Part shown: in pieces, positions 1 to 64,000 of the stretch | Numbering within the stretch: the stretch's first letter is position 1 | Layout of the letters: the number at the start of each line of letters is the position of its first letter | Origin: a bacterium SCSIO 12741 | GTDB taxonomy: Bacteria > Bacteroidota > Bacteroidia > Flavobacteriales_G > Salibacteraceae | Assembly (NCBI GenBank): GCA_024398055.1 | Contig: CP073749.1 | Coordinates: forward strand, 434,001-498,000 | DNA length: 64,000 nucleotides | Reading direction: 5' to 3' | Translations under genes and position numbers: made by a program | The notes under the pieces: generated by a model | Seen by the model: only the letters and a program-made list of their open reading frames with translations | What the model was told of the DNA's origin: nothing | Database searches by the model: none

Positions 1-9
1 AAAATAATT

Positions 10-855
10 TTAATTTTTAAATAGACGAATCATTTGAGCCAGATTCGTCTTTAAATCTTTTCTTTCTACAATGTAATCTAAGAACCCGTGTTCCACCAGA
101 AACTCAGAGGTTTGAAATCCTTCAGGAAGTTCTTTTCCAATGGTTTCTTTAACGACACGAGGTCCTGCAAAACCGATCAATGCGCCAGGTTCTGCAATGT
201 TGATATCACCCAACATAGCGTAAGATGCGGTTACACCTCCGGTAGTAGGATCAGTCAACAAGGAAATATAAGGAAGACCTGCTTTAGCCAACAAGGTCAA
301 TTTTGCCGAAGTTTTCGCCATTTGCATCAGCGAGAAGGCAGCCTCCATCATCCGAGCTCCACCTGATTTAGAAATCATAATGAAGGGAAGATTGTGCTCA
401 ATGCAGTAATCAACAGCCCGGGCAATTTTCTCACCCACAACTGAACCCATGGAACCTCCAATAAAATTGAAGTCCATACAGCCGATTACCACTTCATGGC
501 CTTTCAGCTTACCCGTAGCCGTACGAATAGCGTCTACCAATCCTGTTTTCTTCTTGGACGAATTCAAACGGTCCGTGTATTTCTTAGTATCCTCAAACTC
601 CAGGGGATCGCCTGAAGAAAGGTTACGATTCAATTCATCGAACTTATTCTCGTCAAACAGGATACGGAAATATTCAATGGATCCAATACGTTCGTGATAC
701 CCACAGCTTTCACATACCCACACATTGGTGGCGTGATCTTCTGATGGGGTTACATGCTTACACTGACGACATTTGTACCAAAGTCCTTCAGGAGTTTCCT
801 TTTTGTCTTTGGTTGGGGTGTTCACCCCTTGCTTCATCCTTTTAAACCAACTCAT
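10..855 (-). CDS. accD: Acetyl-CoA carboxylase carboxyltransferase subunit beta
   Basis: Carboxyltransferase beta subunit of acetyl-CoA carboxylase, which with AccA moves the carboxyl group from biotin to acetyl-CoA to give malonyl-CoA in the cytoplasm. The 281-aa length is normal for the family. An N-terminal four-cysteine zinc ribbon is visible (C29, C32, C48, C51). It is followed by the crotonase-like fold with GGSMGS (133-138) and SGGARMME (164-171), typical of the acyl-CoA/oxyanion region. The gene lies 36 bp downstream of fbaB on the same strand with no terminator between them, so the two are probably co-transcribed. No oddities were seen. Confidence 0.97.
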
Positions 856-891
856 ACGCGTCCTTCATTAACCGGATAAAATTAAAGAAAA

Positions 892-1953
892 TCAAGCGAG
901 CGTTACCTGAGACTCCAAGTATACGTCTTGAACCGCTTGAATTAGATTAACTCCTTCTGCGACCGGTTTTTGGAAGGCTTTACGTCCCATGATCAATCCT
1001 TGACCACCAGCACGTTTGTTTACTACAGCTGTCATTACGGCTTCTTGCAAGTCAGAGTCTCCTGCAGAAGCACCACCTGAGTTGATCAATCCGATTTTAC
1101 CCATGTAGCAGTTTGCCACTTGGTAGCGTACCAAGTCAATGGGGTGATCAGAGGACAATTCGCTGTATACTTTATCGTGGGTCTTACCAAAGCCAACAGC
1201 GTTGAATCCGCCGTTGTTGGTAGCCATCTTTTGCTTAATGATATCGGCTTGGATAGTTACACCGATGTGGTTTGCTTGTCCAGTCAAGTCAGCTGCAGTG
1301 TGGTAGTCTACACCGTCTTTCTTGAATCCGGAGTTACGCAAGTAGCACCATAGAATGGTAGCCATTCCCAATTCGTGAGCACGCTCAAATGCCTCAGCAA
1401 TTTCCACAATTTGGCGCTCGGCCTGATCAGATCCAAAGTAGATAGTTGCACCAACAGCGGTAGCACCCATGTTCCAGGCATCCTCAACGGAACCGAAAGA
1501 AATCTGATTAAAGGTATTGGGATAAGTCATCAATTCATTGTGATTAATCTTTACAATGAAAGGAATCTTGTGGGCATATTTACGAGAGCATTTAGCCAAA
1601 ACACCAAACGTGGAAGCAACTCCGTTACATCCAGCTTCGATAGCCAGCTCAACGATATTATCGGGGTTAAAATAACGAGGGTTTGGAGCAAAAGAAGCCG
1701 CAGCCGAGTGCTCAATTCCCTGGTCAACCGGAAGGATAGACAAGTATCCAGAACCACCTAAGCGTCCATGATTGTACAATCTGGCCAGGCTGTTCAATAC
1801 CTGGTTGCTTCGGTTTGACTGAATGAATTCACCGGAAACAAAATCCGGGTTGGGTTGAGCGATGTCCTCTTTGGCAATCGTCTGGCTTGTGTGGTCGAGT
1901 AAGTAACTCGCTTTATCTCCTAATAATTCTTGTATCCGGGCATATGTGCTCAT
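892..1953 (-). CDS. fbaB: Class I fructose-bisphosphate aldolase, DhnA/FbaB type
   Basis: Schiff-base (class I) fructose-1,6-bisphosphate aldolase of the archaeal/FbaB type, acting in glycolysis and gluconeogenesis. The 353-aa length fits. The sequence has the family features: the [12 protein letters not shown] segment near residue 75, VKINHNE, and the C-terminal phosphate-binding glycines ([13 protein letters not shown], then [15 protein letters not shown]). It is followed closely by accD. A TACATTTG -7 element sits about 30 bp upstream of the start, so the gene has its own promoter. The family assignment is clear. Preference for FBP over related sugar phosphates is inferred from the family only. 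Confidence 0.93.
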
Positions 1954-1983
1954 AGGAACAATTTTTAATCCGATTTAAGCCGG

Positions 1984-1991
1984 CAAATGTA
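1984..1991 (-). promoter_or_regulatory. -7 promoter element of fbaB
   Basis: TACATTTG on the minus strand matches the Bacteroidota TAnnTTTG -7 consensus. It would start the fbaB mRNA about 25 nt before the ATG at 1953. I see no good TTTG -33 box at the usual spacing. Confidence 0.5.
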
Positions 1992-2058
1992 AATATTATT
2001 GGCCGTTGATTAGGCCTTTTGTTGAAAAACGTTGATGGAGGTAATGGGAACCGTCGAA

Positions 2059-2724
2059 TTACAAAAAGCGACGGATTCTAAGATGCTGGATATGAATGCT
2101 GGCCGCAGCATAAAGGTCGGCACCACAGGCACTGGCCAGGAATTGAATTTGATCGCCGGTTTCTTTCGGTTCTTCGATTATGAAATAAACCCCGGGATAG
2201 CTTTGGTCCTTTTCATCCAAATCGGTTTCGATAACGATGGTATCATTTTCGACGATCGCCTTGGCCTTAACGGGAGTATTGGTTTTGGTAAAACTGATGG
2301 TAATTCGTTTACCTCCCAGATCTAAATAACCGTGGGCGTAGCCCATCGCATTTTGATCATAGTTCACCAGATCAATTTCAATTTCTACCCGCTTGCTCCA
2401 GAACCCTGAACGAAATTCACTGGGAATAGTAATCGGACGCTTCAATCGTTTACGCACGCAACCCGTGCCTTGGGAGGAGGATAAATGCAAATTGCCATTT
2501 CCTACTGCCGAAGTGGGTACCAGGCTATCATTCACGCTAAGCTCCCAATCGCTGTTGGAAGTAAATTGTTCAGCGAACACCCAGTACTGAGTCGTATCTA
2601 CGGGAGTTTCTTCTTCAACAATTTCAAACTCTTCTTCCTTTTTACAGGCCTCAAACGAAAGTACCATCACCCCCAAAAGGGCGATCCAAAGGATACGAGA
2701 TGATTTGTAAGAAGCGAGCGACAT
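2059..2724 (-). CDS. Hypothetical lipoprotein
   Basis: A 221-aa protein of unknown function. The N-terminus is a lipoprotein signal: a hydrophobic stretch (about residues 11-24) ending in LSFEAC followed by KK, so Cys27 is the likely lipidated residue. An acidic linker (EEEFEIVEEETPVD) follows. The mature part is beta-rich, with alternating hydrophobic strands, and could be a jelly-roll or lectin-like fold, but I recognise no family. It is transcribed alone: a terminator-like hairpin of fhs lies upstream and fbaB has its own promoter downstream. A TACTTTTG -7 element is only about 8 bp before the ATG, so the message may be nearly leaderless. Confidence 0.75.
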   Translation of the reverse strand: MSLASYKSSRILWIALLGVMVLSFEACKKEEEFEIVEEETPVDTTQYWVFAEQFTSNSDWELSVNDSLVPTSAVGNGNLHLSSSQGTGCVRKRLKRPITIPSEFRSGFWSKRVEIEIDLVNYDQNAMGYAHGYLDLGGKRITISFTKTNTPVKAKAIVENDTIVIETDLDEKDQSYPGVYFIIEEPKETGDQIQFLASACGADLYAAASIHIQHLRIRRFL

Positions 2725-2731
2725 GACTGGG

Positions 2732-2739
2732 CAAAAGTA
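2732..2739 (-). promoter_or_regulatory. -7 promoter element of the lipoprotein gene
   Basis: TACTTTTG on the minus strand matches TAnnTTTG. The predicted transcription start falls within a few bases of the ATG at 2724, implying a leaderless or very short leader mRNA. Confidence 0.45.
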
Positions 2740-2764
2740 CGTAATTCAGAGATTGATTTAACGC

Positions 2765-2789
2765 AAAAAAGGCGTACCGTAGTACGCCT
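2765..2789 (-). terminator. Rho-independent terminator of fhs
   Basis: On the minus strand an 8-bp stem (AGGCGTAC / GTACGCCT, 4-nt loop) is followed directly by a run of Ts. It lies about 30 bp after the fhs stop codon. Confidence 0.85.
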
Positions 2790-2817
2790 CTTCCAATTCT
2801 ATATTGTGTTTTTTGAT

Positions 2818-4500
2818 TTAAGACAGCCCTGAAATCACCCCATTGGCATCGATATCCATGCCTTCGGATGCAGGAGTTGCTGGCAATCCTGGCATACGCA
2901 TCATGGCTCCGGTAATTGGAATCACAAATCCGGCTCCGGCAGCGATTTCAAATTCCCTTACGGTCAGGGTAAATCCAGTAGGACGGCCAATGAGCTTGTC
3001 GTTATCGGAGAAAGACTTTTGGGTTTTAGCCATACAAATAGGAAGCTTATCCAATCCTAAGTTGTAAATGCGCTTCAAATCTGTTTTTGCTTTTCCCTGG
3101 AAATCGACTCCATCGGCACCGTAAACTTTCTTGGCAATAATTTCTACCTTTTCTTCTACGGATAGGTTCCAATCGTAAAGTGGAGCAAAGTCGTTACCGG
3201 CATTTTCAATGTTGTCTACAACAGCTTCAGCCAAAGCGGCTGTTCCGTTTCCTCCTTCTGCCCAACCTTTACTTACCACGGCTTTTACGCCCATGGCCTC
3301 ACACGCCTGCTGCACGAAAGCAATTTCATCTTCGCCGTCACCTGTTCTGTGGTTAATAGCAACCACTGGTGTAATTCCAAACTGCTGGGCATTTTCAATG
3401 TGCTTCTCGAGGTTTGCAAAACCGGCCTGTACTCTTTCCAAAGAAATATCTCCGTACTCATCCTTGGTGGCTCCACCATGGTGACGCAATGCTCTAATAG
3501 TAGCAACCAATACGATGGTTTTCGGTTTCAATCCAGCGTATCCACACTTAATATCCAGGAATTTCTCAGCACCCAGATCTGATCCAAAACCGGCTTCGGT
3601 AACTACATAATCGCTAAGGGATAGCCCCATTTTAGTAGCAATAATGGTATTGGTTCCCTGAGCAATGTTAGCAAATGGTCCACCGTGGATAATTGCTGGG
3701 TTGCCTTCCAGGGTCTGAACCAAGTTTGGTTTAATCGCATCTTTCAACAAAATAGCCATGGCCGATTCCGCTTTCAAATCACGGGCGTAAACCGGTTTGC
3801 GATCACGGGTAAAACCAACGAAAATATTACCTAAACGACGCTTCAAATCTTCCATGTCGTTCGACATACAAAGAATGGCCATTACCTCTGATGCTGGAGT
3901 AATGTTAAAGCCGTCTTGACGAGGAACGCCATTGGTCACTCCACCCAATCCGATAGTAATGTTTCTTAAGGCCCTATCGTTCATGTCCATCACCCGTTTC
4001 CAGTAGATCAGGCGTGGATCCAAATTCAAATTCTTGGTTTTGCTCTGAAGGTTGTTGTCGATCAAAGCGGAAAGGAGATTGTTCGCTTTTTCAACGGCCG
4101 AAAAGTCTCCGGTAAAATGAAGGTTGATATCCTCCATTGGTACTACCTGAGAGTAACCACCACCGGCGGCTCCACCTTTAATTCCAAAAACGGGTCCTAA
4201 TGAAGGTTCCCGCAACACAACGGTAGCCTGCTTACCAATTTTGTTTAACCCTTCGGTCAACCCAATGGAAACTGTGGTTTTTCCTTCGCCAGCAGGAGTC
4301 GGAGTCAAAGCGGTAACCAGAATCAACTTGTTGTTTTGGTACTTACTTTCATCAATCAAATCCAAGGGAAGTTTCGCCTTGTATTTTCCATAGTGCTCCA
4401 GATCATCGGCAGGAATTCCGAGTTTCTCAGCGATAGTATTAATATGTTGCATGGACGCATCCTGTGCAATCTCTAAATCGGTAGGAACTTTCGTAATCAT
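2818..4500 (-). CDS. fhs: Formate--tetrahydrofolate ligase
   Basis: ATP-dependent synthesis of 10-formyl-THF from formate and THF in one-carbon metabolism (cytoplasm). The 560-aa length is normal. The P-loop TPTPAGEGKTT lies near residues 66-76, and conserved blocks such as LREPSLGPVFGIKGGAAGGGYSQ-like and TEAGFGSDLGAEKF are present. I chose the ATG at 4500 (MITKVPTD) rather than the in-frame ATG at 4527: homologues start around this point and the extra 9 residues look like upstream sequence. A terminator follows. Upstream lies heptad-repeat element A. Confidence 0.96.
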   Translation of the reverse strand: MITKVPTDLEIAQDASMQHINTIAEKLGIPADDLEHYGKYKAKLPLDLIDESKYQNNKLILVTALTPTPAGEGKTTVSIGLTEGLNKIGKQATVVLREPSLGPVFGIKGGAAGGGYSQVVPMEDINLHFTGDFSAVEKANNLLSALIDNNLQSKTKNLNLDPRLIYWKRVMDMNDRALRNITIGLGGVTNGVPRQDGFNITPASEVMAILCMSNDMEDLKRRLGNIFVGFTRDRKPVYARDLKAESAMAILLKDAIKPNLVQTLEGNPAIIHGGPFANIAQGTNTIIATKMGLSLSDYVVTEAGFGSDLGAEKFLDIKCGYAGLKPKTIVLVATIRALRHHGGATKDEYGDISLERVQAGFANLEKHIENAQQFGITPVVAINHRTGDGEDEIAFVQQACEAMGVKAVVSKGWAEGGNGTAALAEAVVDNIENAGNDFAPLYDWNLSVEEKVEIIAKKVYGADGVDFQGKAKTDLKRIYNLGLDKLPICMAKTQKSFSDNDKLIGRPTGFTLTVREFEIAAGAGFVIPITGAMMRMPGLPATPASEGMDIDANGVISGLS

Positions 4501-4542
4501 CGTTGTGAATTTTTTGGGCGAATACAATAATAGGGATTCTGT

Positions 4543-4666
4543 GAATTCTGAATCTTGAATTCTGAATTTTCAAGTACAGAAACGAGATTCGAGAAACGAG
4601 AAGCGAGATTTGATAGACGAGAATCGAAATTCAGAATTGGGATTTCAGAATTCAAAATTCAAACGT
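4543..4666. repeat. Heptad inverted-repeat element A
   Basis: The left arm is four uninterrupted 7-bp units (GAATTCT, GAATCTT, GAATTCT, GAATTTT; 4543-4570). The right arm is twelve consecutive 7-bp units in exact register (4583-4666): CGAGATT, CGAGAAA, CGAGAAG, CGAGATT, TGATAGA, CGAGAAT, CGAAATT, CAGAATT, GGGATTT, CAGAATT, CAAAATT, CAAACGT. The right-arm units resemble reverse complements of the left-arm units, so the arms can pair. The element lies between fhs and the TolC gene and runs into the TolC 3' end, supplying its last residues and stop codon. See also the elements at 16218, 23031, 43925, 55668 and 60745. Confidence 0.8.
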
Positions 4667-6054
4667 GCCCAGAGCAAATGCGGTCTTCAGGGCGGCTTTC
4701 CTGCCTTTGCCCAAAACCTCAATCCATTTAATCTGTGCACCAATGTAGCCTACTTCCCGAGCGTTTACCATGAACAGAGAGCTTTCTCCAGAATTGAACA
4801 GTCTCTTCTCCCCTTCTAAAAGCGCTCGGTAATCCTCTACGTTTTGCCCGTAGATTTCGGCCTGAAGCCGTGTTGTATTCCATTCATTGAAGGAAGCGTT
4901 TACCGCATAATTCAATTGGGCATTTTGGTTACTCAATTTGAGTTCGGCTTCTTGAATTTTTAGTTGCATCAATTGCACATCTCCCCGCTCCTTTCTCAAA
5001 AACACAGGCATACTGAATGACACGCCCCAGGTATAATTGGCCAGAGAATAGGTTTCTGCGATTCCGGCACTACTGGCCTCGGCTATAGGATTGTACTTCA
5101 ACCGGAGGTCGGGTTTGAGCTGTTCCTTTTTTAGCTTTTGCTCCACTTCCATTTGATCGATCCGAAGTTGGGACTTTCTCAAGGCCGGATGATTAACCAT
5201 AAGGCTATCCAAAGCATTTAATTCGGATGGTTCTTCTACCCCTTGAACAGATCCTTGGAAGGGTTCGGGATAGTGGTGGAATCCAGTTCCAAAGGAATGA
5301 CTCCATCGCCCCACAAAAATGATTCGAGCAAGGCTGAGGAATTGCTCCACATAAGCAAGGCTTGTTGGTAAACCAACTGGCGATTTTGAACCTGGATTCC
5401 TGCCTCAACGGTATCGATGGAAGGACGATCACCTAAGAGAGCTCCTTCACGAACGGCATCAAATCGCAATTGAGCCAATTGAAGGGCTTCCCGATAAACT
5501 TTAAGCGTATGAAAGCTAACAAACCAATCCCAGTAAACTTTACCTGCTTCGAGTTGCAACTTGTTTAACATGAGCTGCTGTTCGGCCAGGGTTATTTGCC
5601 CAAAGGTTTTAGCCTGCTTCAATTGCGCTCTTCGATCGTCCATGAGCAATCCCTGACCCAATGGAACGGATAGGCCCAAATACCAGAGTCCGGCCCGAGG
5701 TGTCGTCTGTTCCGGATTTAGATATACTCCTTGATTCTGCTCATAACCTCCCTTAAATTCCAAACCAAACCAGGTTGGAACCGAAAGTCCTCCGCCACCC
5801 AGGGCATAATATTGGGTCCCATCAAAATACTTTTGGCGGACATCGGCAAACACCTTTGGATCGAACCCACCTCGTGCATTCAGGAGACTGGCTTTACCAT
5901 ACTGCTCTTGCAAAGAAGCTTGAATAGCGACAGGATGATGTTGCTGAACTTGATTCAAAAATCGATCGAAGCTCAAAACGGTACTATCCTGTTGACCGGT
6001 TGCCTGAGTAACTAACCCAAACAAGGTCAAAAACAACGCACAGTATCGGATCAT
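4652..6054 (-). CDS. TolC-family outer membrane efflux protein (interrupted by an apparent frameshift)
   Basis: Outer-membrane channel of a tripartite exporter. The N-terminal part (6054 to about 5243, 272 residues) has a signal peptide (LFLTLFGLVTQATGQ) and the first OEP repeat, then stops at ...DLFKG. The second OEP repeat continues in another frame from VEEPSELNALDSLM to the end at 4652 (about 195 residues). The break is at a G4 run on the coding strand (5239-5242). One extra G joins the frames into a protein of about 467 aa, the normal TolC length. The ATG overlaps the HlyD stop codon (ATGA), so the genes are translationally coupled. The final residues and stop lie inside heptad element A. 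An assembly homopolymer error is more likely than gene decay. Confidence 0.8.
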
Positions 6055-7409
6055 TTTCCCGTAATATGTACCGCGTCTTTAGACGGATTCTGTTTGTAAT
6101 AATCAGGTGGGAACCCATTAATGTTTCGCCACAGCTCGTACCAGATCGGCACATCTTTTAGCAATACCATATTGGTGGTTCCAGAACCAACACGCAACGC
6201 ATCTGGCCAGGGGTGATCCTTGGGATCAGGTTTAACCAATATTCGGTATTTACCGTTATCACTGATGAAATTGTCAATGGCAAAGACCTCACCTCCGTAG
6301 GTTCCATAGCTGGTATTGGGCCAACCGGAAAACACAATCGCAGGCCAACCGTCAAATTGAATTCTCACTTCCTGTCCTTTATCCAAGAGTGGGAGATCAA
6401 TAGGATCGATGTACATGGCAACGGAAAGGTCATATTTAGCTGGCATAATGCTCAAAATGGCTTCGCCTTCTTTCAGAGTCTCCCCGATTCCGGATTGAAT
6501 CGTTTGGGTAACATATCCATCTTGAGGAGCTGTGATGTAATACAGTCCAGTTCGAACGGAGTAATTAGCATACTGATTCTGCAATTTGGTCACACTGGCT
6601 TCTGCATCAAATTGATTGGACATGGCTGTATACTTGTCAGACTGAGCCTTGGCTATATCCTTCTGGTATTGAGTATTTACCGCATTAAGCTCTACCTGGC
6701 TATTCACCCATTCGTTGCTACTGGTCAGCCATTTGTTTTCAGCAGCCACAGCCCCAGCCTGAGCCTTTTGAAGGCGCAGTTTTCTGTTTTCAAGTTCGGT
6801 CTTTGACTTAAGTCCCTGTTCTTCCAACTGACGGATTCGATCGTACTGTTTCAATGCAATGGACTCGTTGATCCGGGCGGCTTCGAAATCGATGCTATCG
6901 CTAACCATTTTCAATCGAGCCTGTTCTACCTTATTGGTCGCCTGGGTTCTTTTCAGGGTTTGCATGTTCTCCAAGGCTTCAATTTGAGCATCCAGGGCCT
7001 TCACCTTTTCACGGTATGAGGAAACCGATTGCTCTTTGGCCTGCATTTGAGATTCGGTACGGCCCAACAGTTGAGGATCGAAGTACTCGTCCTTGACTTC
7101 GGAGATATACATAATGGTGTCTCCTTGTTGCACATAATCACCTTCCTGTACATACCAACGCTCAATTCTACCGGCAATAACGGAATGAATCGTTTGTGGA
7201 CGTTGCCCGGGCTTCAGGGTGGTAACCTGCCCTTGAGAACGAATGTTCTGGGTCCAGGGCAACAACAACAAAATGAAAGCGATCAGAAATACCATACCCA
7301 GTAAACTCAATACAACCCGATTGGATTTCCGGCTCTCAATCCCATTCAATGCTGGGTATTTTTCCCTGTCAATGTAGGGAGTCACACTCTTTTGAGAAAT
7401 ATTTAACAT
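6051..7409 (-). CDS. HlyD-family periplasmic adaptor (membrane fusion protein)
   Basis: Inner-membrane-anchored adaptor linking the ABC exporter to the TolC channel. It has 452 aa, with a cytoplasmic N-terminus, one membrane segment at about 32-51, a split biotinyl-lipoyl domain (IHSVIAGRIERWYVQEGDYVQQGD) and a long alpha-helical hairpin (about 120-290). The second lipoyl half (ITAPQDGYVTQTIQSGIGE) and a beta-barrel domain follow. It sits between the ABC gene (11 bp upstream) and tolC (ATGA overlap), forming a three-gene type I secretion-like operon. The substrate is unknown. Confidence 0.93.
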   Translation of the reverse strand: MLNISQKSVTPYIDREKYPALNGIESRKSNRVVLSLLGMVFLIAFILLLLPWTQNIRSQGQVTTLKPGQRPQTIHSVIAGRIERWYVQEGDYVQQGDTIMYISEVKDEYFDPQLLGRTESQMQAKEQSVSSYREKVKALDAQIEALENMQTLKRTQATNKVEQARLKMVSDSIDFEAARINESIALKQYDRIRQLEEQGLKSKTELENRKLRLQKAQAGAVAAENKWLTSSNEWVNSQVELNAVNTQYQKDIAKAQSDKYTAMSNQFDAEASVTKLQNQYANYSVRTGLYYITAPQDGYVTQTIQSGIGETLKEGEAILSIMPAKYDLSVAMYIDPIDLPLLDKGQEVRIQFDGWPAIVFSGWPNTSYGTYGGEVFAIDNFISDNGKYRILVKPDPKDHPWPDALRVGSGTTNMVLLKDVPIWYELWRNINGFPPDYYKQNPSKDAVHITGK

Positions 7410-7420
7410 GGTTCGATGCT

Positions 7421-9118
7421 TTAAAATTGATGGATATTGGGAATGTCAATAGAAGTCACTCTTCCTTTTTCCAGCAACACGGCTGTATCAAATCGACGAG
7501 CCAAATAGGGGTCGGTGGATACGGCTACCAGGGTCCATCCATTTTCTGGATTGGTCAAAAAGTCAATAATCCGGCGACGTTCAGATACTTCGACCAATTC
7601 AAATGTATCCTCCAGCAAAAGCAATTTTGGACGGTCGGCAATGCTTCGAGCCAGAAGCATTTTCTGCACCACACTCTTGGGTAACCTTTTCCCTTCAGGG
7701 TCCAATACGGTGTTGTAGCCCATGGGCATCCGATTAATGAAATGGGAAAGTCCTAAATGCTCTACGGCCCATTTTACATTTTCAAAAGTGGCCGCTTCCC
7801 GACCCATGGTAATATTTTCGAGTACCGTTCCTTCAAACAATTGCTCTTGAGAAAGGGAGTCACCAATAACCGCCCTTAATGAAGTCGGATGAAGATTTCC
7901 TTTGGGAAAGCCATTAAAAGTCAATACGCCTTCTTGCACCTGATACAATCCTGCTATGATCTGAAGTAGGGTGCTTTTCCCGGAACCATTTTCACCAGTC
8001 ACCAATACCTTTTCACCCGGAGCAATCTTTAAGGAAAGGTCATTTAAGGTAGGTTGTCTGTTACCCGGGTAGGTAAAGCCCACGCGATCCAATTCTACCG
8101 CAACTCCTGGTTCACGACATTGCTCATTCAAATCCAATCCTTCGTCCGATTCTAACTCCAAATCGGTAACCTGACCAATTTTTTCCAGGGAGGTAAGTAC
8201 GTCGTAAATGGTTTCCAGACTGAGTACAAACTTTTCCACTGAAGTCATAACCAATAGAATGATGATTTCGGCGGCCACAAACTGTCCAATGTTCATTTGC
8301 TGTTGCATCACCAATATCCCTCCAATGGCAAGAAGCCCAGTAGCCACTAACACTTTGAAGATGACCATAAGAGAATATTGCTGAACCAATACTCTAAAGT
8401 GCCCGTCACGTGCTGTGAGGTAATGATCCACCTGCTTGTCTGTTCGAGCCAGAGGAAGGTTCGTTTTACCGGCAAGCTTGAAGGTGGTATTCGTTCGGGC
8501 CAACTCTTCTAACCAGTGAGCCACTTCGTATTTATGCTTCGATTCTGCCAAACTGGTGCGCAATCCCCGAGCTCCGGTAAGCCTGAAAATGGCATAAACC
8601 ATCACCACCAGAATAAAACTAAAGATGATGAAGAAGGGGTGGTAAAGGGAAAGCAGAACCAAGCCAAAAATTACCTGAAGGGCAGCCGCTGAAAAGTCGA
8701 TCAGAATTTTAGACAATCCTTTTTGAACCGAAATGGTATCAAAAAATCGGTTCATCAATTCCGGTGCATAGTGGCGATAAAGAGCTTCCATTCGAATTCG
8801 AGGAATTCGGTAGGCAAACTCAAATGCCGATCGGGTAAAGATTTTTTGCTGCAGATTTTCTGTAATCCTCAGCTGAAAAATTTGGAGTATTCCAGTTACG
8901 GCAACTCCCAACACTACCATGACTACGAGGACTACCCAAGAAGTACTCACCCGACCACCCTGGATCAGGTTAATAATGGCTTGGATACCCAAGGGCAGCG
9001 ATAAGTTGACCAATCCATTAAAAATGGAGTAGACATAAATATTGGTAATCTCCCTTCGATCCGGGTTTAACAGTCGCCAAAGACGTTGGGTGGGAGATAA
9101 GGTGTTTTCTTGATTCAT
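7421..9118 (-). CDS. ABC exporter, membrane domain fused to a divergent ATPase domain
   Basis: 565-aa half-transporter of the HlyB/LapB type without an N-terminal peptidase domain. The membrane domain (about 20-310) is followed by an ATPase domain with Walker A GENGSGKS (375-382), a Q-loop (SLSQEQLFEG) and Walker B LLLLED. Two key motifs are degenerate: the LSGGQ signature reads LPKSVVQKMLLARS, and the switch-loop histidine is replaced (VAVSTDPYLA). ATP turnover may therefore be altered. With the downstream HlyD and TolC genes it forms a type I secretion-like complex. No substrate with RTX repeats or a double-glycine leader is evident nearby. The small protein at 9203 is a possible but unproven partner. 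Confidence 0.9.
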   Translation of the reverse strand: MNQENTLSPTQRLWRLLNPDRREITNIYVYSIFNGLVNLSLPLGIQAIINLIQGGRVSTSWVVLVVMVVLGVAVTGILQIFQLRITENLQQKIFTRSAFEFAYRIPRIRMEALYRHYAPELMNRFFDTISVQKGLSKILIDFSAAALQVIFGLVLLSLYHPFFIIFSFILVVMVYAIFRLTGARGLRTSLAESKHKYEVAHWLEELARTNTTFKLAGKTNLPLARTDKQVDHYLTARDGHFRVLVQQYSLMVIFKVLVATGLLAIGGILVMQQQMNIGQFVAAEIIILLVMTSVEKFVLSLETIYDVLTSLEKIGQVTDLELESDEGLDLNEQCREPGVAVELDRVGFTYPGNRQPTLNDLSLKIAPGEKVLVTGENGSGKSTLLQIIAGLYQVQEGVLTFNGFPKGNLHPTSLRAVIGDSLSQEQLFEGTVLENITMGREAATFENVKWAVEHLGLSHFINRMPMGYNTVLDPEGKRLPKSVVQKMLLARSIADRPKLLLLEDTFELVEVSERRRIIDFLTNPENGWTLVAVSTDPYLARRFDTAVLLEKGRVTSIDIPNIHQF

Positions 9119-9202
9119 TGTAATATTAGGTTAATGACCAATACGGCCTATAACAAATGGCCCTAAACCAATGGAATGGGGCAAACGGTACTCAGTAAGA
9201 AA

Positions 9203-9493
9203 TCAAGAATGTTCGGGAGGGGGAGTCACAATTTCTGAGTAATTGTGGGAGTTGACTGCCATAAAGGAGTAGCAGTGGAAATAGTCTTTGGTCATTATAC
9301 TTAAGGACCAAGCTGAGTTTTCGTTCAGCTCTTTCTCTTCCTTTTCTTTTTCGGTAGAATCTTTACTGGATTCGCCATCGTTTGAGAATTGCTCAGTCTC
9401 AACCTCACACACCAAAACAGCCTGTAAATCATTGGCTACATAAAGTGCGCAAAGCAAAATGAATAATACTCTCAAGACATAACTGGTTTTCAT
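9203..9493 (-). CDS. Small secreted or membrane-anchored hypothetical protein
   Basis: 96-aa protein. A hydrophobic N-terminus (about residues 6-25) could be a signal peptide. A highly charged middle (DGESSKDSTEKEKEEKE) follows, then a tail ending in TPPPEHS. I recognise the general pattern of small Bacteroidota proteins with a proline-rich end but no function. A perfect -7 element (9543-9550) and a 14-bp palindrome (9561-9574) lie upstream, which supports a real, regulated gene. It lies 84 bp upstream of the ABC exporter on the same strand and may be co-transcribed with it. Confidence 0.6.
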   Translation of the reverse strand: MKTSYVLRVLFILLCALYVANDLQAVLVCEVETEQFSNDGESSKDSTEKEKEEKELNENSAWSLSIMTKDYFHCYSFMAVNSHNYSEIVTPPPEHS

Positions 9494-9542
9494 GGGCGTT
9501 TCCTAACTTACTCTACCAAGACAATCCTAATACAATTCCGTT

Positions 9543-9550
9543 CAAATATA
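9543..9550 (-). promoter_or_regulatory. -7 promoter element of the 9203 gene
   Basis: TATATTTG on the minus strand is a perfect TAnnTTTG match, about 50 bp before the ATG at 9493. Confidence 0.5.
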
Positions 9551-9560
9551 ATAGTAATAC

Positions 9561-9574
9561 TATCAACGTTGATA
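9561..9574. promoter_or_regulatory. 14-bp perfect palindrome, candidate operator
   Basis: TATCAACGTTGATA is its own reverse complement. It lies 10 bp upstream (in transcription sense) of the -7 element of the 9203 gene, roughly covering the -33 region, as expected for a repressor or activator site. The regulator is unknown. Confidence 0.5.
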
Positions 9575-9686
9575 TTTTTAATCGCAATGTGTTAGGTATT
9601 ATACCATTTTAACACTTACGCATAGGAATACGCATCCTTGGAAATAAGGTTCCATGATGTTCAAAAAAACTCAGAAAAAAAGGGGA

Positions 9687-10568
9687 CTACTTTCCGGGAA
9701 GTAAGGCTTCTTCTACGTTACCGCGAATTTTAACACTCAATTCGTCCGTCGGCAAGTCATTGTCGTCACGGCCAAATGGATCTTCAATTTCTTCAGCGAT
9801 TAACTCAGTGCTTACCAACAGGTAAAAGATGATCAACACAATTGGAATGGTCCAATATTGAGTCAACGTGATCAATCCAAAGGGTAAGGAAACCGAATAG
9901 ATGAAGATAAATTTCTTGATGAACATGTTGTAAGATCTTGGAATCGGAGTGTTTCTAATTCGCTCACAAGCACCGATAATGTTCATGAGTTTTTGCGCAT
10001 CCTGATCGATAACAATCATTTGCTCACCAGTAATATCTCCATCTTTCAACAGGCGATTCAAGCGCTTGTAGATGAGATCTACCATGTACATGGGCTTGTG
10101 GCCTTTTTTCATCATAGCCTCTTTCAACCCACCTTCTTCCAGCTCTTGAATTTCATCCATGTTCACTCCTTCTCTCAGGTGCTCTTTCATGGCAAACACG
10201 AAGTTGCTGATCAGCCGTGCAAAGGCTACGCGGTCCTTTTGATGCTCAGGACCAACCAATCCATCGATCTTAAGAGCCAGGTTACGACAGCAGTTTACCA
10301 AAGCTCCCCATTGTTTTCGACCTTCCCACCAGCGATCGTAGGCCGTGTTGGTTCGAAACACCAGGAACAAACCGAGTACAATACCCAGAATATTATGAAT
10401 GGTGGTAGCTCCCTTGTACTCAAAGGTCCAATAGTGCTCCATTATCAAAACAATGGCCGTGGTATAAACGGCAAGTAGAATCATGGCCGGAGCCAATTGT
10501 TTGTAAATCGCTTTGCTGTAATTATTAAAAATTAGTGCAAACCAACTGTGTGGGTCATATGATGCCAT
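9687..10568 (-). CDS. Bestrophin-family (UPF0187/YneE-like) ion channel
   Basis: 293-aa integral membrane protein of the bacterial bestrophin family, likely an anion or cation channel in the inner membrane. It has paired hydrophobic segments near the N-terminus (AMILLAVYTTAIVLIM) and centre (FIFIYSVSLPFGLITL, IPIVLIIFYLLVSTE). Family motifs are FRTNTAYDRWWEGRKQWG, IPRSYNMFIKKF and the end-of-domain EEIEDPFGRDDNDLP. I chose the ATG at 10568 (MASYDPHSW). The in-frame ATG at 10604 lies upstream of the predicted transcription start set by the -7 element at 10592-10599. Confidence 0.92.
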   Translation of the reverse strand: MASYDPHSWFALIFNNYSKAIYKQLAPAMILLAVYTTAIVLIMEHYWTFEYKGATTIHNILGIVLGLFLVFRTNTAYDRWWEGRKQWGALVNCCRNLALKIDGLVGPEHQKDRVAFARLISNFVFAMKEHLREGVNMDEIQELEEGGLKEAMMKKGHKPMYMVDLIYKRLNRLLKDGDITGEQMIVIDQDAQKLMNIIGACERIRNTPIPRSYNMFIKKFIFIYSVSLPFGLITLTQYWTIPIVLIIFYLLVSTELIAEEIEDPFGRDDNDLPTDELSVKIRGNVEEALLPGK

Positions 10569-10591
10569 AGTCAAGTCAAGTATGAACAGGT

Positions 10592-10599
10592 CAAATATA
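10592..10599 (-). promoter_or_regulatory. -7 promoter element of the bestrophin gene
   Basis: TATATTTG on the minus strand matches TAnnTTTG. The predicted start is near 10586, about 20 nt before the chosen ATG. Confidence 0.5.
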
Positions 10600-10604
10600 A
10601 ACAA

Positions 10605-10901
10605 GCATCGTTAAGGTTCGAAAGATCAAAAGAATAAAGCTTTAGCCAAGAAAAAACCATAAGCTGACGGATAAAAAACATATGGTGACAAGCAAAACAG
10701 ACGAGCCAAAGACCTTTGTTGGGTAAACCTTAATTCACTAATTATGAAATCATTCAACCTAACTGGAACGCAGCGTCCACGATCTCACCATTCCTTTAAA
10801 ATTCACATTTATCTAACTACCCAACTTAAAACAGATTCCGACGAAAATCGGTCAACCAACCTCCTTTAATACTTCCCAATTCCTAATAAATAGAAACTAA
10901 A
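10605..10901. other. Intergenic region between divergent genes
   Basis: About 300 bp separates the bestrophin gene (minus) from the PKD/T9SS gene (plus). It holds the bestrophin promoter. On the plus strand there is a short reading frame from the ATG at 10744 (41 codons) with no recognisable protein features. No clear plus-strand -7/-33 pair was found, although a GACCTTTG at about 10707 is one mismatch from consensus. Confidence 0.4.
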
Positions 10902-13457
10902 ATGAAATCGAATAGAATACTCATAAGCCTTGGACTGCTGCTTGCCTTTGCATTTGGTCTGCAGGCTCAAACTGATTATGAAAAGCGCCTGGAAAGAATG
11001 CACCAGGAAGAAGGCAAGATCAAACTCTTTATTCAAGAGCATCTAAATGATCCAATTCCCGAGTCACATTTGGATCAATTTTACCACCATTATGAACACG
11101 AGGACGAACATCACGGATCGTTTCATTTTGATGAGGCCCAAAAGGAAGCCCACCTGGAAACACTAAAAAAGCAGTATTGGAGAGTTCAATATTTTATTGA
11201 AAACCCGGATGCCTATGGTGTTTTTGAAGCCAAAGCTGTGGCCAATTGCAACAACGGAGATTTTGAACTCGGCAATTTTACCGGATATTCTTTGGCTTCG
11301 GGCAATTCGGAAGCGGGTAACGGCTACAGCGGAGGGGAATGCAGCTTTGTTCCTACTACCACCTTTGGGTCACTGACTCCTGAGACCCCACTTATCAATA
11401 CGGATAATTTGGACATTGTTGGCGTTGGAACTGATCCCTACGCTCCCATTCAGCAGATCAACCCGGCACCGGGATTAGGTGGAAACTATGCTGCCAGAAT
11501 CAATGGAGGAAAACCTCTTGCTAATCCTTTGGGGCCATTAGGTCCTTGTCGCCCCTACCAAGGTGTAAATCGTTTGTCACGAACCGTAACCCTTACCTCA
11601 TCAGAGATTGAAGAAATTGGCTTTTATTATGCCCTGGTTCTTGAATATCCTAACCATGTCAATGGAAATCCTTTCTTTTTGGCACGTGCTCTGGATGCTT
11701 CCGGCAACGAGCTGGATAGAGTCTGTCGGGTTTCGGATCCAAGTAGCCCCTTCTTCGGCAATGTTCCCTTCACAACTTATGGGGGATGCTCCATATCTCA
11801 AGTGGTCTATTCGGACTGGACCTGCGACGAGCTTGAAGTTAGTGGATCTCCTGGAGATGTAATTACTCTGGAATTTTACGCCGTTGACTGTGCCGCCGGT
11901 GCTCACTTTGGATACGCCTATGTAGATGACATCTGCGAACCTTGTATCGCCGACTCCTGCAACTTTACCGGAAGCATCGATCTAAATCCATCGGACACCT
12001 GCTTTACTGATAGCACTTACACCGTTTGCGGTTCGTTCGAAATGGCGGTGGTTGCCTGTACTTCAGCAACGGTGAATAGCATCACGCTTAACGTGATTCA
12101 AGGAGCCACATCTTACCCAGTAACCGTTACCCCTGTGATTAATATGGTGGATCAAACCTTCTGTTTTACCCTTACCGAAGCCGATTTCCCTTTTCCATCA
12201 GGTTCATACGACTTTGAAGTAGCCATAGAATTTGGATTAACCGGTGGTACTCACACCGAAACAGACATACATACACAACCGGGAATTGAAAACGATGTAA
12301 GTTTCGATTGCTGCGACTTTGTTCCCGTCATCACCTTTGCTGGAGACACTTGTTACGACCCTTGTGAAAATCCGGAAATTCCAGTTACACTCTACGTAAT
12401 TGACGCGGTGACCGGTGAAGCGCTTACCTCCCCTCCTTATACCTTCTTGTGGGATGATGGAGCCACCACACACTTTACCTCCGGTTTTGTCAATACCCCG
12501 GTTTCGGTTACCGTTACAGATACCGAAGAGTGCTCCGCCGTTGATTCCATTCTTATCGAATGCGACACCTGCCATTGCGAGCTCAATTATTTTAACCTGG
12601 CTATCGATTGGATCAACCGATGTGAAGTTTCATTTTCGGTTGGTGGATTCAGTTTTACAGACACCAATTGTTACATCTCGCATATTAACTGGGATTTTGG
12701 TGATGGAAACACAACCACACTGGCTCCAGGTACAAGTCCCGTTCACACCTATTCGGGCAGTGGTGATTACCTGGTTTGTGCTACGGCAGTAGTTCAGTCC
12801 ACCCTCGATCAAGGATGTTTTGACACGTTGACCAGATGCGTCATTGCCCATGTGACCAATTGCCAACCTTGCGACTGTGACATCAGTGATTTCACCCTAT
12901 TGAACCCGAACATAAATGGCTGTACGGCCGCCTTTTCAGCGATCAGTCCTGTAATCAGTTCCTCCGATTGCCAACCGACCAACATTATCTGGGACTTTGG
13001 CGATGGTGGGGTTGTTACTCTTCCTTACAACGTGAGCCCAGTTCACAACTACAGTTCAAACGGCGTTTATACGGTGTGTGCGACCTACTTTGTGCAATCC
13101 ACCTCAAATCCAAATTGCATAGATCATATCACGAAGTGCATCACCATTACGATTAACAATTGCCACCACAATACACCGCAGGCACCAAATGGCAATAGTT
13201 CATCCACTCACGGTGAACTTCAGGTTTATCCGAATCCCACTGACGGAGACTTGCACGTTCAATTTCAATCGGATCAGGCGCAAACCCTTGTCCTGGAAAT
13301 TTTGACGGTAGATGGCCAGGTATTAAGCCGACAGGAACAACTTTATGACTCAGAAGAGATTAAGGTTAGTACCCACACCCTTTCTCCGGGCAGTTATCTT
13401 CTTAAAGTTATACCGGACCTTGGGAACCCGATAACCCAATCGTTTATTAAGGAATAG
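10902..13457 (+). CDS. Secreted PKD-domain protein with T9SS C-terminal sorting domain
   Basis: 851-aa extracellular or surface protein. The signal peptide is residues 1-22 (LGLLLAFAFGLQAQ). A long Cys-rich region of adhesin-like beta domains follows. Two PKD-type domains carry WDFGDG (about 597 and 697), and the C-terminal T9SS sorting domain begins at LQVYPNPTDG (about 773). The T9SS domain directs export and attachment at the cell surface. The function is probably adhesion or structural; no catalytic motif was seen. The gene stands alone and ends at a strong bidirectional terminator. Confidence 0.88.
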   Translation: MKSNRILISLGLLLAFAFGLQAQTDYEKRLERMHQEEGKIKLFIQEHLNDPIPESHLDQFYHHYEHEDEHHGSFHFDEAQKEAHLETLKKQYWRVQYFIENPDAYGVFEAKAVANCNNGDFELGNFTGYSLASGNSEAGNGYSGGECSFVPTTTFGSLTPETPLINTDNLDIVGVGTDPYAPIQQINPAPGLGGNYAARINGGKPLANPLGPLGPCRPYQGVNRLSRTVTLTSSEIEEIGFYYALVLEYPNHVNGNPFFLARALDASGNELDRVCRVSDPSSPFFGNVPFTTYGGCSISQVVYSDWTCDELEVSGSPGDVITLEFYAVDCAAGAHFGYAYVDDICEPCIADSCNFTGSIDLNPSDTCFTDSTYTVCGSFEMAVVACTSATVNSITLNVIQGATSYPVTVTPVINMVDQTFCFTLTEADFPFPSGSYDFEVAIEFGLTGGTHTETDIHTQPGIENDVSFDCCDFVPVITFAGDTCYDPCENPEIPVTLYVIDAVTGEALTSPPYTFLWDDGATTHFTSGFVNTPVSVTVTDTEECSAVDSILIECDTCHCELNYFNLAIDWINRCEVSFSVGGFSFTDTNCYISHINWDFGDGNTTTLAPGTSPVHTYSGSGDYLVCATAVVQSTLDQGCFDTLTRCVIAHVTNCQPCDCDISDFTLLNPNINGCTAAFSAISPVISSSDCQPTNIIWDFGDGGVVTLPYNVSPVHNYSSNGVYTVCATYFVQSTSNPNCIDHITKCITITINNCHHNTPQAPNGNSSSTHGELQVYPNPTDGDLHVQFQSDQAQTLVLEILTVDGQVLSRQEQLYDSEEIKVSTHTLSPGSYLLKVIPDLGNPITQSFIKE

Positions 13458-13475
13458 ACAACCAGCGAAATGGGT

Positions 13476-13520
13476 AAAAAAAAGAGGACGATCCTATATA
13501 GGTCGTCCTCTTTCTATTTT
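13476..13520. terminator. Bidirectional terminator
   Basis: An 11-bp stem (AAAGAGGACGA / TCGTCCTCTTT, 13481-13513) has an inner CCTATATAGG stem and A/T-rich flanks on both sides. It lies between the convergent PKD/T9SS gene and kdsC and can serve both. Confidence 0.88.
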
Positions 13521-13541
13521 ATCGTTATCGATTTTGAGAAA

Positions 13542-14255
13542 TCAAATTACATGATGCTCAGCCACCGCCCCTTCTTTATTCATGGAGTAGAGCGTGGTTA
13601 ACTGGCTATTTCGCTGACCAAGATAGTTTGCATAAGAATCGCTAAAAGCGATACGGTTATCAAATATTTCCTGGTGGCGACCTGAAAGCCCCATCAACAA
13701 TTCACAGGATTCTCTTACACCATGTTCTTCTCCACTACCCCCGGTTTCGTAATGAGCCAGGTGTTTGCTTCGAACGTATTCCGCAAACAAAATTTTGGAC
13801 GAAGAATGAATGAAGATTTTAACCCCCGCTTCTCGAGCCACAGGAATATCGAGCACATCATCGTAGAAAAAGGCTACTTCTTCTGCTTTCAAGGAATTGA
13901 GCTCCAGAAAATGCTTCCAGGCCAAGGTCTTATTAGGAACCTTAAAATAGACTTGATTGAAATGCTCACGTCCGGCTAAATCGTAAGCCGCTTGATTATC
14001 GGCTCCCGTCAAAATAGCGGTAATGGGAACTTGCCCGTTGGACTCCAGATACTTTCCAAAGCGCATCAAATTGGTGCCCATGGAATCAATTTCGGAGAAC
14101 CCGCTGGAAGCATTTCCCCCTTTCCATCCGGAGTTGAACACACCATCCCAATCAAACAAAAAGGCTTTCACCTGGCTGTATCGTTCGACCAGCTCGTTGA
14201 CAGAAATGTGAAACTTCCCTCCCCTTTCGAGGAAAAGGGTTGCTATGTCGTCCAT
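13542..14255 (-). CDS. kdsC: KdsC-type HAD phosphatase (Kdo-8-phosphate phosphatase)
   Basis: HAD-superfamily hydrolase expected to dephosphorylate Kdo-8-phosphate to Kdo. Motif I FDWDGVFNSG (about 35-44), motif II ILTG, the Lys region KVPNKTLAW and motif IV FFYDDVLDIPVA are all in order. The KdsC-like tail SGEEHGVRESCELLMGL matches the GGxGxVRExxxLLL tail that closes the KdsC active site. At 237 aa it is longer than E. coli KdsC (about 188), with extra N- and C-terminal segments. It lies 15 bp downstream of the aldolase-CBS gene in the kds operon, which supports the assignment. Divergence from classical KdsC leaves a related 2-keto-sugar phosphatase possible. Confidence 0.82.
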   Translation of the reverse strand: MDDIATLFLERGGKFHISVNELVERYSQVKAFLFDWDGVFNSGWKGGNASSGFSEIDSMGTNLMRFGKYLESNGQVPITAILTGADNQAAYDLAGREHFNQVYFKVPNKTLAWKHFLELNSLKAEEVAFFYDDVLDIPVAREAGVKIFIHSSSKILFAEYVRSKHLAHYETGGSGEEHGVRESCELLMGLSGRHQEIFDNRIAFSDSYANYLGQRNSQLTTLYSMNKEGAVAEHHVI

Positions 14256-14270
14256 AATTTCTGGGTTTTA

Positions 14271-15281
14271 TTAACCCGCCAAGTCCTGGATATCCAGCAC
14301 ACCGATAGGCTGACCGTTTTCCAGCACCAACAAGTTGTCTACGTGAGTCTTCTTGAATACTCCGTTGGCTTCTTCCAATAGAGCTGAAGATTCGATAGAA
14401 ACAGGCGTACCGTAATCCACATCGGCCAAGGTCATGTTCATGATGTTTCCACCAGCAGTACCCATCAAACGACGAAGATCGCCATCTGTAAAGATACCAG
14501 CCATAGAACCATCAGCATTCATTACCACGATGCAGCCAAATCCATATTCAGTCATCTTGATCACCGCTTCAGGAAGTGGCGTGTTGATGGCAACAGTAGG
14601 ATTCACATTGCTAATCGCAGACTTAACCGTGTTTGTAATCAAACGGGTGTGCTCAAAGAATTGATCCGTTCCAACGCGGGTAAAGTTGTTGTCGGTCAAT
14701 TGCTTCATCACTTTCCAAGGTACCGTACAAACGTGTACACCGGCGTTGATCGCATTGCGAACGTGCTCAGCGTGACGTACCGAGGAGAACATGATTTTAG
14801 AATCGTAGTGGTAGTAGTTAACCGCATTCACACATTGCTCAATCAAGCCCAAGGCATCGTGACCTTGATCCTGAAGACGTCCAACCAATGGACATACGTA
14901 GGTAGCACCCGCTTCCATGGCCATATAAGCTTGCTGGAGGGTGTACACCAAGTGAACGTTTACCATGATATCGCGATCGGCAAGCATTTTACAAGCTCTC
15001 ACCCCTTCCAGAGAAACGGGAATTTTGAACACTGTTTTTTCCTTGCTCAAGCCCATGTCGAGCTGACGATCGGCTTCTGCTACGATTTCCTCAGCTGTAG
15101 AACCCAGGGCTTCAATCTGAAGGATAGGCACCATGTCAGCCAGTTTGAGAATCATTTCATCCAGATCGGTCACTCCTTCACGGTGCATGAAGGTAGGAGT
15201 AGTAGTCAATCCGGTAAGGAAACCTAATTTAAAGGCTCCTTCAATTTCATTGATATCGGCAGAATCGAGGTATAATTCCAT
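14271..15281 (-). CDS. FSA/transaldolase-like aldolase fused to a KdsD-type CBS pair
   Basis: 336-aa fusion. Residues 1-215 are a fructose-6-phosphate-aldolase/TalC-type TIM barrel: MELYLDSAD start with Asp6, TTTPT (26-30), Schiff-base Lys86 in FKIPVSLEG, YVCPLVGR (128-135). Residues about 232-336 are two CBS domains whose GIFTDGDLRR and closing PIGVLDIQDL match the CBS tail of arabinose-5-phosphate isomerases (KdsD/KpsF). The SIS isomerase domain is absent. By eye against E. coli FSA, Asn28 is Thr, Ala129 is Cys and Tyr131 is Leu. Its place between kdsC and kdsA suggests it supplies arabinose 5-phosphate, perhaps by aldol addition of glycolaldehyde to glyceraldehyde 3-phosphate. The fold is certain; the reaction is inference. 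Confidence 0.85.
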   Translation of the reverse strand: MELYLDSADINEIEGAFKLGFLTGLTTTPTFMHREGVTDLDEMILKLADMVPILQIEALGSTAEEIVAEADRQLDMGLSKEKTVFKIPVSLEGVRACKMLADRDIMVNVHLVYTLQQAYMAMEAGATYVCPLVGRLQDQGHDALGLIEQCVNAVNYYHYDSKIMFSSVRHAEHVRNAINAGVHVCTVPWKVMKQLTDNNFTRVGTDQFFEHTRLITNTVKSAISNVNPTVAINTPLPEAVIKMTEYGFGCIVVMNADGSMAGIFTDGDLRRLMGTAGGNIMNMTLADVDYGTPVSIESSALLEEANGVFKKTHVDNLLVLENGQPIGVLDIQDLAG

Positions 15282-15331
15282 GTTGTTTTGTTGTTACGTG
15301 AATGGGAATATAGGAGTTCCGAGAGGCAATA

Positions 15332-16180
15332 TTAAGAATTCACAACTTTCTCTCGGTAATTCACTTCTAAATTATGTATGTCAATTAACGGTTTAATAAA
15401 CTCTTCCAGGTCGTATACGCAAAGTTGACTGGCAGCATCGCACAAAGCTTTTTCCGGTTCGGGATGCGTTTCAATAAATACACCATCCACTCCGGCAGCT
15501 ACACCTGCACGAGCAATGGTAGGCAAGAACTCACGGTTTCCACCTTTAGGATCCGCACTTGGAATTCCATACTTACGAATGGAGTGCGTAATGTCGAATA
15601 CCACCGGGTAACCGGATTGACGCAAATGGTAGAAACTTCTGGGATCAACAATCAAGTCGTTGTATCCGAAGGTGTACCCTCTTTCGGTCAATATCACTTG
15701 ACTGTTTCCTGATTCTTCCAGTTTTTGAACCGGCTTAATCATGTTTTCAGGAGCCAGGAATTGTCCATGTTTCAGGTTAACTACCTTACCGGTTTTAGCA
15801 GACTCAACAAGCAACTCCGATTGCATACACAAGTAGGCAGGAATCTGAATTACATCCAACACTTCGCCAGCTGGTGCTGCTTGAGAAGGATTGTGAATGT
15901 CACTCAACAGGGTAAAACCAAAATCGTCTTTGATGCGCTGAAGCATTTTCAGGCCTTCATCCAATCCCGGTCCCTGGTAATACTTAAGGGAAGAACGGTT
16001 GTCTTTGGTAAAGGAAGATTTGTAAATGATTTTCAGGTTCATCCGCTCAGAAACCTCTTTTAGCTTCTCGGCGGTCTTTAACATCACCTGCTCATCTTCA
16101 ATCACACAAGGTCCTGAAATGAGAAAGAGCTCATCGGAACCGCAGGAGATATCTCCTACCTGAATTATTTTTTCGGACAT
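15332..16180 (-). CDS. kdsA: 3-deoxy-8-phosphooctulonate synthase (Kdo-8-P synthase), metal-dependent type
   Basis: Condenses arabinose 5-phosphate with PEP to Kdo-8-phosphate, the first committed Kdo step. The 282-aa length is normal. Family blocks are present: KSSFTKDNRSS, LLSDIH, LKHGQFLAPENM, VFDITHSIRKYG and the C-terminal DGVFIETHPEPEKALCD. The N-terminal LISGPCVIE has Cys where metal-independent enzymes have Asn, so this should be the metal-dependent class. It is in an operon with kdsB upstream (separated by heptad element B) and the aldolase-CBS gene downstream (50 bp). Confidence 0.96.
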   Translation of the reverse strand: MSEKIIQVGDISCGSDELFLISGPCVIEDEQVMLKTAEKLKEVSERMNLKIIYKSSFTKDNRSSLKYYQGPGLDEGLKMLQRIKDDFGFTLLSDIHNPSQAAPAGEVLDVIQIPAYLCMQSELLVESAKTGKVVNLKHGQFLAPENMIKPVQKLEESGNSQVILTERGYTFGYNDLIVDPRSFYHLRQSGYPVVFDITHSIRKYGIPSADPKGGNREFLPTIARAGVAAGVDGVFIETHPEPEKALCDAASQLCVYDLEEFIKPLIDIHNLEVNYREKVVNS

Positions 16181-16217
16181 ACTACCGGTTTAAATTTCAG
16201 CGGCAAAAATAGACTAA

Positions 16218-16266
16218 TTCGAAATTTGAATGTTGAATTTTCAACGCTCAATTTTCAATCTGATCG
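16218..16266. repeat. Heptad inverted-repeat element B
   Basis: Seven consecutive 7-bp units in one register: TTCGAAA, TTTGAAT, GTTGAAT, TTTCAAC, GCTCAAT, TTTCAAT, CTGATCG. The centre forms a hairpin (16226-16237 pairing with 16240-16251, 10 of 12 positions). It lies between kdsB and kdsA, two genes of the same operon, so it would be part of the mRNA. Confidence 0.65.
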
Positions 16267-16320
16267 CAATTGGGTCAGGAATCGAGGATTTAACCTGCAA
16301 ACGGCCTCCAAATCTACGGC

Positions 16321-17091
16321 TTACCGTTCTCCTTCTTCCCTACTTTTCAGGAGGTACCGAACCTTTTCCAGATCGTCGATGGTGTCAACTGGAATGGAGT
16401 CGTGATCGGTGATTTCGATACGGATGGAATTTCCGTTTTCAATCCAGCGATTTTGCTCGAGTGATTCCATCTTTTCTAAATTGGACATGGGTAGCCCGGC
16501 AAATTCTTTCAAGGCTTCATAGGAATAGCCGTACAGCCCGATGTGCTTGTAGAAAGTATTGAACTCCATCCAGCGGGTTTTATGTACTCCTCTGATGTGG
16601 GGAATTACCGCCCGACTGAAATAAAGCGCTTCCTTTCTTCGGTTGAATACCACAAAGACTTCGCTCTCATTAAACAGATCTTCCTGAGAGCTCACGGGCA
16701 ATACCAAAGTGGCCAATTGCGTATTGGGTTGCTCAAAACAGCTCAGCAAATCCCTAAGTTGTTGAGGGTCGAGCATAGGCTCGTCGCCTTGTACGTTGAC
16801 TATAATATCAAAGGATTCCCCGGTCAATTCCATGATACGCTCATAGGCCTCTAAGCATCGGGTAGTACCATTCTCATGATCCGGTGAGGTCATAATTACG
16901 TTTCCACCAAATTCAACCACCGCCATTTTGATCCGCTCATCATCCGTTGCAACGAATACAGTATCAATAGCTTGACGCGTTTGTTCGTAGACCCGTTGGA
17001 TCATCGTTTTACCCAAAATATCAACCAATGGTTTTCCCTCCAGGCGAGTGGATCCATATCGAGCGGGAATAATGGCTACGGCTTTCTTCAT
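16321..17091 (-). CDS. kdsB: 3-deoxy-manno-octulosonate cytidylyltransferase (CMP-Kdo/CMP-Kdo8N synthetase)
   Basis: Activates Kdo, or here probably Kdo8N, with CTP to the CMP-sugar used by the Kdo transferase. It has 256 aa with the nucleotide-binding IIPARYGSTRLEGKPL at the N-terminus, VQGDEPML in the middle, and TFYKHIGLYGYS plus EKMESLEQNRWIENG near the end, all KdsB hallmarks. I chose the ATG at 17091 because the in-frame ATG at 17121 lies upstream of the promoter -7 element at 17108-17115. It is the first gene of the minus-strand kds operon. Linkage to kdnA/kdnB suggests the amino sugar is the true substrate, as in Shewanella; this is inference. Confidence 0.95.
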   Translation of the reverse strand: MKKAVAIIPARYGSTRLEGKPLVDILGKTMIQRVYEQTRQAIDTVFVATDDERIKMAVVEFGGNVIMTSPDHENGTTRCLEAYERIMELTGESFDIIVNVQGDEPMLDPQQLRDLLSCFEQPNTQLATLVLPVSSQEDLFNESEVFVVFNRRKEALYFSRAVIPHIRGVHKTRWMEFNTFYKHIGLYGYSYEALKEFAGLPMSNLEKMESLEQNRWIENGNSIRIEITDHDSIPVDTIDDLEKVRYLLKSREEGER

Positions 17092-17107
17092 TCCTTGGAA
17101 TTTGGCA

Positions 17108-17115
17108 CAAATATA
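17108..17115 (-). promoter_or_regulatory. -7 promoter element of the kds operon
   Basis: TATATTTG on the minus strand is a perfect TAnnTTTG match. It predicts a transcription start near 17102, about 11 nt before the kdsB ATG at 17091. Only 15 bp separate it from the opposing kdnA element. Confidence 0.55.
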
Positions 17116-17130
17116 GAGCAAACTTTATCC

Positions 17131-17138
17131 TACTTTTG
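17131..17138 (+). promoter_or_regulatory. -7 promoter element of kdnAB
   Basis: TACTTTTG on the plus strand matches TAnnTTTG. The predicted start near 17144 gives a leader of about 26 nt before the ATG at 17171. It is back to back with the kds operon promoter. Confidence 0.55.
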
Positions 17139-17170
17139 TGCCCTTTAACAGCTTAAATCAAAACGTCACT

Positions 17171-18364
17171 ATGCCAGGAACAGAGTTATTTGGAGCCGAA
17201 GAGAGAAAAGAAGTAAATGATGTACTGGAAACAGGCATTCTATTTCGCTACGGACACGATGCCCAGCGCAATGGTCATTGGAAAACTCGTGATTTTGAAC
17301 AGGAAGTTGCCTCCTTCACCGGAGCTGCTCACGCTCATGCCGTAAGCAGTGGAACAGCAGCGATTATCACCGCTCTTGCTGCAGCAGGAATTGGACATGG
17401 TGACGAAGTGATTTGCACGCCTTTCACCTTTATGGCTACGAACGAAGCTGTAGTCTTCTTAGGAGGTATTCCGGTATTTGCTGAAGTAGATGAAACACTT
17501 TGTTTGTCTCCGGAAGGAATTGAAGCGGCTATTACTCCTAATACCAGGGCTGTTTGTTTGGTTCACATGTGTGGCGCCATGGCCCGTATGGATGAAATCA
17601 TGGCGGTGTGTGAGAAACACAACCTGATTTTGGTAGAAGACGCTGGTCAGGCTTTGGGTGCTTCTTATAAAGGAAAGCACGTAGGTCTGTTTGGAGCTGC
17701 CGGAGCATTCTCTTTTGACTTCTTCAAAATTGCTACCTGTGGTGAAGGTGGTGTAATGATCACCAACGATGCAGATACTTATCACAAAGCGGACACCTAC
17801 TCCGATCATGGACACAACCACCAGGGAAGTAACCGTGGAATGGAGCCTCACCCCTACTTGGGTGTAAATTACCGCTTGGGTGAATTGAACGCTGCCGTAG
17901 GTTTGGCTCAAATGAGACGAGTACCTCAAATCATCGAGGCTCAAAAACGAAACAAAAAGATTTTAAAAGACACGCTTGCTGCTATTCCAGAAGTAAGCTT
18001 CCGTCATATTCCTGATCCGGATGGAGATTCAGGTACTTTCCTTTCCTTCTTTATGCCAACGGCTGAGCTTTCTCAAAAGGTAGTAGCCACTTTGGCCGAA
18101 AAAGGAATTCCAGGAGCCAATTACTGGTATACGAATATGTACCACTTCATCAATCAATGGGATCACCTCAAAAATTTGAGCACGGTTTCTAAACTTCCTA
18201 TCAATGTGATGGACTTGCCTCAGGACTACAACAACCTGGAGCTACCTAAATCTCAGGAAGTGGTTGGACGATTGATTTCCTTCGGCATTAGCTGTGCTAA
18301 GAGCGAAGAAGAAATGACTGAATTAGCCAATGCGGTTGCAGCGGCTGTACGTGAAAGCTTGTAA
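17171..18364 (+). CDS. kdnA: DegT/DnrJ/EryC1-family aminotransferase, probable Kdo8N transaminase
   Basis: PLP enzyme of the sugar aminotransferase family (397 aa). The PLP lysine is K186 in FDFFKIATCGEGG, preceded by LVEDAGQALGASY (Asp binding the PLP nitrogen) and SSGTAAIITALAAAGIGHGDE. It is predicted to aminate 8-oxo-Kdo to 8-amino-3,8-dideoxy-manno-octulosonate (Kdo8N), as KdnA does in Shewanella, because it is followed 10 bp later by a KdnB-like oxidase and diverges from kdsB. I chose the ATG at 17171 (MPGTELFG). A GTG at 17138 overlaps the -7 element and is unlikely. Confidence 0.9.
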   Translation: MPGTELFGAEERKEVNDVLETGILFRYGHDAQRNGHWKTRDFEQEVASFTGAAHAHAVSSGTAAIITALAAAGIGHGDEVICTPFTFMATNEAVVFLGGIPVFAEVDETLCLSPEGIEAAITPNTRAVCLVHMCGAMARMDEIMAVCEKHNLILVEDAGQALGASYKGKHVGLFGAAGAFSFDFFKIATCGEGGVMITNDADTYHKADTYSDHGHNHQGSNRGMEPHPYLGVNYRLGELNAAVGLAQMRRVPQIIEAQKRNKKILKDTLAAIPEVSFRHIPDPDGDSGTFLSFFMPTAELSQKVVATLAEKGIPGANYWYTNMYHFINQWDHLKNLSTVSKLPINVMDLPQDYNNLELPKSQEVVGRLISFGISCAKSEEEMTELANAVAAAVRESL

Positions 18365-18374
18365 TTCCCCTACC

Positions 18375-19457
18375 ATGCAGCACATTAATTTCAACAACAT
18401 CGGTAAGATCTGCTACGGAAAAGGTAGCTTCAATCAACTCGGAGAAATCTTAGAACCTCGCCGTTCGGATAACCAAGGCTACATGGTTTTCTGTGTAGAC
18501 GATTACTTCGAGGGTAAAGAACTGGCGGATCGTCTTCCTGTGGAATCCAGGGATATGGTCTACTTTATCGATGCAAGTCATGATGAACCCAAGACTTCTC
18601 AAATTGATGAAATGCGAGATGAGATTTTGGAAAAGCAAGGCTTGCCTTCCGGAATCGTTGGTATTGGTGGTGGTAGCATTATGGACATTGCCAAAGCCCT
18701 GTCCTTGATGGTGACCAATGAAGGTTCTTCTACCCTTTATCAGGGATTGAACCTGATTAAAAAGCCGGGTATCTACCACTGTGGTGTTCCTACTATTTCA
18801 GGTACGGGTGCTGAATGTTCGATGACGGCTGTTTTGAGTGGACCTGAGAAAAAATTGGGATTGAAGTGTGAGTGGACGGTTTTCAACCAAGTTGTTTTGG
18901 ACCCGGATTTAACGGCAACAGTGCCTACTGATCAGTGGTTCTACACCGGTATGGACACGTTCATCCATTGCATCGAAAGTGCTACGGGTATTAAGTACAA
19001 TACTTTCTCTAAGGCTTATGGCGATCAGTCCATCGAGCTTTGTAAAGAAGTTTTCCTGGGTGAAAACGCCGGACAAACTCCAGAGAACGATGAAAAGCTT
19101 ATGCTGGCCTCCTTGTTTGGTGGATTGAGTTTGACCTATTCAGAAGTGGGTGTTTGTCACGCCCTTTCCTACGGATTAAGTTTTGTTTTCGGAACCCGTC
19201 ATGGTTATGCAAACTGCTTAGCATTTAACCACTTGAAAGATGTTTACGGTGACGCTGTAGATGATTTCCACGTAATGTTGGATCGATTTGGCATTGATCT
19301 TCCTCAAAATTTGGCCGCTGGCTGGACAGAAGAAGAGATTACCGCCATGGCCGAAATCGCTATTCGATTGGAGCATATGTGGCACCATGCCTTCGGTGAA
19401 AACTGGAAGGAAAAGGTAGACATGGACTACATAAAAGACTTGTACCGAAGAATGTAA
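18375..19457 (+). CDS. kdnB: Iron-type alcohol dehydrogenase, probable Kdo 8-oxidase
   Basis: 360-aa metal-dependent alcohol dehydrogenase. It has the NAD-binding GIGGGSIMDIAKA, the metal ligands in MDTFIHCIE (Asp and His), VCHALSYGLS (His) and GTRHGYANC (His), and the PTISGTGAE block. Family and context match KdnB, which oxidises the C8 hydroxyl of Kdo before KdnA aminates it. I start at the ATG at 18375 (MQHINFNNIG), 10 bp after the kdnA stop. A longer in-frame start at 18330 would overlap kdnA. Together with kdnA it predicts Kdo8N in the LPS core. Confidence 0.9.
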   Translation: MQHINFNNIGKICYGKGSFNQLGEILEPRRSDNQGYMVFCVDDYFEGKELADRLPVESRDMVYFIDASHDEPKTSQIDEMRDEILEKQGLPSGIVGIGGGSIMDIAKALSLMVTNEGSSTLYQGLNLIKKPGIYHCGVPTISGTGAECSMTAVLSGPEKKLGLKCEWTVFNQVVLDPDLTATVPTDQWFYTGMDTFIHCIESATGIKYNTFSKAYGDQSIELCKEVFLGENAGQTPENDEKLMLASLFGGLSLTYSEVGVCHALSYGLSFVFGTRHGYANCLAFNHLKDVYGDAVDDFHVMLDRFGIDLPQNLAAGWTEEEITAMAEIAIRLEHMWHHAFGENWKEKVDMDYIKDLYRRM

Positions 19458-19561
19458 TAACCGCCTGTAAATAGCTGGCTTTCTTCTTCTTTTATTCTTA
19501 ATCTTACCTTAACTTTATAGTTTGGGCCGTGTGCTTCTTTTGCGCAAAACAGTAACCCCGA

Positions 19562-20083
19562 ATGAAAACACTCTATATCGCACGACACGCTAAGTCCAGC
19601 TGGAGAAATACGAGCTTGATTGATATCGATCGCCCGCTCAAATCGAGTGGTGTAATGATGGCTTATAAAGTGGCCAAAAGATTGATCGAAGCTGAAGTGA
19701 ACTTGGATGCTATTTATTCCAGTCCTGCGATTCGGGCTATGCACACGGCTATCATCTATGCGCGTACGCTGGAATTTCCAGAAAATCGCGTGGAAATTCG
19801 CCCTTCTCTCTACAACAAAGGGAAGGAAGGAATTTATGAGCTTGTGAAGCAGGTCAATGAAGACTATAATTCCATTATGATTACCGGTCATGATCCTACG
19901 CTCACCCATTTTGTGAACGAATACATGGCTGTACCTCTTGAAAAGTTGCAAACCTCAGGTATTATTCAACTGGACTTGGAGACTGATAAATGGACTCATA
20001 TTCGTCAGGCCAATCCAATACGTATCGTGTACTTTAAACGTGAAGAAACCCGAGAACTGAAATATGCCAAACAGAACTATTAA
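19562..20083 (+). CDS. sixA: SixA-like phosphohistidine phosphatase
   Basis: Histidine-phosphatase (phosphoglycerate-mutase-like) protein of 173 aa. It has the catalytic RHAKSSW motif (Arg8-His9), the second arginine region YSSPAIRAMHTA and the later MITGHDPTLTHF histidine. SixA-type enzymes remove phosphate from protein histidines; the target here is unknown. It overlaps ppk by 20 bp, so it is translated as part of a polyphosphate operon. That raises the possibility that it acts in polyphosphate or phosphate signalling (inference). Confidence 0.85.
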   Translation: MKTLYIARHAKSSWRNTSLIDIDRPLKSSGVMMAYKVAKRLIEAEVNLDAIYSSPAIRAMHTAIIYARTLEFPENRVEIRPSLYNKGKEGIYELVKQVNEDYNSIMITGHDPTLTHFVNEYMAVPLEKLQTSGIIQLDLETDKWTHIRQANPIRIVYFKREETRELKYAKQNY

Positions 20084-22127
20084 TCGCTACATCAATCGAG
20101 AAATTAGTTGGCTGGGCTTTAATGCCCGAGTGCTGCAAGAAGCGGCAGACCGTTCAAACCCACTCATAGAAAGACTTCGTTTTTTAGGAATTTACTCCAA
20201 CAACCGGGATGAATTTTTTCGGGTGCGAGTGGCTACTGTGCGTCGTCGGATCCAATTGGAAAAAAAATCCGAGAACCTGATCGAAGGAGATGCTCAGGTG
20301 CTTTTGGATGAAATTCAAAAAAGGATTCTCAAGCAGCAGAAGGACTTTTACCGCATCTATGCGGAAATTGTCAAAGAACTGGAAACGGAAGACATTTACC
20401 TGGTCAACGAAAAAGAGGTGACCGAAGAGCAAGGAAAGTTCATCAAAGAATACTTTACCGAAAAGGTCTATCCTGCTCTCATTCCAATCGTATTGCAAAA
20501 TGCGGATCAGTTTCCACGGATCAAAGACAAGTCTACCTACCTCGCTGTCTCCCTTTACCAAGGCGGGAAAAAGAACCCGAAATACGTATTGATTGAGATC
20601 CCATCGAAATTGGGACGTTTTCTTGTTTTGCCTTCCATTGGCAACAAAAAGTTCATCATTCTACTCGACGACGTAATTCGTTATTGCCTGGGAGATGTAT
20701 TTGGTTCCTTTGGCTACGAACGCATCGAAGCGCACAACATAAAAATGACGCGCGACGCGGAATTGGACCTGGATGCTGATGTTTCCAAGAGTTTTCTGGA
20801 AACGATGCAGAAGAGTTTAAATCGACGCAAAAAAGGAGAACCGGTCCGCTTTATCTACGACAACGAGATTTCGGATCACATGCTCCAATACCTGATTCGT
20901 AAATTGGGGCTTTCCCTCAAAAATGACAACCTGATTGCCAGTGGTCGCTACCACAACTTTAAGGACTTTATCGGCTTCCCTACGGTTGGAAAGAAGCAAC
21001 TTCAATTTTCCAAAAAGCAGCCTCTAAGACATCCCAATCTGGAGCCTTTCAAAAGTGTATTGGCTTCCATTCAGGAAAAAGACATTTTACTCCATTACCC
21101 TTACCAGACCTTTAACCACATTATCGATTTGCTCCGCGAAGCCGCGATTGATTCGAAGGTGAAGGAAATTAAGGTTTCGCTTTATCGGGTAGCGAGCAAT
21201 TCGCACATCATCAACGCACTAATCAACGCCGCCAAAAACGGTAAGAATGTAACTGTATTGGTGGAACTTCAGGCTCGATTTGATGAGCAAGCTAATATCA
21301 AATGGTCCAAGGTTCTTCAGGACGAAGGCGTGAATGTGTTGTTCGGTTTTAAAGGACTCAAGGTGCACTCCAAGATTTGCTACATCCGCAGAAAATCGGA
21401 TCGCAAAACAACGGAATATGTTTATGTAGGCACCGGAAACTTCCATGAAGGAACTGCCAAAATCTACAGCGACCTGGGCTTATTGACGGCGGATCCGAAC
21501 TTAACCGGAGAAGTTCGCCGGGTATTTGAATTGCTGGAAGGAAATTTCACGCCTTATTACTACAAGCATTTGATCGTATCTCCGCTGAGCACCCGAAACC
21601 GAATGGTAAGGATGATCAACCAAGAGATTCGCAATGCCCGAGAGGGCAAACCCGCTTATATTCACCTCAAGCTCAACAGCTTGGTAGACCCGGATTTGAT
21701 CGACAAACTCTACCAAGCCAGCAAGGCAGGAGTGGAAGTTCGACTCAACATTCGCGGAATCTGTAGTCTTAAACCTCAGGTTCGTGGATTGAGCGATAAC
21801 ATTGAAGCCATCAGTATTCTCGGACAATACCTTGAACACAGCCGAATTTTTATATTTTGCAACGAAAATAGCCCGAAGTACTACATCGGTTCCGCGGACT
21901 TTATGGAACGGAATCTCGACCGTCGTGTAGAGGTTACTTGCCCCATTTACGATCCGCATTTGCAACAGCAAATTCGGGATATTTTTGACCTGCAGTGGAA
22001 GGACAATCAGAAAGCCAGGCTGTTGGATGACAAAATATCAAACACCTACGTTCCTCAAAACACAAGGCAGAAGATCGACTCGCAGCAGGTTTTGTATACC
22101 TACTACAAAAAAATGCAACGAAATTGA
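20064..22127 (+). CDS. ppk1: Polyphosphate kinase 1
   Basis: Makes polyphosphate from ATP reversibly. The 687-aa length is typical. N-terminal NREISWLGFNARVLQEA and NNRDEFFRVRVA, the autophosphorylated histidine H435 in LKVHSKICYI, and the YVGTGNFHEGTAKIYSD block are all present. C-terminal PLD-like residues follow (YIGSADFMERNLDRRVE). Its stop codon overlaps the TTG start of the exopolyphosphatase gene, indicating translational coupling, so synthesis and breakdown enzymes are made together. Confidence 0.96.
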   Translation: MPNRTINRYINREISWLGFNARVLQEAADRSNPLIERLRFLGIYSNNRDEFFRVRVATVRRRIQLEKKSENLIEGDAQVLLDEIQKRILKQQKDFYRIYAEIVKELETEDIYLVNEKEVTEEQGKFIKEYFTEKVYPALIPIVLQNADQFPRIKDKSTYLAVSLYQGGKKNPKYVLIEIPSKLGRFLVLPSIGNKKFIILLDDVIRYCLGDVFGSFGYERIEAHNIKMTRDAELDLDADVSKSFLETMQKSLNRRKKGEPVRFIYDNEISDHMLQYLIRKLGLSLKNDNLIASGRYHNFKDFIGFPTVGKKQLQFSKKQPLRHPNLEPFKSVLASIQEKDILLHYPYQTFNHIIDLLREAAIDSKVKEIKVSLYRVASNSHIINALINAAKNGKNVTVLVELQARFDEQANIKWSKVLQDEGVNVLFGFKGLKVHSKICYIRRKSDRKTTEYVYVGTGNFHEGTAKIYSDLGLLTADPNLTGEVRRVFELLEGNFTPYYYKHLIVSPLSTRNRMVRMINQEIRNAREGKPAYIHLKLNSLVDPDLIDKLYQASKAGVEVRLNIRGICSLKPQVRGLSDNIEAISILGQYLEHSRIFIFCNENSPKYYIGSADFMERNLDRRVEVTCPIYDPHLQQQIRDIFDLQWKDNQKARLLDDKISNTYVPQNTRQKIDSQQVLYTYYKKMQRN

Positions 22128-23017
22128 AGAGAAAGAAGTACGCAGCAATCGATATAGGTACGAACGCCGTTCGACTGTTGCTGATGAATGTGTTTGAAGA
22201 TAAGGGGCAAACGAGTTATAAAAAAGTATCCCTGGTTAGGGTTCCCCTTCGTTTAGGAGAAGATGTATTTGTAGATCAACAGATTTCGGCCAAAAAGGCG
22301 GAAGATCTGGAACGCACCATGATTGCCTACAATCACCTAATGCATGTTCACAAAGTGGATAGTTACCGAGCGTGTGCCACCTCCGCCATGCGTGAAGCGA
22401 AAAACGGACAGGAGCTGGCTGACGGTATCTTTGAAAGAACAGGAATTAAAATTGATATCATTCCTGGTTACGAAGAAGCGCAGATCATTTACTCTACCCA
22501 TATTGAAGAACGAATCAAAGATCACCAGAACTTCCTCTACGTAGATGTAGGTGGTGGTAGTACGGAAATCAGTTTGTTTGAAGGCACCGTTCCTAAAGAA
22601 TCACGCAGTTTTGATATTGGTACAATTCGAGTACTAAAAAACAAAGTGAAGGAAGAGCGCTGGGATGACATGAAAAAATGGGTCAAAGACGTCACCCAAG
22701 GACACAAGGATTTGGTCGTTATTGGATCGGGTGGAAACATCAATAAGATCTATAAGCTTCACCAAAAAAGCAATTGGGAATCCCTATACTACAACGAAAT
22801 CAAGTCTCTGATTGACGAGCTTTCCGACATGAATGTGGATCAACGGATTATGAACTTCCACCTACACCCAGATCGTGCCGACGTAATTGTACCTGCCGGT
22901 AAAATCTTCTTAAAGGTGATGAAATGGGCTGCTATAAACGAAGTTCAGGTACCTAAGATGGGACTTGCCGATGGCCTCATTAAAGGCATGCATCAGGGCC
23001 TTACTTTTAGCAGATAA
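22124..23017 (+). CDS. ppx: Ppx/GppA-family exopolyphosphatase
   Basis: 297-aa ASKHA-fold phosphatase with the phosphate-1 loop AAIDIGTNAVRLLLMN and the phosphate-2 loop YVDVGGGSTEIS, plus VIGSGGNINKI. It likely hydrolyses polyphosphate or pppGpp. It is shorter than E. coli Ppx (513 aa), lacking the C-terminal HD-type domain, like many short Ppx/GppA proteins. The start is a TTG overlapping the ppk stop (TTGA); no better ATG exists upstream of the conserved N-terminus. It is the last gene of the sixA-ppk-ppx operon and is followed by heptad hairpin C. Confidence 0.93.
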   Translation: MKRKKYAAIDIGTNAVRLLLMNVFEDKGQTSYKKVSLVRVPLRLGEDVFVDQQISAKKAEDLERTMIAYNHLMHVHKVDSYRACATSAMREAKNGQELADGIFERTGIKIDIIPGYEEAQIIYSTHIEERIKDHQNFLYVDVGGGSTEISLFEGTVPKESRSFDIGTIRVLKNKVKEERWDDMKKWVKDVTQGHKDLVVIGSGGNINKIYKLHQKSNWESLYYNEIKSLIDELSDMNVDQRIMNFHLHPDRADVIVPAGKIFLKVMKWAAINEVQVPKMGLADGLIKGMHQGLTFSR

Positions 23018-23030
23018 GGATGTTTCAAAC

Positions 23031-23109
23031 TTGAATCTTGAATTCTGAATTTTGAGGTCCATCCAATAGGACAAAATCCATCGAAATTCAGAATTCAGAA
23101 TTCAAAACA
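23031..23109. repeat. Heptad inverted-repeat element C
   Basis: The left arm is TTGAATC, TTGAATT, CTGAATT, TTGA (23031-23055). The right arm is CGAAATT, CAGAATT, CAGAATT, CAA (23081-23105). The arms are complementary at 22 of 25 positions with a loop of about 25 nt. It lies in the short gap between two convergent genes (ppx and the SPFH gene), where it could fold at the 3' end of either mRNA. Confidence 0.8.
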
Positions 23110-23112
23110 AGC

Positions 23113-23967
23113 TTAGCGATCAGAGTTTAGAATCAACGGCATTCCATCGCCGCCAGATCCAATCACAACCACTTTAGAGTTTTCAGATTCGGCCAATTTC
23201 AAAGTAGCCTCGATACCTCTCATCCGAAGTAGATTTCCGGTCAAACTGCTGTTGATGATATCATTTGCTTTGGCTTCCCCTTGAGCGGCAATTCGCTTTC
23301 TTTCGGCCTCACTCTTTTCTTTTTCCAAACGGAATTTGTAGGCCAATGCTTCCTGCTCTTGTTTCAGCTTGCTTTCGATCGCCTGCTTGATTTCTGCCGG
23401 AAGAATGATGGAACGAATCAACAGGGCCTTCATTTCGATGTTGTTGTTATCGTTACTCAACACCTCAGCTGTTTCGCGAATGATGGCACTTTCCACCTCC
23501 GGACGCTTGGTTGAGTAAATTTCCTCTGCCGTGTAACGCCCCATTACCTGACGAACCGTTGAACGTACTTCAGGAATAACCAAACGATTCACATAATCCT
23601 TGGTGAAGGTTTCGTGGATGTCTCCAATGCGATCATATTTCGGGTGGAAACGAACGGAAATCTCTACTTTGATGGAAAGACCGTTTTTATCCAATACGTC
23701 CATACTTTCTTCCGCTTTGTTCTCAGACACATCGTAGCGAATCAAGTCGTTCCAGGGAGCTTTTACATGAAACCCTGGACGAATGATATTCTCCTTGTCT
23801 AACCCACCGCTAAACCGCAAGAAGAGCACTGCTCTTTCATTGGGCTGAATGGTGTAGAAAATACTGGATGAAAATAGGATTAGAATTAGAATAATGGCTC
23901 CGATAACCACTACGGGAAGGAGCTTTCTAAAATCGAATTCGGTGTTTTGTTGATAATACTCTGCCAT
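23113..23967 (-). CDS. SPFH/prohibitin-family membrane protein
   Basis: 284-aa protein with one N-terminal membrane segment (about 15-37, VVVIGAIILILILFSSSIF). A band-7/SPFH domain follows (YTIQPNERAVLFLRFSGG..., VSVRFHPKYD-like core), then a coiled-coil with EAERKRIAAQGEAKAND. It resembles prohibitins or HflC/K, which form ring scaffolds in the membrane and often influence proteases. No protease gene is adjacent. It is the last gene of a minus-strand group that includes two lipoprotein/barrel genes downstream of proS. The stop is 4 bp from heptad element C. Confidence 0.9.
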   Translation of the reverse strand: MAEYYQQNTEFDFRKLLPVVVIGAIILILILFSSSIFYTIQPNERAVLFLRFSGGLDKENIIRPGFHVKAPWNDLIRYDVSENKAEESMDVLDKNGLSIKVEISVRFHPKYDRIGDIHETFTKDYVNRLVIPEVRSTVRQVMGRYTAEEIYSTKRPEVESAIIRETAEVLSNDNNNIEMKALLIRSIILPAEIKQAIESKLKQEQEALAYKFRLEKEKSEAERKRIAAQGEAKANDIINSSLTGNLLRMRGIEATLKLAESENSKVVVIGSGGDGMPLILNSDR

Positions 23968-23979
23968 GATTTCTTGGTA

Positions 23980-24387
23980 TTACTCGGCTACCTGAACGAG
24001 GTCGCCAATAAACTGTTTTCCTTTTAAAAATGCGGTGTATTGATAGGCATCACCTTCAATAGCGGTGATGGTTACATTCAATGTGTCATACTGACTCAAA
24101 AGCGTCTTGTAACTTTCGTTGGAAGACATCAAGACGAGTTTGTATTCACAATCGTTGATCCAGATGACTTTATAAATATTCTCAAAGCCACGAGCCTCAC
24201 TGGTTTCAATTTGAATCGAGTCGTTTCGAACGATTTTGATATCGCTAATCTTTTCGTCGGCAGCCTGAAAGGTACCGGTCTTAAAATCCTTACACTTCTT
24301 ATCCTGGCAACTGATTCCTGAAAAAGAAAACACAGCTACTACAAGAGCCAAAGTGAGTTGATTTAATGAGGGAAGTTTTGTCTTCAT
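23980..24387 (-). CDS. Hypothetical lipoprotein
   Basis: 135-aa protein with a signal sequence (LALVVAVFSFSGISC) and lipidation Cys27 followed by QDKK. The mature part is short and beta-rich (KTGTFQAADEKISDIKIVRND...), with cysteines in CKDF and NDCEYK that could pair. It is probably anchored in a membrane. No family was recognised. The start overlaps the stop of the barrel gene upstream (ATGA), so the two are translationally coupled. The downstream SPFH gene is 12 bp away. Confidence 0.75.
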   Translation of the reverse strand: MKTKLPSLNQLTLALVVAVFSFSGISCQDKKCKDFKTGTFQAADEKISDIKIVRNDSIQIETSEARGFENIYKVIWINDCEYKLVLMSSNESYKTLLSQYDTLNVTITAIEGDAYQYTAFLKGKQFIGDLVQVAE

Positions 24388-25226
24388 TGCTTATTCAAAG
24401 GTACACTAAAACCCAGGGAGACAAAATATTCCAGAAAGCCAAAACGCTGATCTGCCTTTTCAGCCGGGTCTGAAGTGGTTAGAATATTTCCCATCCACAG
24501 ATATCCTCCTTTAGCCGCAGTTTGCAGAAAGAAATTGCGGTAGAAGGTAAATCGCATTTCAAGCTTCCCATTAAATCCACCACCGGCCACATGAAATCGA
24601 TTATCCGATTCATGATCGAAAGCTCTGAAGCGAGTTTTGGGAATGAGTAATCCTGCCCCTAATCCTCCATTGACATCCAGGTAGAAGCGTTGAGATGGGC
24701 TCATCCAAACGGACTGGTGATAGGTTCCTTCCAGAAACACGTAGTTCAATCCATCGGAATGCTCGTATTCGAAATCTTCGGATGGGATAAACACCAAATC
24801 CTCTTGGTATTCTCCATTCACTTCAGGATGTTCTTCCGTTTGAGCATACCCTGTAATCTTGTAGGACTGATCGGCCACGAAGAAGTACTTCATGTGGTCG
24901 AAGCCTCCAGCAATACTCCACTTTTCACTGAGGTGGTAACCTAAGGCGTAATTGTATTGCGGAACGGTGAATCGCTCAGGATGACAATAAACACTCAAGT
25001 CCACTGGCTCAGGTTTGTCTTGGCCTTTCGCATCGTGAATGGTTACGTCATAATTTTTCCCCTGAAGGTGGATATCACTTTTGGTATACCAACTGCGATT
25101 GTACCCCCAATAGAAGAATACACGCCCTTTACGAATGGCGTCCTGGGCTTGACCTTCAAGGGCCAGACCCAGCAAAAAAACAAATACTATAACAAGTTTA
25201 GCAGGCGATAAAGATTTAATAAGCAC
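24384..25226 (-). CDS. Outer-membrane beta-barrel-like hypothetical protein
   Basis: 280-aa protein with a signal peptide ([17 protein letters not shown]). The mature region has alternating-strand beta structure ending in an aromatic/hydrophobic pattern ([17 protein letters not shown]), so it probably sits in the outer membrane. I chose the GTG at 25226, which puts the signal peptide at residues 1-28 and overlaps the proS stop by 11 bp. The longer in-frame reading up to 25382 lies inside proS and encodes Arg/Lys-rich non-signal sequence. It is coupled to the lipoprotein gene downstream. No family was recognised. Confidence 0.72.
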
Positions 25227-26691
25227 GGGCAAAAATGACTCTTTTCGTGGAGGGTTTTCCACTGTAAATACACGTACCACCCTCCTCTTCTGCATCCAAT
25301 GGAATACAGCGAATGGTAGCTTTCGTTTCCTCTTTGATTTTGTCCTCGGTTTCCGATGTTCCGTCCCAATGGGCCAAAACAAATCCGCCCTTAGAATCGA
25401 GAACGTCTTTGAATTCCTCCCAGGTGTTAACCTGAGTAGTGTGTTCTTTGCGGTAATCAGCCGCTTTTTTATACAGATTTTTCTGAATATCCTCTAACAG
25501 ATCCTGGACATACTGTACCAGGTTTTCCATGGATACCACTTGCTTCTCCAGGGTGTCTCTCCGAGCTACTTCTACGGTGCCGTTTTCCAAATCACGTGGC
25601 CCCACAGCCAACCTTACAGGAACTCCTTTGAATTCGTATTCGTTGAATTTCCAACCTGGCTTGTGTGTATCTCGGTCATCATACTTCACGCTAATTCCCG
25701 CAGCTTCCAGTTCTTTTTTGATGGGAAGAATCTTTTCGCTTACCGCAGCCAGTTGCTCTTCTTTCCGGTAGATTGGAATAATGGCCACCTGAATAGGAGC
25801 CAATTTAGGAGGAAGCACCAATCCGTTGTCATCGGAATGGGTCATAATCAAACCTCCCATCAATCGGGTAGAAACACCCCAGGATGTAGCCCAAACGAGT
25901 TCCTCTTTTCCTTCTTTCGAGGTAAACTTCACATCAAAAGCACGAGCGAAGTTTTGTCCCAAAAAGTGAGAAGTCCCAGCCTGCAGCGCCTTTCCGTCTT
26001 GCATCAATGCTTCGATACAATAAGTTTCCAAGGCACCTGCAAAACGTTCGTTTTCAGTTTTTAATCCCTGAATGACAGGCATGGCCATCCACTCTTCTGC
26101 AAATTCAGCATAAACACGAAGCATTTGTTCTGCCTCAGCGATGGCTTCATCTTTAGTGGCATGGGCCGTGTGACCTTCTTGCCAAAGGAATTCCGCAGTT
26201 CTTAAAAACAAACGGGTTCTCATTTCCCAGCGCACCACATTGGCCCATTGGTTGACCAAAATAGGTAGGTCGCGGTAAGACTGAATCCAGTTTTTGTACG
26301 TATTCCAGATGATGGTTTCCGAAGTAGGACGAACCACCAATTCTTCTTCCAATTTAGCAGCAGGATCTACTACTACCCCATTTCCTTCCGGATCGTTTTT
26401 CAACCGGTAGTGGGTTACAACAGCGCATTCTTTGGCAAATCCTTCAACGTGATCGGCCTCTTTACTTAGATAAGACTTCGGGATGAAAAGCGGGAAGTAC
26501 GCATTTACGTGACCGGTCGCCTTGAACATACGATCCAATTCGGCCTGCATTTTTTCCCAAATTGCATATCCGTAGGGTTTGATAACCATACACCCTCTAA
26601 CGTCTGAAGATTCAGCCAAGTCAGCCTTGATGACCAACTCGTTATACCATTTGGAATAGTCTTCAGATCGTTTGGTAAAGTCTTTCGCCAT
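25216..26691 (-). CDS. proS: Prolyl-tRNA synthetase (archaeal/eukaryote-like type)
   Basis: Charges tRNA-Pro with proline. It is a 491-aa class II synthetase of the short ProS type 3, without the bacterial editing insertion. Class II motif 2 is visible in [18 protein letters not shown], with EGHTAHAT after it. [10 protein letters not shown] and the C-terminal zinc-domain-like TIRCIPL...[20 protein letters not shown] end are characteristic. A TATTTTTG -7 element lies 20 bp upstream. The barrel gene overlaps its end. Confidence 0.96.
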
Positions 26692-26710
26692 TGTTATTGA
26701 ATTTGACCGG

Positions 26711-26718
26711 CAAAAATA
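26711..26718 (-). promoter_or_regulatory. -7 promoter element of proS
   Basis: TATTTTTG on the minus strand matches TAnnTTTG, about 20 bp before the proS ATG. Confidence 0.4.
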
Positions 26719-26852
26719 ATCCGTTTCCGGTACCCTTCATAGTGGTGACGTACTTAGTTTAACTTTTATTTTAAGAAGCTTAATAAATCGAGAAAAACGG
26801 GACTAAATCTCAGATGAATGTTGGGGTAATAATGAGGTCTGCAATCGCATCC

Positions 26853-28028
26853 TCACTCTTTCTTCTTTCCCTTCTTCTTTTTCTTCTTTTTGGACTTCCC
26901 TGACTTCGTATTGGAGGTAGAACTCGCTGCCGGTGACCGCTCTTTACTTAGCACTTCAATCACGCCAGCTTTGGCCTTAGCGTAGGGAATGTTTTCTTCG
27001 GGCCAGCCGAAACCATAATTCAGATGGGTATCCCCTTTCCAGGCACAGAGTAAATGGCTGGGTCCGTCGTCTGAAAACTTGATGGTTTTTTCGGTTTGAA
27101 TTCGAATATCCAATTCTCCTTCTGCATTGTACACGTAGAAAATGTATTGCTGTTCCAACATTTCCTCTGGTATTTTAAACAGCTGATAAACGGAAACGTA
27201 TTGATCTCCGATTTCAAATTCATCGAACCGGCACATGGCATATTCCATCATTTTTGAGGGTAAAGCTTCCTCCTCGTATCCCGCTCGCATCACATCAAAT
27301 AGGCTATCGCTTTTCTCAATTTGTCCCCTACCGGTATAACATAGGATAAGCCGCTCAATGGTTTTGTATTCCTTGGGATGATAGAACAGCAGCTTACGGT
27401 AGTTTTCAATGGCCTTGGTCGTATCCTTGTTGACATGGATTTCGAGGTTTCCGGCAAACTCCTGGCAGTATTTATAATAACGATCGTAGGGATCAATCAC
27501 CTCTAAAGCCTCGTAATATTTCACCAGGGCTTCGGCATCCTTTTTCTGCTGATCCAATACGTTGGCCACGATGAAATGGGCCGCTCCGTTTTGATAGGAC
27601 AATCCAACCGCTTTACTGGCGATTGCGTAGGCCGAGTCAAGTTCATCTGCAAAGTAGTACATGAGGGCCATGTCACTGCGGTACTTCTGACTTTCCGGAT
27701 TTTTGGCAATGGCTCTGTAGTAGTATTTTGACGCTTCCTTGGGCTTACCCAAAAACCGATAGGCAGAACCTCGAAAGAAATCCAGATCCGGGTGATCAAA
27801 ACCCTTGGCTTCAGCTTTGTCATACCATTTGAGTGCCACCTCTTCCCTTTCGGTCATGTAATAGGCTTTCCCGATGACATACATCTCCTTACCAGTCAAA
27901 GCCTTTTCATCAAATTCAATCCGCGTAATGGAATCGTATTGATCATCGGCATAAAGAAGTTCTACATTTTGGGCAGTAAGGGCGGTCGAAAACAGTAAGG
28001 CCAGCAGGCCGGTTAACAGGGTTTTCAT
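26853..28028 (-). CDS. Secreted TPR-repeat protein with a lysine-rich tail
   Basis: 391-aa protein with a signal peptide (LLTGLLALLFSTALTAQ). TPR-like helix pairs span about 40-260 (for example GKAYYMTEREEVALKWYDKAEAKG, then SAYRFLGKPKEASKYYYRAI). The tail is extremely basic (SGKSKKKKKKKGKKKE). I chose the ATG at 28028 (MKTLLTG); the upstream ATG at 28076 would precede the signal peptide by 16 polar residues. It is probably a periplasmic scaffold. The basic tail could contact nucleic acid or acidic polymers, but this is only a guess. Confidence 0.8.
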   Translation of the reverse strand: MKTLLTGLLALLFSTALTAQNVELLYADDQYDSITRIEFDEKALTGKEMYVIGKAYYMTEREEVALKWYDKAEAKGFDHPDLDFFRGSAYRFLGKPKEASKYYYRAIAKNPESQKYRSDMALMYYFADELDSAYAIASKAVGLSYQNGAAHFIVANVLDQQKKDAEALVKYYEALEVIDPYDRYYKYCQEFAGNLEIHVNKDTTKAIENYRKLLFYHPKEYKTIERLILCYTGRGQIEKSDSLFDVMRAGYEEEALPSKMMEYAMCRFDEFEIGDQYVSVYQLFKIPEEMLEQQYIFYVYNAEGELDIRIQTEKTIKFSDDGPSHLLCAWKGDTHLNYGFGWPEENIPYAKAKAGVIEVLSKERSPAASSTSNTKSGKSKKKKKKKGKKKE

Positions 28029-28209
28029 TATGATGGAGTTTGGTTTAATGACAACAATTGGCGTTAATAAAGACAATTATACCAATGCAATTTACAACAA
28101 TTAAGGCTAAGGTTATTATTCACCAATATCCTTAAATGCCGAAAATGTTGTACCTTGAACCATAATATTCATCAACACCTTAATGCACTAAATTTCAAAC
28201 CATTAAACT

Positions 28210-31200
28210 ATGAAACCAACTCATTATTACTTATTTCTATTCATATTTATATGCCTTAATGTCAACGGCCAACGATACGTTAAATCCTCATGGTCCACTA
28301 CTTTGGGAGCATCCATAAGTATTGACCATACCGCTTCTGAATTATATGGGCCAAGTCAATTGATTCAGGTATCTAATAAACCCAATCTGCAGTCGGTTGA
28401 TATGGTGACTCGATTAATTAATACCGAGGGTAACGTCGTATGGGAATCCTTATATAATCATCCTTTTAACAAATCAGCTTATGGTACTGCTATAGCCCAG
28501 TTAAGTGATGGTAAAATCATTGCTGCCGGAGCACAGAATAGCTCTCTGAATAACGTTGATTGGGTTATTATTTGTTACTCACCAAATGGGAGCCAATTAT
28601 GGAAGTTTGAAGTTGACTACGTCGGACTCGAAGATATTCCCATAGATATCGCTATTAACTCGTCTGATGAAATCATTGTAACAGGGTTTGTGACCGATTC
28701 ATTAAATAAAAGAGATTTTTATACTGTAAAATTGGATTCTTTGGGATCCATTGTTTGGACTGCACAGCGGGATTACCAGAATGAAGAAAACTCACCTCTA
28801 AAATGTGAATTCAATGGGAGCCAAATATTAATTACCGGCGGATCTTCGTCCTCCAAGGTCACAGGAAAAATTATTTCCATTTTATATTCTAATGATGGTA
28901 TTGAGCAAGGCTTGCATTTATCAAGTAACGGTGCTTCACTTAGCTTTCCAACAGATCTCATTTCCTTTAAAGACAAAGGGTTCGTAATAGTAGGTCAGGA
29001 CAGTCTATCAGGTAAAATCGTTCGGTTGGATTCAAACCTTCAGGAAATTTGGTCCTCACGATTTGATGAACCTGATGGAAATGAAATAATAAATTCAGTG
29101 ACAAAGGATTCAAGTTTCAACCTATATGTCTGTGGATCAATCCTTTCAAGTTTTGATGAGAAATTAGCATTTCTTGCCAAATATGATGAACATGGAAATC
29201 AACAATGGAAAAAAATTGATATTAAAGAAAACAACATAGAATCATCAGCTTTTAGAATTACAATTCTAAACTCGGATACATCTAAACGAGTAGTAGTTTC
29301 TGGAAACCAAAAAGATTCGAATAACCTTACAAGAACATATCTGACTTCATTCGACCTAAATGGAAATATTGAATGGGGACCATTTACGTTGAATAAACGA
29401 GAAGAAAATATAATTGAAGAAATTGACGGTTTACATATACCTGCTAACAATGAAATTTGGGTTCAGACTACTCTGAGCAGCACGTCGAGCGGAGGATCAA
29501 GCCAAAATAAACTTTACTCCATCACAACATACAACCGCATCAAGGAATACTTGATAGACTCAAATGGTCACCCAAATTATTGTGACGGGGAAATTATTAT
29601 TCAATTCAATCCAAATGCAATTCGCAGTCAAGTAGCAAATAATCCAAATTGCACATTTGGCTTCTTACCTGAAATTCTTGATTCGATAGCCTTTGATAGT
29701 TTAACAATTGACCTACAAGAATGGATAAATACAGATTCTGTAATTGCCCTTAAAGTTCATAAAGAGTTACTTCCTTCCGATAGCCTGTCATTAGATAGAT
29801 CAGGCGATACAATTAATCTTCCACCAGTTTGGGCCACTTATGTCCTAATTTTTCAAGAATCATTGGATGAAGATACCCTGAGTCTGGCCCTCCATCAATC
29901 ACCATATATTGAATATGTTCACCCAAATTTTGCCTATGAATTGTTGAATACTCCTAATGACCCTCTATATGGAGTTTCTCAAAGTGGATTAATTCCATGG
30001 ACTGGAATAGCCTCAATGACTCCTAGCATCGACGCGGAAAATGCCTGGGACCTTGAAACAGGCAAAAAACATATAAAAATTGGAATTTATGACTCAGGAA
30101 TCAATTGGAAGCATGAAGATTTCAAATTAAATGGGAAAACCAAAATATTTGGTGGGTGGGATTTTGCCGAAAATAAAACTGCAATCAACCGATTTTATCC
30201 TGACCCTGTGGGTCATGGAACTGCGGTCTCCGGTATAGCAGCAGCGTTGAGAAATAACAATAAAGGAATCAGCGGTATTGCTGGTGGAAATTCTTCAAAT
30301 AATGAAGATTACGGTTGCCAATTATACTCAATGAAAATAATAAATGACAAGGGGAATTCATTTGCTACAGATGATGTAATTGCTTCAGCCATTTTTGATG
30401 GCTCAGTTTCCATTTTGGGAACAAATTATGGATATGGCTTTCATATTGCTAATCACAGTTGGGCCACTAGTAAATACAGCCTCATTTTAAAAGGAGCATT
30501 TAAAATCGCAGCAAGATGTGGTGTAATTAATGTTTGTGCTTCAGGAAATTCAGGAATAAATCAAAGACTTTACCCCGCAAGTTTCAACGATGACTGGATT
30601 CTTAAAGTTGGCGCGTCCAATAGCAGTGGAAACAGGGCAGGCTTTAGCACCTATGGATATGGGTTAGATTTTCTTGCTCCAGGGACTATTGCCTCTTATG
30701 AGGTTCTACATGGGACTATTGCATCAGGATACGGTAATTATCTATCTAATAATCCAAATTTACCTGCAAATGGTACATCTCTATCTGCACCGCATGTTAC
30801 TGGATCCGCCGGACTAATGTTAAGCTATCACAATTCTAAAACAGCAACCTTCAACAATTTGGATCCCGAGGATGTTGAACATATGTTACAAAAATATTCA
30901 GTCGACAAATCTGCTGTGAATTATGACAATGAAACCGGATGGGGGTTGATTCAAATTGGATCCACTATGCAGCATATGAAAAAGAATCAATATCGAATTT
31001 ACCATGTGGAAGTAAACGTTAATACATCGTCGGCTTCATTATATCGCACTACGACTTCTCTTAACTTACCAGAAAGCTACGAGGATCTTAGGATCCCAAA
31101 TCCTTACCTAACCCAAGTAAACGTATATAAGCTCACTCAAACCATCCATCACAATATTCCATCTGGATGGATTGCAATAGATGCCTGGGTAAGAAATACC

Positions 31201-31710
31201 TCCTCAACATTTTTTAATCCAGATTTAGCCGAACTATCTTATCACCAACCATCAGAAATCAAATTAGAATCATACAATCAAAATCAAGCTACTCTTTCTG
31301 GTGGGTTCTATGAAATATGGGCCGAATTCACTCCGGAAATAGTGCGAAAATGGACTCCAGTAAATAATTCCACTATCGGAACATTTGCTTATACTCTTCT
31401 ACTTTATAACGAAAACGCCTTAAGTCAGCAAGAGTTAGATAAAAACAATGATGTTATGATGGTGATGCCTAATCCTGTTGCATCCGGAACCCCAATAACG
31501 GCATCCTTCAACACTAGCACAGATATGGACTTGGATCTGGTTTTGATTGATATGAGCGGAAAAACAATTCGTAAATTCGGTCATCATGTAATTCAAAAAG
31601 GAAGTACTCAGATCAAAATTGAAACTGAAGGATTGATTCCTGGGCTATATTTCCTTCAATCTAAGTCACCTAATGGTCAATGGATACAAAAACTAATTAT
31701 TTCTTCATAA
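28210..31710 (+). CDS. Subtilisin-like (S8) serine protease with T9SS sorting domain
   Basis: 1166-aa secreted protease. It has a signal peptide (1-20), an N-terminal region of repeated strands with LDSNLQEIW, YDEHGNQQW and FDLNGNIEW units (beta-propeller-like, about 30-430), and a probable prosegment (about 460-590). The S8 catalytic domain has Asp628 (IYDSGI), His669 (GHGTAVSGIAA) and Ser857 (NGTSLSAPHVTG). The T9SS sorting domain begins at VMPNP (about 1088). All three catalytic residues are intact, so it should be active outside the cell. The gene is visibly more A+T-rich than its neighbours, as is the lipoprotein gene overlapping its stop, suggesting recent acquisition. Confidence 0.92.
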   Translation: MKPTHYYLFLFIFICLNVNGQRYVKSSWSTTLGASISIDHTASELYGPSQLIQVSNKPNLQSVDMVTRLINTEGNVVWESLYNHPFNKSAYGTAIAQLSDGKIIAAGAQNSSLNNVDWVIICYSPNGSQLWKFEVDYVGLEDIPIDIAINSSDEIIVTGFVTDSLNKRDFYTVKLDSLGSIVWTAQRDYQNEENSPLKCEFNGSQILITGGSSSSKVTGKIISILYSNDGIEQGLHLSSNGASLSFPTDLISFKDKGFVIVGQDSLSGKIVRLDSNLQEIWSSRFDEPDGNEIINSVTKDSSFNLYVCGSILSSFDEKLAFLAKYDEHGNQQWKKIDIKENNIESSAFRITILNSDTSKRVVVSGNQKDSNNLTRTYLTSFDLNGNIEWGPFTLNKREENIIEEIDGLHIPANNEIWVQTTLSSTSSGGSSQNKLYSITTYNRIKEYLIDSNGHPNYCDGEIIIQFNPNAIRSQVANNPNCTFGFLPEILDSIAFDSLTIDLQEWINTDSVIALKVHKELLPSDSLSLDRSGDTINLPPVWATYVLIFQESLDEDTLSLALHQSPYIEYVHPNFAYELLNTPNDPLYGVSQSGLIPWTGIASMTPSIDAENAWDLETGKKHIKIGIYDSGINWKHEDFKLNGKTKIFGGWDFAENKTAINRFYPDPVGHGTAVSGIAAALRNNNKGISGIAGGNSSNNEDYGCQLYSMKIINDKGNSFATDDVIASAIFDGSVSILGTNYGYGFHIANHSWATSKYSLILKGAFKIAARCGVINVCASGNSGINQRLYPASFNDDWILKVGASNSSGNRAGFSTYGYGLDFLAPGTIASYEVLHGTIASGYGNYLSNNPNLPANGTSLSAPHVTGSAGLMLSYHNSKTATFNNLDPEDVEHMLQKYSVDKSAVNYDNETGWGLIQIGSTMQHMKKNQYRIYHVEVNVNTSSASLYRTTTSLNLPESYEDLRIPNPYLTQVNVYKLTQTIHHNIPSGWIAIDAWVRNTSSTFFNPDLAELSYHQPSEIKLESYNQNQATLSGGFYEIWAEFTPEIVRKWTPVNNSTIGTFAYTLLLYNENALSQQELDKNNDVMMVMPNPVASGTPITASFNTSTDMDLDLVLIDMSGKTIRKFGHHVIQKGSTQIKIETEGLIPGLYFLQSKSPNGQWIQKLIISS

Positions 31711-32714
31711 TGCATAAAATATCGAGAGTTTTATTGGCCTGTTTGATCCTTTTTAGTGCTTGTAAAAAAGACGAACCTGTTATTGATTGCGATACTGACT
31801 CCAATGTTGAAAATCCATGTTTAATAGATGGGTGCGAAAACTTCATTCAAAAGCTTTACGAGAATCCAGTGATTGTAACTTTTGTCAAGGATTCTGTGCA
31901 AAAGAAGGCTCCTTGCTTTAACCCAAAGAATTCCAATGAGTTTGCATTCATTGACATTGACCATTCGAATGGACAAAAAAGCTTAAAAGTATTTGAAATA
32001 TCCTCCCGATCACAGAGACTTATTGTATCAAACCAAGGTATAATTGGACAACCCGATTGGGGAAGTAATGGATGGATTCTATTTGTGTCAGATGACTATT
32101 CACTCTGGAAAATCAGAGAAAATGGGCTTAATCTTCAAAGATTAGATTCCGTTTCGGGCTACCAACATGCCACATGGAATCATGACGGAACCAAGATTTT
32201 GGGCAATTTCGCTCCGGCGAATAAACCGACGTCCGAAGCGCTTTCAATCATACTGGATTCAGCAGGGAATCACATTGATACACTATTGGGTAAAAATCTA
32301 TTTTTCGCAGATTGGGACGAATCGAATCAAATTATTGGCCTCGAATCATACCCTAGCTTTGAATACTTGCAATGGGGTAATTTTAATATTGACGATTGGA
32401 AAAAACTGGATTCACCCCTTGAAGGAAAGGGCCAAATATTGGATGCCAAATGGAAAAATAGCTCTGAATTCGTCTTTTCAAGATCCAATGTCGGACTATA
32501 CACCCAAAACACCGAAGGTTCGGAAACTAAGGTTCAAAATGGTTGTGATTCTAAAAGCTATGCATTTCTATCCTACTCAATGGAATCCAACAAAATTGTT
32601 GCTGAGGTTATCCAACGGAGACATGAAGGTCAGTCAGTAATTTCGGTAATTGAAAAATCTATAATTGTTCAATTAGATCCTGACGGATGCAACGAAAAAA
32701 TTCTACTCCAATAG
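31710..32714 (+). CDS. Lipoprotein with TolB-like beta-propeller
   Basis: 334-aa lipoprotein: VLLACLILFSAC followed by KKDEP gives Cys18 as the lipidation site. The mature part has repeated blades like those of TolB/WD40 propellers (FAFIDIDHSNGQ, QPDWGSNGWILFVSDD, HATWNHDGTKILGNF, ADWDESNQIIG). It may be a binding partner or inhibitor of the protease encoded just before it, since its ATG overlaps the protease TAA by one base and both share the AT-rich composition. That function is inference. A longer in-frame start at 31680 lies inside the protease gene and would spoil the signal sequence. Confidence 0.8.
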   Translation: MHKISRVLLACLILFSACKKDEPVIDCDTDSNVENPCLIDGCENFIQKLYENPVIVTFVKDSVQKKAPCFNPKNSNEFAFIDIDHSNGQKSLKVFEISSRSQRLIVSNQGIIGQPDWGSNGWILFVSDDYSLWKIRENGLNLQRLDSVSGYQHATWNHDGTKILGNFAPANKPTSEALSIILDSAGNHIDTLLGKNLFFADWDESNQIIGLESYPSFEYLQWGNFNIDDWKKLDSPLEGKGQILDAKWKNSSEFVFSRSNVGLYTQNTEGSETKVQNGCDSKSYAFLSYSMESNKIVAEVIQRRHEGQSVISVIEKSIIVQLDPDGCNEKILLQ

Positions 32715-32755
32715 TACTAATGAATCTTAATTGAATCGGCAAAAAATCCACAGAA

Positions 32756-34063
32756 CTACTTCTTCTGTATCAAAAGCCCTGAAAGCCTCAAAAGTTCAAA
32801 CTCACTGGTTCTTACCTCGTATTTGCTGCTTACAATTCTTACTTGTGCTCTTAGGTAATTCAGCTGAGCATCCCTAAACTGGGTATTCGTCACTTTACCG
32901 ATTTGGTACAACTCACGTGTTCGGGAGAAATTTGCCTCTGCATTTCGCAGGTTACTTTCTTCCATTTTGAGCACGGTCTTGTCCTTTTCATATTCTACCC
33001 AGGCATTTCTTAAATCCATGGTCAACTGATCCTTGGCCAAAAGTTGTAGCTCCTGAAAGCTCTCGTACTGAACCCTGGCATTATTGGCCCGAATTTTCCG
33101 CTGATTAGCCTGAAAGATGGGGTACACCAATGTTACCCCTCCGGTAAGCCCAGTATTCCGACTCTCAAGTAGGTTACCCACCTCGTTGTTGGCTCCGTTT
33201 ATCCCATAGCTTCCGTTTAAAGCAATAACCGGCATATAGGTACTGTTGGCCAATTCCAGGTCTTTCTCGGCAACCAATTTGTTGTATTCGGCATTCAGCA
33301 ACTGAGCGTTGTTTTCAAAGGCATTCTTTTCCAGCTCTTCCAAAGACATGGTTTCTACGATATCCACGTCCATGTCAATTTCAAATTTGGAGGGAAGCTT
33401 GTAACCGGTAAGCATATTGAGCTGCTCGCTAAACTGCAGCAACTGAGCTTCGGCATTGGCCAATGTAACGCTATCACTATTTAAGTCCACTTTGGCACTC
33501 AAGTAATCGATACTGCTGCTTCCGCCTGACTCAAATTTGGCCTCTGCCCGATTGGTTCTATCCTGGGATATCTGAACGGACTGACGAGCCACTTCTACAT
33601 TGTTGGCGGCATTGGCAGCCAGGTAATACGTATTGACCACTTGAATCAAAGTAGCCTCTACGGATGCCCGGGTCTTCACGTTTTCCAAATCATACATCAA
33701 CACCAATTTCTTGTAGTTCTTAAACATGGCCATTCCATCAAAAATGGTCCAGTTCACACCTACAGATCCGTTGTAGTTGAAGGACTCCGCCCCATTAACC
33801 TCAATAGGTTCGGGAACACCCAAAAGCTCCAGCTTGGTGTTGTTGTTCGAATAGTTCGCTCCACCTTGAAGATTAACGGTTGGTAATTGTCCGGCATTTC
33901 CCCGATCAGCATTGTTCTCAGCAATGAGTACATTGTTTTGAAAAACACGAATGTTGTGGTTATGCTCCAAGGCCAATTGCATGACTTGGTCTAATCCCAC
34001 TATTTGCGCCTGGCCCGAAAACACAAGCAGACTTAATAATCCTACTATCAAACTCTGTTTCAT
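32756..34063 (-). CDS. TolC-family outer membrane efflux channel
   Basis: 435-aa outer-membrane channel of the RND efflux system. It has a signal peptide (LIVGLLSLLVFSGQAQ) and two OEP repeats with VARQSVQISQDRTNRAEAKFESG and RNAEANFSRTRELYQIGKVTN, the usual end-of-repeat helices. I chose the ATG at 34063 (MKQSLIVG), one base after the RND stop. It is the last gene of the marR-MFP-RND-tolC operon. Confidence 0.94.
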   Translation of the reverse strand: MKQSLIVGLLSLLVFSGQAQIVGLDQVMQLALEHNHNIRVFQNNVLIAENNADRGNAGQLPTVNLQGGANYSNNNTKLELLGVPEPIEVNGAESFNYNGSVGVNWTIFDGMAMFKNYKKLVLMYDLENVKTRASVEATLIQVVNTYYLAANAANNVEVARQSVQISQDRTNRAEAKFESGGSSSIDYLSAKVDLNSDSVTLANAEAQLLQFSEQLNMLTGYKLPSKFEIDMDVDIVETMSLEELEKNAFENNAQLLNAEYNKLVAEKDLELANSTYMPVIALNGSYGINGANNEVGNLLESRNTGLTGGVTLVYPIFQANQRKIRANNARVQYESFQELQLLAKDQLTMDLRNAWVEYEKDKTVLKMEESNLRNAEANFSRTRELYQIGKVTNTQFRDAQLNYLRAQVRIVSSKYEVRTSEFELLRLSGLLIQKK

Positions 34064-34064
34064 C

Positions 34065-37000
34065 TTAGGAAAGTTTTTCGTTTTCATTTTTCAATTCTTT
34101 ATGCGCCGGCTCTACCTGTTCGCGACTGGGCCAAATTCCATTCCAGCTCCAGAAACCAAACATCCTAAATCGATTGATCATGACCAGCAATACGGGAAGA
34201 ACGATTAAGGTGGTATAGGTGGCAATCATCAAACCGTAGGCGACTGAAATGGCCATAGGAATAAGAAATTGAGCTTGAAAGGATGTTTCCAAAATCAAAG
34301 GAGCCAATCCAGCTACCGTGGTAACGGAGGTTAGAATAATCGGCCGGAATCGAGAGCGACCAGCTTCGAAAATGGCTTTCATCACATCTCCGGTTTCCTT
34401 GATCAGTTCGTTGGTTCTACTCACAAACACCAAGCTATCATTCACCATGACTCCAATGAGGGCGATCACTCCAAACATAGATAGCATACTAATCGCCTGA
34501 TCGTGGAACCAGTGTCCCCAACCTACTCCAATAAAGCCAAAGGGAATGGTGAGAAAAACGGCTAAGGTTTGCAAGAAGGAGCGGAAGGTTAAGATGATGA
34601 TAGCTGCCATCAAAATCAAGATAATCGGTATCACCTTGACTGCTGAGCGTCCCATTTTTTGCTGTTCCTTACTCTGGCCTTCGTACGACACTGAAATACT
34701 GGGGTACTTCTGAAGAAGATCCGGCAAAATATTATCCTTGATTTCAGCGATCATATCGGACGCAGAAACATCGGGATCGGCGATATCGGCTTCGATACGA
34801 ACCTCTCTTCTTCCATCCAGGTGATTGATGGCCACAATTCCTTTTTCTAACTCATATTCGGCAATCTCCCGGAAAGGAATTTCCATGCCGTCAGCTGTAC
34901 GGATACGCATGTTTTCCAATCGATCGAGGGAAGCCCGGTCGCGCAAATCGAATCTTACCCATACTTTTACCTCATCCAATCCACGTTGCAAACGTTGCAC
35001 TTCCTGACCAAAATAACCCTGCCGAACCTGAGTCACTACATCCTGAAGACGTAACCCAAGCAAATAGGCCTTTTCTTTCAATTTGATTCGGATTTCCCGA
35101 GGTCCTTCTTTGTCGGTATCAATCACATCTTTCAACGAGGTGAGTTTCTTTAACTCGGATTTGAGTTCGTTTTTCGCCTGACTCAGTTCTTCGAGGTTAT
35201 TCCCCAAAAGAGAAACTGAAACTGGCTTTCCAAAAGGAGTTTGGATTCCAAATGATAACTTTTCTGCCTCATACATCGGACCTACCTGGCGACTAATCAA
35301 ATTGGAAATGGTAAAACTCTTCATGTTCCGCTGCTCGGTGGTCATCAATCGAATGCTAACTTCACCCGCATTGGCGCCAGGGCCTAATTTCACCAAAACA
35401 TTTTCGATAACCTGACCGGAGTCTTCCCGGGTCTTACTAATCGAGTCGCTTACTGCCCAGGCCGCAGCTTCAATTTTGCGAAGGGATCCTTCGGTAATAT
35501 ATTCACGTGTACCGGAAGGCATTTCCAGGGTTACGGTAATAAAATCCTGCTCAATTGAAGGAAAAATGGTCCGACGAATTATTCCACCATTCATGGCACC
35601 AATGGTTATGAAAAATAACGCTGTTGGAATAGAGAGGGCCAAAACCCAATTGTGCAGTGAGAACTCAAGAATGGGAGCATAAATCTTGTCCCGCAAATAA
35701 TTCATCGTCCGGTCAAAGACCTTTTCCAGAGCATTTTTTGTAGCCTTAGGGCTAAGGGCTCTGGAGTGAGCAATATGTGCCGGAAGAATCAATGCACCTT
35801 CTACCAGAGAAAAGGCCAACGTTGAAATCACTACAAAGGCCATATCGGGAGCAAATTCACCCAGACGACCATCCATAAAGAAGAAGGTAGAAAAGGCCAC
35901 TGCAGTCGTTAAAATAGCGGAAAATACTGCCGGCAATACTTGCATGGTTCCATCAATAGCCGCCTGAAGAGCCGGCTTTCCACGTTCATATTGTTTGTAG
36001 ATATTTTCTCCGATTACGATACCATCATCCACCAGGATACCCACAACGAGAATCATTCCGAAAAGAGAAATAACATTGATCGTCACCGCGCTGAAGGCTC
36101 CAATAAGGAACATTCCCATAAAACTGATGGGAATACTCAGAGCCACCCAAAAAGCCAATCGAATATGAAGGAAACAAGCCAGGAAAATCAATACGAGGAT
36201 AAACCCGATTAATCCGTTTTTGGCCAGCAGGTCGATACGCTCATTCAAGGTGACAGAACCATCCCTAACCACGGTAGCTTTGACCACATCATTCTTTTCG
36301 TTGAAATCGTCGACGTAAACTTTTACATCATCGGCAATTTGAAGAATGTCTTCCTCAATGGTATTCCGGACGGTCACCACTACCGAAGGTTCTCTATTCA
36401 AAAAGTTTCGGTTGGGGTTATCAGCCCAAATGTCTTGTACGTTGGCCACGTCACCCAGGCGAACGATACGACCATCACGTTGTGTTTTTACCACAATGTC
36501 ACGAAGATCATCGGCGTAGTAACCTTTGGCTACGGCCCGGATATTCAGCTCTTCCCGACTTCCTTTAAGCTTTCCTCCTGTTGTTTCAAGATTCGCCCTT
36601 CTTACGGCATCACTTACTTGAGTGAATGTTAAGTTGTAGGCCTGCAGATCTTGCTCCCTAAGGGCAATCTCAATTTCCTCATCGGGAAAACCAGATAGCT
36701 CGACTTTCGAAATTCCATCGATGCCGAGCAGATCACTTTCGGCCTTTTGAGCGAACTGCTTCAAGGTGCGTAAGTCTACTTCCCCACTTAGCGAAAAGGA
36801 GATGGCAAAACTCAGAGCCTCTCGTTTGTACATGACCGGAGGTTCCATCTCATCGGGAAAGGAGGGAATACTATTAACCGCATTCTTAACATCCTGCAGC
36901 ACCAGATCGGTGTCGTACTCCTTAAGAACTTCCACGGTGATCACACCCCGATTCTCCTGGGAAACGGAAGATATTCTCTCTACACCGGTTACCCCGCGTA

Positions 37001-37214
37001 GCTTGTCCTCAATTTTTAAAACAATTCCCTTTTCAATCTCTTCCGGAGATGATCCAGGATAGGTGGCTTCCACCAAAATGATTCTACTCTCTGATACAGG
37101 AAAGAAGGTTTTTTTCCAAGAAAGCAAACCAAATCCACCGAAAATTAGAATCAGAAACATCAATACGTTCCCGGTTATCGGGTAACGTATGAAATAGGCT
37201 ATCAGGCTTCTCAC
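34065..37214 (-). CDS. RND-family efflux pump (AcrB/CusA-like inner membrane transporter)
   Basis: 1049-aa proton-driven exporter with the usual two-fold repeat: N-terminal membrane segment, large periplasmic loops and twelve membrane helices. The helix-4 proton-relay motif is VDDGIVIGENI, where drug pumps have VDDAIVVVEN. LSIPISFMGMF and GVMVNDSLVFVSRTNE are also typical. Substrates cannot be named from sequence. It lies 2 bp after the MFP gene and 1 bp before tolC, so the three subunits are made from one mRNA. The MarR regulator at the head of the operon suggests induction by a small aromatic or drug-like compound. Confidence 0.96.
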   Translation of the reverse strand: MRSLIAYFIRYPITGNVLMFLILIFGGFGLLSWKKTFFPVSESRIILVEATYPGSSPEEIEKGIVLKIEDKLRGVTGVERISSVSQENRGVITVEVLKEYDTDLVLQDVKNAVNSIPSFPDEMEPPVMYKREALSFAISFSLSGEVDLRTLKQFAQKAESDLLGIDGISKVELSGFPDEEIEIALREQDLQAYNLTFTQVSDAVRRANLETTGGKLKGSREELNIRAVAKGYYADDLRDIVVKTQRDGRIVRLGDVANVQDIWADNPNRNFLNREPSVVVTVRNTIEEDILQIADDVKVYVDDFNEKNDVVKATVVRDGSVTLNERIDLLAKNGLIGFILVLIFLACFLHIRLAFWVALSIPISFMGMFLIGAFSAVTINVISLFGMILVVGILVDDGIVIGENIYKQYERGKPALQAAIDGTMQVLPAVFSAILTTAVAFSTFFFMDGRLGEFAPDMAFVVISTLAFSLVEGALILPAHIAHSRALSPKATKNALEKVFDRTMNYLRDKIYAPILEFSLHNWVLALSIPTALFFITIGAMNGGIIRRTIFPSIEQDFITVTLEMPSGTREYITEGSLRKIEAAAWAVSDSISKTREDSGQVIENVLVKLGPGANAGEVSIRLMTTEQRNMKSFTISNLISRQVGPMYEAEKLSFGIQTPFGKPVSVSLLGNNLEELSQAKNELKSELKKLTSLKDVIDTDKEGPREIRIKLKEKAYLLGLRLQDVVTQVRQGYFGQEVQRLQRGLDEVKVWVRFDLRDRASLDRLENMRIRTADGMEIPFREIAEYELEKGIVAINHLDGRREVRIEADIADPDVSASDMIAEIKDNILPDLLQKYPSISVSYEGQSKEQQKMGRSAVKVIPIILILMAAIIILTFRSFLQTLAVFLTIPFGFIGVGWGHWFHDQAISMLSMFGVIALIGVMVNDSLVFVSRTNELIKETGDVMKAIFEAGRSRFRPIILTSVTTVAGLAPLILETSFQAQFLIPMAISVAYGLMIATYTTLIVLPVLLVMINRFRMFGFWSWNGIWPSREQVEPAHKELKNENEKLS

Positions 37215-37216
37215 GA

Positions 37217-38338
37217 TTACTTAGCTATTTGTTTGGGTGAAACCTTCATTCCATTGTAGGCGGCGCTGTACACCTGATTTAGGATGACATCACCATCTTT
37301 TAATCCGGAGATCACCACCCGATTTTTGCCAATCTTGATCAAATTGACTTCGGATAGAATCAACAAAGAATCTTGCACGAGGTACATTTTATTAAGATCT
37401 ACCATCAGCTCTCTTGGCACTTCCACGGCATTCGGAAAATCGTCGGTTATCACACTTCCTGTGAGGTACATACCTTCTCTCAGATTTTCACCCTTCAGCT
37501 GAACAAAAACCTTCAAGGTCTGCGTGGTTTGATCAATACTGGCACTCTTACGTTTTACCGTTCCTATCCATTCGCCTGGGAGATCTTCTGAATGCAGGAC
37601 CACCTGATCACCCAAATGGATCAATGAAGCATCGTTGGCGTTTACAGCTGCCTCCAACTCATATTCACCCGGTTGAATCAAAGTTCCGAGACGCTGTCCA
37701 ACACGAATCATAGCACCCGGTTCGAGGTTTCCTTCACTCAGCATTCCATTGAAAGGTGCATAGATGCTGTACTTCGACAAATGCTCTTCCTGACTTTTGA
37801 TGGTGTAGTAACGATTGTACACATCCCGGGATGTCAAAAAGTTGCGACGCTTAGCATCTTCGGTTTCCGGAAGTGGCGGCAACGGCTTATTCAGGTCAAT
37901 CGAACCTACATAGGCCTGCCAGCTTTCGTAAGCATCTGGAAAATCATATTTGATATCGGGGCCAAGCTGCACCAACAAATTCAGGTAGCTCGATTTAGCC
38001 GCCATTAGATTCAAATAATACTCCGAACTGTCAATTTTGAGCACTTCTTCACCTTGGGTAAAAGTGGCTCCTTCCTTAAATTCCCGCGAGGAAGAAAGCA
38101 GAATACCCTGAACTTCAGAAAACAACTCAACCCGCTTACGGGCCACCAACTTACCGCTTACGTCAATGCGATTGGGGATGGAATCGTTTTGAATTTTTCG
38201 TACCAGAACCACAGGAGCCTTACTCCCTGCATCATTCCTTTCTGGACGTTCCTTCTGACTGGCCAAAAATCCGGAAAGATATAGGCCCAATAACACCACG
38301 ATAATTCCAATGCTTATGGTTACAATTCTGTTTCTCAT
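37217..38338 (-). CDS. RND-system periplasmic adaptor (membrane fusion protein)
   Basis: 373-aa MFP linking the RND pump to TolC. The N-terminal membrane anchor is IVTISIGIIVVLLGLYLSGFLA. It has split lipoyl halves (GKLVARKRVELFSEVQGIL and IYAPFNGMLSEGNLEPGAM), a helical hairpin between them and a beta-barrel with GEWIGTVKRKSASID. The gene lies directly between marR (1 bp apart) and the RND gene. Confidence 0.94.
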   Translation of the reverse strand: MRNRIVTISIGIIVVLLGLYLSGFLASQKERPERNDAGSKAPVVLVRKIQNDSIPNRIDVSGKLVARKRVELFSEVQGILLSSSREFKEGATFTQGEEVLKIDSSEYYLNLMAAKSSYLNLLVQLGPDIKYDFPDAYESWQAYVGSIDLNKPLPPLPETEDAKRRNFLTSRDVYNRYYTIKSQEEHLSKYSIYAPFNGMLSEGNLEPGAMIRVGQRLGTLIQPGEYELEAAVNANDASLIHLGDQVVLHSEDLPGEWIGTVKRKSASIDQTTQTLKVFVQLKGENLREGMYLTGSVITDDFPNAVEVPRELMVDLNKMYLVQDSLLILSEVNLIKIGKNRVVISGLKDGDVILNQVYSAAYNGMKVSPKQIAK

Positions 38339-38339
38339 G

Positions 38340-38783
38340 TTATTTGATTTCGTGTAGAATGGATTTTAATTTGATCAGGGAATCTTTGAGAACCTGGGCT
38401 TCTTCTCCACCCAGCTTGTCATCGATAAGTAGGAGTTCCTTTTTGGCGTAAGGAATGAATTGGTCGCGGGCTTCAACACCCTTGTCGGTTACAAAAATGA
38501 TTTTGTTGCGTCGATCCTCACCATCTTCTTCGCGGCGGATCAGGTCTTTCTTTTCCAATTGATCAACCAATCGGGAGATTCCTGGCTTTGTTTTGTTCAA
38601 GCAATCGGCCATCTCCTGCTGGTTTATTCCCGGATTTTTACACAAAAAGGCCAGGGTCCTCAGTTGCTCAAAAGGTATATCAATGCCTGCCTCGGTAAGC
38701 CTGGACTGCATCAACGAATGCATAGCCGCCGCCGTCGAGGTAATCAGGTAACCCAGATTGGAATTTAAATTAGTAGGATCCAT
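38340..38783 (-). CDS. MarR-family transcriptional regulator
   Basis: 147-aa winged-helix regulator. The DNA-recognition region is PGINQQEMADCLNKTKPGISRLVDQLEKKDLI and the wing is REEDGEDRRNKIIFVTDKG, both classic MarR. It is the first gene of the efflux operon it probably controls. Inverted repeats lie immediately upstream (38788-38819), overlapping the predicted transcription start, consistent with autorepression that is relieved by a ligand. Confidence 0.95.
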   Translation of the reverse strand: MDPTNLNSNLGYLITSTAAAMHSLMQSRLTEAGIDIPFEQLRTLAFLCKNPGINQQEMADCLNKTKPGISRLVDQLEKKDLIRREEDGEDRRNKIIFVTDKGVEARDQFIPYAKKELLLIDDKLGGEEAQVLKDSLIKLKSILHEIK

Positions 38784-38787
38784 AAAG

Positions 38788-38819
38788 TGTTGTTACAACA
38801 GTTAATGTATTAACGGTTG
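38788..38819. promoter_or_regulatory. Candidate MarR operator(s)
   Basis: There are two adjacent inverted repeats. TGTTGT-T-ACAACA (38788-38800) has perfect 6-bp arms. The second, at 38796-38819, has GTTAAT-gt-ATTAAC as its core and extends to 10 of 11 matched arm positions. They sit between the -7 element and the marR ATG, an ideal place to block transcription. Confidence 0.72.
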
Positions 38820-38827
38820 CAAAGCTA
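38820..38827 (-). promoter_or_regulatory. -7 promoter element of the marR-efflux operon
   Basis: TAGCTTTG on the minus strand matches TAnnTTTG. A TTTG lies 24 bp further upstream, slightly longer than usual spacing. The start site would fall inside the inverted-repeat operator. Confidence 0.55.
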
Positions 38828-38935
38828 ACTAAACAAATCCATTTCAGAAATCAAATTGTATCCGAACTTCCTGACATGTGTTAAACGGGTAAAAAGAAGG
38901 GGGAATGGCAAGGCCTATATTCGGCCAACGGGTAC

Positions 38936-39700
38936 TTAGGAACTTCCGAAACTTTCCTTTAGGTCATTCACATAGCTGTTGCCACAGGGCAGAGAAACGC
39001 CCTCTTCATGATCCATCACCACGGACCATTTATAGTTGAAGCCACGGCGCATTTCCAGCGCATAATTACGGTTGATCATGTAGGTGCGATGTATCCGTAA
39101 AAAGTCGGCTGGCAGTTCCTTCTCCAATCGCGTTAGGGACTTATTGAGCAAATGAGTTTTTCCATTTTTCAAATAGACTGTGACGTATTTGTCCTCAGCT
39201 TTGAAGTAGACCAACTCATTCAATTTTAGGATAACCAAGCGGTCCCCTACCATCACCGATAGGGATTGAAGTTTTTGAGCCGGCCGATTTGCCTCTACCA
39301 GTTCCATAATGGTATTTGCCGACCACTGACCATAACGGGATTGCTCTTTCAGTTTTTCCATGGTTATCGCCAAACGGGACTTGACTATGGGCTTTAACAA
39401 ATAGTCGATGGAATTTTGCTCAAAAGCCTTTAGCGCATATTCTTCAAAGGCTGTTACAAAAATGATCTTGGGGGATTGCTTCAGGTGTTGCAGCATCTCA
39501 AAACCAGACATAACCGGCATTTGAATGTCAAGAAACAGGAGGTCGGGTTGAAGTTCTTCGATCTGCTCTAATCCCTTTTTGCCATTTTCAGCTTCACCAA
39601 TTACCTCCACCCACTCCTGGTAAGGCTTCAACATTTCCCGCAATCGATGTCGAGCGAGTTTTTCGTCGTCAATAATCAGAGCTTTATAGGGCAGATTCAT
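38936..39700 (-). CDS. LytTR-family response regulator
   Basis: 254-aa regulator. The receiver domain has the acidic pair DD (11-12), phospho-acceptor Asp58 in LLFLDIQMPVMSG, and VTAFEEYALKAF. A LytTR DNA-binding domain follows (about 145-250; VYFKAEDKYVTVYLKNG, FLRIHRTYMIN). It overlaps the LytS-type kinase gene by 17 bp, so the two form a two-component pair. Its targets may include the adjacent serine hydrolase genes, which share an upstream element. Confidence 0.95.
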   Translation of the reverse strand: MNLPYKALIIDDEKLARHRLREMLKPYQEWVEVIGEAENGKKGLEQIEELQPDLLFLDIQMPVMSGFEMLQHLKQSPKIIFVTAFEEYALKAFEQNSIDYLLKPIVKSRLAITMEKLKEQSRYGQWSANTIMELVEANRPAQKLQSLSVMVGDRLVILKLNELVYFKAEDKYVTVYLKNGKTHLLNKSLTRLEKELPADFLRIHRTYMINRNYALEMRRGFNYKWSVVMDHEEGVSLPCGNSYVNDLKESFGSS

Positions 39701-40826
39701 CAGTAACTAATTGAGAAAAAGTAAGGGTAATTTTTTTGGGGTCGGCAGGCACGATTTCGATTTTGGCTGAGCCAGGAAACAGGAGATCCAGTTTTTCTTG
39801 TACGCTCAATAGTCCATATCCGGTAGCAAACTGAGGTTTAAAATCAGGACCATTATCGGTAATCGTTAGATAGAGTTTATCATCATCGAGCTTCACTTCC
39901 AAAGTAATTTCTCCTTTCTCTACATGGGATGTCCCATGCTTGATGGCATTTTCCACCAAGGGCTGAATGATGAATTTTGGAATTAAGAACTTACGAGCAG
40001 CCGTGTCGGAAATCAAAACAAATTTCAACTGATCTCCAAATCGAATCTTTTCTATGTCGAGATAAATTCGAGCCATTTTCAACTCTTCTTCAACGGTTGC
40101 ATAGTTTCCTTTTGACGAGTGAAGGCTGTACCGAAACAATTCTGACAAGGCCAAAATCATTTCTTCGGCTTTATCGGCATCAAGGTGCACGAGAGACACA
40201 ATCGAGTTTAAGGAATTGTAGAGAAAGTGAGGATTGATCCGAGCATGAAGCGATTCCAGCTTGGCCTTGTCCTTCAATTGTTCCAAGCGAAACATTTCGA
40301 GTTCCTTAACCTTAAGCTCCAGCCGGTGTTTCTCGGTGCGCTGATGCTGCATGAGAACCGGTACGGAGGCCACAATACCCAGAAGCGTATAGTTTACAGT
40401 ATTGGTCATATAAGCGGGCAATTCGATTTCAAAATAATTTAGACTTATGTCGTATTCAATATCAAAATAGGGTCCAATAATCTGGTAGCAAAAATCAATG
40501 AACATGCCGGCCAGAAAGAAACCGAAAATGGTTCCCAATATCTTCACCGTCCCTTTTTTCAAAAAACCTGACCGGTGTAAAAAATACTCCGCCAGAAAAA
40601 TGGTATTGATCACAACGAGTATGACTATGTTCCATTCTGTGAGGGCAAATGCTTCATAAACGAATGCGCCGGTGCTCCCACTTGCCAAGGTCTCATTGAG
40701 AATGATAATCAGAATGGCAAATGCCAGCCTCACTAAATTCACCCACATCAAGACGGGCAAACCTCCAATCATGGCCTTGAGCCACGGATTGGAAGTTTTT
40801 TGCTGCCATCTGGAAATTCTGTTCAT
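39684..40826 (-). CDS. LytS/YehU-type sensor histidine kinase
   Basis: 380-aa membrane sensor. The N-terminal half has about four membrane segments (AMIGGLPVLMWVNLVRLAFAI-like region, NIVILVVINTIFLAEYFL, ILGTIFGFFLAGMFIDFC). A coiled linker follows, then the His_kinase domain with the phospho-site in INPHFLYNSLNS (about 205-216). The ATPase part has IIQPLVENAIKHG and ITDNGPDF. It is partner to the LytTR regulator downstream. No extracellular sensor domain is apparent, so the signal may be membrane-borne. Confidence 0.94.
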   Translation of the reverse strand: MNRISRWQQKTSNPWLKAMIGGLPVLMWVNLVRLAFAILIIILNETLASGSTGAFVYEAFALTEWNIVILVVINTIFLAEYFLHRSGFLKKGTVKILGTIFGFFLAGMFIDFCYQIIGPYFDIEYDISLNYFEIELPAYMTNTVNYTLLGIVASVPVLMQHQRTEKHRLELKVKELEMFRLEQLKDKAKLESLHARINPHFLYNSLNSIVSLVHLDADKAEEMILALSELFRYSLHSSKGNYATVEEELKMARIYLDIEKIRFGDQLKFVLISDTAARKFLIPKFIIQPLVENAIKHGTSHVEKGEITLEVKLDDDKLYLTITDNGPDFKPQFATGYGLLSVQEKLDLLFPGSAKIEIVPADPKKITLTFSQLVTDESAL

Positions 40827-40850
40827 TGCTTAAACTACTTAGCCACAAGT

Positions 40851-42212
40851 TTACTTAAAAAGGATACGTTGATGCAGGATTTCTCCGGTCTCCTTATTCT
40901 GGATTTCGGCAATAAAAAGCCCTGACCCTATTTCTGATTGAAGTAATTGTAGGGTTCCTGATTCCGATTCCGCCTCAAGAACAAGTGCTCCACTGGTAGA
41001 ATACACGCTCACTTCAATATGGGCAGGTGCAGCAGTTTCGATAAAGACCTGCTCGGTAGCGGGCATCGGATAAATACGAGCTTCAAACTCCCTTTCTTTT
41101 TCGGCACCATCGGTACTTAAGAAGGTTCTTGGAACATTGGGCAATTCGCTTTCCATCAAACCAATCAAAATGCTGGCCATTATCACAGGTTGATTGCTTT
41201 TATCTGCTTCCAGGCCGATGGTCGCCACGCTGAAATCACTTTCTACACTGTACTGCATAGCACTGTGTTGAAGGGTTGTTCCCCCATGTCCGTAGTATTC
41301 CCTTCCCAGAATTCTACTTTTTATAATCCCCAATCCATAATTCCATCCGTTGGGGCGTACTTTGGTATCGGTTAGTTGATCGAAGGACTTCTGACTTAAT
41401 AGTTGTCCTCCAAACAATTGGTGGCACCACTTGGCAAAATCGGCTGGAGTAGCTATTACTCCACCGGCCGACCAGGCTGAGGTCAACATCGCTACAGGAA
41501 CCTTATCATCAAAGGATCCGTCAGGAAACCAAACACCGGAATAGTCTTTTGTATAATTCTCATAATGCGCCAAATAGGTATCCTCAAGACCGAGTGGATC
41601 AAAAATGCGCTCTCTCAAAAATTGATGGTAGGACTTACCACTTGCTTTCTCAATAATCATGGCAGCAGCAACATAGCCTGAGTTCGAGTAGGACCAATCG
41701 GTACCTGGTGCGAAATCCGGTTGCTGCAAAAACCGAGGCAGAATGCTATCTGAAGGAAGCGGATTCGCCCAGTTGGCATTGAGCCAAGGTACAAAATTGG
41801 GATGTTCGGTGTAGCTGTACATTCCACTGGTATGCTCCAATAGTTGGCGAATGGTAATGTCTCCCCGGACGTGATTGATGGCCGGTAAATACTGACCAAT
41901 GGTATCATCCAAAGTAACCTTTCCGTCTTCTACTAGCAACAACATGGCTGCGGCTGTCATAGACTTTGTGTTGCTTCCAATGTCATAAAGCAAATCAGGA
42001 GTTAGGTCTTTGGTTCCCTGTTTGCCATGAGAATCAGTCCAAATGCTTCCATCGGGAAATACGATGGCGGCTCCAATTCCTTTCATTTGTAGAGAGCTGG
42101 CCCGTTGGTGAAACAATGCGCTTAAAGTATCTGCCAGGTAGGCACTCATCTGAGCCTTGGATGAAACAGTACAAAGGATCAGAATTAATAGAGAGAATAA
42201 TTTCGTTTTCAT
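40851..42212 (-). CDS. Secreted serine hydrolase (class C beta-lactamase/PBP4* family) with T9SS domain
   Basis: 453-aa protein. The signal peptide is 1-20. The beta-lactamase-type domain has the SxxK motif S80-N-T-K83, the Tyr motif YSNSGY and the third motif GHGGTT. The C-terminal T9SS sorting domain starts near YPMPATEQVF. Such enzymes are peptidases or esterases, and only some act on beta-lactams. It has a paralogue directly upstream (42470-43831) with the same layout and the same signal start, a tandem duplication. It ends 24 bp before the LytS gene, so it may be co-transcribed with the two-component pair. Confidence 0.92.
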   Translation of the reverse strand: MKTKLFSLLILILCTVSSKAQMSAYLADTLSALFHQRASSLQMKGIGAAIVFPDGSIWTDSHGKQGTKDLTPDLLYDIGSNTKSMTAAAMLLLVEDGKVTLDDTIGQYLPAINHVRGDITIRQLLEHTSGMYSYTEHPNFVPWLNANWANPLPSDSILPRFLQQPDFAPGTDWSYSNSGYVAAAMIIEKASGKSYHQFLRERIFDPLGLEDTYLAHYENYTKDYSGVWFPDGSFDDKVPVAMLTSAWSAGGVIATPADFAKWCHQLFGGQLLSQKSFDQLTDTKVRPNGWNYGLGIIKSRILGREYYGHGGTTLQHSAMQYSVESDFSVATIGLEADKSNQPVIMASILIGLMESELPNVPRTFLSTDGAEKEREFEARIYPMPATEQVFIETAAPAHIEVSVYSTSGALVLEAESESGTLQLLQSEIGSGLFIAEIQNKETGEILHQRILFK

Positions 42213-42230
42213 TGTGTAGTAATTTGAGAT

Positions 42231-42238
42231 CAAACTTA
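42231..42238 (-). promoter_or_regulatory. -7 promoter element of serine hydrolase 1
   Basis: TAAGTTTG on the minus strand matches TAnnTTTG, about 20 bp before the ATG at 42212. Confidence 0.5.
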
Positions 42239-42263
42239 CGGGAGGCTACGCCGAATGAGAAGG

Positions 42264-42281
42264 CATTTCCGACGAACCGGG
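42264..42281 (-). promoter_or_regulatory. Conserved 18-bp upstream element, copy 1
   Basis: CCCGGTTCGTCGGAAATG (minus strand) is identical to the copy at 43883-43900. It lies exactly 25 bp upstream of the -7 element in both promoters, the usual position of an activator site. Confidence 0.6.
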
Positions 42282-42383
42282 AATTTAACGGCGTGAATCA
42301 AAAATGCTCAGAAATGCCCATCTGCATTGGTTCTATTCACATCTTCGGGTTTGATATTAGGAGACTATCAAGCTATTAAACAA

Positions 42384-42426
42384 AAAGACTTCCAACCCTG
42401 GTAAGTCACCCAGAATTGGAAGTCGA
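42384..42426 (-). terminator. Terminator of serine hydrolase 2
   Basis: A 9-bp stem (GACTTCCAA 42388-42396 with TTGGAAGTC 42416-42424) is followed on the minus strand by TTTTTGTTT. It lies about 45 bp after the stop at 42470. Confidence 0.75.
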
Positions 42427-42469
42427 AAAGAAAGGGGAAACTAAATTGTCCTATTGCTTATTCGGCACT

Positions 42470-43831
42470 TTATTTAAACAAAAATCGATTATGAAAAACC
42501 TGCCCATTTTCAGGGTTAATAACCCGAGCAATGAACATTCCTGAACCCAATTCTTCTCTTAACAACACAGCTCGTCCAAAGTCTGAGTATGTTTCGTAAA
42601 TCAATTCACCAGAAGTAGAATAAACGCTGATCTGAGCAGCTCTTTCTTGAGAAGTTTCAATCGTAACTTGATCAACAGCTGGATTCGGATACACATTTAG
42701 GGTCAGTTGAGAATCGGTAAGCTCGTCTTCACCCAAAAAGGTTACCGGAACATTCGGCAATTCACTTTCCATCAAATCAATCAGAAAGTTGGCCATTTGT
42801 ACAGGTTGACCGGCCTTATCTGTTTCTATTCCGATAACAGCTACACTAAAATCACTTTCAATACTATACTCCATGGCACTATGCTGAAGAGTAGTTCCAC
42901 CATGGCTGTAATAATCACGGCCCTTGTAGCTGCGTTTCATCACACCCAGACCATAATTCCAACCCGTTCCTGTGGGCTTAGTATCAGTCATTTCCTGTAA
43001 GGAAGAAGACTTTAAAAGCTGACCGCCAAACAAGGATTGACACCATCTTCCAAAATCAGCCGGCGTGGCAATTACACCTCCTGCAGCCCAAGCCGCAGTC
43101 AAAAATGAAGTGGACGGAATGGAATCGTAAGTACCGTCAGGCCACCAAACACCCACATGATTCTCTGTAGCGTAGCGCTCATAAAAAGATAAATAAGTGT
43201 CACCCAGACCTAAGCGATCAAAGAGCTTTTCTCGTAGGAACTGCTGATAGCTCATTCCACTTACTTTTTCAATAATCAACCCAGCTGCAGTATACCCGGA
43301 GTTGGAGTAAGCCCACTTGGCCCCTGGCTTAAAATTCGGAACGTCAAGGTATTTGTATAACACACTGTCAGGATCAATTCGAGAAGTCCAGTTTTGGTTA
43401 ACAAAGGGGTAAAAATCGGGGTGCAATTCAAAAGTCGCCATGCCACTTGTATGGGCCAGAACTTGGCGAATGGTGGCATTGCCAGGCATATTCTTGATGG
43501 GTGGCAGATACATTCCAATACTATCTTCTAAAGACAACTTACCTTCTTCAACCAACAACAACACAGCCGCAGCGGTCATGGATTTGGTATTGCTACCTAT
43601 TTCAAACAAGAGATCAGGAGTTAGCGAGTCAGTTCCTTTGTTGCCATGAGTGGCAGTCCAAACACTTCCATCCGGAAAAACTACCGAAGCTCCAATTCCT
43701 TTCATTTTAAGTAAATCAGCGCGTTGGTGAAACAGAGCATCCAAGGTGTCGGCCAGGTAGGCGCTCATTTGAGCTTTGGAGGTAAAAGAAAAAAGGACAA
43801 GGACGAGTAGAGTGAGAAGTTTTGTTTTCAT
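42470..43831 (-). CDS. Secreted serine hydrolase paralogue with T9SS domain
   Basis: 453-aa paralogue of the gene at 40851. The active-site motifs are identical and at the same positions (S80-N-T-K83, YSNSGY, GHGGTT), with a signal peptide and a T9SS domain starting at NVYPNPAVDQV. Most of the catalytic domain is conserved between the copies, while the sorting domains differ more. It has its own promoter with the shared 18-bp element and its own terminator, so each copy is a separate transcription unit under apparently common control. Confidence 0.92.
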   Translation of the reverse strand: MKTKLLTLLVLVLFSFTSKAQMSAYLADTLDALFHQRADLLKMKGIGASVVFPDGSVWTATHGNKGTDSLTPDLLFEIGSNTKSMTAAAVLLLVEEGKLSLEDSIGMYLPPIKNMPGNATIRQVLAHTSGMATFELHPDFYPFVNQNWTSRIDPDSVLYKYLDVPNFKPGAKWAYSNSGYTAAGLIIEKVSGMSYQQFLREKLFDRLGLGDTYLSFYERYATENHVGVWWPDGTYDSIPSTSFLTAAWAAGGVIATPADFGRWCQSLFGGQLLKSSSLQEMTDTKPTGTGWNYGLGVMKRSYKGRDYYSHGGTTLQHSAMEYSIESDFSVAVIGIETDKAGQPVQMANFLIDLMESELPNVPVTFLGEDELTDSQLTLNVYPNPAVDQVTIETSQERAAQISVYSTSGELIYETYSDFGRAVLLREELGSGMFIARVINPENGQVFHNRFLFK

Positions 43832-43849
43832 GACTTAGTAATTTGAGAC

Positions 43850-43857
43850 CAAATCTA
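43850..43857 (-). promoter_or_regulatory. -7 promoter element of serine hydrolase 2
   Basis: TAGATTTG on the minus strand matches TAnnTTTG, about 20 bp before the ATG at 43831. Confidence 0.5.
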
Positions 43858-43882
43858 CCGGCCCTCAAGCGGGCGACCCAGT

Positions 43883-43900
43883 CATTTCCGACGAACCGGG
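43883..43900 (-). promoter_or_regulatory. Conserved 18-bp upstream element, copy 2
   Basis: This is the same 18 bp as at 42264-42281, at the same 25-bp distance from the -7 element. The sequences between element and -7 box are not conserved, so the element itself is under selection or both copies derive from the gene duplication. Confidence 0.6.
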
Positions 43901-43924
43901 GAAATGGAGGAGTGAATGAGAAAT

Positions 43925-44036
43925 TTTTGAATTTTCAATCTCGAATCTTGAAACCAGAATTGGAGAAGGACGCTCGGATCAAGGCAGAAGAAGTGAGAAG
44001 CGAGATTCGAGATTCGAGATTCGAGATTGAAAACTG
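43925..44036. repeat. Heptad inverted-repeat element D
   Basis: The left arm is TTTTGAA, TTTTCAA, TCTCGAA, TCTTGAA, ACCAGAA (43925-43959). The right arm is GAGAAGC, three copies of GAGATTC, then GAGATTG (43995-44029). The arms are roughly complementary (TCTCGAA/TTCGAGA type) and 70 bp apart, exactly ten 7-bp periods. It lies between the divergent serine hydrolase 2 and VOC genes. Confidence 0.75.
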
Positions 44037-44055
44037 ATTTCCCTACCTTGGTAGA

Positions 44056-44475
44056 ATGAAAAAGAAAGTAACTGGCATTGGCGGCGTATTCTTTAAATCT
44101 GCCGACCCCGCAGCTTCGAGAGATTGGTACCGTGATCATTTGGGATTAACCACCAACGACTATGGCGCCCTCTTCGAATTTAGATTGAGTGACAATCCTG
44201 ACCACAAAGGATACCTTCAATGGAGTCCAATGGATAGGGACACCACCTACATGGATCCTTCCAAAAAGGAGTTTATGATCAATTTTCGGGTGGAAAACAT
44301 CGAGGAGTTGGTTCAGGAATTGAAGGCTTCAGGCATCACCGTGTTGGATGACATTGAGGCATTTGAATATGGTAAGTTCGTACACATTCTGGATCCGGAT
44401 GGCGTAAAGATTGAATTATGGGAACCAGAGGATTCTGTGTTTACTAACGATGATGATGGTAAGACTACGTTTTAA
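44056..44475 (+). CDS. VOC-family (glyoxalase/bleomycin-resistance fold) protein
   Basis: 139-aa small protein of the vicinal-oxygen-chelate superfamily. It starts with the typical GGVFFKSADPAASRDWYRDHLG and ends with FVHILDPDGVKIELWEP, whose terminal Glu is the usual metal ligand. The N-terminal metal ligand position is not an obvious His or Glu, so activity is uncertain. No neighbour suggests a substrate. The start is 20 bp after heptad element D. Confidence 0.88.
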   Translation: MKKKVTGIGGVFFKSADPAASRDWYRDHLGLTTNDYGALFEFRLSDNPDHKGYLQWSPMDRDTTYMDPSKKEFMINFRVENIEELVQELKASGITVLDDIEAFEYGKFVHILDPDGVKIELWEPEDSVFTNDDDGKTTF

Positions 44476-44507
44476 GTTGCATCGTAACAAGAGTCAAGAC
44501 ATTTAAT

Positions 44508-45299
44508 CTACTCATTTAGATCAACATACCTTGTCAACTCACCTCTTTTCTCTTTCGCTACCAATCTATTTCTATCCAAAAGAGGAATTTCCCTAATTAT
44601 TTGAAACTCGTAGCCCAGGATAGAGTCCATTTCATAATTATATTCTGGAACGACGTGACAGCGGAAATAAATTCCGGTTTTGGCAAAATGAGCCCAAAAT
44701 ATACCTCCCTCATCAGGAGACCAAGGATTTGCACGAAATGGATATCCGCCCTTACTTCTAATATAATCTGCGACTCCTAAACTATCTAAAGAATCCATTT
44801 TAAAACTAAAAACCCGCCAATGAATATCGTATTCGCAATCCTTAATATCATCATAGATATAGGGGAAATAGGGATTTTTACTGATTTCCTGTGCAAATGG
44901 ATTTTCGGGATCGACCTTATTTGTATCAATAGATTCCACGGTGTCTTGGGCCGGATCAATTTCCACAAAATCAGATAGGAATTCTGAATTGAATTCTTCC
45001 CTTTCCTGCTCCAACAGTCTTTCAACTAAATCATAATATTGGTTTGAACAGGTCAGCGAACTAACATCATATTGAATGGAAGTATCCCCTATCGTCTTAA
45101 CGAATTGAGGTTGGCCACAGGGCATAGACACGCATCGATACCCATCATCGACCAGGGCCTTGAGGTTTAAATTCGGATTGAGTTCAAAGGGATGCCAATA
45201 GGGTTCACGATCTATTTCTGGCTGACTGACGGTGTGCGTAATCCAGGCTGATGCCATCATCCCGAGAAACAACAGGATGATCCAGTGGTAGGTTTTCAT
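44508..45299 (-). CDS. Hypothetical membrane-anchored or secreted protein
   Basis: 263-aa protein with an N-terminal hydrophobic segment (IILLFLGMMASAWITH). The soluble part is rich in acidic and aromatic residues. Cysteines (CVSMPCG, LTCSN, KDCEYD, FRCH) could form disulfides outside the cytoplasm. No domain was recognised. It is more A+T-rich than nearby metabolic genes, and it is convergent with the VOC gene. Confidence 0.7.
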   Translation of the reverse strand: MKTYHWIILLFLGMMASAWITHTVSQPEIDREPYWHPFELNPNLNLKALVDDGYRCVSMPCGQPQFVKTIGDTSIQYDVSSLTCSNQYYDLVERLLEQEREEFNSEFLSDFVEIDPAQDTVESIDTNKVDPENPFAQEISKNPYFPYIYDDIKDCEYDIHWRVFSFKMDSLDSLGVADYIRSKGGYPFRANPWSPDEGGIFWAHFAKTGIYFRCHVVPEYNYEMDSILGYEFQIIREIPLLDRNRLVAKEKRGELTRYVDLNE

Positions 45300-45358
45300 G
45301 GTAGCTCTTTTATTTAAGCATCAAGCAAAAATTCCGCCAAAAAAGTGCCGACCGAACT

Positions 45359-46045
45359 CTACTTTAATCCTAGGGTATAAAATCCCGTCAGGTGCATCAC
45401 TTCTCCTGCAAATTCGCGATCGGGCTCGTCTATAATTTCAGTACTTACTTCTCGAAATCCGGCATCGCGAAAGAGCTTTTCCACTTCACTCCTATCGTAC
45501 TTGCTAAAGCCGTAGTTCGTGGCTTCCATTTGCTCCAGGCAATCTCGATCGCGGTAGCCATTTACGATTCTTCCACCAGGTTTCAGAACTCTCAAAAGCT
45601 CTTTTGCGTTATCCAGAGGCTGAGGCCAGAAATACAGGGTATTTGTACTCACAATGACGTCAAAAGAATGCTCGGCAAATGGAAGCTTTTCAATAGACGC
45701 TTCCACAAATCGCACCCGTTGCTGGTCGACAAGGGTATTATTGAGTCGTTGAGCCTCTTCTACCATGGTTGCAGAAAAATCGGCACCCGTATAACTCAGG
45801 TTTTCCGACTGGCTTAAAAGTTCGGGGATATAGAATCCATTACCCATCCCAATTTCCAAAATCTGTTCTCCGTCTTGGGCCTTAAGCAATTGATAGGCAT
45901 TTCGGGTAATGTGTTCGTTACCCTGATTCATTACCTCGGCTACCTTCTTTCCCAAATCACCTTCGGGTTGACGCAGTTGTTTGGCCAATTCCTGAGGAGT
46001 CATTCCTTCTTTGGGCTCGGGTATTTTATCTCCTAACGTTTTCAT
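45359..46045 (-). CDS. Class I SAM-dependent methyltransferase
   Basis: 228-aa methyltransferase (Methyltransf_11 type). Motif I is ILEIGMGNGFYIPEL, the acidic loop is YTGADFSATMVEEAQ, and DVIVSTNTLYFWPQP and LLRVLKPGGRIV follow in order. The substrate is unknown. The next gene upstream ends 16 bp away, so they may be an operon. Confidence 0.9.
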   Translation of the reverse strand: MKTLGDKIPEPKEGMTPQELAKQLRQPEGDLGKKVAEVMNQGNEHITRNAYQLLKAQDGEQILEIGMGNGFYIPELLSQSENLSYTGADFSATMVEEAQRLNNTLVDQQRVRFVEASIEKLPFAEHSFDVIVSTNTLYFWPQPLDNAKELLRVLKPGGRIVNGYRDRDCLEQMEATNYGFSKYDRSEVEKLFRDAGFREVSTEIIDEPDREFAGEVMHLTGFYTLGLK

Positions 46046-46061
46046 GCTGCTAAACTAATGG

Positions 46062-46634
46062 CTATTTGATGTCATCGGTAAAATGACCGCCATGTTTTCC
46101 CCGTGAAAACTTCTCCGCATTAAAGGCCTTGGATTGCCCTTTGGGAATGGAAAGACTCTGCCAATCGGATCCTTGATATTGTTTTCCCATCAGAACAATT
46201 TGGCCCACATGATAGGCATAGTGACACAACTGACGGTTAACGGCATCAACAATGGTGTGCGCCTGATTCCTGATGTAGACGGGAGTGGAAAAATTGTCCT
46301 CATTCACCGAGTCCAGAGCAGAATAGAGACAATTCCAGCCTTCCTCCCATTTGGTAAGAAGCTCCTCCCGGGATTGAATCAAGTCTTCAAATTCCTGATC
46401 TCTCTGACGCCACTCTTTTTCTCCATCGGCGGTTAAAAAATCGGTCCAGCGTGAGCGCATATTACCCCACATATGATTGACCACTATGGCAATCGAATTT
46501 CCATCGGAATGATCTTTTTTAAAAAGGTCCTCATCGGATAGTTGGTCAAAAGTTTTGCTCCCCAGAGCTTGGTAGTATTCAAATTGTTTTCGGGCACTAA
46601 TTATGTAATTGGCCTCGATGTTCTTCTTCTCCAT
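46062..46634 (-). CDS. DUF1572/DinB-like family protein
   Basis: 190-aa protein of the DinB/YfiT-like four-helix family. NSIAIVVNHMWGNMRSRWTDFL carries a metal-binding His, and RQLCHYAYHVGQIVLMGK carries the two later His ligands (H..HxxQ pattern). Such proteins are thiol- or metal-dependent enzymes of mostly unknown role. I start at the ATG at 46634 (MEKKNIE) because the homologous region begins there. Confidence 0.85.
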   Translation of the reverse strand: MEKKNIEANYIISARKQFEYYQALGSKTFDQLSDEDLFKKDHSDGNSIAIVVNHMWGNMRSRWTDFLTADGEKEWRQRDQEFEDLIQSREELLTKWEEGWNCLYSALDSVNEDNFSTPVYIRNQAHTIVDAVNRQLCHYAYHVGQIVLMGKQYQGSDWQSLSIPKGQSKAFNAEKFSRGKHGGHFTDDIK

Positions 46635-46663
46635 TCGTTCTATCAAAGCGAAGAAGGTAAGGC

Positions 46664-47110
46664 TTATTTTTTACAAAATTTACCTTGTTCTAATTTCTGA
46701 TCAACTTCAGCAATCTCCTCCTCTGAAAACTTGTATAATTCCAAATCGATAAATACCTGATCAGCGCCATCCAGATGAAGTTTGAGCTTGTCAAATTTTC
46801 GCTCATAGGATGCCAATTCTTTCTCCCGATCGATACTAAAAGCTTCGCCATCCTGATGACCTCGAATAAAGGAATCGTCGATTTCAAAATCATAACTACG
46901 GAGCTTCTTTATTCTTTGGTTAGCATGAACGATCACATAGATACCGAACAGAACAAAAAAGCCATGATTCAGAATATCCCCCCAATTTTGAAAAAGCCCC
47001 TGACCACGGGTAGCAGCAATAGCCATTTGAACCAAGCCAACAAAAAGAAGAAGTCCCCCAAGGAAGAAGTTTCTGGTCAGTTTAGCGCGGTTATTTTTGG
47101 TTGTGTACAT
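46664..47110 (-). CDS. Hypothetical two-helix membrane protein
   Basis: 148-aa protein with two membrane segments (about 13-35 and 46-64). A soluble C-terminal part follows (RSYDFEIDDSFIRGHQDGEAFSID...), resembling small PH-like domain membrane proteins of Bacteroidota. It ends in EQGKFCKK. No function is known. It lies just upstream of the DUF1572 gene. Confidence 0.75.
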   Translation of the reverse strand: MYTTKNNRAKLTRNFFLGGLLLFVGLVQMAIAATRGQGLFQNWGDILNHGFFVLFGIYVIVHANQRIKKLRSYDFEIDDSFIRGHQDGEAFSIDREKELASYERKFDKLKLHLDGADQVFIDLELYKFSEEEIAEVDQKLEQGKFCKK

Positions 47111-47148
47111 GGCTCAATGTTTTGTTCGAAGCCAAATGTAATAATTGA

Positions 47149-47180
47149 CAAAAAAAACTGCCCGCAAATGCGAGCAGTTC
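47149..47180 (-). terminator. Terminator of secreted paralogue 1
   Basis: On the minus strand a stem ACTGCTCGC / GCGGGCAGT with a 4-nt loop is followed by eight Ts, about 45 bp after the stop codon at 47224. Confidence 0.88.
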
Positions 47181-47223
47181 AAAATGTCTAATCCGGTCTC
47201 TGAGCCACCGGAAACTGAAGCGA

Positions 47224-47643
47224 TTAATTGATGGTAACTACCGCATCGAAACACGGTGCACCACTGCCCCAATTTAGGGTTACGGTAGCCCCGGCACAGG
47301 GGTTCGTCATCGTTGTTGTTGTAAGCCCAATAGCTGGCCCAATATGCCACCACACAGCGGGTGAACATAAACTGGTACAACCTCCTCCGGTATCATCCCA
47401 AACGAGACGCATATAAGTGGTAAATGGGTGAGCTGGATCTCCTTGAAACATCATCCCTGTTCCGGGTGGAATATGGGTTAAAGGTGAAGTGATCATGGGC
47501 ATTCCATTAACACAACCTGCATAGGATGCAGCAACAACGCAGAAATCGAATCCGCTGTTGTTTTGTACCCAAACCTGATTGTGTTGAGCAGATAGGGCAA
47601 AAGCGAATAATGTAAACAGAGAAATAAGGTATAGCTTTTTCAT
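47224..47643 (-). CDS. Small secreted protein, paralogue 1
   Basis: 139-aa secreted protein with a signal peptide (YLISLFTLFAFALSAQ) and a mature part starting HNQVWVQNNSGFDFCV. It has six cysteines and a glycine/threonine-rich body ending in PCFDAVVTIN. No known family was recognised; the fold is probably an all-beta, disulfide-stabilised domain. It has a near-identical neighbour (47946-48364) with a conserved promoter and leader, so the pair arose by a recent duplication of a whole transcription unit. Confidence 0.78.
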   Translation of the reverse strand: MKKLYLISLFTLFAFALSAQHNQVWVQNNSGFDFCVVAASYAGCVNGMPMITSPLTHIPPGTGMMFQGDPAHPFTTYMRLVWDDTGGGCTSLCSPAVWWHIGPAIGLTTTTMTNPCAGATVTLNWGSGAPCFDAVVTIN

Positions 47644-47675
47644 AGTTTTAAGTTTAAGTGTTCAAAAAGGTCGAT

Positions 47676-47715
47676 GAGTTCGCTCAGAGAAATCGAACAA
47701 CCCACTCAAATATAG
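47676..47715 (-). promoter_or_regulatory. Promoter and conserved leader of paralogue 1
   Basis: This 40-bp stretch is identical to 48395-48434. It contains a perfect TATATTTG -7 element (47707-47714). The transcribed part can form a GTTCG/CGAAC hairpin in the 5' leader. Confidence 0.65.
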
Positions 47716-47945
47716 ATAATTAGACCTAACAAAACGCTCATAGGTAAGGTTACTCTCCCACCTTGTAATTTTCGTTTCCCAGTGGAAAGGATATCAAATT
47801 GAAGTGACCGATATCTACCTCAGAATGAGCACGTATTGAGAGAAATTGGAGGGTAAAGGCTGGACAGTGGTTAGGTAGCGTTGAAAGGTTGAATGATTCA
47901 AAGAGAAACCCGGCCTCTGAGCCACCGGATTTCGTTTTCAAATGG

Positions 47946-48364
47946 TTAATTAATTTCTACTACGGCATCTATACAAGGGCCACCGCTGTTCCAATCAATT
48001 TGAACAGATGCTCCCATGCATGGATTATTAAAAGTAGTTGACCAAACTCCAAATGCCGGACCTATTTGAGTCCAACCCGCTCCGCCACAAAGGCTCATGC
48101 AACTCCCCCGGTATCATCCCAAAGAATGCGCAACCAAGTGGTAAAGGGGTGAGCTGGATCACCTTGAAACATGGCTCCGCTTCCCGGTGGAATATGAGTT
48201 ACAGGGGAACTCATTACGGGAGTGCCATTTGGACATCCTGCATAAGAGATAGCACCAACACAGAAGTCAAATCCGCTGTTGTTTTGAACCCACACTTGGT
48301 TGTGCTGGGCCGACAGTGCAAAAGCGAAAAAAGTAAATAAAGAAATAAAGATTAGTCTTTTCAT
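47946..48364 (-). CDS. Small secreted protein, paralogue 2 (apparent frameshift)
   Basis: Paralogue of the gene at 47224. The first frame runs from 48364 through the signal peptide and HNQVWVQNNSGFDFCV, then stops at 48095 after WDDTGGVA. The remaining C-terminal half (CMSLCGGAGWTQIGPAFG... to PCIDAVVEIN) is present in the next frame, ending at 47946. It aligns with the intact paralogue through to the last residue. The break is at a G5 run on the coding strand (48105-48109). Adding one G restores the reading frame and gives about 139 aa. A sequencing error is likely. Confidence 0.72.
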
Positions 48365-48394
48365 AGTTGTAAGTTTAAGTTATCGAAGGCTGAA

Positions 48395-48434
48395 GAGTTC
48401 GCTCAGAGAAATCGAACAACCCACTCAAATATAG
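48395..48434 (-). promoter_or_regulatory. Promoter and conserved leader of paralogue 2
   Basis: This is identical to the 40 bp at 47676-47715, with the TATATTTG -7 element at 48426-48433 and the same leader hairpin. Confidence 0.65.
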
Positions 48435-48484
48435 GGATTTAGAACTTGGACAGAATATCCCATGGTGACTGGGCGTGCCCGTTA

Positions 48485-48492
48485 TACTTTTG
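48485..48492 (+). promoter_or_regulatory. Candidate -7 element of the ECF sigma operon
   Basis: TACTTTTG on the plus strand matches TAnnTTTG. If used, transcription starts near 48498 and the sigma gene must start downstream, favouring the TTG at 48513. Confidence 0.4.
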
Positions 48493-48512
48493 GCCTTGAA
48501 AGCGTAACCGCA

Positions 48513-49118
48513 TTGACGGAATCGGAGTTAATAGAAGCCCTCAGAGCAAAGAGTGAAATAGCCTTGCGACAACTTATCCAGGACTATTCGGATAGGGTGT
48601 ATAATGTGGTGTTAAACCTGGTTCAAAACAAAGAAGACGCTGAGGAACTTTACTCGGATGTATTTCTTGAAGTATTTCAATCCATTTCCAAATTTCGGGA
48701 CGGATCAAGCCTCTATACCTGGGTATATCGCATCGCGGTAAACAAATCCCTGGATCATCTTCGAAAGAAAAAACGCAAAAAGAGATTGGCGTCCATTTTT
48801 AGCTTGAGTTTTCTCCAGGAAGAACGAGGGTTGGAACCAGCTCATTTCGATCATCCGGGAGTTTTACTGGAACAAAAGGAAAACGCAGCACTTTTTTACG
48901 CCGCCCTTAATCAACTTCCTGAACGTCAAAAAGCAGCCTATGTCCTGCGGCACATTGAAGGCAGAAGCCAACCAGAGATTGCGGAGATCCTGGAAACTTC
49001 CGTTTCATCAGTTGAATCACTCTTGAGTCGATCGAAGGCGGGTCTCAAAAAAATAGTGTCAAATCATTTTCATTTCTCCGAAGGAAATCGAAAAAACAAA
49101 CGTCCAAATAACAAATGA
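48513..49118 (+). CDS. ECF-type RNA polymerase sigma factor
   Basis: About 201-aa extracytoplasmic-function sigma factor. Region 2 is RQLIQDYSDRVYNVVLNLVQNKEDAEELYSDVFLEVF and the WVYRIAVNKSLDHLRK stretch. Region 4 is LPERQKAAYVLRHIEGRSQPEIAEILETSVSSVESLLSRSK. I favour the TTG start at 48513 (translating as M-TESELIEALR) because most family members begin there and a -7 element overlaps the upstream ATG-initiated segment. The alternative ATG is at 48462. The stop overlaps the start of the next gene (ATGA), a typical sigma/anti-sigma arrangement. Confidence 0.9.
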   Translation: MTESELIEALRAKSEIALRQLIQDYSDRVYNVVLNLVQNKEDAEELYSDVFLEVFQSISKFRDGSSLYTWVYRIAVNKSLDHLRKKKRKKRLASIFSLSFLQEERGLEPAHFDHPGVLLEQKENAALFYAALNQLPERQKAAYVLRHIEGRSQPEIAEILETSVSSVESLLSRSKAGLKKIVSNHFHFSEGNRKNKRPNNK

Positions 49119-49381
49119 AGAAGGAAGAGAGAGTCGAAGAAGTGCTAAATAGCCTGGAAGGAATGAAGCGTGCAGAAGCTTCTCCATTTTGGGAAGAACG
49201 CATCATTCAACGTATCCAACAACCTCAACTAAGGGCTTGGTCACGTCAGGAAATAATAACCTTTTCATTGAGTGGATTGTGCGTCTTGTTGCTGTTGGTT
49301 AACACCATCGTTATCTCAGGAAGCAGGCAGGAAACGTCCCCGACCCCATCCAGCAACAACACCTTTTATCTCTACGAATGA
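49115..49381 (+). CDS. Small single-pass membrane protein, probable anti-sigma factor
   Basis: 88-aa protein with a charged cytoplasmic N-terminus, including SPFWEERIIQRIQQPQ, one membrane segment (about 46-68, IITFSLSGLCVLLLLVNTIVI) and a short outer tail. Size, topology and position directly after the sigma gene (ATGA overlap) resemble short anti-sigma proteins such as CnrY. It is overlapped by 4 bp with the next gene. No zinc-binding HxxxCxxC motif is present. Confidence 0.75.
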   Translation: MKKEERVEEVLNSLEGMKRAEASPFWEERIIQRIQQPQLRAWSRQEIITFSLSGLCVLLLLVNTIVISGSRQETSPTPSSNNTFYLYE

Positions 49382-49857
49382 GCATGCAAAATCGATCTCG
49401 CATAGTATTGATATTGGTGGTGATCCTGGTGGTTCTCAACGTGGGTGTACTCAGCTTTTTTATGTTTCAACCTCACCATCCTCCTCATCCCAGACCGGAT
49501 AAGGTATTGAAGGATAAATTGAATCTCACGGAAGATCAATGGGTGAACTACCAAGCGCTAATCCAATCGCATCGATTGCAGATGAAGGCCTTTCAGCAGC
49601 AATCCAAACAGTTGCACGATGAGTTCTTCAATCAATTTGGAGAAACGCAAGAACAGGAACAAAAGGCTGATTCTTTGGCCTCAGAAATTGGACAGCTTCA
49701 AACCCAAATTGAGCGTCAAACCTACCAGCACTTTTCGGAATTGAGAAGATTGCTCTCCGATGAACAAAAAAAGATTTTTGATCAGGAGATAGGAAAAATC
49801 ATGGGTAGAATGATGTCAGGTCCTCCCCATCCACCTAAGAGACCCAAACATCCATAA
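49378..49857 (+). CDS. Membrane-anchored periplasmic Spy/CnrX-like protein
   Basis: 159-aa protein with an N-terminal membrane anchor (IVLILVVILVVLNVGVLSFFMF), a His/Pro-rich linker (PHHPPHPRP) and a helical periplasmic domain. That domain has LTEDQWVNYQ and LSDEQKKIFDQEIGK, the LTxxQ-type motifs of the Spy/CpxP/CnrX family, and the protein ends with another PPHPPKRPKHP stretch. With the sigma and anti-sigma genes it resembles the cnrYXH metal-sensing system. The His-rich segments suggest metal binding (inference). Its stop codon abuts the stop of the opposite-strand gene. Confidence 0.82.
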   Translation: MSMQNRSRIVLILVVILVVLNVGVLSFFMFQPHHPPHPRPDKVLKDKLNLTEDQWVNYQALIQSHRLQMKAFQQQSKQLHDEFFNQFGETQEQEQKADSLASEIGQLQTQIERQTYQHFSELRRLLSDEQKKIFDQEIGKIMGRMMSGPPHPPKRPKHP

Positions 49858-50169
49858 CTACATGGGCTGTCCCCAATTCCAGAAATCCATGAGGTATTCG
49901 GATATTAAGTAAAACAGCCCTGCGGTGAGGCAGGCCGACAGTGCTAACAATAACCATCGTTTCCTTGCTCTTTCCTTTTGTTCTTCCAGCAATTCTGCCT
50001 GAATTTTCTGAAGCTGTTTATCGCTAATTGGGATGGAACGAATTCCTTCCCGTTCATGCTTTAGGTAAAGTACATTGTTTTTGAAGGCCCTCTTCTTTTT
50101 GAGAAGGGCTCGGTTGTTTTTGAGGGTAGTGATCATGTGAAAGATCATCCCTGCGCCTGGTCCGCCCAT
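49858..50169 (-). CDS. Hypothetical small membrane protein
   Basis: 103-aa protein with a basic, partly coiled-coil N-terminal half (LLKKKRAFKNN..., QLQKIQAELLEEQKERARKR). One membrane segment lies near the C-terminus (WLLLALSACLTAGLFYLISEYL). It begins MGGPGAGMIFHM. The pattern is known from small Bacteroidota proteins of unknown role. It is convergent with the Spy-like gene, with the stop codons adjacent. Confidence 0.68.
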   Translation of the reverse strand: MGGPGAGMIFHMITTLKNNRALLKKKRAFKNNVLYLKHEREGIRSIPISDKQLQKIQAELLEEQKERARKRWLLLALSACLTAGLFYLISEYLMDFWNWGQPM

Positions 50170-50372
50170 AATGATTGGTATTAAAATGAAGGAGAGGGTA
50201 CTCCTTTGGTTAGTAATCTATTAAAGATACGAAAAGTTCGGAAATTGTCGGGTATACATTCTCCAATAACCCCTTCGAACTTTTAAGGTTTTGTTAGGTT
50301 CTTTTACGATCCTGTTAATAAACCCAATGGGAAACGGCGCCGTCATTTAGGCAAACACAAACGCTAATTCCT

Positions 50373-51203
50373 ATGAAAACGAATACTCCTTTTTACCTGA
50401 GTTTTTTGCTCTTAGTCTGGGCCCCGAGCTTGCTGCTGGCCCAGTACTGTACTCCTCCAGGATTTCTAAGTATGGGAGGCGTAGGCGAGCCCTTCACACA
50501 CATTGCCAACGTTCAAATCGAAAACCTCAACAATTCCACCAACCTCCCTACCGGACAAGGAAAAGACATCGGCTACCGGCATTGGGACGAACTTCCCAAG
50601 CCCGAGCTTACCCCTGGTTCGAGATACCAGCTTAATGTTGAATTGGCCGATAATCTCGGGCAAGGCATGCACGGAGTCATCTGGATAGACTGGAATGGCG
50701 ATGAGGAGTTTGATGATGCTTCTGAACGTGTGTATTACATGCCAAACACCGGAACCCACAACCTAACTATAGATGTGCCAACCACCGCTAAAACCGGAAC
50801 GATACGTATGCGGATATACTGCGACATGCCATCTACCATGGGGCATATTGATCCAGAACCGTGTGGTTACTTAAATCATCCTACCCATGCCCTTGGTCAA
50901 CATGGAGAAGTGGAAGACTATGACCTGTTGATTGGAGCCTCGCTGGGACTAGAGGACAATCCGCGGTCTTCCACCCTTCATGTATTCCCACAACCCGCTC
51001 AGGAAGTTTTGAACCTCGATTACAAATTGGAACAAGGCACAACTTATTCAATCACCGATATTTATGGTCGCGAAAGACAGTTGGGCGAGGTAAGTCCAGG
51101 GGATGTGCAATTGGACGTTTCGTCATTGCCAAACGGCCAGTACATCCTCTCCATCCGAACAGGCCAAGATTGGGTTAAACAGCGCTTTTTTATAGCCCGT
51201 TAA
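50373..51203 (+). CDS. Secreted GEVED-domain protein with T9SS sorting domain
   Basis: 276-aa secreted protein. A signal peptide (FLLLVWAPSLLLAQ) is followed by a GEVED domain (about 30-185; GVIWIDWNGDEEFDDASERVYY, ending GQHGEVEDYDLLI). A T9SS sorting domain starts near HVFPQPAQEVL. GEVED domains are carried by secreted proteases and adhesins, but here no catalytic domain is attached. The gene stands alone and ends in a clear terminator. Confidence 0.9.
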   Translation: MKTNTPFYLSFLLLVWAPSLLLAQYCTPPGFLSMGGVGEPFTHIANVQIENLNNSTNLPTGQGKDIGYRHWDELPKPELTPGSRYQLNVELADNLGQGMHGVIWIDWNGDEEFDDASERVYYMPNTGTHNLTIDVPTTAKTGTIRMRIYCDMPSTMGHIDPEPCGYLNHPTHALGQHGEVEDYDLLIGASLGLEDNPRSSTLHVFPQPAQEVLNLDYKLEQGTTYSITDIYGRERQLGEVSPGDVQLDVSSLPNGQYILSIRTGQDWVKQRFFIAR

Positions 51204-51223
51204 TTCCCTTGGCGGTTCCACTT

Positions 51224-51276
51224 ATGAAGCCTGCAGGTCATTCGCGTTATGGCCTGCGGCTTTTTGTTTGTATGGC
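51224..51276 (+). terminator. Terminator of the GEVED/T9SS gene
   Basis: The stem AAGCC-GCAGG / CCTGC-GGCTT (with one bulge) is followed by TTTTTGTTT. It overlaps the first ATG of the downstream kinase reading frame (51249), which argues for a later kinase start. Confidence 0.75.
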
Positions 51277-52769
51277 CATTAAAGCTTGCACCTTTGGACC
51301 GGAAATTATTGGTATTTGTTAGCTCGCTGGTAGCCGCCCTCCTGGGCTTGTTGCTTCTGCTCATCTATTGGGGCCAGCGTTCTATTGAGCTAAGGCAAGA
51401 CCTGTTTTTGGACAAGGCCAACTTTGCGGTTCAGCGGGTTCTGCAGGAATACGAAGCCCGGTATTACTGTTTTAATCTCCACGCGGATCTATCCCTACCC
51501 AAATTAGATTCTTTCTTTCTGAAACACCCGGCCATTGCCGATGAAAACGCTCCGGACAAAATTCCGCTTCGGGTAACTACTTCTGAAGGTGATGTTCGCT
51601 CTTTCGAACAAATGCCCTTGGTAGGTCCTGCCCATTTACATGTGTTGATGCAATTTGAGTTTGATGATATTCCGGCTTTTAAGGCAGATTCATCACTTAG
51701 TGGATTTGAACGTTATGTTAGGGAGACGTATAAGCGCTATATCACCGACAAGCAAGGAATTCGACTGTTGGATACCCTCATTTTCGATTCGCTGGTGCAT
51801 CATGCGGTACAACAATACCAACCAGAGGCTGATTTAGCCTACCAAATTCAACTGACCGAAAGCGAAGATGTAGTCTTCTCTAAAGGAAATATAGCCTCGC
51901 CTCTTGCCGATTGGGATGTCACGGGAAGAATGTATTCTGAGGATCAATTGGTGCCTGAATTGGCCTTGTTTGTTCAGGTAACCAATAAGACTGACCTGTT
52001 CGCGAAGCAGATTTGGAATGTCTATTTAAGCGGGGCCTTGTTGGTCTTAATTTCCATGACCATCCTGTTTTACCTGATTCGATTACAAGTCCAACAAAAA
52101 CGGCTACTCCGCATCCAAAAAGACTTTGTCCATGGAATCACCCATGAATTCAACACGCCGATATCGAACATTAATCTGGTGGCCCAAAAGCTGCTTAAAA
52201 CGGATGATGAAAAGGTCAAAAAAGCGGGTAGCATTCTGCAACACGAGGGGAGAAAATTGCAGGCCGGTATAAATCTGGTTCTCACAACGGCCCTGATTGA
52301 GAAAGATGAATTGCTGCTCGATTTCCGCGATGTAGACTTGGGCAATCTACTTCAAGAGCTGGCCGAACGCAACCGCGATACGCTTCTGGAATCGGGCATT
52401 AACTTAACTCTGAGTCTATCGCAAGAATCTATTTTGACCCGAGGAGATGCATTCCACCTGGAGAATGTATTTCAAAGTCTGATCAACAACGCCATTAAAC
52501 ACAGTGGTGCCAATCAACTGGAAATTGATGTGGAAAAGGACTCAGAAGGCCTTTCCATCCGAATTTACGACAACGGCAAAGGGATCGCAGATGACGATCG
52601 AAACAAGATATTTGAAAAGTTCGCAAGCCACGGAAATAAGGGGTCCAAAAACGGCTACGGACTCGGACTTTATTATTCGCGAATGATAGTAAACATGCAT
52701 GGGGGGAGCATAGAATTAGAAACCCAGGTCAGAAAAGGCAGTGCCTTTTCGATCGAATTACCCACCTGA
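51249..52769 (+). CDS. Sensor histidine kinase
   Basis: 506 aa if started at the ATG at 51249; the TTG at 51294 (LDRKLLVF) is a good alternative because the ATG is inside the terminator hairpin of the previous gene. There are two membrane segments (about 20-40 and 255-275) flanking a periplasmic sensor region. A HisKA box follows (FVHGITHEFNTPISNINL), then an ATPase with VFQSLINNAIKHSG, YDNGKGI and GYGLGLYYSR. It is followed with a 1-bp overlap by an OmpR-type regulator, its partner. Confidence 0.92.
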   Translation: MACGFLFVWPLKLAPLDRKLLVFVSSLVAALLGLLLLLIYWGQRSIELRQDLFLDKANFAVQRVLQEYEARYYCFNLHADLSLPKLDSFFLKHPAIADENAPDKIPLRVTTSEGDVRSFEQMPLVGPAHLHVLMQFEFDDIPAFKADSSLSGFERYVRETYKRYITDKQGIRLLDTLIFDSLVHHAVQQYQPEADLAYQIQLTESEDVVFSKGNIASPLADWDVTGRMYSEDQLVPELALFVQVTNKTDLFAKQIWNVYLSGALLVLISMTILFYLIRLQVQQKRLLRIQKDFVHGITHEFNTPISNINLVAQKLLKTDDEKVKKAGSILQHEGRKLQAGINLVLTTALIEKDELLLDFRDVDLGNLLQELAERNRDTLLESGINLTLSLSQESILTRGDAFHLENVFQSLINNAIKHSGANQLEIDVEKDSEGLSIRIYDNGKGIADDDRNKIFEKFASHGNKGSKNGYGLGLYYSRMIVNMHGGSIELETQVRKGSAFSIELPT

Positions 52770-53460
52770 TGAAGCACAATAGAATACTTCTGGTAGAAGA
52801 TGACGTCAACCTCGCCTATTTGCTCGATGAGCACCTTACGGAGAATGATTTCAACACGGCCGTATGTCCCAGCGGAGAAAAGGCCCTCAACCGAATAGAA
52901 AGTGAACCCTTTGATCTTTGCATCCTTGATGTGGTTCTACCCGATATGGATGGAATCTCCATCGCCAAATCCATTCGTAAAAACAATCCTAAGATTCCCT
53001 TTATCTTCCTTACGGCACGCAACCTAAAAAGCGACATGCTTTTGGGTTATGAAGTAGGAGCTGAAGATTATGTTACCAAGCCTTTCGATGCGGACGTATT
53101 GCTTTCCAAAATCCACGCGATTATGAAACGCTGCTACCGTCCCAGCCCTGCCCAGGAACAGCCCAGACTTGGTCCTTTTTGCCTGGAGGTATCGCGTCGG
53201 GTATTGCAAACGCCGCATGAACGGGTTAAACTGAGCACTACCGAGTGTGGCCTTTTTGAATTGCTGATGCAGGCCAATCAAAATCCGGTGTCGAGGGAAG
53301 ATTTAATGAAACAAGTCTGGGGCAAAAGCGACTTCTTCGTTTCCAAAAGTTTGGATGTATACCTCACCCGCATTCGAAAGATCATTCGGGGTTTCCCGGA
53401 CTCAATCTGGAAACCATTTACGGATTTGGCTACGCCCTCACCTGGGATGATATCGCCTGA
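52769..53460 (+). CDS. OmpR-family response regulator (apparent frameshift near the C-terminus)
   Basis: Receiver domain with phospho-acceptor Asp54 (CILDVVLPDMDG), FLTARN and the conserved Lys in VTKPFD. A winged-helix OmpR/PhoB domain follows (KLSTTECGLFELLMQ, VSREDLMKQVWG, SLDVYLTRIRKII). The uninterrupted frame runs on to 53473 with an aberrant tail (SIWKPFTDLATPSPG). The expected ending LNLETIYGFGYALTWDDIA is present in the next frame, ending at 53460. The break lies at a G4 run (53388-53391); one extra G restores the normal wing. Confidence 0.88.
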
Positions 53461-53471
53461 GGAAAATGCAT

Positions 53472-53516
53472 AAAAAAAGGGAGCCTATTTCCGAACGATC
53501 GGTTTAGTGCTCCCCT
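53472..53516. terminator. Bidirectional terminator between the response regulator gene and gyrB
   Basis: GGGAGC (53479-53484) pairs with GCTCCC (53509-53514), with an inner CCGA/TCGG stem. On the minus strand it is followed by seven Ts, giving a strong gyrB terminator. Its plus-strand side is weaker. Confidence 0.82.
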
Positions 53517-53538
53517 TACTTAAGTATCTATTAAACGT

Positions 53539-55542
<2,004 letters not shown>

Positions 55543-55667
55543 ATCTCACGTATCTAACAAAAATAGCCTATTGCTTGTCCTACGGGCCTTTTGAGGGGGT
55601 TGAAAAGCACTATTTTTTCAACATCTAATTAACATTTGGTGGAGGAATTTTAAATGGTAAGGTTCAA

Positions 55668-55778
55668 TGATCAATTTTCAATTTTATCCAACTCAATTCC
55701 GACTCCAAATCAACATTGAAAATTACCTTCGGTGAGCGCTCTTTGAGCTCGGAGTTGTCCCTGAAAATTGAAAATTCA
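55668..55778. repeat. Heptad inverted-repeat element E
   Basis: The left arm has TCAATTTTCAATTTT and ends in CAACTC (55668-55694). The right arm starts GAGTTG and has TGAAAATTGAAAATTCA (55752-55778). The ends of the arms are perfectly complementary and the TTTTCAATTTT cores pair with a 3-nt offset. It lies between gyrB and the stop codon of the barrel gene, 3 bp from that stop. Confidence 0.7.
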
Positions 55779-55781
55779 CAA

Positions 55782-57533
55782 CTATTTCCGCGTGCCCCAG
55801 AAACTATAACTAACCCCGGCTACCACCGTCAAACCCTGCTGATCGTAATTGCGCCAAACGTTGTAATTGGAATTGGCCAGGTTGTACAGGCGAACAAATG
55901 CGGTTAAACGACGGGTAAAAAAGTACTCCGCTGATAGGTTCACATCGATTAGAGCATCGAGGGTTTCTGCGTAAACACCTCCGCCCAGATTTTCATGCCC
56001 TACTCCACCAGTGGTACGGGCCTTTCTTTCCGAAATGAAGAAGATATCGGCTTTTAAACTGATCTTCCTAGCCAGGTTGTAAGTCGTATTCAAATTGGCC
56101 TTAAAGTCGGGCATATTCCAGGCGGCTTTTTGGTTTTTCAGGTTATAGCGGAAGTACTCACCACTTAGGACAAAATTGAACTTACCCACATTCTGCCAAC
56201 CAAACTCACCGTAAACGGAAGTGATGCTACCATTGTCGTAAATAACGTTGAATTCGTTGTTAATAGCTACTCCACCAAGGGAATCTACCGGATTGACAAA
56301 AAGAGCCAAATTATCCATGTCCTGATGCGAAACACGAGCATTGAAAGAGGCTTTGGAACTAAAGGCTCCACGAATACCTCCATAAACCCGGTACTTTACA
56401 TGTTCCAGATTCGTAGTTGGATCGCTTACGAGGTAGGGGTTGGTTTCTGTAAGCGAGCGGAAGTTGTTACGCGATACTCCCCCATTCAAACCGGCGTAGG
56501 GAATCAGGATATCTTTCACCAAATCGTATTTCACATACAAATCGGGAATAACGAATACATCGTTGCGGTTTCCAAATCCAAATACCAATTGAGCACCAGC
56601 CCGAAGTTTAAAATCACCACGAGTGGTTTCAAGCACTGGCATCAATCCCAACATGGTATTGGTAGTGGTGCGCGTTGGCAATGATTCGGGATGCATCTTA
56701 AATTGGTTAAAATCCATCCAGGCCTTCACCTTTACAAACTCCTGATTAACGAAGCGATCAAGAACGAATTCGGCTTGAACATTGTCTTCCGCACTGGAAA
56801 AGCGATCCCGGTAGTGGTAGTACTTCAGCATCCCCTCGTAGTTGATCTTATTGGAATCCTTGTAATAGGACTTGAACTTGAGCGTAGGCTCAATAGTCTG
56901 AAAACGCTGAGCGGTGATGTCCTTATTTAGGCTATCGTTTTGAATGGTCTCTGAGTAATCGGAAGGATTGAAACCATACTTGTGCAAGGTGTTTAAGTTG
57001 TAGCGGATGTTTCCTGAAACAATCGAGTTGTAGAAAAATTTGCGGGCATAGGCATTGAAATAGTTATCCGAAAATCCAGCATCGCCTCGATCTTTCACAT
57101 TTCCATTTGATCCATGGTGCCAGGCGGTTAATCCATAATCCCATTTTTTGGATCGGATGGAATTGATCACCAATTCGCCACGGGTGGTCAGGTTATTACC
57201 CATTCCCAAGAGCAGGTAACTGCGGTAAAGTTTGTTCAGGCGCTCCCCTTTCATTTTGGCCGGCTTAATCGGCTTAGCCTCAAAAGTGGTTTCTGCTCTT
57301 TTTTCTTTGATTTTGTATTCTGCTGTTTGCTTAACTTCTATGACAGTATCTACAATCTGTGGATTATCGCTGAGTTTGAAAGCCTCGGTTACAACGGGTA
57401 CATAGGTGGTGGTAGTTTTTACTACCTCGTTGCCCAAACTTCCGTCATCGCTCTGGCTCCATGCAGACACATTTGCAAACAAGACGATACCTGCAATCCC
57501 AAGCGTTCTGATCATTTCTTGCTTAATTTCCAT
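55782..57533 (-). CDS. Outer-membrane beta-barrel protein (TonB-receptor-like, without plug)
   Basis: 583 aa from the ATG at 57533, or 577 from the ATG at 57515 just before the signal peptide (IRTLGIAGIVLFANVSAWS). After a short linker (VVKTTTTYVPVVTEAFKLS, IKPAKMKGERL) the rest is a run of amphipathic beta strands ending in AEYFFTRRLTAFVRLYNLANSNYNVWRNY...VVAGVSYSFWG. That end is typical of the last strands of TonB-dependent receptors, but no plug domain or TonB box was seen. It immediately follows the giant TPR gene (11-bp overlap with the longer start), so the two probably work together at the envelope. Confidence 0.85.
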   Translation of the reverse strand: MEIKQEMIRTLGIAGIVLFANVSAWSQSDDGSLGNEVVKTTTTYVPVVTEAFKLSDNPQIVDTVIEVKQTAEYKIKEKRAETTFEAKPIKPAKMKGERLNKLYRSYLLLGMGNNLTTRGELVINSIRSKKWDYGLTAWHHGSNGNVKDRGDAGFSDNYFNAYARKFFYNSIVSGNIRYNLNTLHKYGFNPSDYSETIQNDSLNKDITAQRFQTIEPTLKFKSYYKDSNKINYEGMLKYYHYRDRFSSAEDNVQAEFVLDRFVNQEFVKVKAWMDFNQFKMHPESLPTRTTTNTMLGLMPVLETTRGDFKLRAGAQLVFGFGNRNDVFVIPDLYVKYDLVKDILIPYAGLNGGVSRNNFRSLTETNPYLVSDPTTNLEHVKYRVYGGIRGAFSSKASFNARVSHQDMDNLALFVNPVDSLGGVAINNEFNVIYDNGSITSVYGEFGWQNVGKFNFVLSGEYFRYNLKNQKAAWNMPDFKANLNTTYNLARKISLKADIFFISERKARTTGGVGHENLGGGVYAETLDALIDVNLSAEYFFTRRLTAFVRLYNLANSNYNVWRNYDQQGLTVVAGVSYSFWGTRK

Positions 57534-60500
57534 CGGTGTCCTCCTTTTCAGTTTCTGGAATCACGATATCTTCCACTTCTTCATCATCTCCAAAAAGCTC
57601 ATCAATCTCATCATCCGATATTTCCACATCGTCAAAGTCGAGTTCTACTTCAGGAGTCTCTTGTTCTTCTTCCTCTTGCTGTTGTTTTTCCTTGGTCTCC
57701 AGATTTTCCAATCGCTCCTTGGCCTGTGCTAAAAGTGCAGGATCATCAGCGTAGTTTTCAATCATGGAATTAAGTACGGCTTTGGCCTGGAAGAAGTCGT
57801 CACGCTCTTCGTAAATATCCGCCAGCAATAAGAAGGACTGGGCCAACCAATTTTTGTAAGACGGCGTTTGGTTGATCAATTCGAAAATCTCCTTCTCCGC
57901 CAGCTTCAAACTATCGCGGTCGTAGTGAATGCGAGCCAGGTTGTATTTGGCCTCCGCTCCAATTTCATTGAGCACCGTATCCGAAACCAATTGGAAGGAA
58001 TACAGCGCTGAATCGGAAATTCCTCTTCGCATGTAGTCCCTACCGGTAATCAAATGGGCCAAGGTGTAGTAATGCAATTCTTCAAACTCGTATTCGAGGT
58101 AATTGTGAGCCGCTTTAACGGCACGCTCTCTCTGGTTGAGTTTGTAGCTACAATCCAATTGCCCTTCAACTGACTTTCGGATGTTTGGCGCATTGGTGGC
58201 CACTTTCTCCAATTGGGTGTAGTAAGGCAGGGCTTTTTCGTAGTCCTTTTTCAAGAACCAATAATCCGCTGATTTGGAAACGGCCTCTTCGGAATACCCA
58301 TTGGGTGGGAATGCCGCAATGGCTTCGTAGTAGGTAATGGACGAATCGTAATCCTCAGAACGGAAGTAACTATCCGCTAAATAGTAGTTTGCCTTCAGCA
58401 TGTAAATAGCCGGAGAAAACTGATTGAGGTATTGTTTTAAAGCTACAACGGCAGCATCGTACTTCTGCTCCCCGTATTTCATTTCAGCAGCAGCAAATAC
58501 CGTGGAATCTAAAGTAGCCTCAGCTACGTCCATAAAGGGAAGTTCAGCCAATAGCTTTCGGTATTCAGCAATCTGTCCGCGCTCAATGTAAATACTCTCA
58601 AGAATCGATAGTGCTTCCCGGGTATCCTCAAAGGTGGGATAGTCTTCAATAATTTTTAAACTGGCCGTTACTGCCTGATCGGCTTGGTTTTGGTTGAAGT
58701 AGATCAACGCTGAACTCTTCAGGGCTCGTTTGCGGTATACGTTGTCGTTGATGCTGGTTTCAATAACGGTATTAAAGCTTTCCAGGGCCTTATCGTTATT
58801 ACCCAAAATGTTGTAAGCCCGGCCCATCTCGTAATAGGCTGCATCTAAATGTGTGGATCCTTCATGATGTGCTACCAGACGCTCAAGGGTAGCCACTTTT
58901 CCTTTTAGATCTTTCTGCAGTCCCTGGCAAATCGAAGTTTGAAACAAGGCGTAGTCTGCATCAAATCGTCCAATATCTGCTGCCTGACGGTAAAAGTCGA
59001 TGGCAAAGGAATAATCCCGGGTCATAAAGTAGCAATCCCCAATTCTGAGGTAGGCATCATTAATCTTCAGGCTATCGGTTTCGTTTTTGTCGTAAATGAA
59101 CTTTCTAAACCAGGTAATGGCCTCGCCAAATTGTTCTTTTTTGAAATGGCTATAACCAATGTTGTAATTCGCTTCGTTGAATTTCCCAGTAAGAATGGCG
59201 GCCGGTTGAAAAATGAAGGTCTGGTAATTTTCAATGGCGTTTTCGTATTCCTTCATCCGAAACCGAGCTTCTCCTTTCCAGTAAAAGCCTAAGGCGCTCA
59301 GCTTGCCATCAGAACGGTAGCGGTGGGAACGATCAAAATAGGAAATGGACTCCTTGTATTCCTTATCCTGATACAGCATGATGGCCTTGTTGTAGGCTAT
59401 CTTTTGGTAAGCTTCCTTCAGGTTAGGTGTCTTGTTCTTTACTTGTTCTATGGAGTGAAGCGCTGCGTCGTAGTTACGGGTGGTCAGGTACACAGCGATC
59501 AAATAACGATAGGCTTCATCCAATCGACGGCTTTTAGGATACTTCTCAATGTACTCTTTGAAGGCCTCAACCGACTTCCCTGTTGGATCGAGTGAAACTT
59601 CGTAGCTCAATCGGGCATAGTTGAACAAAGCATCTTCGTTGATATCATCATCAAATCCTAAATCATAGGCTTTACGGAATGCTCCACGACTAAACGCTTT
59701 TTGATCCAATTTCAAAAAACAATCCGCCAAATGATAGGCTGCCAGTTGAGCCATTTCATTGTCCAGGCCAATCAATCGATTAAATAGCTTGGAGGCTTCT
59801 TCGTAGTTCTCGGTTTTGTAGTAAGTGAAGGCAAGCTGATAACGGTCGTCATTATTCAACATCCGTGATTCCTTGGCATACATTTCCAAGTAAGGAAGAG
59901 CTTGCTCGTAATCTCTTTTGTAGTAATAAGCCTCCCCGATCAATCGAGCCACTTCAGGTTTACGCTTTTCGATGACGGAGTCCAGTTTGGGCTCTGCATA
60001 CTCGATCAATTCGTCGTATTTCTTCTGGTTATACAGGATTTGAGTCAGGTAATAAGGCACCAGGGGACCAAACTTGGGGTGCTGTTCCAGCTTCTTAAAA
60101 TCTTGAAGTGCTGTTTCGTACTTCCCATCCAGGTAAGCGATGTGGGCAAAATAATACCGCGCTGGACTGGTGTAGGGATTGTTTACGTCTTTGATTTCGT
60201 AGAATAAGCGAGAAGCTTTTTCCATTTGCTTCTTCCGCATGTAGGCATAACCCAACTTGAAGTGGTAGTTGTAGTTATCCTCTTCGTTTAAGTCATAAGG
60301 GTCCACTTGCTCCAACCAATCGATGACCTTGTCCCACTCCCGTTTGCGGAAATGGTAAATCCCCAATTGGTAGCGGGCATTTTTTACTTTGGGGCTTTCA
60401 GGGTGATTGCGGATAAATTCACGAAGCAAAAGAGAGGCATCGCGATGAAACAATTGGATGGCACAGAGGGCGGATAGGTATTCGCTATTGATGGCGATTT

Positions 60501-60699
60501 CATCTGTACGCGAATCGTAGTACTGGGCTACTTTTTCAAATTCCTTTTGGGCGGCACTGTACTTTTCTTTTTCAAAGTACTCCAGCCCCAGGTTATAATG
60601 TTTTATCGGATTGCGGTACAATTCGGTCTTTTGCCCCATTCCCTTCAGCTGAATACCGCATACCATTACCACGAGGATAAACCACCGAATGCTAACCAT
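57523..60699 (-). CDS. Large periplasmic TPR-repeat protein with an acidic tail
   Basis: 1058-aa protein with a signal peptide (SIRWFILVVMVCGIQLKGMGQ). About twenty TPR-like helix pairs cover most of the length (for example EYFEKEKYSAAQKEFEKVAQ, GEARFRMKEYENAIENYQTF). The C-terminal tail is strongly acidic (EEEEQETPEVELDFDD...DELFGDDEEVED). I start at the ATG at 60699 (MVSIRWF) because the in-frame ATG at 60729 only adds ten polar residues before the signal. It is probably a periplasmic scaffold acting with the barrel protein encoded just downstream. Confidence 0.88.
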   Translation of the reverse strand: MVSIRWFILVVMVCGIQLKGMGQKTELYRNPIKHYNLGLEYFEKEKYSAAQKEFEKVAQYYDSRTDEIAINSEYLSALCAIQLFHRDASLLLREFIRNHPESPKVKNARYQLGIYHFRKREWDKVIDWLEQVDPYDLNEEDNYNYHFKLGYAYMRKKQMEKASRLFYEIKDVNNPYTSPARYYFAHIAYLDGKYETALQDFKKLEQHPKFGPLVPYYLTQILYNQKKYDELIEYAEPKLDSVIEKRKPEVARLIGEAYYYKRDYEQALPYLEMYAKESRMLNNDDRYQLAFTYYKTENYEEASKLFNRLIGLDNEMAQLAAYHLADCFLKLDQKAFSRGAFRKAYDLGFDDDINEDALFNYARLSYEVSLDPTGKSVEAFKEYIEKYPKSRRLDEAYRYLIAVYLTTRNYDAALHSIEQVKNKTPNLKEAYQKIAYNKAIMLYQDKEYKESISYFDRSHRYRSDGKLSALGFYWKGEARFRMKEYENAIENYQTFIFQPAAILTGKFNEANYNIGYSHFKKEQFGEAITWFRKFIYDKNETDSLKINDAYLRIGDCYFMTRDYSFAIDFYRQAADIGRFDADYALFQTSICQGLQKDLKGKVATLERLVAHHEGSTHLDAAYYEMGRAYNILGNNDKALESFNTVIETSINDNVYRKRALKSSALIYFNQNQADQAVTASLKIIEDYPTFEDTREALSILESIYIERGQIAEYRKLLAELPFMDVAEATLDSTVFAAAEMKYGEQKYDAAVVALKQYLNQFSPAIYMLKANYYLADSYFRSEDYDSSITYYEAIAAFPPNGYSEEAVSKSADYWFLKKDYEKALPYYTQLEKVATNAPNIRKSVEGQLDCSYKLNQRERAVKAAHNYLEYEFEELHYYTLAHLITGRDYMRRGISDSALYSFQLVSDTVLNEIGAEAKYNLARIHYDRDSLKLAEKEIFELINQTPSYKNWLAQSFLLLADIYEERDDFFQAKAVLNSMIENYADDPALLAQAKERLENLETKEKQQQEEEEQETPEVELDFDDVEISDDEIDELFGDDEEVEDIVIPETEKEDTDGN

Positions 60700-60744
60700 T
60701 GCTTTTTTCAATACAATCTCCTTTGACAAGCTAACGTCTACTAA

Positions 60745-60849
60745 TTTTGAATATTGAATGCTGAATTTTGAATTCTGAGCTCATTACCAGGGGTTTTGGT
60801 TAAATCCATAGCTCACCTGCAAATCGAAAAATCAGATTTCGAAATTCAT
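60745..60849. repeat. Heptad inverted-repeat element F
   Basis: The left arm is TTTTGAA, TATTGAA, TGCTGAA, TTTTGAA, TTCTGAG in exact 7-bp register (60745-60779). The right arm is AATCGAA, AAATCAG, ATTTCGA, AATTCAT (60822-60849), reading as reverse complement of the same unit type. It lies just upstream of the TPR gene, in the gap to the divergent ftsE. Confidence 0.7.
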
Positions 60850-60973
60850 TTTTTCACCTCATAAAAGTAAGTAGGTTTCTCCCGGAGAGATTCCGCCAAT
60901 ACCGAAGTTTTCAACGCTTTTCTGTTGACATGAACAAGCCGTCAACCGGCTACTTGTCAAGAGGTTTTACATC

Positions 60974-61004
60974 TTTGTTTAGGAAGAAAATCCCTGTATT
61001 TTTA
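60974..61004 (+). promoter_or_regulatory. Promoter of the ftsE-glycosyltransferase unit
   Basis: TTTG (60974-60977), a 19-bp spacer and TATTTTTA (60997-61004) fit the Bacteroidota TTTG-N19-TAnnTTTG pattern with one mismatch. The transcription start would be about 14 nt before the ftsE ATG. Confidence 0.55.
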
Positions 61005-61023
61005 CCGCAGAAAATAGGTCAAT

Positions 61024-61701
61024 ATGAACAACGAAAGCATCCTGGAAATTAAAGACTCAAAAATCTACCAGGGCGACAACCTGGTGCTGAGCGACGTAAG
61101 TTTTAATATCCGAAAAGGGGAATTCGTTTACCTGATTGGAAAAACCGGAAGCGGTAAGAGTAGCTTGCTCAAAACGTTTTATGGCGAACTCCCTCTAAAA
61201 AGCGGCGAAGCCCGTGTGGGTGAGTTCTCACTCAACAAATTGAAGCGGTCAAAAATCCCTTTTCTAAGAAGGCGATTGGGTATCGTGTTTCAGGATTTTC
61301 AATTGCTTTCTGATAGGTCGGTGGAAGAAAACCTGGCCTTTGTTTTAAAGGCTACCGGCTGGAAAAACAAAAAAGAAATTAAGACTCAAATTGAGACGGT
61401 TTTAGACCAAGTGGATCTTTCGACCAAGGGTTACAAAATGCCCCATCAATTGTCGGGTGGTGAGCAGCAGCGAGTAGCTATTGCCCGGGCATTGCTAAAC
61501 GACCCTGACTTGATCCTTGCCGATGAGCCTACCGGAAACCTCGATCCGGAAACCTCCCTAAAAATTCTCGACCTGTTAATCCGAATCAGTCAAAAAGGGA
61601 ATGCCGTTCTTATGGCTACCCACGACTATTCTTTAATGCAACGCTTTCATCAACGTACCCTAAAATGTGAGGACGGAATCCTTCATGATTCTGCGGCCTA
61701 A
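61024..61701 (+). CDS. ftsE: FtsE-like ABC transporter ATP-binding protein
   Basis: 225-aa ABC ATPase. Walker A is GKTGSGKSS, the Q-loop VFQDFQLL, the signature [16 protein letters not shown], Walker [13 protein letters not shown] and the switch His ATHDYSLM. The [12 protein letters not shown] and [12 protein letters not shown] patterns fit FtsE, which with FtsX controls cell-wall hydrolases at division. No ftsX is adjacent in this window, so the partner must be elsewhere (common in Bacteroidota). A glycosyltransferase gene follows 5 bp later. Confidence 0.88.
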
Positions 61702-61706
61702 TTTCC

Positions 61707-62612
61707 ATGCTTAGCGTACTTATTCCAGTATACAATTTTGAAGTCGTTGATCTGATCAAAACCCTGGTCGATCAATGCCAGTATGTGGATAAGCCCATTG
61801 AAATCCTTTGCATCGATGATGGATCATCGGATGAAATTCGAAAAACAAACCAACAGGTAGCCGAGTGGCCAGAGGTAACTTACCGTGATTTAACTGAAAA
61901 CATCGGTCGTTCAGCCATTCGATTGTTATTGGCCGAGTCTGCTCGATACGATCACCTACTCTTTCTGGATTGCGATGTACTGATTCACAATCGCAACTTT
62001 CTCAAGAATTACCTGGCTTGTCTGGAGTACCCGGTAGTTATCGGAGGAATCTTCTACCAAGACCAAGCACCGGCTGACGAACGACTTATTCTCCGTTGGA
62101 AATATGGAATTCACCGGGAGCAAAAATCAGCTGCAGAACGGATGAAAATTCGCTACAGTCATTTCGTCGCCTCCAATTTGTTGATTGAAAAGAAGGTGTT
62201 TTTGAACACCCAGCCGAAAGGCAAAATCTTCGGATATGGACACGAAGACACGGCCATTGGAATCCGCCTAAAAGAATTGCACATTCCCCTTCACCACATT
62301 GACAATGCCGTAGAACACGCCGGCCTGGATACTTCGGAAGATTTCCTGATCAAGTCCTTGTCCGGAGTGGAAAACCTTACCCGTCTTTTCCGAGCAGGAC
62401 TTGCGGGTCGTGAATTGCGGATTTTAAATTACTACCTCAACCTCAAGAAATGGGGCCTGGCCGGAATCAGTCGTTCCATTCTCGGACTTTTCCTTTCAAC
62501 CATGGAAAAGAACCTCACCGGAATGAACCCCAATCTGATTTATTTCGATCTCTGGAAAATGTATCACCTAATCCGATTGGATCAGAAGTTTTCTCGAACC
62601 ACCGATTCGTAA
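61707..62612 (+). CDS. Glycosyltransferase family 2
   Basis: 301-aa GT-A fold enzyme. The nucleotide-sugar-binding start is LSVLIPVYNFEVVDLI, ILCIDDGSSDE carries the first Asp pair and LFLDCDVLIHN gives the DxD-type metal site. FGYGHEDTAIGIRLKE is the ED acceptor-side motif. It has no membrane helices, so it is a cytoplasmic or peripheral enzyme, likely for cell-surface polysaccharide. Its 3' end overlaps the convergent GT4 gene by 31 bp. Confidence 0.9.
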   Translation: MLSVLIPVYNFEVVDLIKTLVDQCQYVDKPIEILCIDDGSSDEIRKTNQQVAEWPEVTYRDLTENIGRSAIRLLLAESARYDHLLFLDCDVLIHNRNFLKNYLACLEYPVVIGGIFYQDQAPADERLILRWKYGIHREQKSAAERMKIRYSHFVASNLLIEKKVFLNTQPKGKIFGYGHEDTAIGIRLKELHIPLHHIDNAVEHAGLDTSEDFLIKSLSGVENLTRLFRAGLAGRELRILNYYLNLKKWGLAGISRSILGLFLSTMEKNLTGMNPNLIYFDLWKMYHLIRLDQKFSRTTDS

Positions 62613-63679
62613 ACGCCCAGCAATCTCTTTTCTTCTTGTTGCCAGTTGTAATGCTTCCTGGCTTCAAGCGTGTTTTCGTGTAGCCGGTCGTAGCGTTTTT
62701 TGTCCTTCAATAAATGATTGATCGCGCTGGCCAGGGTAAAGGGCTGTAAATCATCCACCAAGGTAGCAACCTCAAACTCCTCGTTAAACATTTTGTAATC
62801 CGGGTAGTTCATCGCGATTTGAGGAACACCAGAATGCATGTAGTCGTAAAAACGGTTGGCCATGGAGTATTTGTTGCTTAATCCTTTGGCATCAAACAGG
62901 GTAAGTCCTAAAGTTGCGCCCAGCGTGTAGTGCACCAGTTCATCCGGCTCCACATACCCTTTAAAACTGACTTTGTCTTCTAAATGCTCCTCTTCTACCC
63001 GATGCATCAATTTCTCGTAAATATCGCCTTTCCCACAAACGATCAATTGACAATCGATTTTGTGCATGGCTTCAATCATGGGTTCGAGTCCACGGCCGTA
63101 ATTGACCGCACCCTGGTACAAAATGTAGGGTTCGTCCTTGGGCACAGTTTTCAATTCCCGGAGTACCGTAGCATTGCGCACAATCTCAAATTCTACCCCA
63201 TATTCTTTGCGGAAAAGTTCAGCATATCCTTTCGATACCGTATACGCATATTTAACCTGAGGTACAATCCACCGTTCTACGGATTTCCAAGCTTTTCGAA
63301 TAGACGGACGATTGACCACCTCCTCCATTTCCGAGAAATATTCATGGGCATCATAAACCAAAGGCTTACCTCGCAAACGAGCAGTCATAAAAGCCGGCAC
63401 CAAAGTATCCAAATCGATTCCACAGATAATATCCATGCGGATAATCATCAGGTACAACAACAACCTCAGGTTGTATTCGATGTAAAAGAGCTTTCCCTTT
63501 TCGAAAAAACAACTCAACCGAACCTGTTTAAAAGGCTGTTTCCTCAGTTTAGGTGATGATTTCTTCACCCGACCAATGAGGGTAACCTCGTATCCGGCCT
63601 CATGCAAAGAGGTGCAGATTCGACGCATCCGCTGGTCATAAACCAAATCGGTGGTAACGGTTAGGGCAATTTTTTTCAA
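62582..63679 (-). CDS. Glycosyltransferase family 4
   Basis: 365-aa GT-B enzyme. The N-terminal domain starts KKIALTVTTDLVYDQRMRRI. The C-terminal donor domain includes ILYQGAVNYGRGLEPMIEAM, VICGKGDIYEK, VSFKGYVEPDEL and the nucleotide-binding GLSNKYSMANRFYDYMHSGVP (Glu-type position is Asn/Lys-shifted). It probably builds lipopolysaccharide or capsule. Its ATG overlaps the stop of the upstream formyltransferase gene (ATGA). Confidence 0.9.
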   Translation of the reverse strand: MKKIALTVTTDLVYDQRMRRICTSLHEAGYEVTLIGRVKKSSPKLRKQPFKQVRLSCFFEKGKLFYIEYNLRLLLYLMIIRMDIICGIDLDTLVPAFMTARLRGKPLVYDAHEYFSEMEEVVNRPSIRKAWKSVERWIVPQVKYAYTVSKGYAELFRKEYGVEFEIVRNATVLRELKTVPKDEPYILYQGAVNYGRGLEPMIEAMHKIDCQLIVCGKGDIYEKLMHRVEEEHLEDKVSFKGYVEPDELVHYTLGATLGLTLFDAKGLSNKYSMANRFYDYMHSGVPQIAMNYPDYKMFNEEFEVATLVDDLQPFTLASAINHLLKDKKRYDRLHENTLEARKHYNWQQEEKRLLGVYESVVRENF

Positions 63680-64000
63680 TCGAGCGAATTATACCAAGCC
63701 ATGTCGGCATTACTAATTTGGTCTCCATTTTTTACCTGGGGTGGATCAAAAGGTGGAAACCACGTGGCCCGAAAGTACCTCTTTTGTTTTTCCAGGGGCC
63801 AATTGGCATTAATTTCCTTGAGATCGGCCATTTCCTTTCTCAAGTGGAAGCCCCGGTTTCTATTGGGGTCCAGTTTTTCTTGAGGCACTTCGGTTACTTC
63901 TCCTTTCAAAATAGAGGCAATGCTTTGCTCAAATAACCGGATTGATGCCTCCACCGTTTGGTTGTAAAGGTCTTTTACGAAACAATTTTCGGGAATGGGG
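63676..64000 (-). CDS. Formyltransferase, C-terminal part (continues beyond the window)
   Basis: Open frame running off the right edge; only the last 107 residues are visible. It reads from PIPENCFVKDLYNQT through LDPNRNRGFHLRKEM to RYFRATWFPPFDPPQVKNGDQIS. The ATWFPPFDPP segment resembles the end of methionyl-tRNA/sugar formyltransferase-like proteins. Coupling (ATGA) to a GT4 gene suggests a sugar N-formyltransferase, making a formylated amino sugar for surface polysaccharide. The catalytic HxN...D motif lies outside the window, so this cannot be confirmed. Confidence 0.68.
   Translation of the reverse strand, partial: PIPENCFVKDLYNQTVEASIRLFEQSIASILKGEVTEVPQEKLDPNRNRGFHLRKEMADLKEINANWPLEKQKRYFRATWFPPFDPPQVKNGDQISNADMAWYNSLD

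Follow-up and report, generated by a model that had tools for sequence, protein, structure and literature searches.

Most Gram-negative bacteria cannot live without the outer-membrane sugar Kdo, and to our knowledge its first committed precursor has been thought to derive from SIS isomerases only. In the described systems, KdsD, KpsF, and GutQ pair a SIS isomerase domain with a C-terminal CBS pair and act as arabinose 5-phosphate (A5P) isomerases. A second, unrelated enzyme family can also make A5P: for the fructose-6-phosphate aldolases (FSAs) of Escherichia coli, glycolaldehyde is a preferred donor and glyceraldehyde 3-phosphate (G3P) a preferred acceptor, with A5P as the product (PMC6298115). 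From these substrates FsaA gives the D-arabino product alone, with no ribose 5-phosphate, and a TalB variant yields both A5P and ribose 5-phosphate (PMC9947464). FsaA or TalB F178Y has served in engineered glycolaldehyde/A5P pathways (PMC9947464, PMC6298115). Here we describe a Bacteroidota gene cluster in which an aldolase-CBS fusion very likely stands in for KdsD; our search of the open-access literature found no prior description of such a fusion.

A Kdo gene cluster with an aldolase-CBS fusion

The cluster lies in the genome of bacterium SCSIO 12741, which is complete (a single contig of 5.1 Mb); positions refer to the 64,000-nucleotide stretch that was analyzed (the window). The minus-strand genes run in the order kdsB, kdsA, fusion, and HAD phosphatase, with kdnA and kdnB divergent. 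All six are at the positions and on the strands proposed in an earlier note made from the sequence alone. KdsB, the CMP-Kdo synthetase (16321-17121, minus strand; likely start Met11), scores 211.7 bits against equivalog TIGR00466 (cut-off, 155.2). KdsA (15332-16180, minus strand), a metal-type Kdo8P synthase with Cys25, scores 329 bits against TIGR01362 (cut-off, 314), and its closest solved relative is the Aquifex aeolicus KDO8PS 1FWN. On the plus strand, kdnA (17138-18364; likely start Met12) encodes an orthologue of the Kdo8N aminotransferase, with the Kdo8N transaminase 5K8B as its closest solved relative (E=5.4e-144). The kdnB gene (18330-19457, plus strand) encodes an orthologue of the Kdo 8-oxidase with an Fe-ADH fold, closest to the Kdo 8-oxidase 5K8C (E=3.8e-112) and also matching 3RF7 (E=2.2e-113); its probable true start is 18375 (Met16), directly past the kdnA stop. 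Both KdnA and KdnB are closely similar to the characterized Shewanella proteins.

Next to kdsA is the fusion gene (14271-15281, minus strand; 336 amino acids). In Pfam profile searches, its barrel matches TAL_FSA (PF00923) with 112.8 bits over residues 3 to 202 (cut-off, 27) and its C-terminal part matches CBS with 54.3 bits; a SIS domain was sought in the protein and none was found, as Pfam yields TAL_FSA and CBS alone. Pfam and TIGR00393 profiles thus bear out the earlier proposal that the SIS domain is missing and a transaldolase/FSA barrel is in its place. The same architecture is shared by 98 aligned homologues, which excludes a chance joining of the two domains.

The fusion barrel has an altered active site

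Residues 1 to 216 (14634-15281, minus strand) form a transaldolase/FSA-type Schiff-base barrel, as judged from profiles, alignment, and an AlphaFold model (mean pLDDT, 89.7 for the whole fusion). The barrel model superposes on the Bacillus subtilis transaldolase 3r8r with a VIA-align Z of 27.6 (rmsd 1.8 over 208 residues), and its nearest solved relatives are transaldolases. The Schiff-base lysine expected by the earlier note, Lys86, is present here and in 98/98 fusions, which together with the PF00923 match places the protein in the transaldolase/FSA superfamily. Within that superfamily it scores 160.7 bits against the fructose-6-phosphate aldolase equivalog TIGR00875, below the cut-off of 245.95, and it lacks the N28/T109 first shell.

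We aligned the 98 fusions with 39 ordinary FSAs of the same phylum and with E. coli FsaA, whose reference sequence matched 1L6W letter for letter. All 98 fusions share D6, T26, E57 (Q59 in FsaA), K86, N108, R135, S167, R169, and H173. Six active-site positions separate every fusion from all 39 ordinary FSAs: N28 becomes T28, T109 becomes H110, S/A129 becomes C130, F/Y131 becomes L132, A165 becomes S166, and D136 becomes Q137. By analogy with TalB and FsaA, the altered positions are those that place the catalytic water and the donor hydroxyls; FsaA T109 corresponds to TalB T156, which places the water. In TalB, S176 is the serine that touches the extra CH2OH of dihydroxyacetone. The equivalent position is Cys in 98/98 fusions, which would suit a donor without that group, such as glycolaldehyde. 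Read from the alignment, the residues that would place water and donor hydroxyls have changed together, and only the lysine and the phosphate site of the ordinary enzymes are retained; this sets the barrel apart from ordinary FSAs and speaks for a specialized reaction rather than a housekeeping transaldolase role.

The CBS tail is of the KdsD type

The remaining residues, 217 to 336 (14274-14633, minus strand), contain the motifs GIFTDGDLRR, starting at residue 262, and PIGVLDIQDL, at 325. This part aligns to positions 156 to 267 only of TIGR00393 (KpsF/GutQ) and also matches the KdsD model NF008141. When it was modeled alone, the first structural matches were 3k2v, 4o9k, and 3fna, all CBS pairs from A5P isomerases. 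An HMM of fusion CBS pairs gave 55.7 to 82.6 bits for all 17 KdsD CBS pairs tested, 29.5 for IMPDH, and at most 41 for other CBS proteins. A CBS tree groups the fusions in a single clade (99/97) that lies beside the KdsD CBS pairs and away from the majority of other CBS domains, though outgroup branches are long and the tree does not give the order of origin of the fusion and KdsD pairs. Profile, HMM, structure matches, and tree therefore agree with the earlier reading of a KdsD-type CBS pair. The ligand of 4o9k, whose PDB title indicates a complex, is probably CMP-Kdo, in which case the CBS pair would be a feedback sensor.

KdsA and the HAD phosphatase also differ from their usual forms

To place the KdsA of this cluster, we compared 88 fusion-type sequences, 60 adjacent to a fusion and 28 more from fusion genomes (17 of the 28 non-adjacent, the rest repeats), with a small canonical set of 5, which keep the usual residues. 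In all 88, Met (Met119 here) occupies the position of A. aeolicus Arg106, which is Arg in 5/5 canonical sequences and in A. aeolicus. In the fusion type, Lys125 is also always replaced by His and Ala47 by Asp, and the L7 loop always contains Arg/Tyr and an extra residue, so that the A5P-phosphate site of the present protein reads M119, H138, R202, and Y204. Catalytic Cys11, Lys46, Asn48, Arg49, Ser50, Lys124, His185, Glu222, and Asp233 are retained, as is the NRSS phosphate loop. In A. aeolicus, Arg106 touches the phosphate of A5P; its change to Met throughout the fusion type means that the substrate may be other than A5P.

The HAD phosphatase (13542-14255, minus strand; 237 amino acids) has DxD at 35/37, K109, and DD at 132-133. 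The earlier note called it kdsC-like, and the resemblance is real but distant: it scores 29.2 bits against TIGR01670 (cut-off, 106.95) and 46.8 against NF007019 (cut-off, 208), and it matches solved KdsC structures weakly. What the earlier note overlooked is that this HAD is specific to the fusion rather than an ordinary KdsC: within the order it occurs in 16/16 fusion genomes and in 0/17 others. It is not the sole KdsC of the genome, which has a separate canonical YrbI/KdsC-type gene (G000:C1:568371-568823); almost every one of the order's 33 genomes has such a gene, including those without KdsA.

The fusion and KdsD exclude each other

The earlier note proposed a search of the complete genome for a SIS-CBS KdsD. 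With PF01380 and TIGR00393 we found none, which rules out a hidden KdsD; the best TIGR00393 match in the genome is the fusion's own CBS pair. The SIS proteins of this genome are GlmS, MurQ, one of the phosphoglucose/phosphomannose-isomerase type, and two small ones of GmhA type. One of the small proteins (L006) matches phosphoheptose isomerases and the other (L004) has a weak TIGR00393 match (E=0.004); neither is near kdsA.

Of the 33 genomes of the order, 22 encode KdsA. The fusion accounts for 16 of these, a SIS-CBS KdsD for 5, and a SIS-only KdsD, which adjoins kdsA and scores 163 bits against TIGR00393, for 1 (G251). There is no overlap; the earlier note had proposed a test for such exclusion. 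The chance of so clean a split is 1/C(22,6)=1.3e-5, or 1.6e-4 by genus, bearing in mind that related genomes are not independent; the 12 fusion genera and 5 KdsD genera have none in common. Among 247 genomes drawn evenly from the phylum, KdsD occurs in 176 and the fusion in 4, all without KdsD, and many genomes without KdsD also lack the fusion.

A contig scan for relatives of the fusion gave 490 matches, almost all in Bacteroidota, and the best 80 of these, again almost all Bacteroidota records, were used as named loci. Among 50 named fusion genomes, a few of which recur in the order set, 49 have KdsA, 46 lack KdsD, and 4 have both fusion and KdsD. KdsD is thus absent here and from most fusion genomes, rather than present in all of them. 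In two of the four genomes with both enzymes, those of Chryseolinea serpens and a Bacteroidales MAG, there are two kdsA genes, one beside the fusion and one canonical, as expected if both systems sit side by side. Altogether, this makes it very likely that the fusion replaces KdsD.

Neighborhoods of the fusion vary. In the 80 named loci the neighbors include the HAD in 50, kdsA in 44, kdsB in 30, and kdnA with kdnB in 34. Within the order, kdnB is found in 12 of the 16 fusion genomes, and the other 17 genomes have no close homologue. The idea of the fusion as a Kdo8N device does not hold, and the 4 fusion genomes without kdnB refute a strict link to kdnAB. The partial association suggests that the fusion serves the Kdo pathway generally, with Kdo8N a frequent extra. 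We recognized no recurrent glycolaldehyde-producing neighbor in the fusion clusters; phosphoglycerate kinase precedes the fusion in 11/80 loci, a weak sign.

In a sister genus (G260-G268), WaaA occurs in 8/9 genomes, and KdsA, KdsD, and the FSA fusion are all absent. This genus encodes a ribulose-phosphate-3-epimerase-like barrel whose fused CBS pair gives a match to the KpsF/GutQ model; the neighboring genes encode a DAHP-synthase-family protein and an HAD resembling KdsC/KDN9P phosphatase. Entry enzymes of different kinds may have acquired the KdsD-type tail.

Which reaction does the fusion catalyze?

The best reading of the fusion is as a feedback-regulated entry enzyme in KdsD's place, which would feed a phosphorylated aldose, most likely A5P, to a KdsA-type synthase. 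In the most likely step, glycolaldehyde held on Lys86 would be added to D-glyceraldehyde 3-phosphate, its phosphate gripped by Arg135/Arg169, in a Schiff-base aldol reaction that gives A5P. The KdsD-type CBS pair would sense a pathway product, probably CMP-Kdo, and KdsA, the fusion-specific HAD, KdsB, and, where present, KdnB and KdnA would carry the product on to Kdo or Kdo8N. We give this reading as a whole (replacement of KdsD, A5P by aldol addition, CBS feedback) a probability of about 0.5.

The degree of confidence differs among its parts. A5P is the probable product, and a Francisella transaldolase among the structural matches of the barrel (3upb) is covalently bound to it. Aldol addition is the leading mechanism, at close to even odds. 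The earlier note had argued for this route from the stereochemistry of FSAs; the reaction is real for E. coli FsaA, but the stereochemical argument is weakened by the replaced N28, T109, and F/Y131 and by the altered KdsA. With N28 and T109 replaced in all fusions, the donor choice and stereochemistry of FSAs are not simply transferable. Also against this route, the clusters offer no obvious origin for glycolaldehyde, and the known source, dihydroneopterin aldolase, has low flux.

An alternative, which we consider unlikely, is that the fusion epimerizes ribose 5-phosphate at C2 on Lys86 to give A5P with no free glycolaldehyde. The aldose would form an iminium, followed by protonation of the enamine from its opposite face, with His110 serving as acid/base, or by retro-aldol cleavage and re-addition. 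Ribose 5-phosphate, of which A5P is the C2 epimer, is abundant. Epimerization would account for both the invariant active-site changes and the missing glycolaldehyde source, and His110 occupies the Thr109/TalB Thr156 position of the catalytic water. The formation of both pentose phosphates by the TalB variant (PMC9947464) and the covalent A5P adduct of 3upb fit as well. However, the proposal comes from mechanistic reasoning, and we know of no Schiff-base aldolase that performs C2-epimerization.

About equally doubtful is that the fusion yields some other aldose phosphate, from which the altered KdsA and the HAD would make a Kdo stereoisomer or homologue accepted by the later LPS pathway. Three consecutive enzymes, the fusion, KdsA (Arg106Met, Lys125His, and the L7 loop), and the HAD, are remodeled together, and the sister genus with WaaA and without KdsA encodes another entry-enzyme-CBS fusion, along with a DAHP-synthase-family protein. 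Yet KdsA and KdsB exceed the Kdo equivalog cut-offs, KdnA and KdnB are close to Kdo-specific Shewanella enzymes, and KdsA retains its phosphate loop and every catalytic residue.

Two further explanations are very improbable. A promiscuous, for example GmhA-like, SIS isomerase could supply A5P while the fusion has another role in the pathway, given the SIS-only KdsD of G251 and the two small SIS proteins of this genome, but the matches and locations of those proteins speak against it, and the mutual exclusion of fusion and KdsD would be left unexplained. That the fusion is an ordinary central-metabolism transaldolase or FSA with incidental CBS domains would fit its nearest solved relatives but not its replaced first shell, its low family score, a phylogenetic profile that tracks KdsA, or the separate ordinary FSA/transaldolase encoded here (G000:C1:405983-406621; 34% identity) and in most fusion genomes of the order.

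A bolder and rather doubtful generalization is that the start of Kdo synthesis has been rebuilt in hundreds of Bacteroidota, with a new-site Schiff-base barrel that works by aldol synthesis or C2-epimerization, a remodeled KdsA, and a dedicated phosphatase leading to Kdo or to an analogue of different configuration, and that the KdsD CBS pair is a portable feedback module, carried in the sister genus by the ribulose-phosphate-3-epimerase-like barrel.

Comparison with known systems

Many environmental Bacteroidota that make Kdo without KdsD have the fusion, which points to an undescribed start of the pathway. A non-homologous, widespread substitute for KdsD would close the gap in hundreds of genomes with seemingly incomplete Kdo synthesis. 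The FSA/transaldolase fold would gain a physiological role in A5P supply, a reaction exploited until now in engineered pathways only, and the case would illustrate that a regulatory domain can survive the loss of the enzyme it once regulated.

The fusion resembles KdsD, KpsF, and GutQ in its place in the pathway, as judged by phylogenetic profile, and in the type of its C-terminal CBS pair; in contrast to their SIS isomerase domain, it has an unrelated Schiff-base aldolase barrel. With FsaA/TalC and the small transaldolases it has in common the fold, Lys86, Asp6, and the Arg135/Arg169 phosphate site, and FsaA performs in vitro the reaction proposed for the fusion. Unlike FsaA/TalC, every fusion has N28T, T109H, A/S129C, F/Y131L, A165S, and D136Q, together with the CBS pair and linkage to Kdo genes. 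Orthologues of kdnA and kdnB of the Shewanella Kdo8N pathway adjoin the present cluster, though only part of the fusion clusters have kdnAB, and we know of no description of an aldolase-CBS entry enzyme in the Shewanella pathway. The engineered glycolaldehyde/A5P pathways use the same reaction as we propose here, for which the fusion would be a natural A5P synthase.

Genes near the fusion and elsewhere in SCSIO 12741

Of 80 fusion loci, 11 (L073, L076, L081, L084, L088, L089, L090, L092, L102, L109, and L116) have a phosphoglycerate kinase gene immediately upstream of the FSA-CBS fusion and in the same orientation; none of the 11 has kdsA nearby. Bacteroidota-type fusion loci also occur in records titled Saccharibacteria and Azovibrio (L086 and L121), labels that probably reflect binning errors in metagenome-assembled genomes. 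In the window, the fusion cluster adjoins a gene (10902-13457, forward strand) whose 851-aa product is a secreted protein that contains PKD domains along with a C-terminal sorting domain for type IX secretion.

Elsewhere in the SCSIO 12741 genome, a gene for an HldE-like sugar kinase lies in one cluster with those for a sugar-nucleotide epimerase and a second GmhA-like isomerase (L006 504-2821; G000:C1:184753-187929), probably forming a second heptose pathway. A canonical YrbI/KdsC-type HAD (G000:C1:568371-568823; L190 4336-4881) has UbiA/Maf genes on one side and a DUF2520-like gene for a Rossmann-fold protein on the other. Because almost every genome in the order has a member of this family, including those that lack KdsA, its function there is probably something other than Kdo8P hydrolysis.

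A second barrel-CBS cluster

Another three-gene cluster (L183 3321-5964, on G261:C3) encodes a DAHP-synthase-family protein, which scores 370.6 bits against NF006421, together with a KdsC/KDN9P-phosphatase-like HAD and a fusion of a ribulose-phosphate-3-epimerase-like barrel with a KdsD-type CBS pair. By gene coordinates in genome searches, the same cluster is present across G259-G268. Its host genus has WaaA and lacks KdsA and KdsD, except in G259, the genome that carries both this cluster and the FSA-CBS one. The epimerase-like cluster may be a further way into the synthesis of a Kdo-like sugar.
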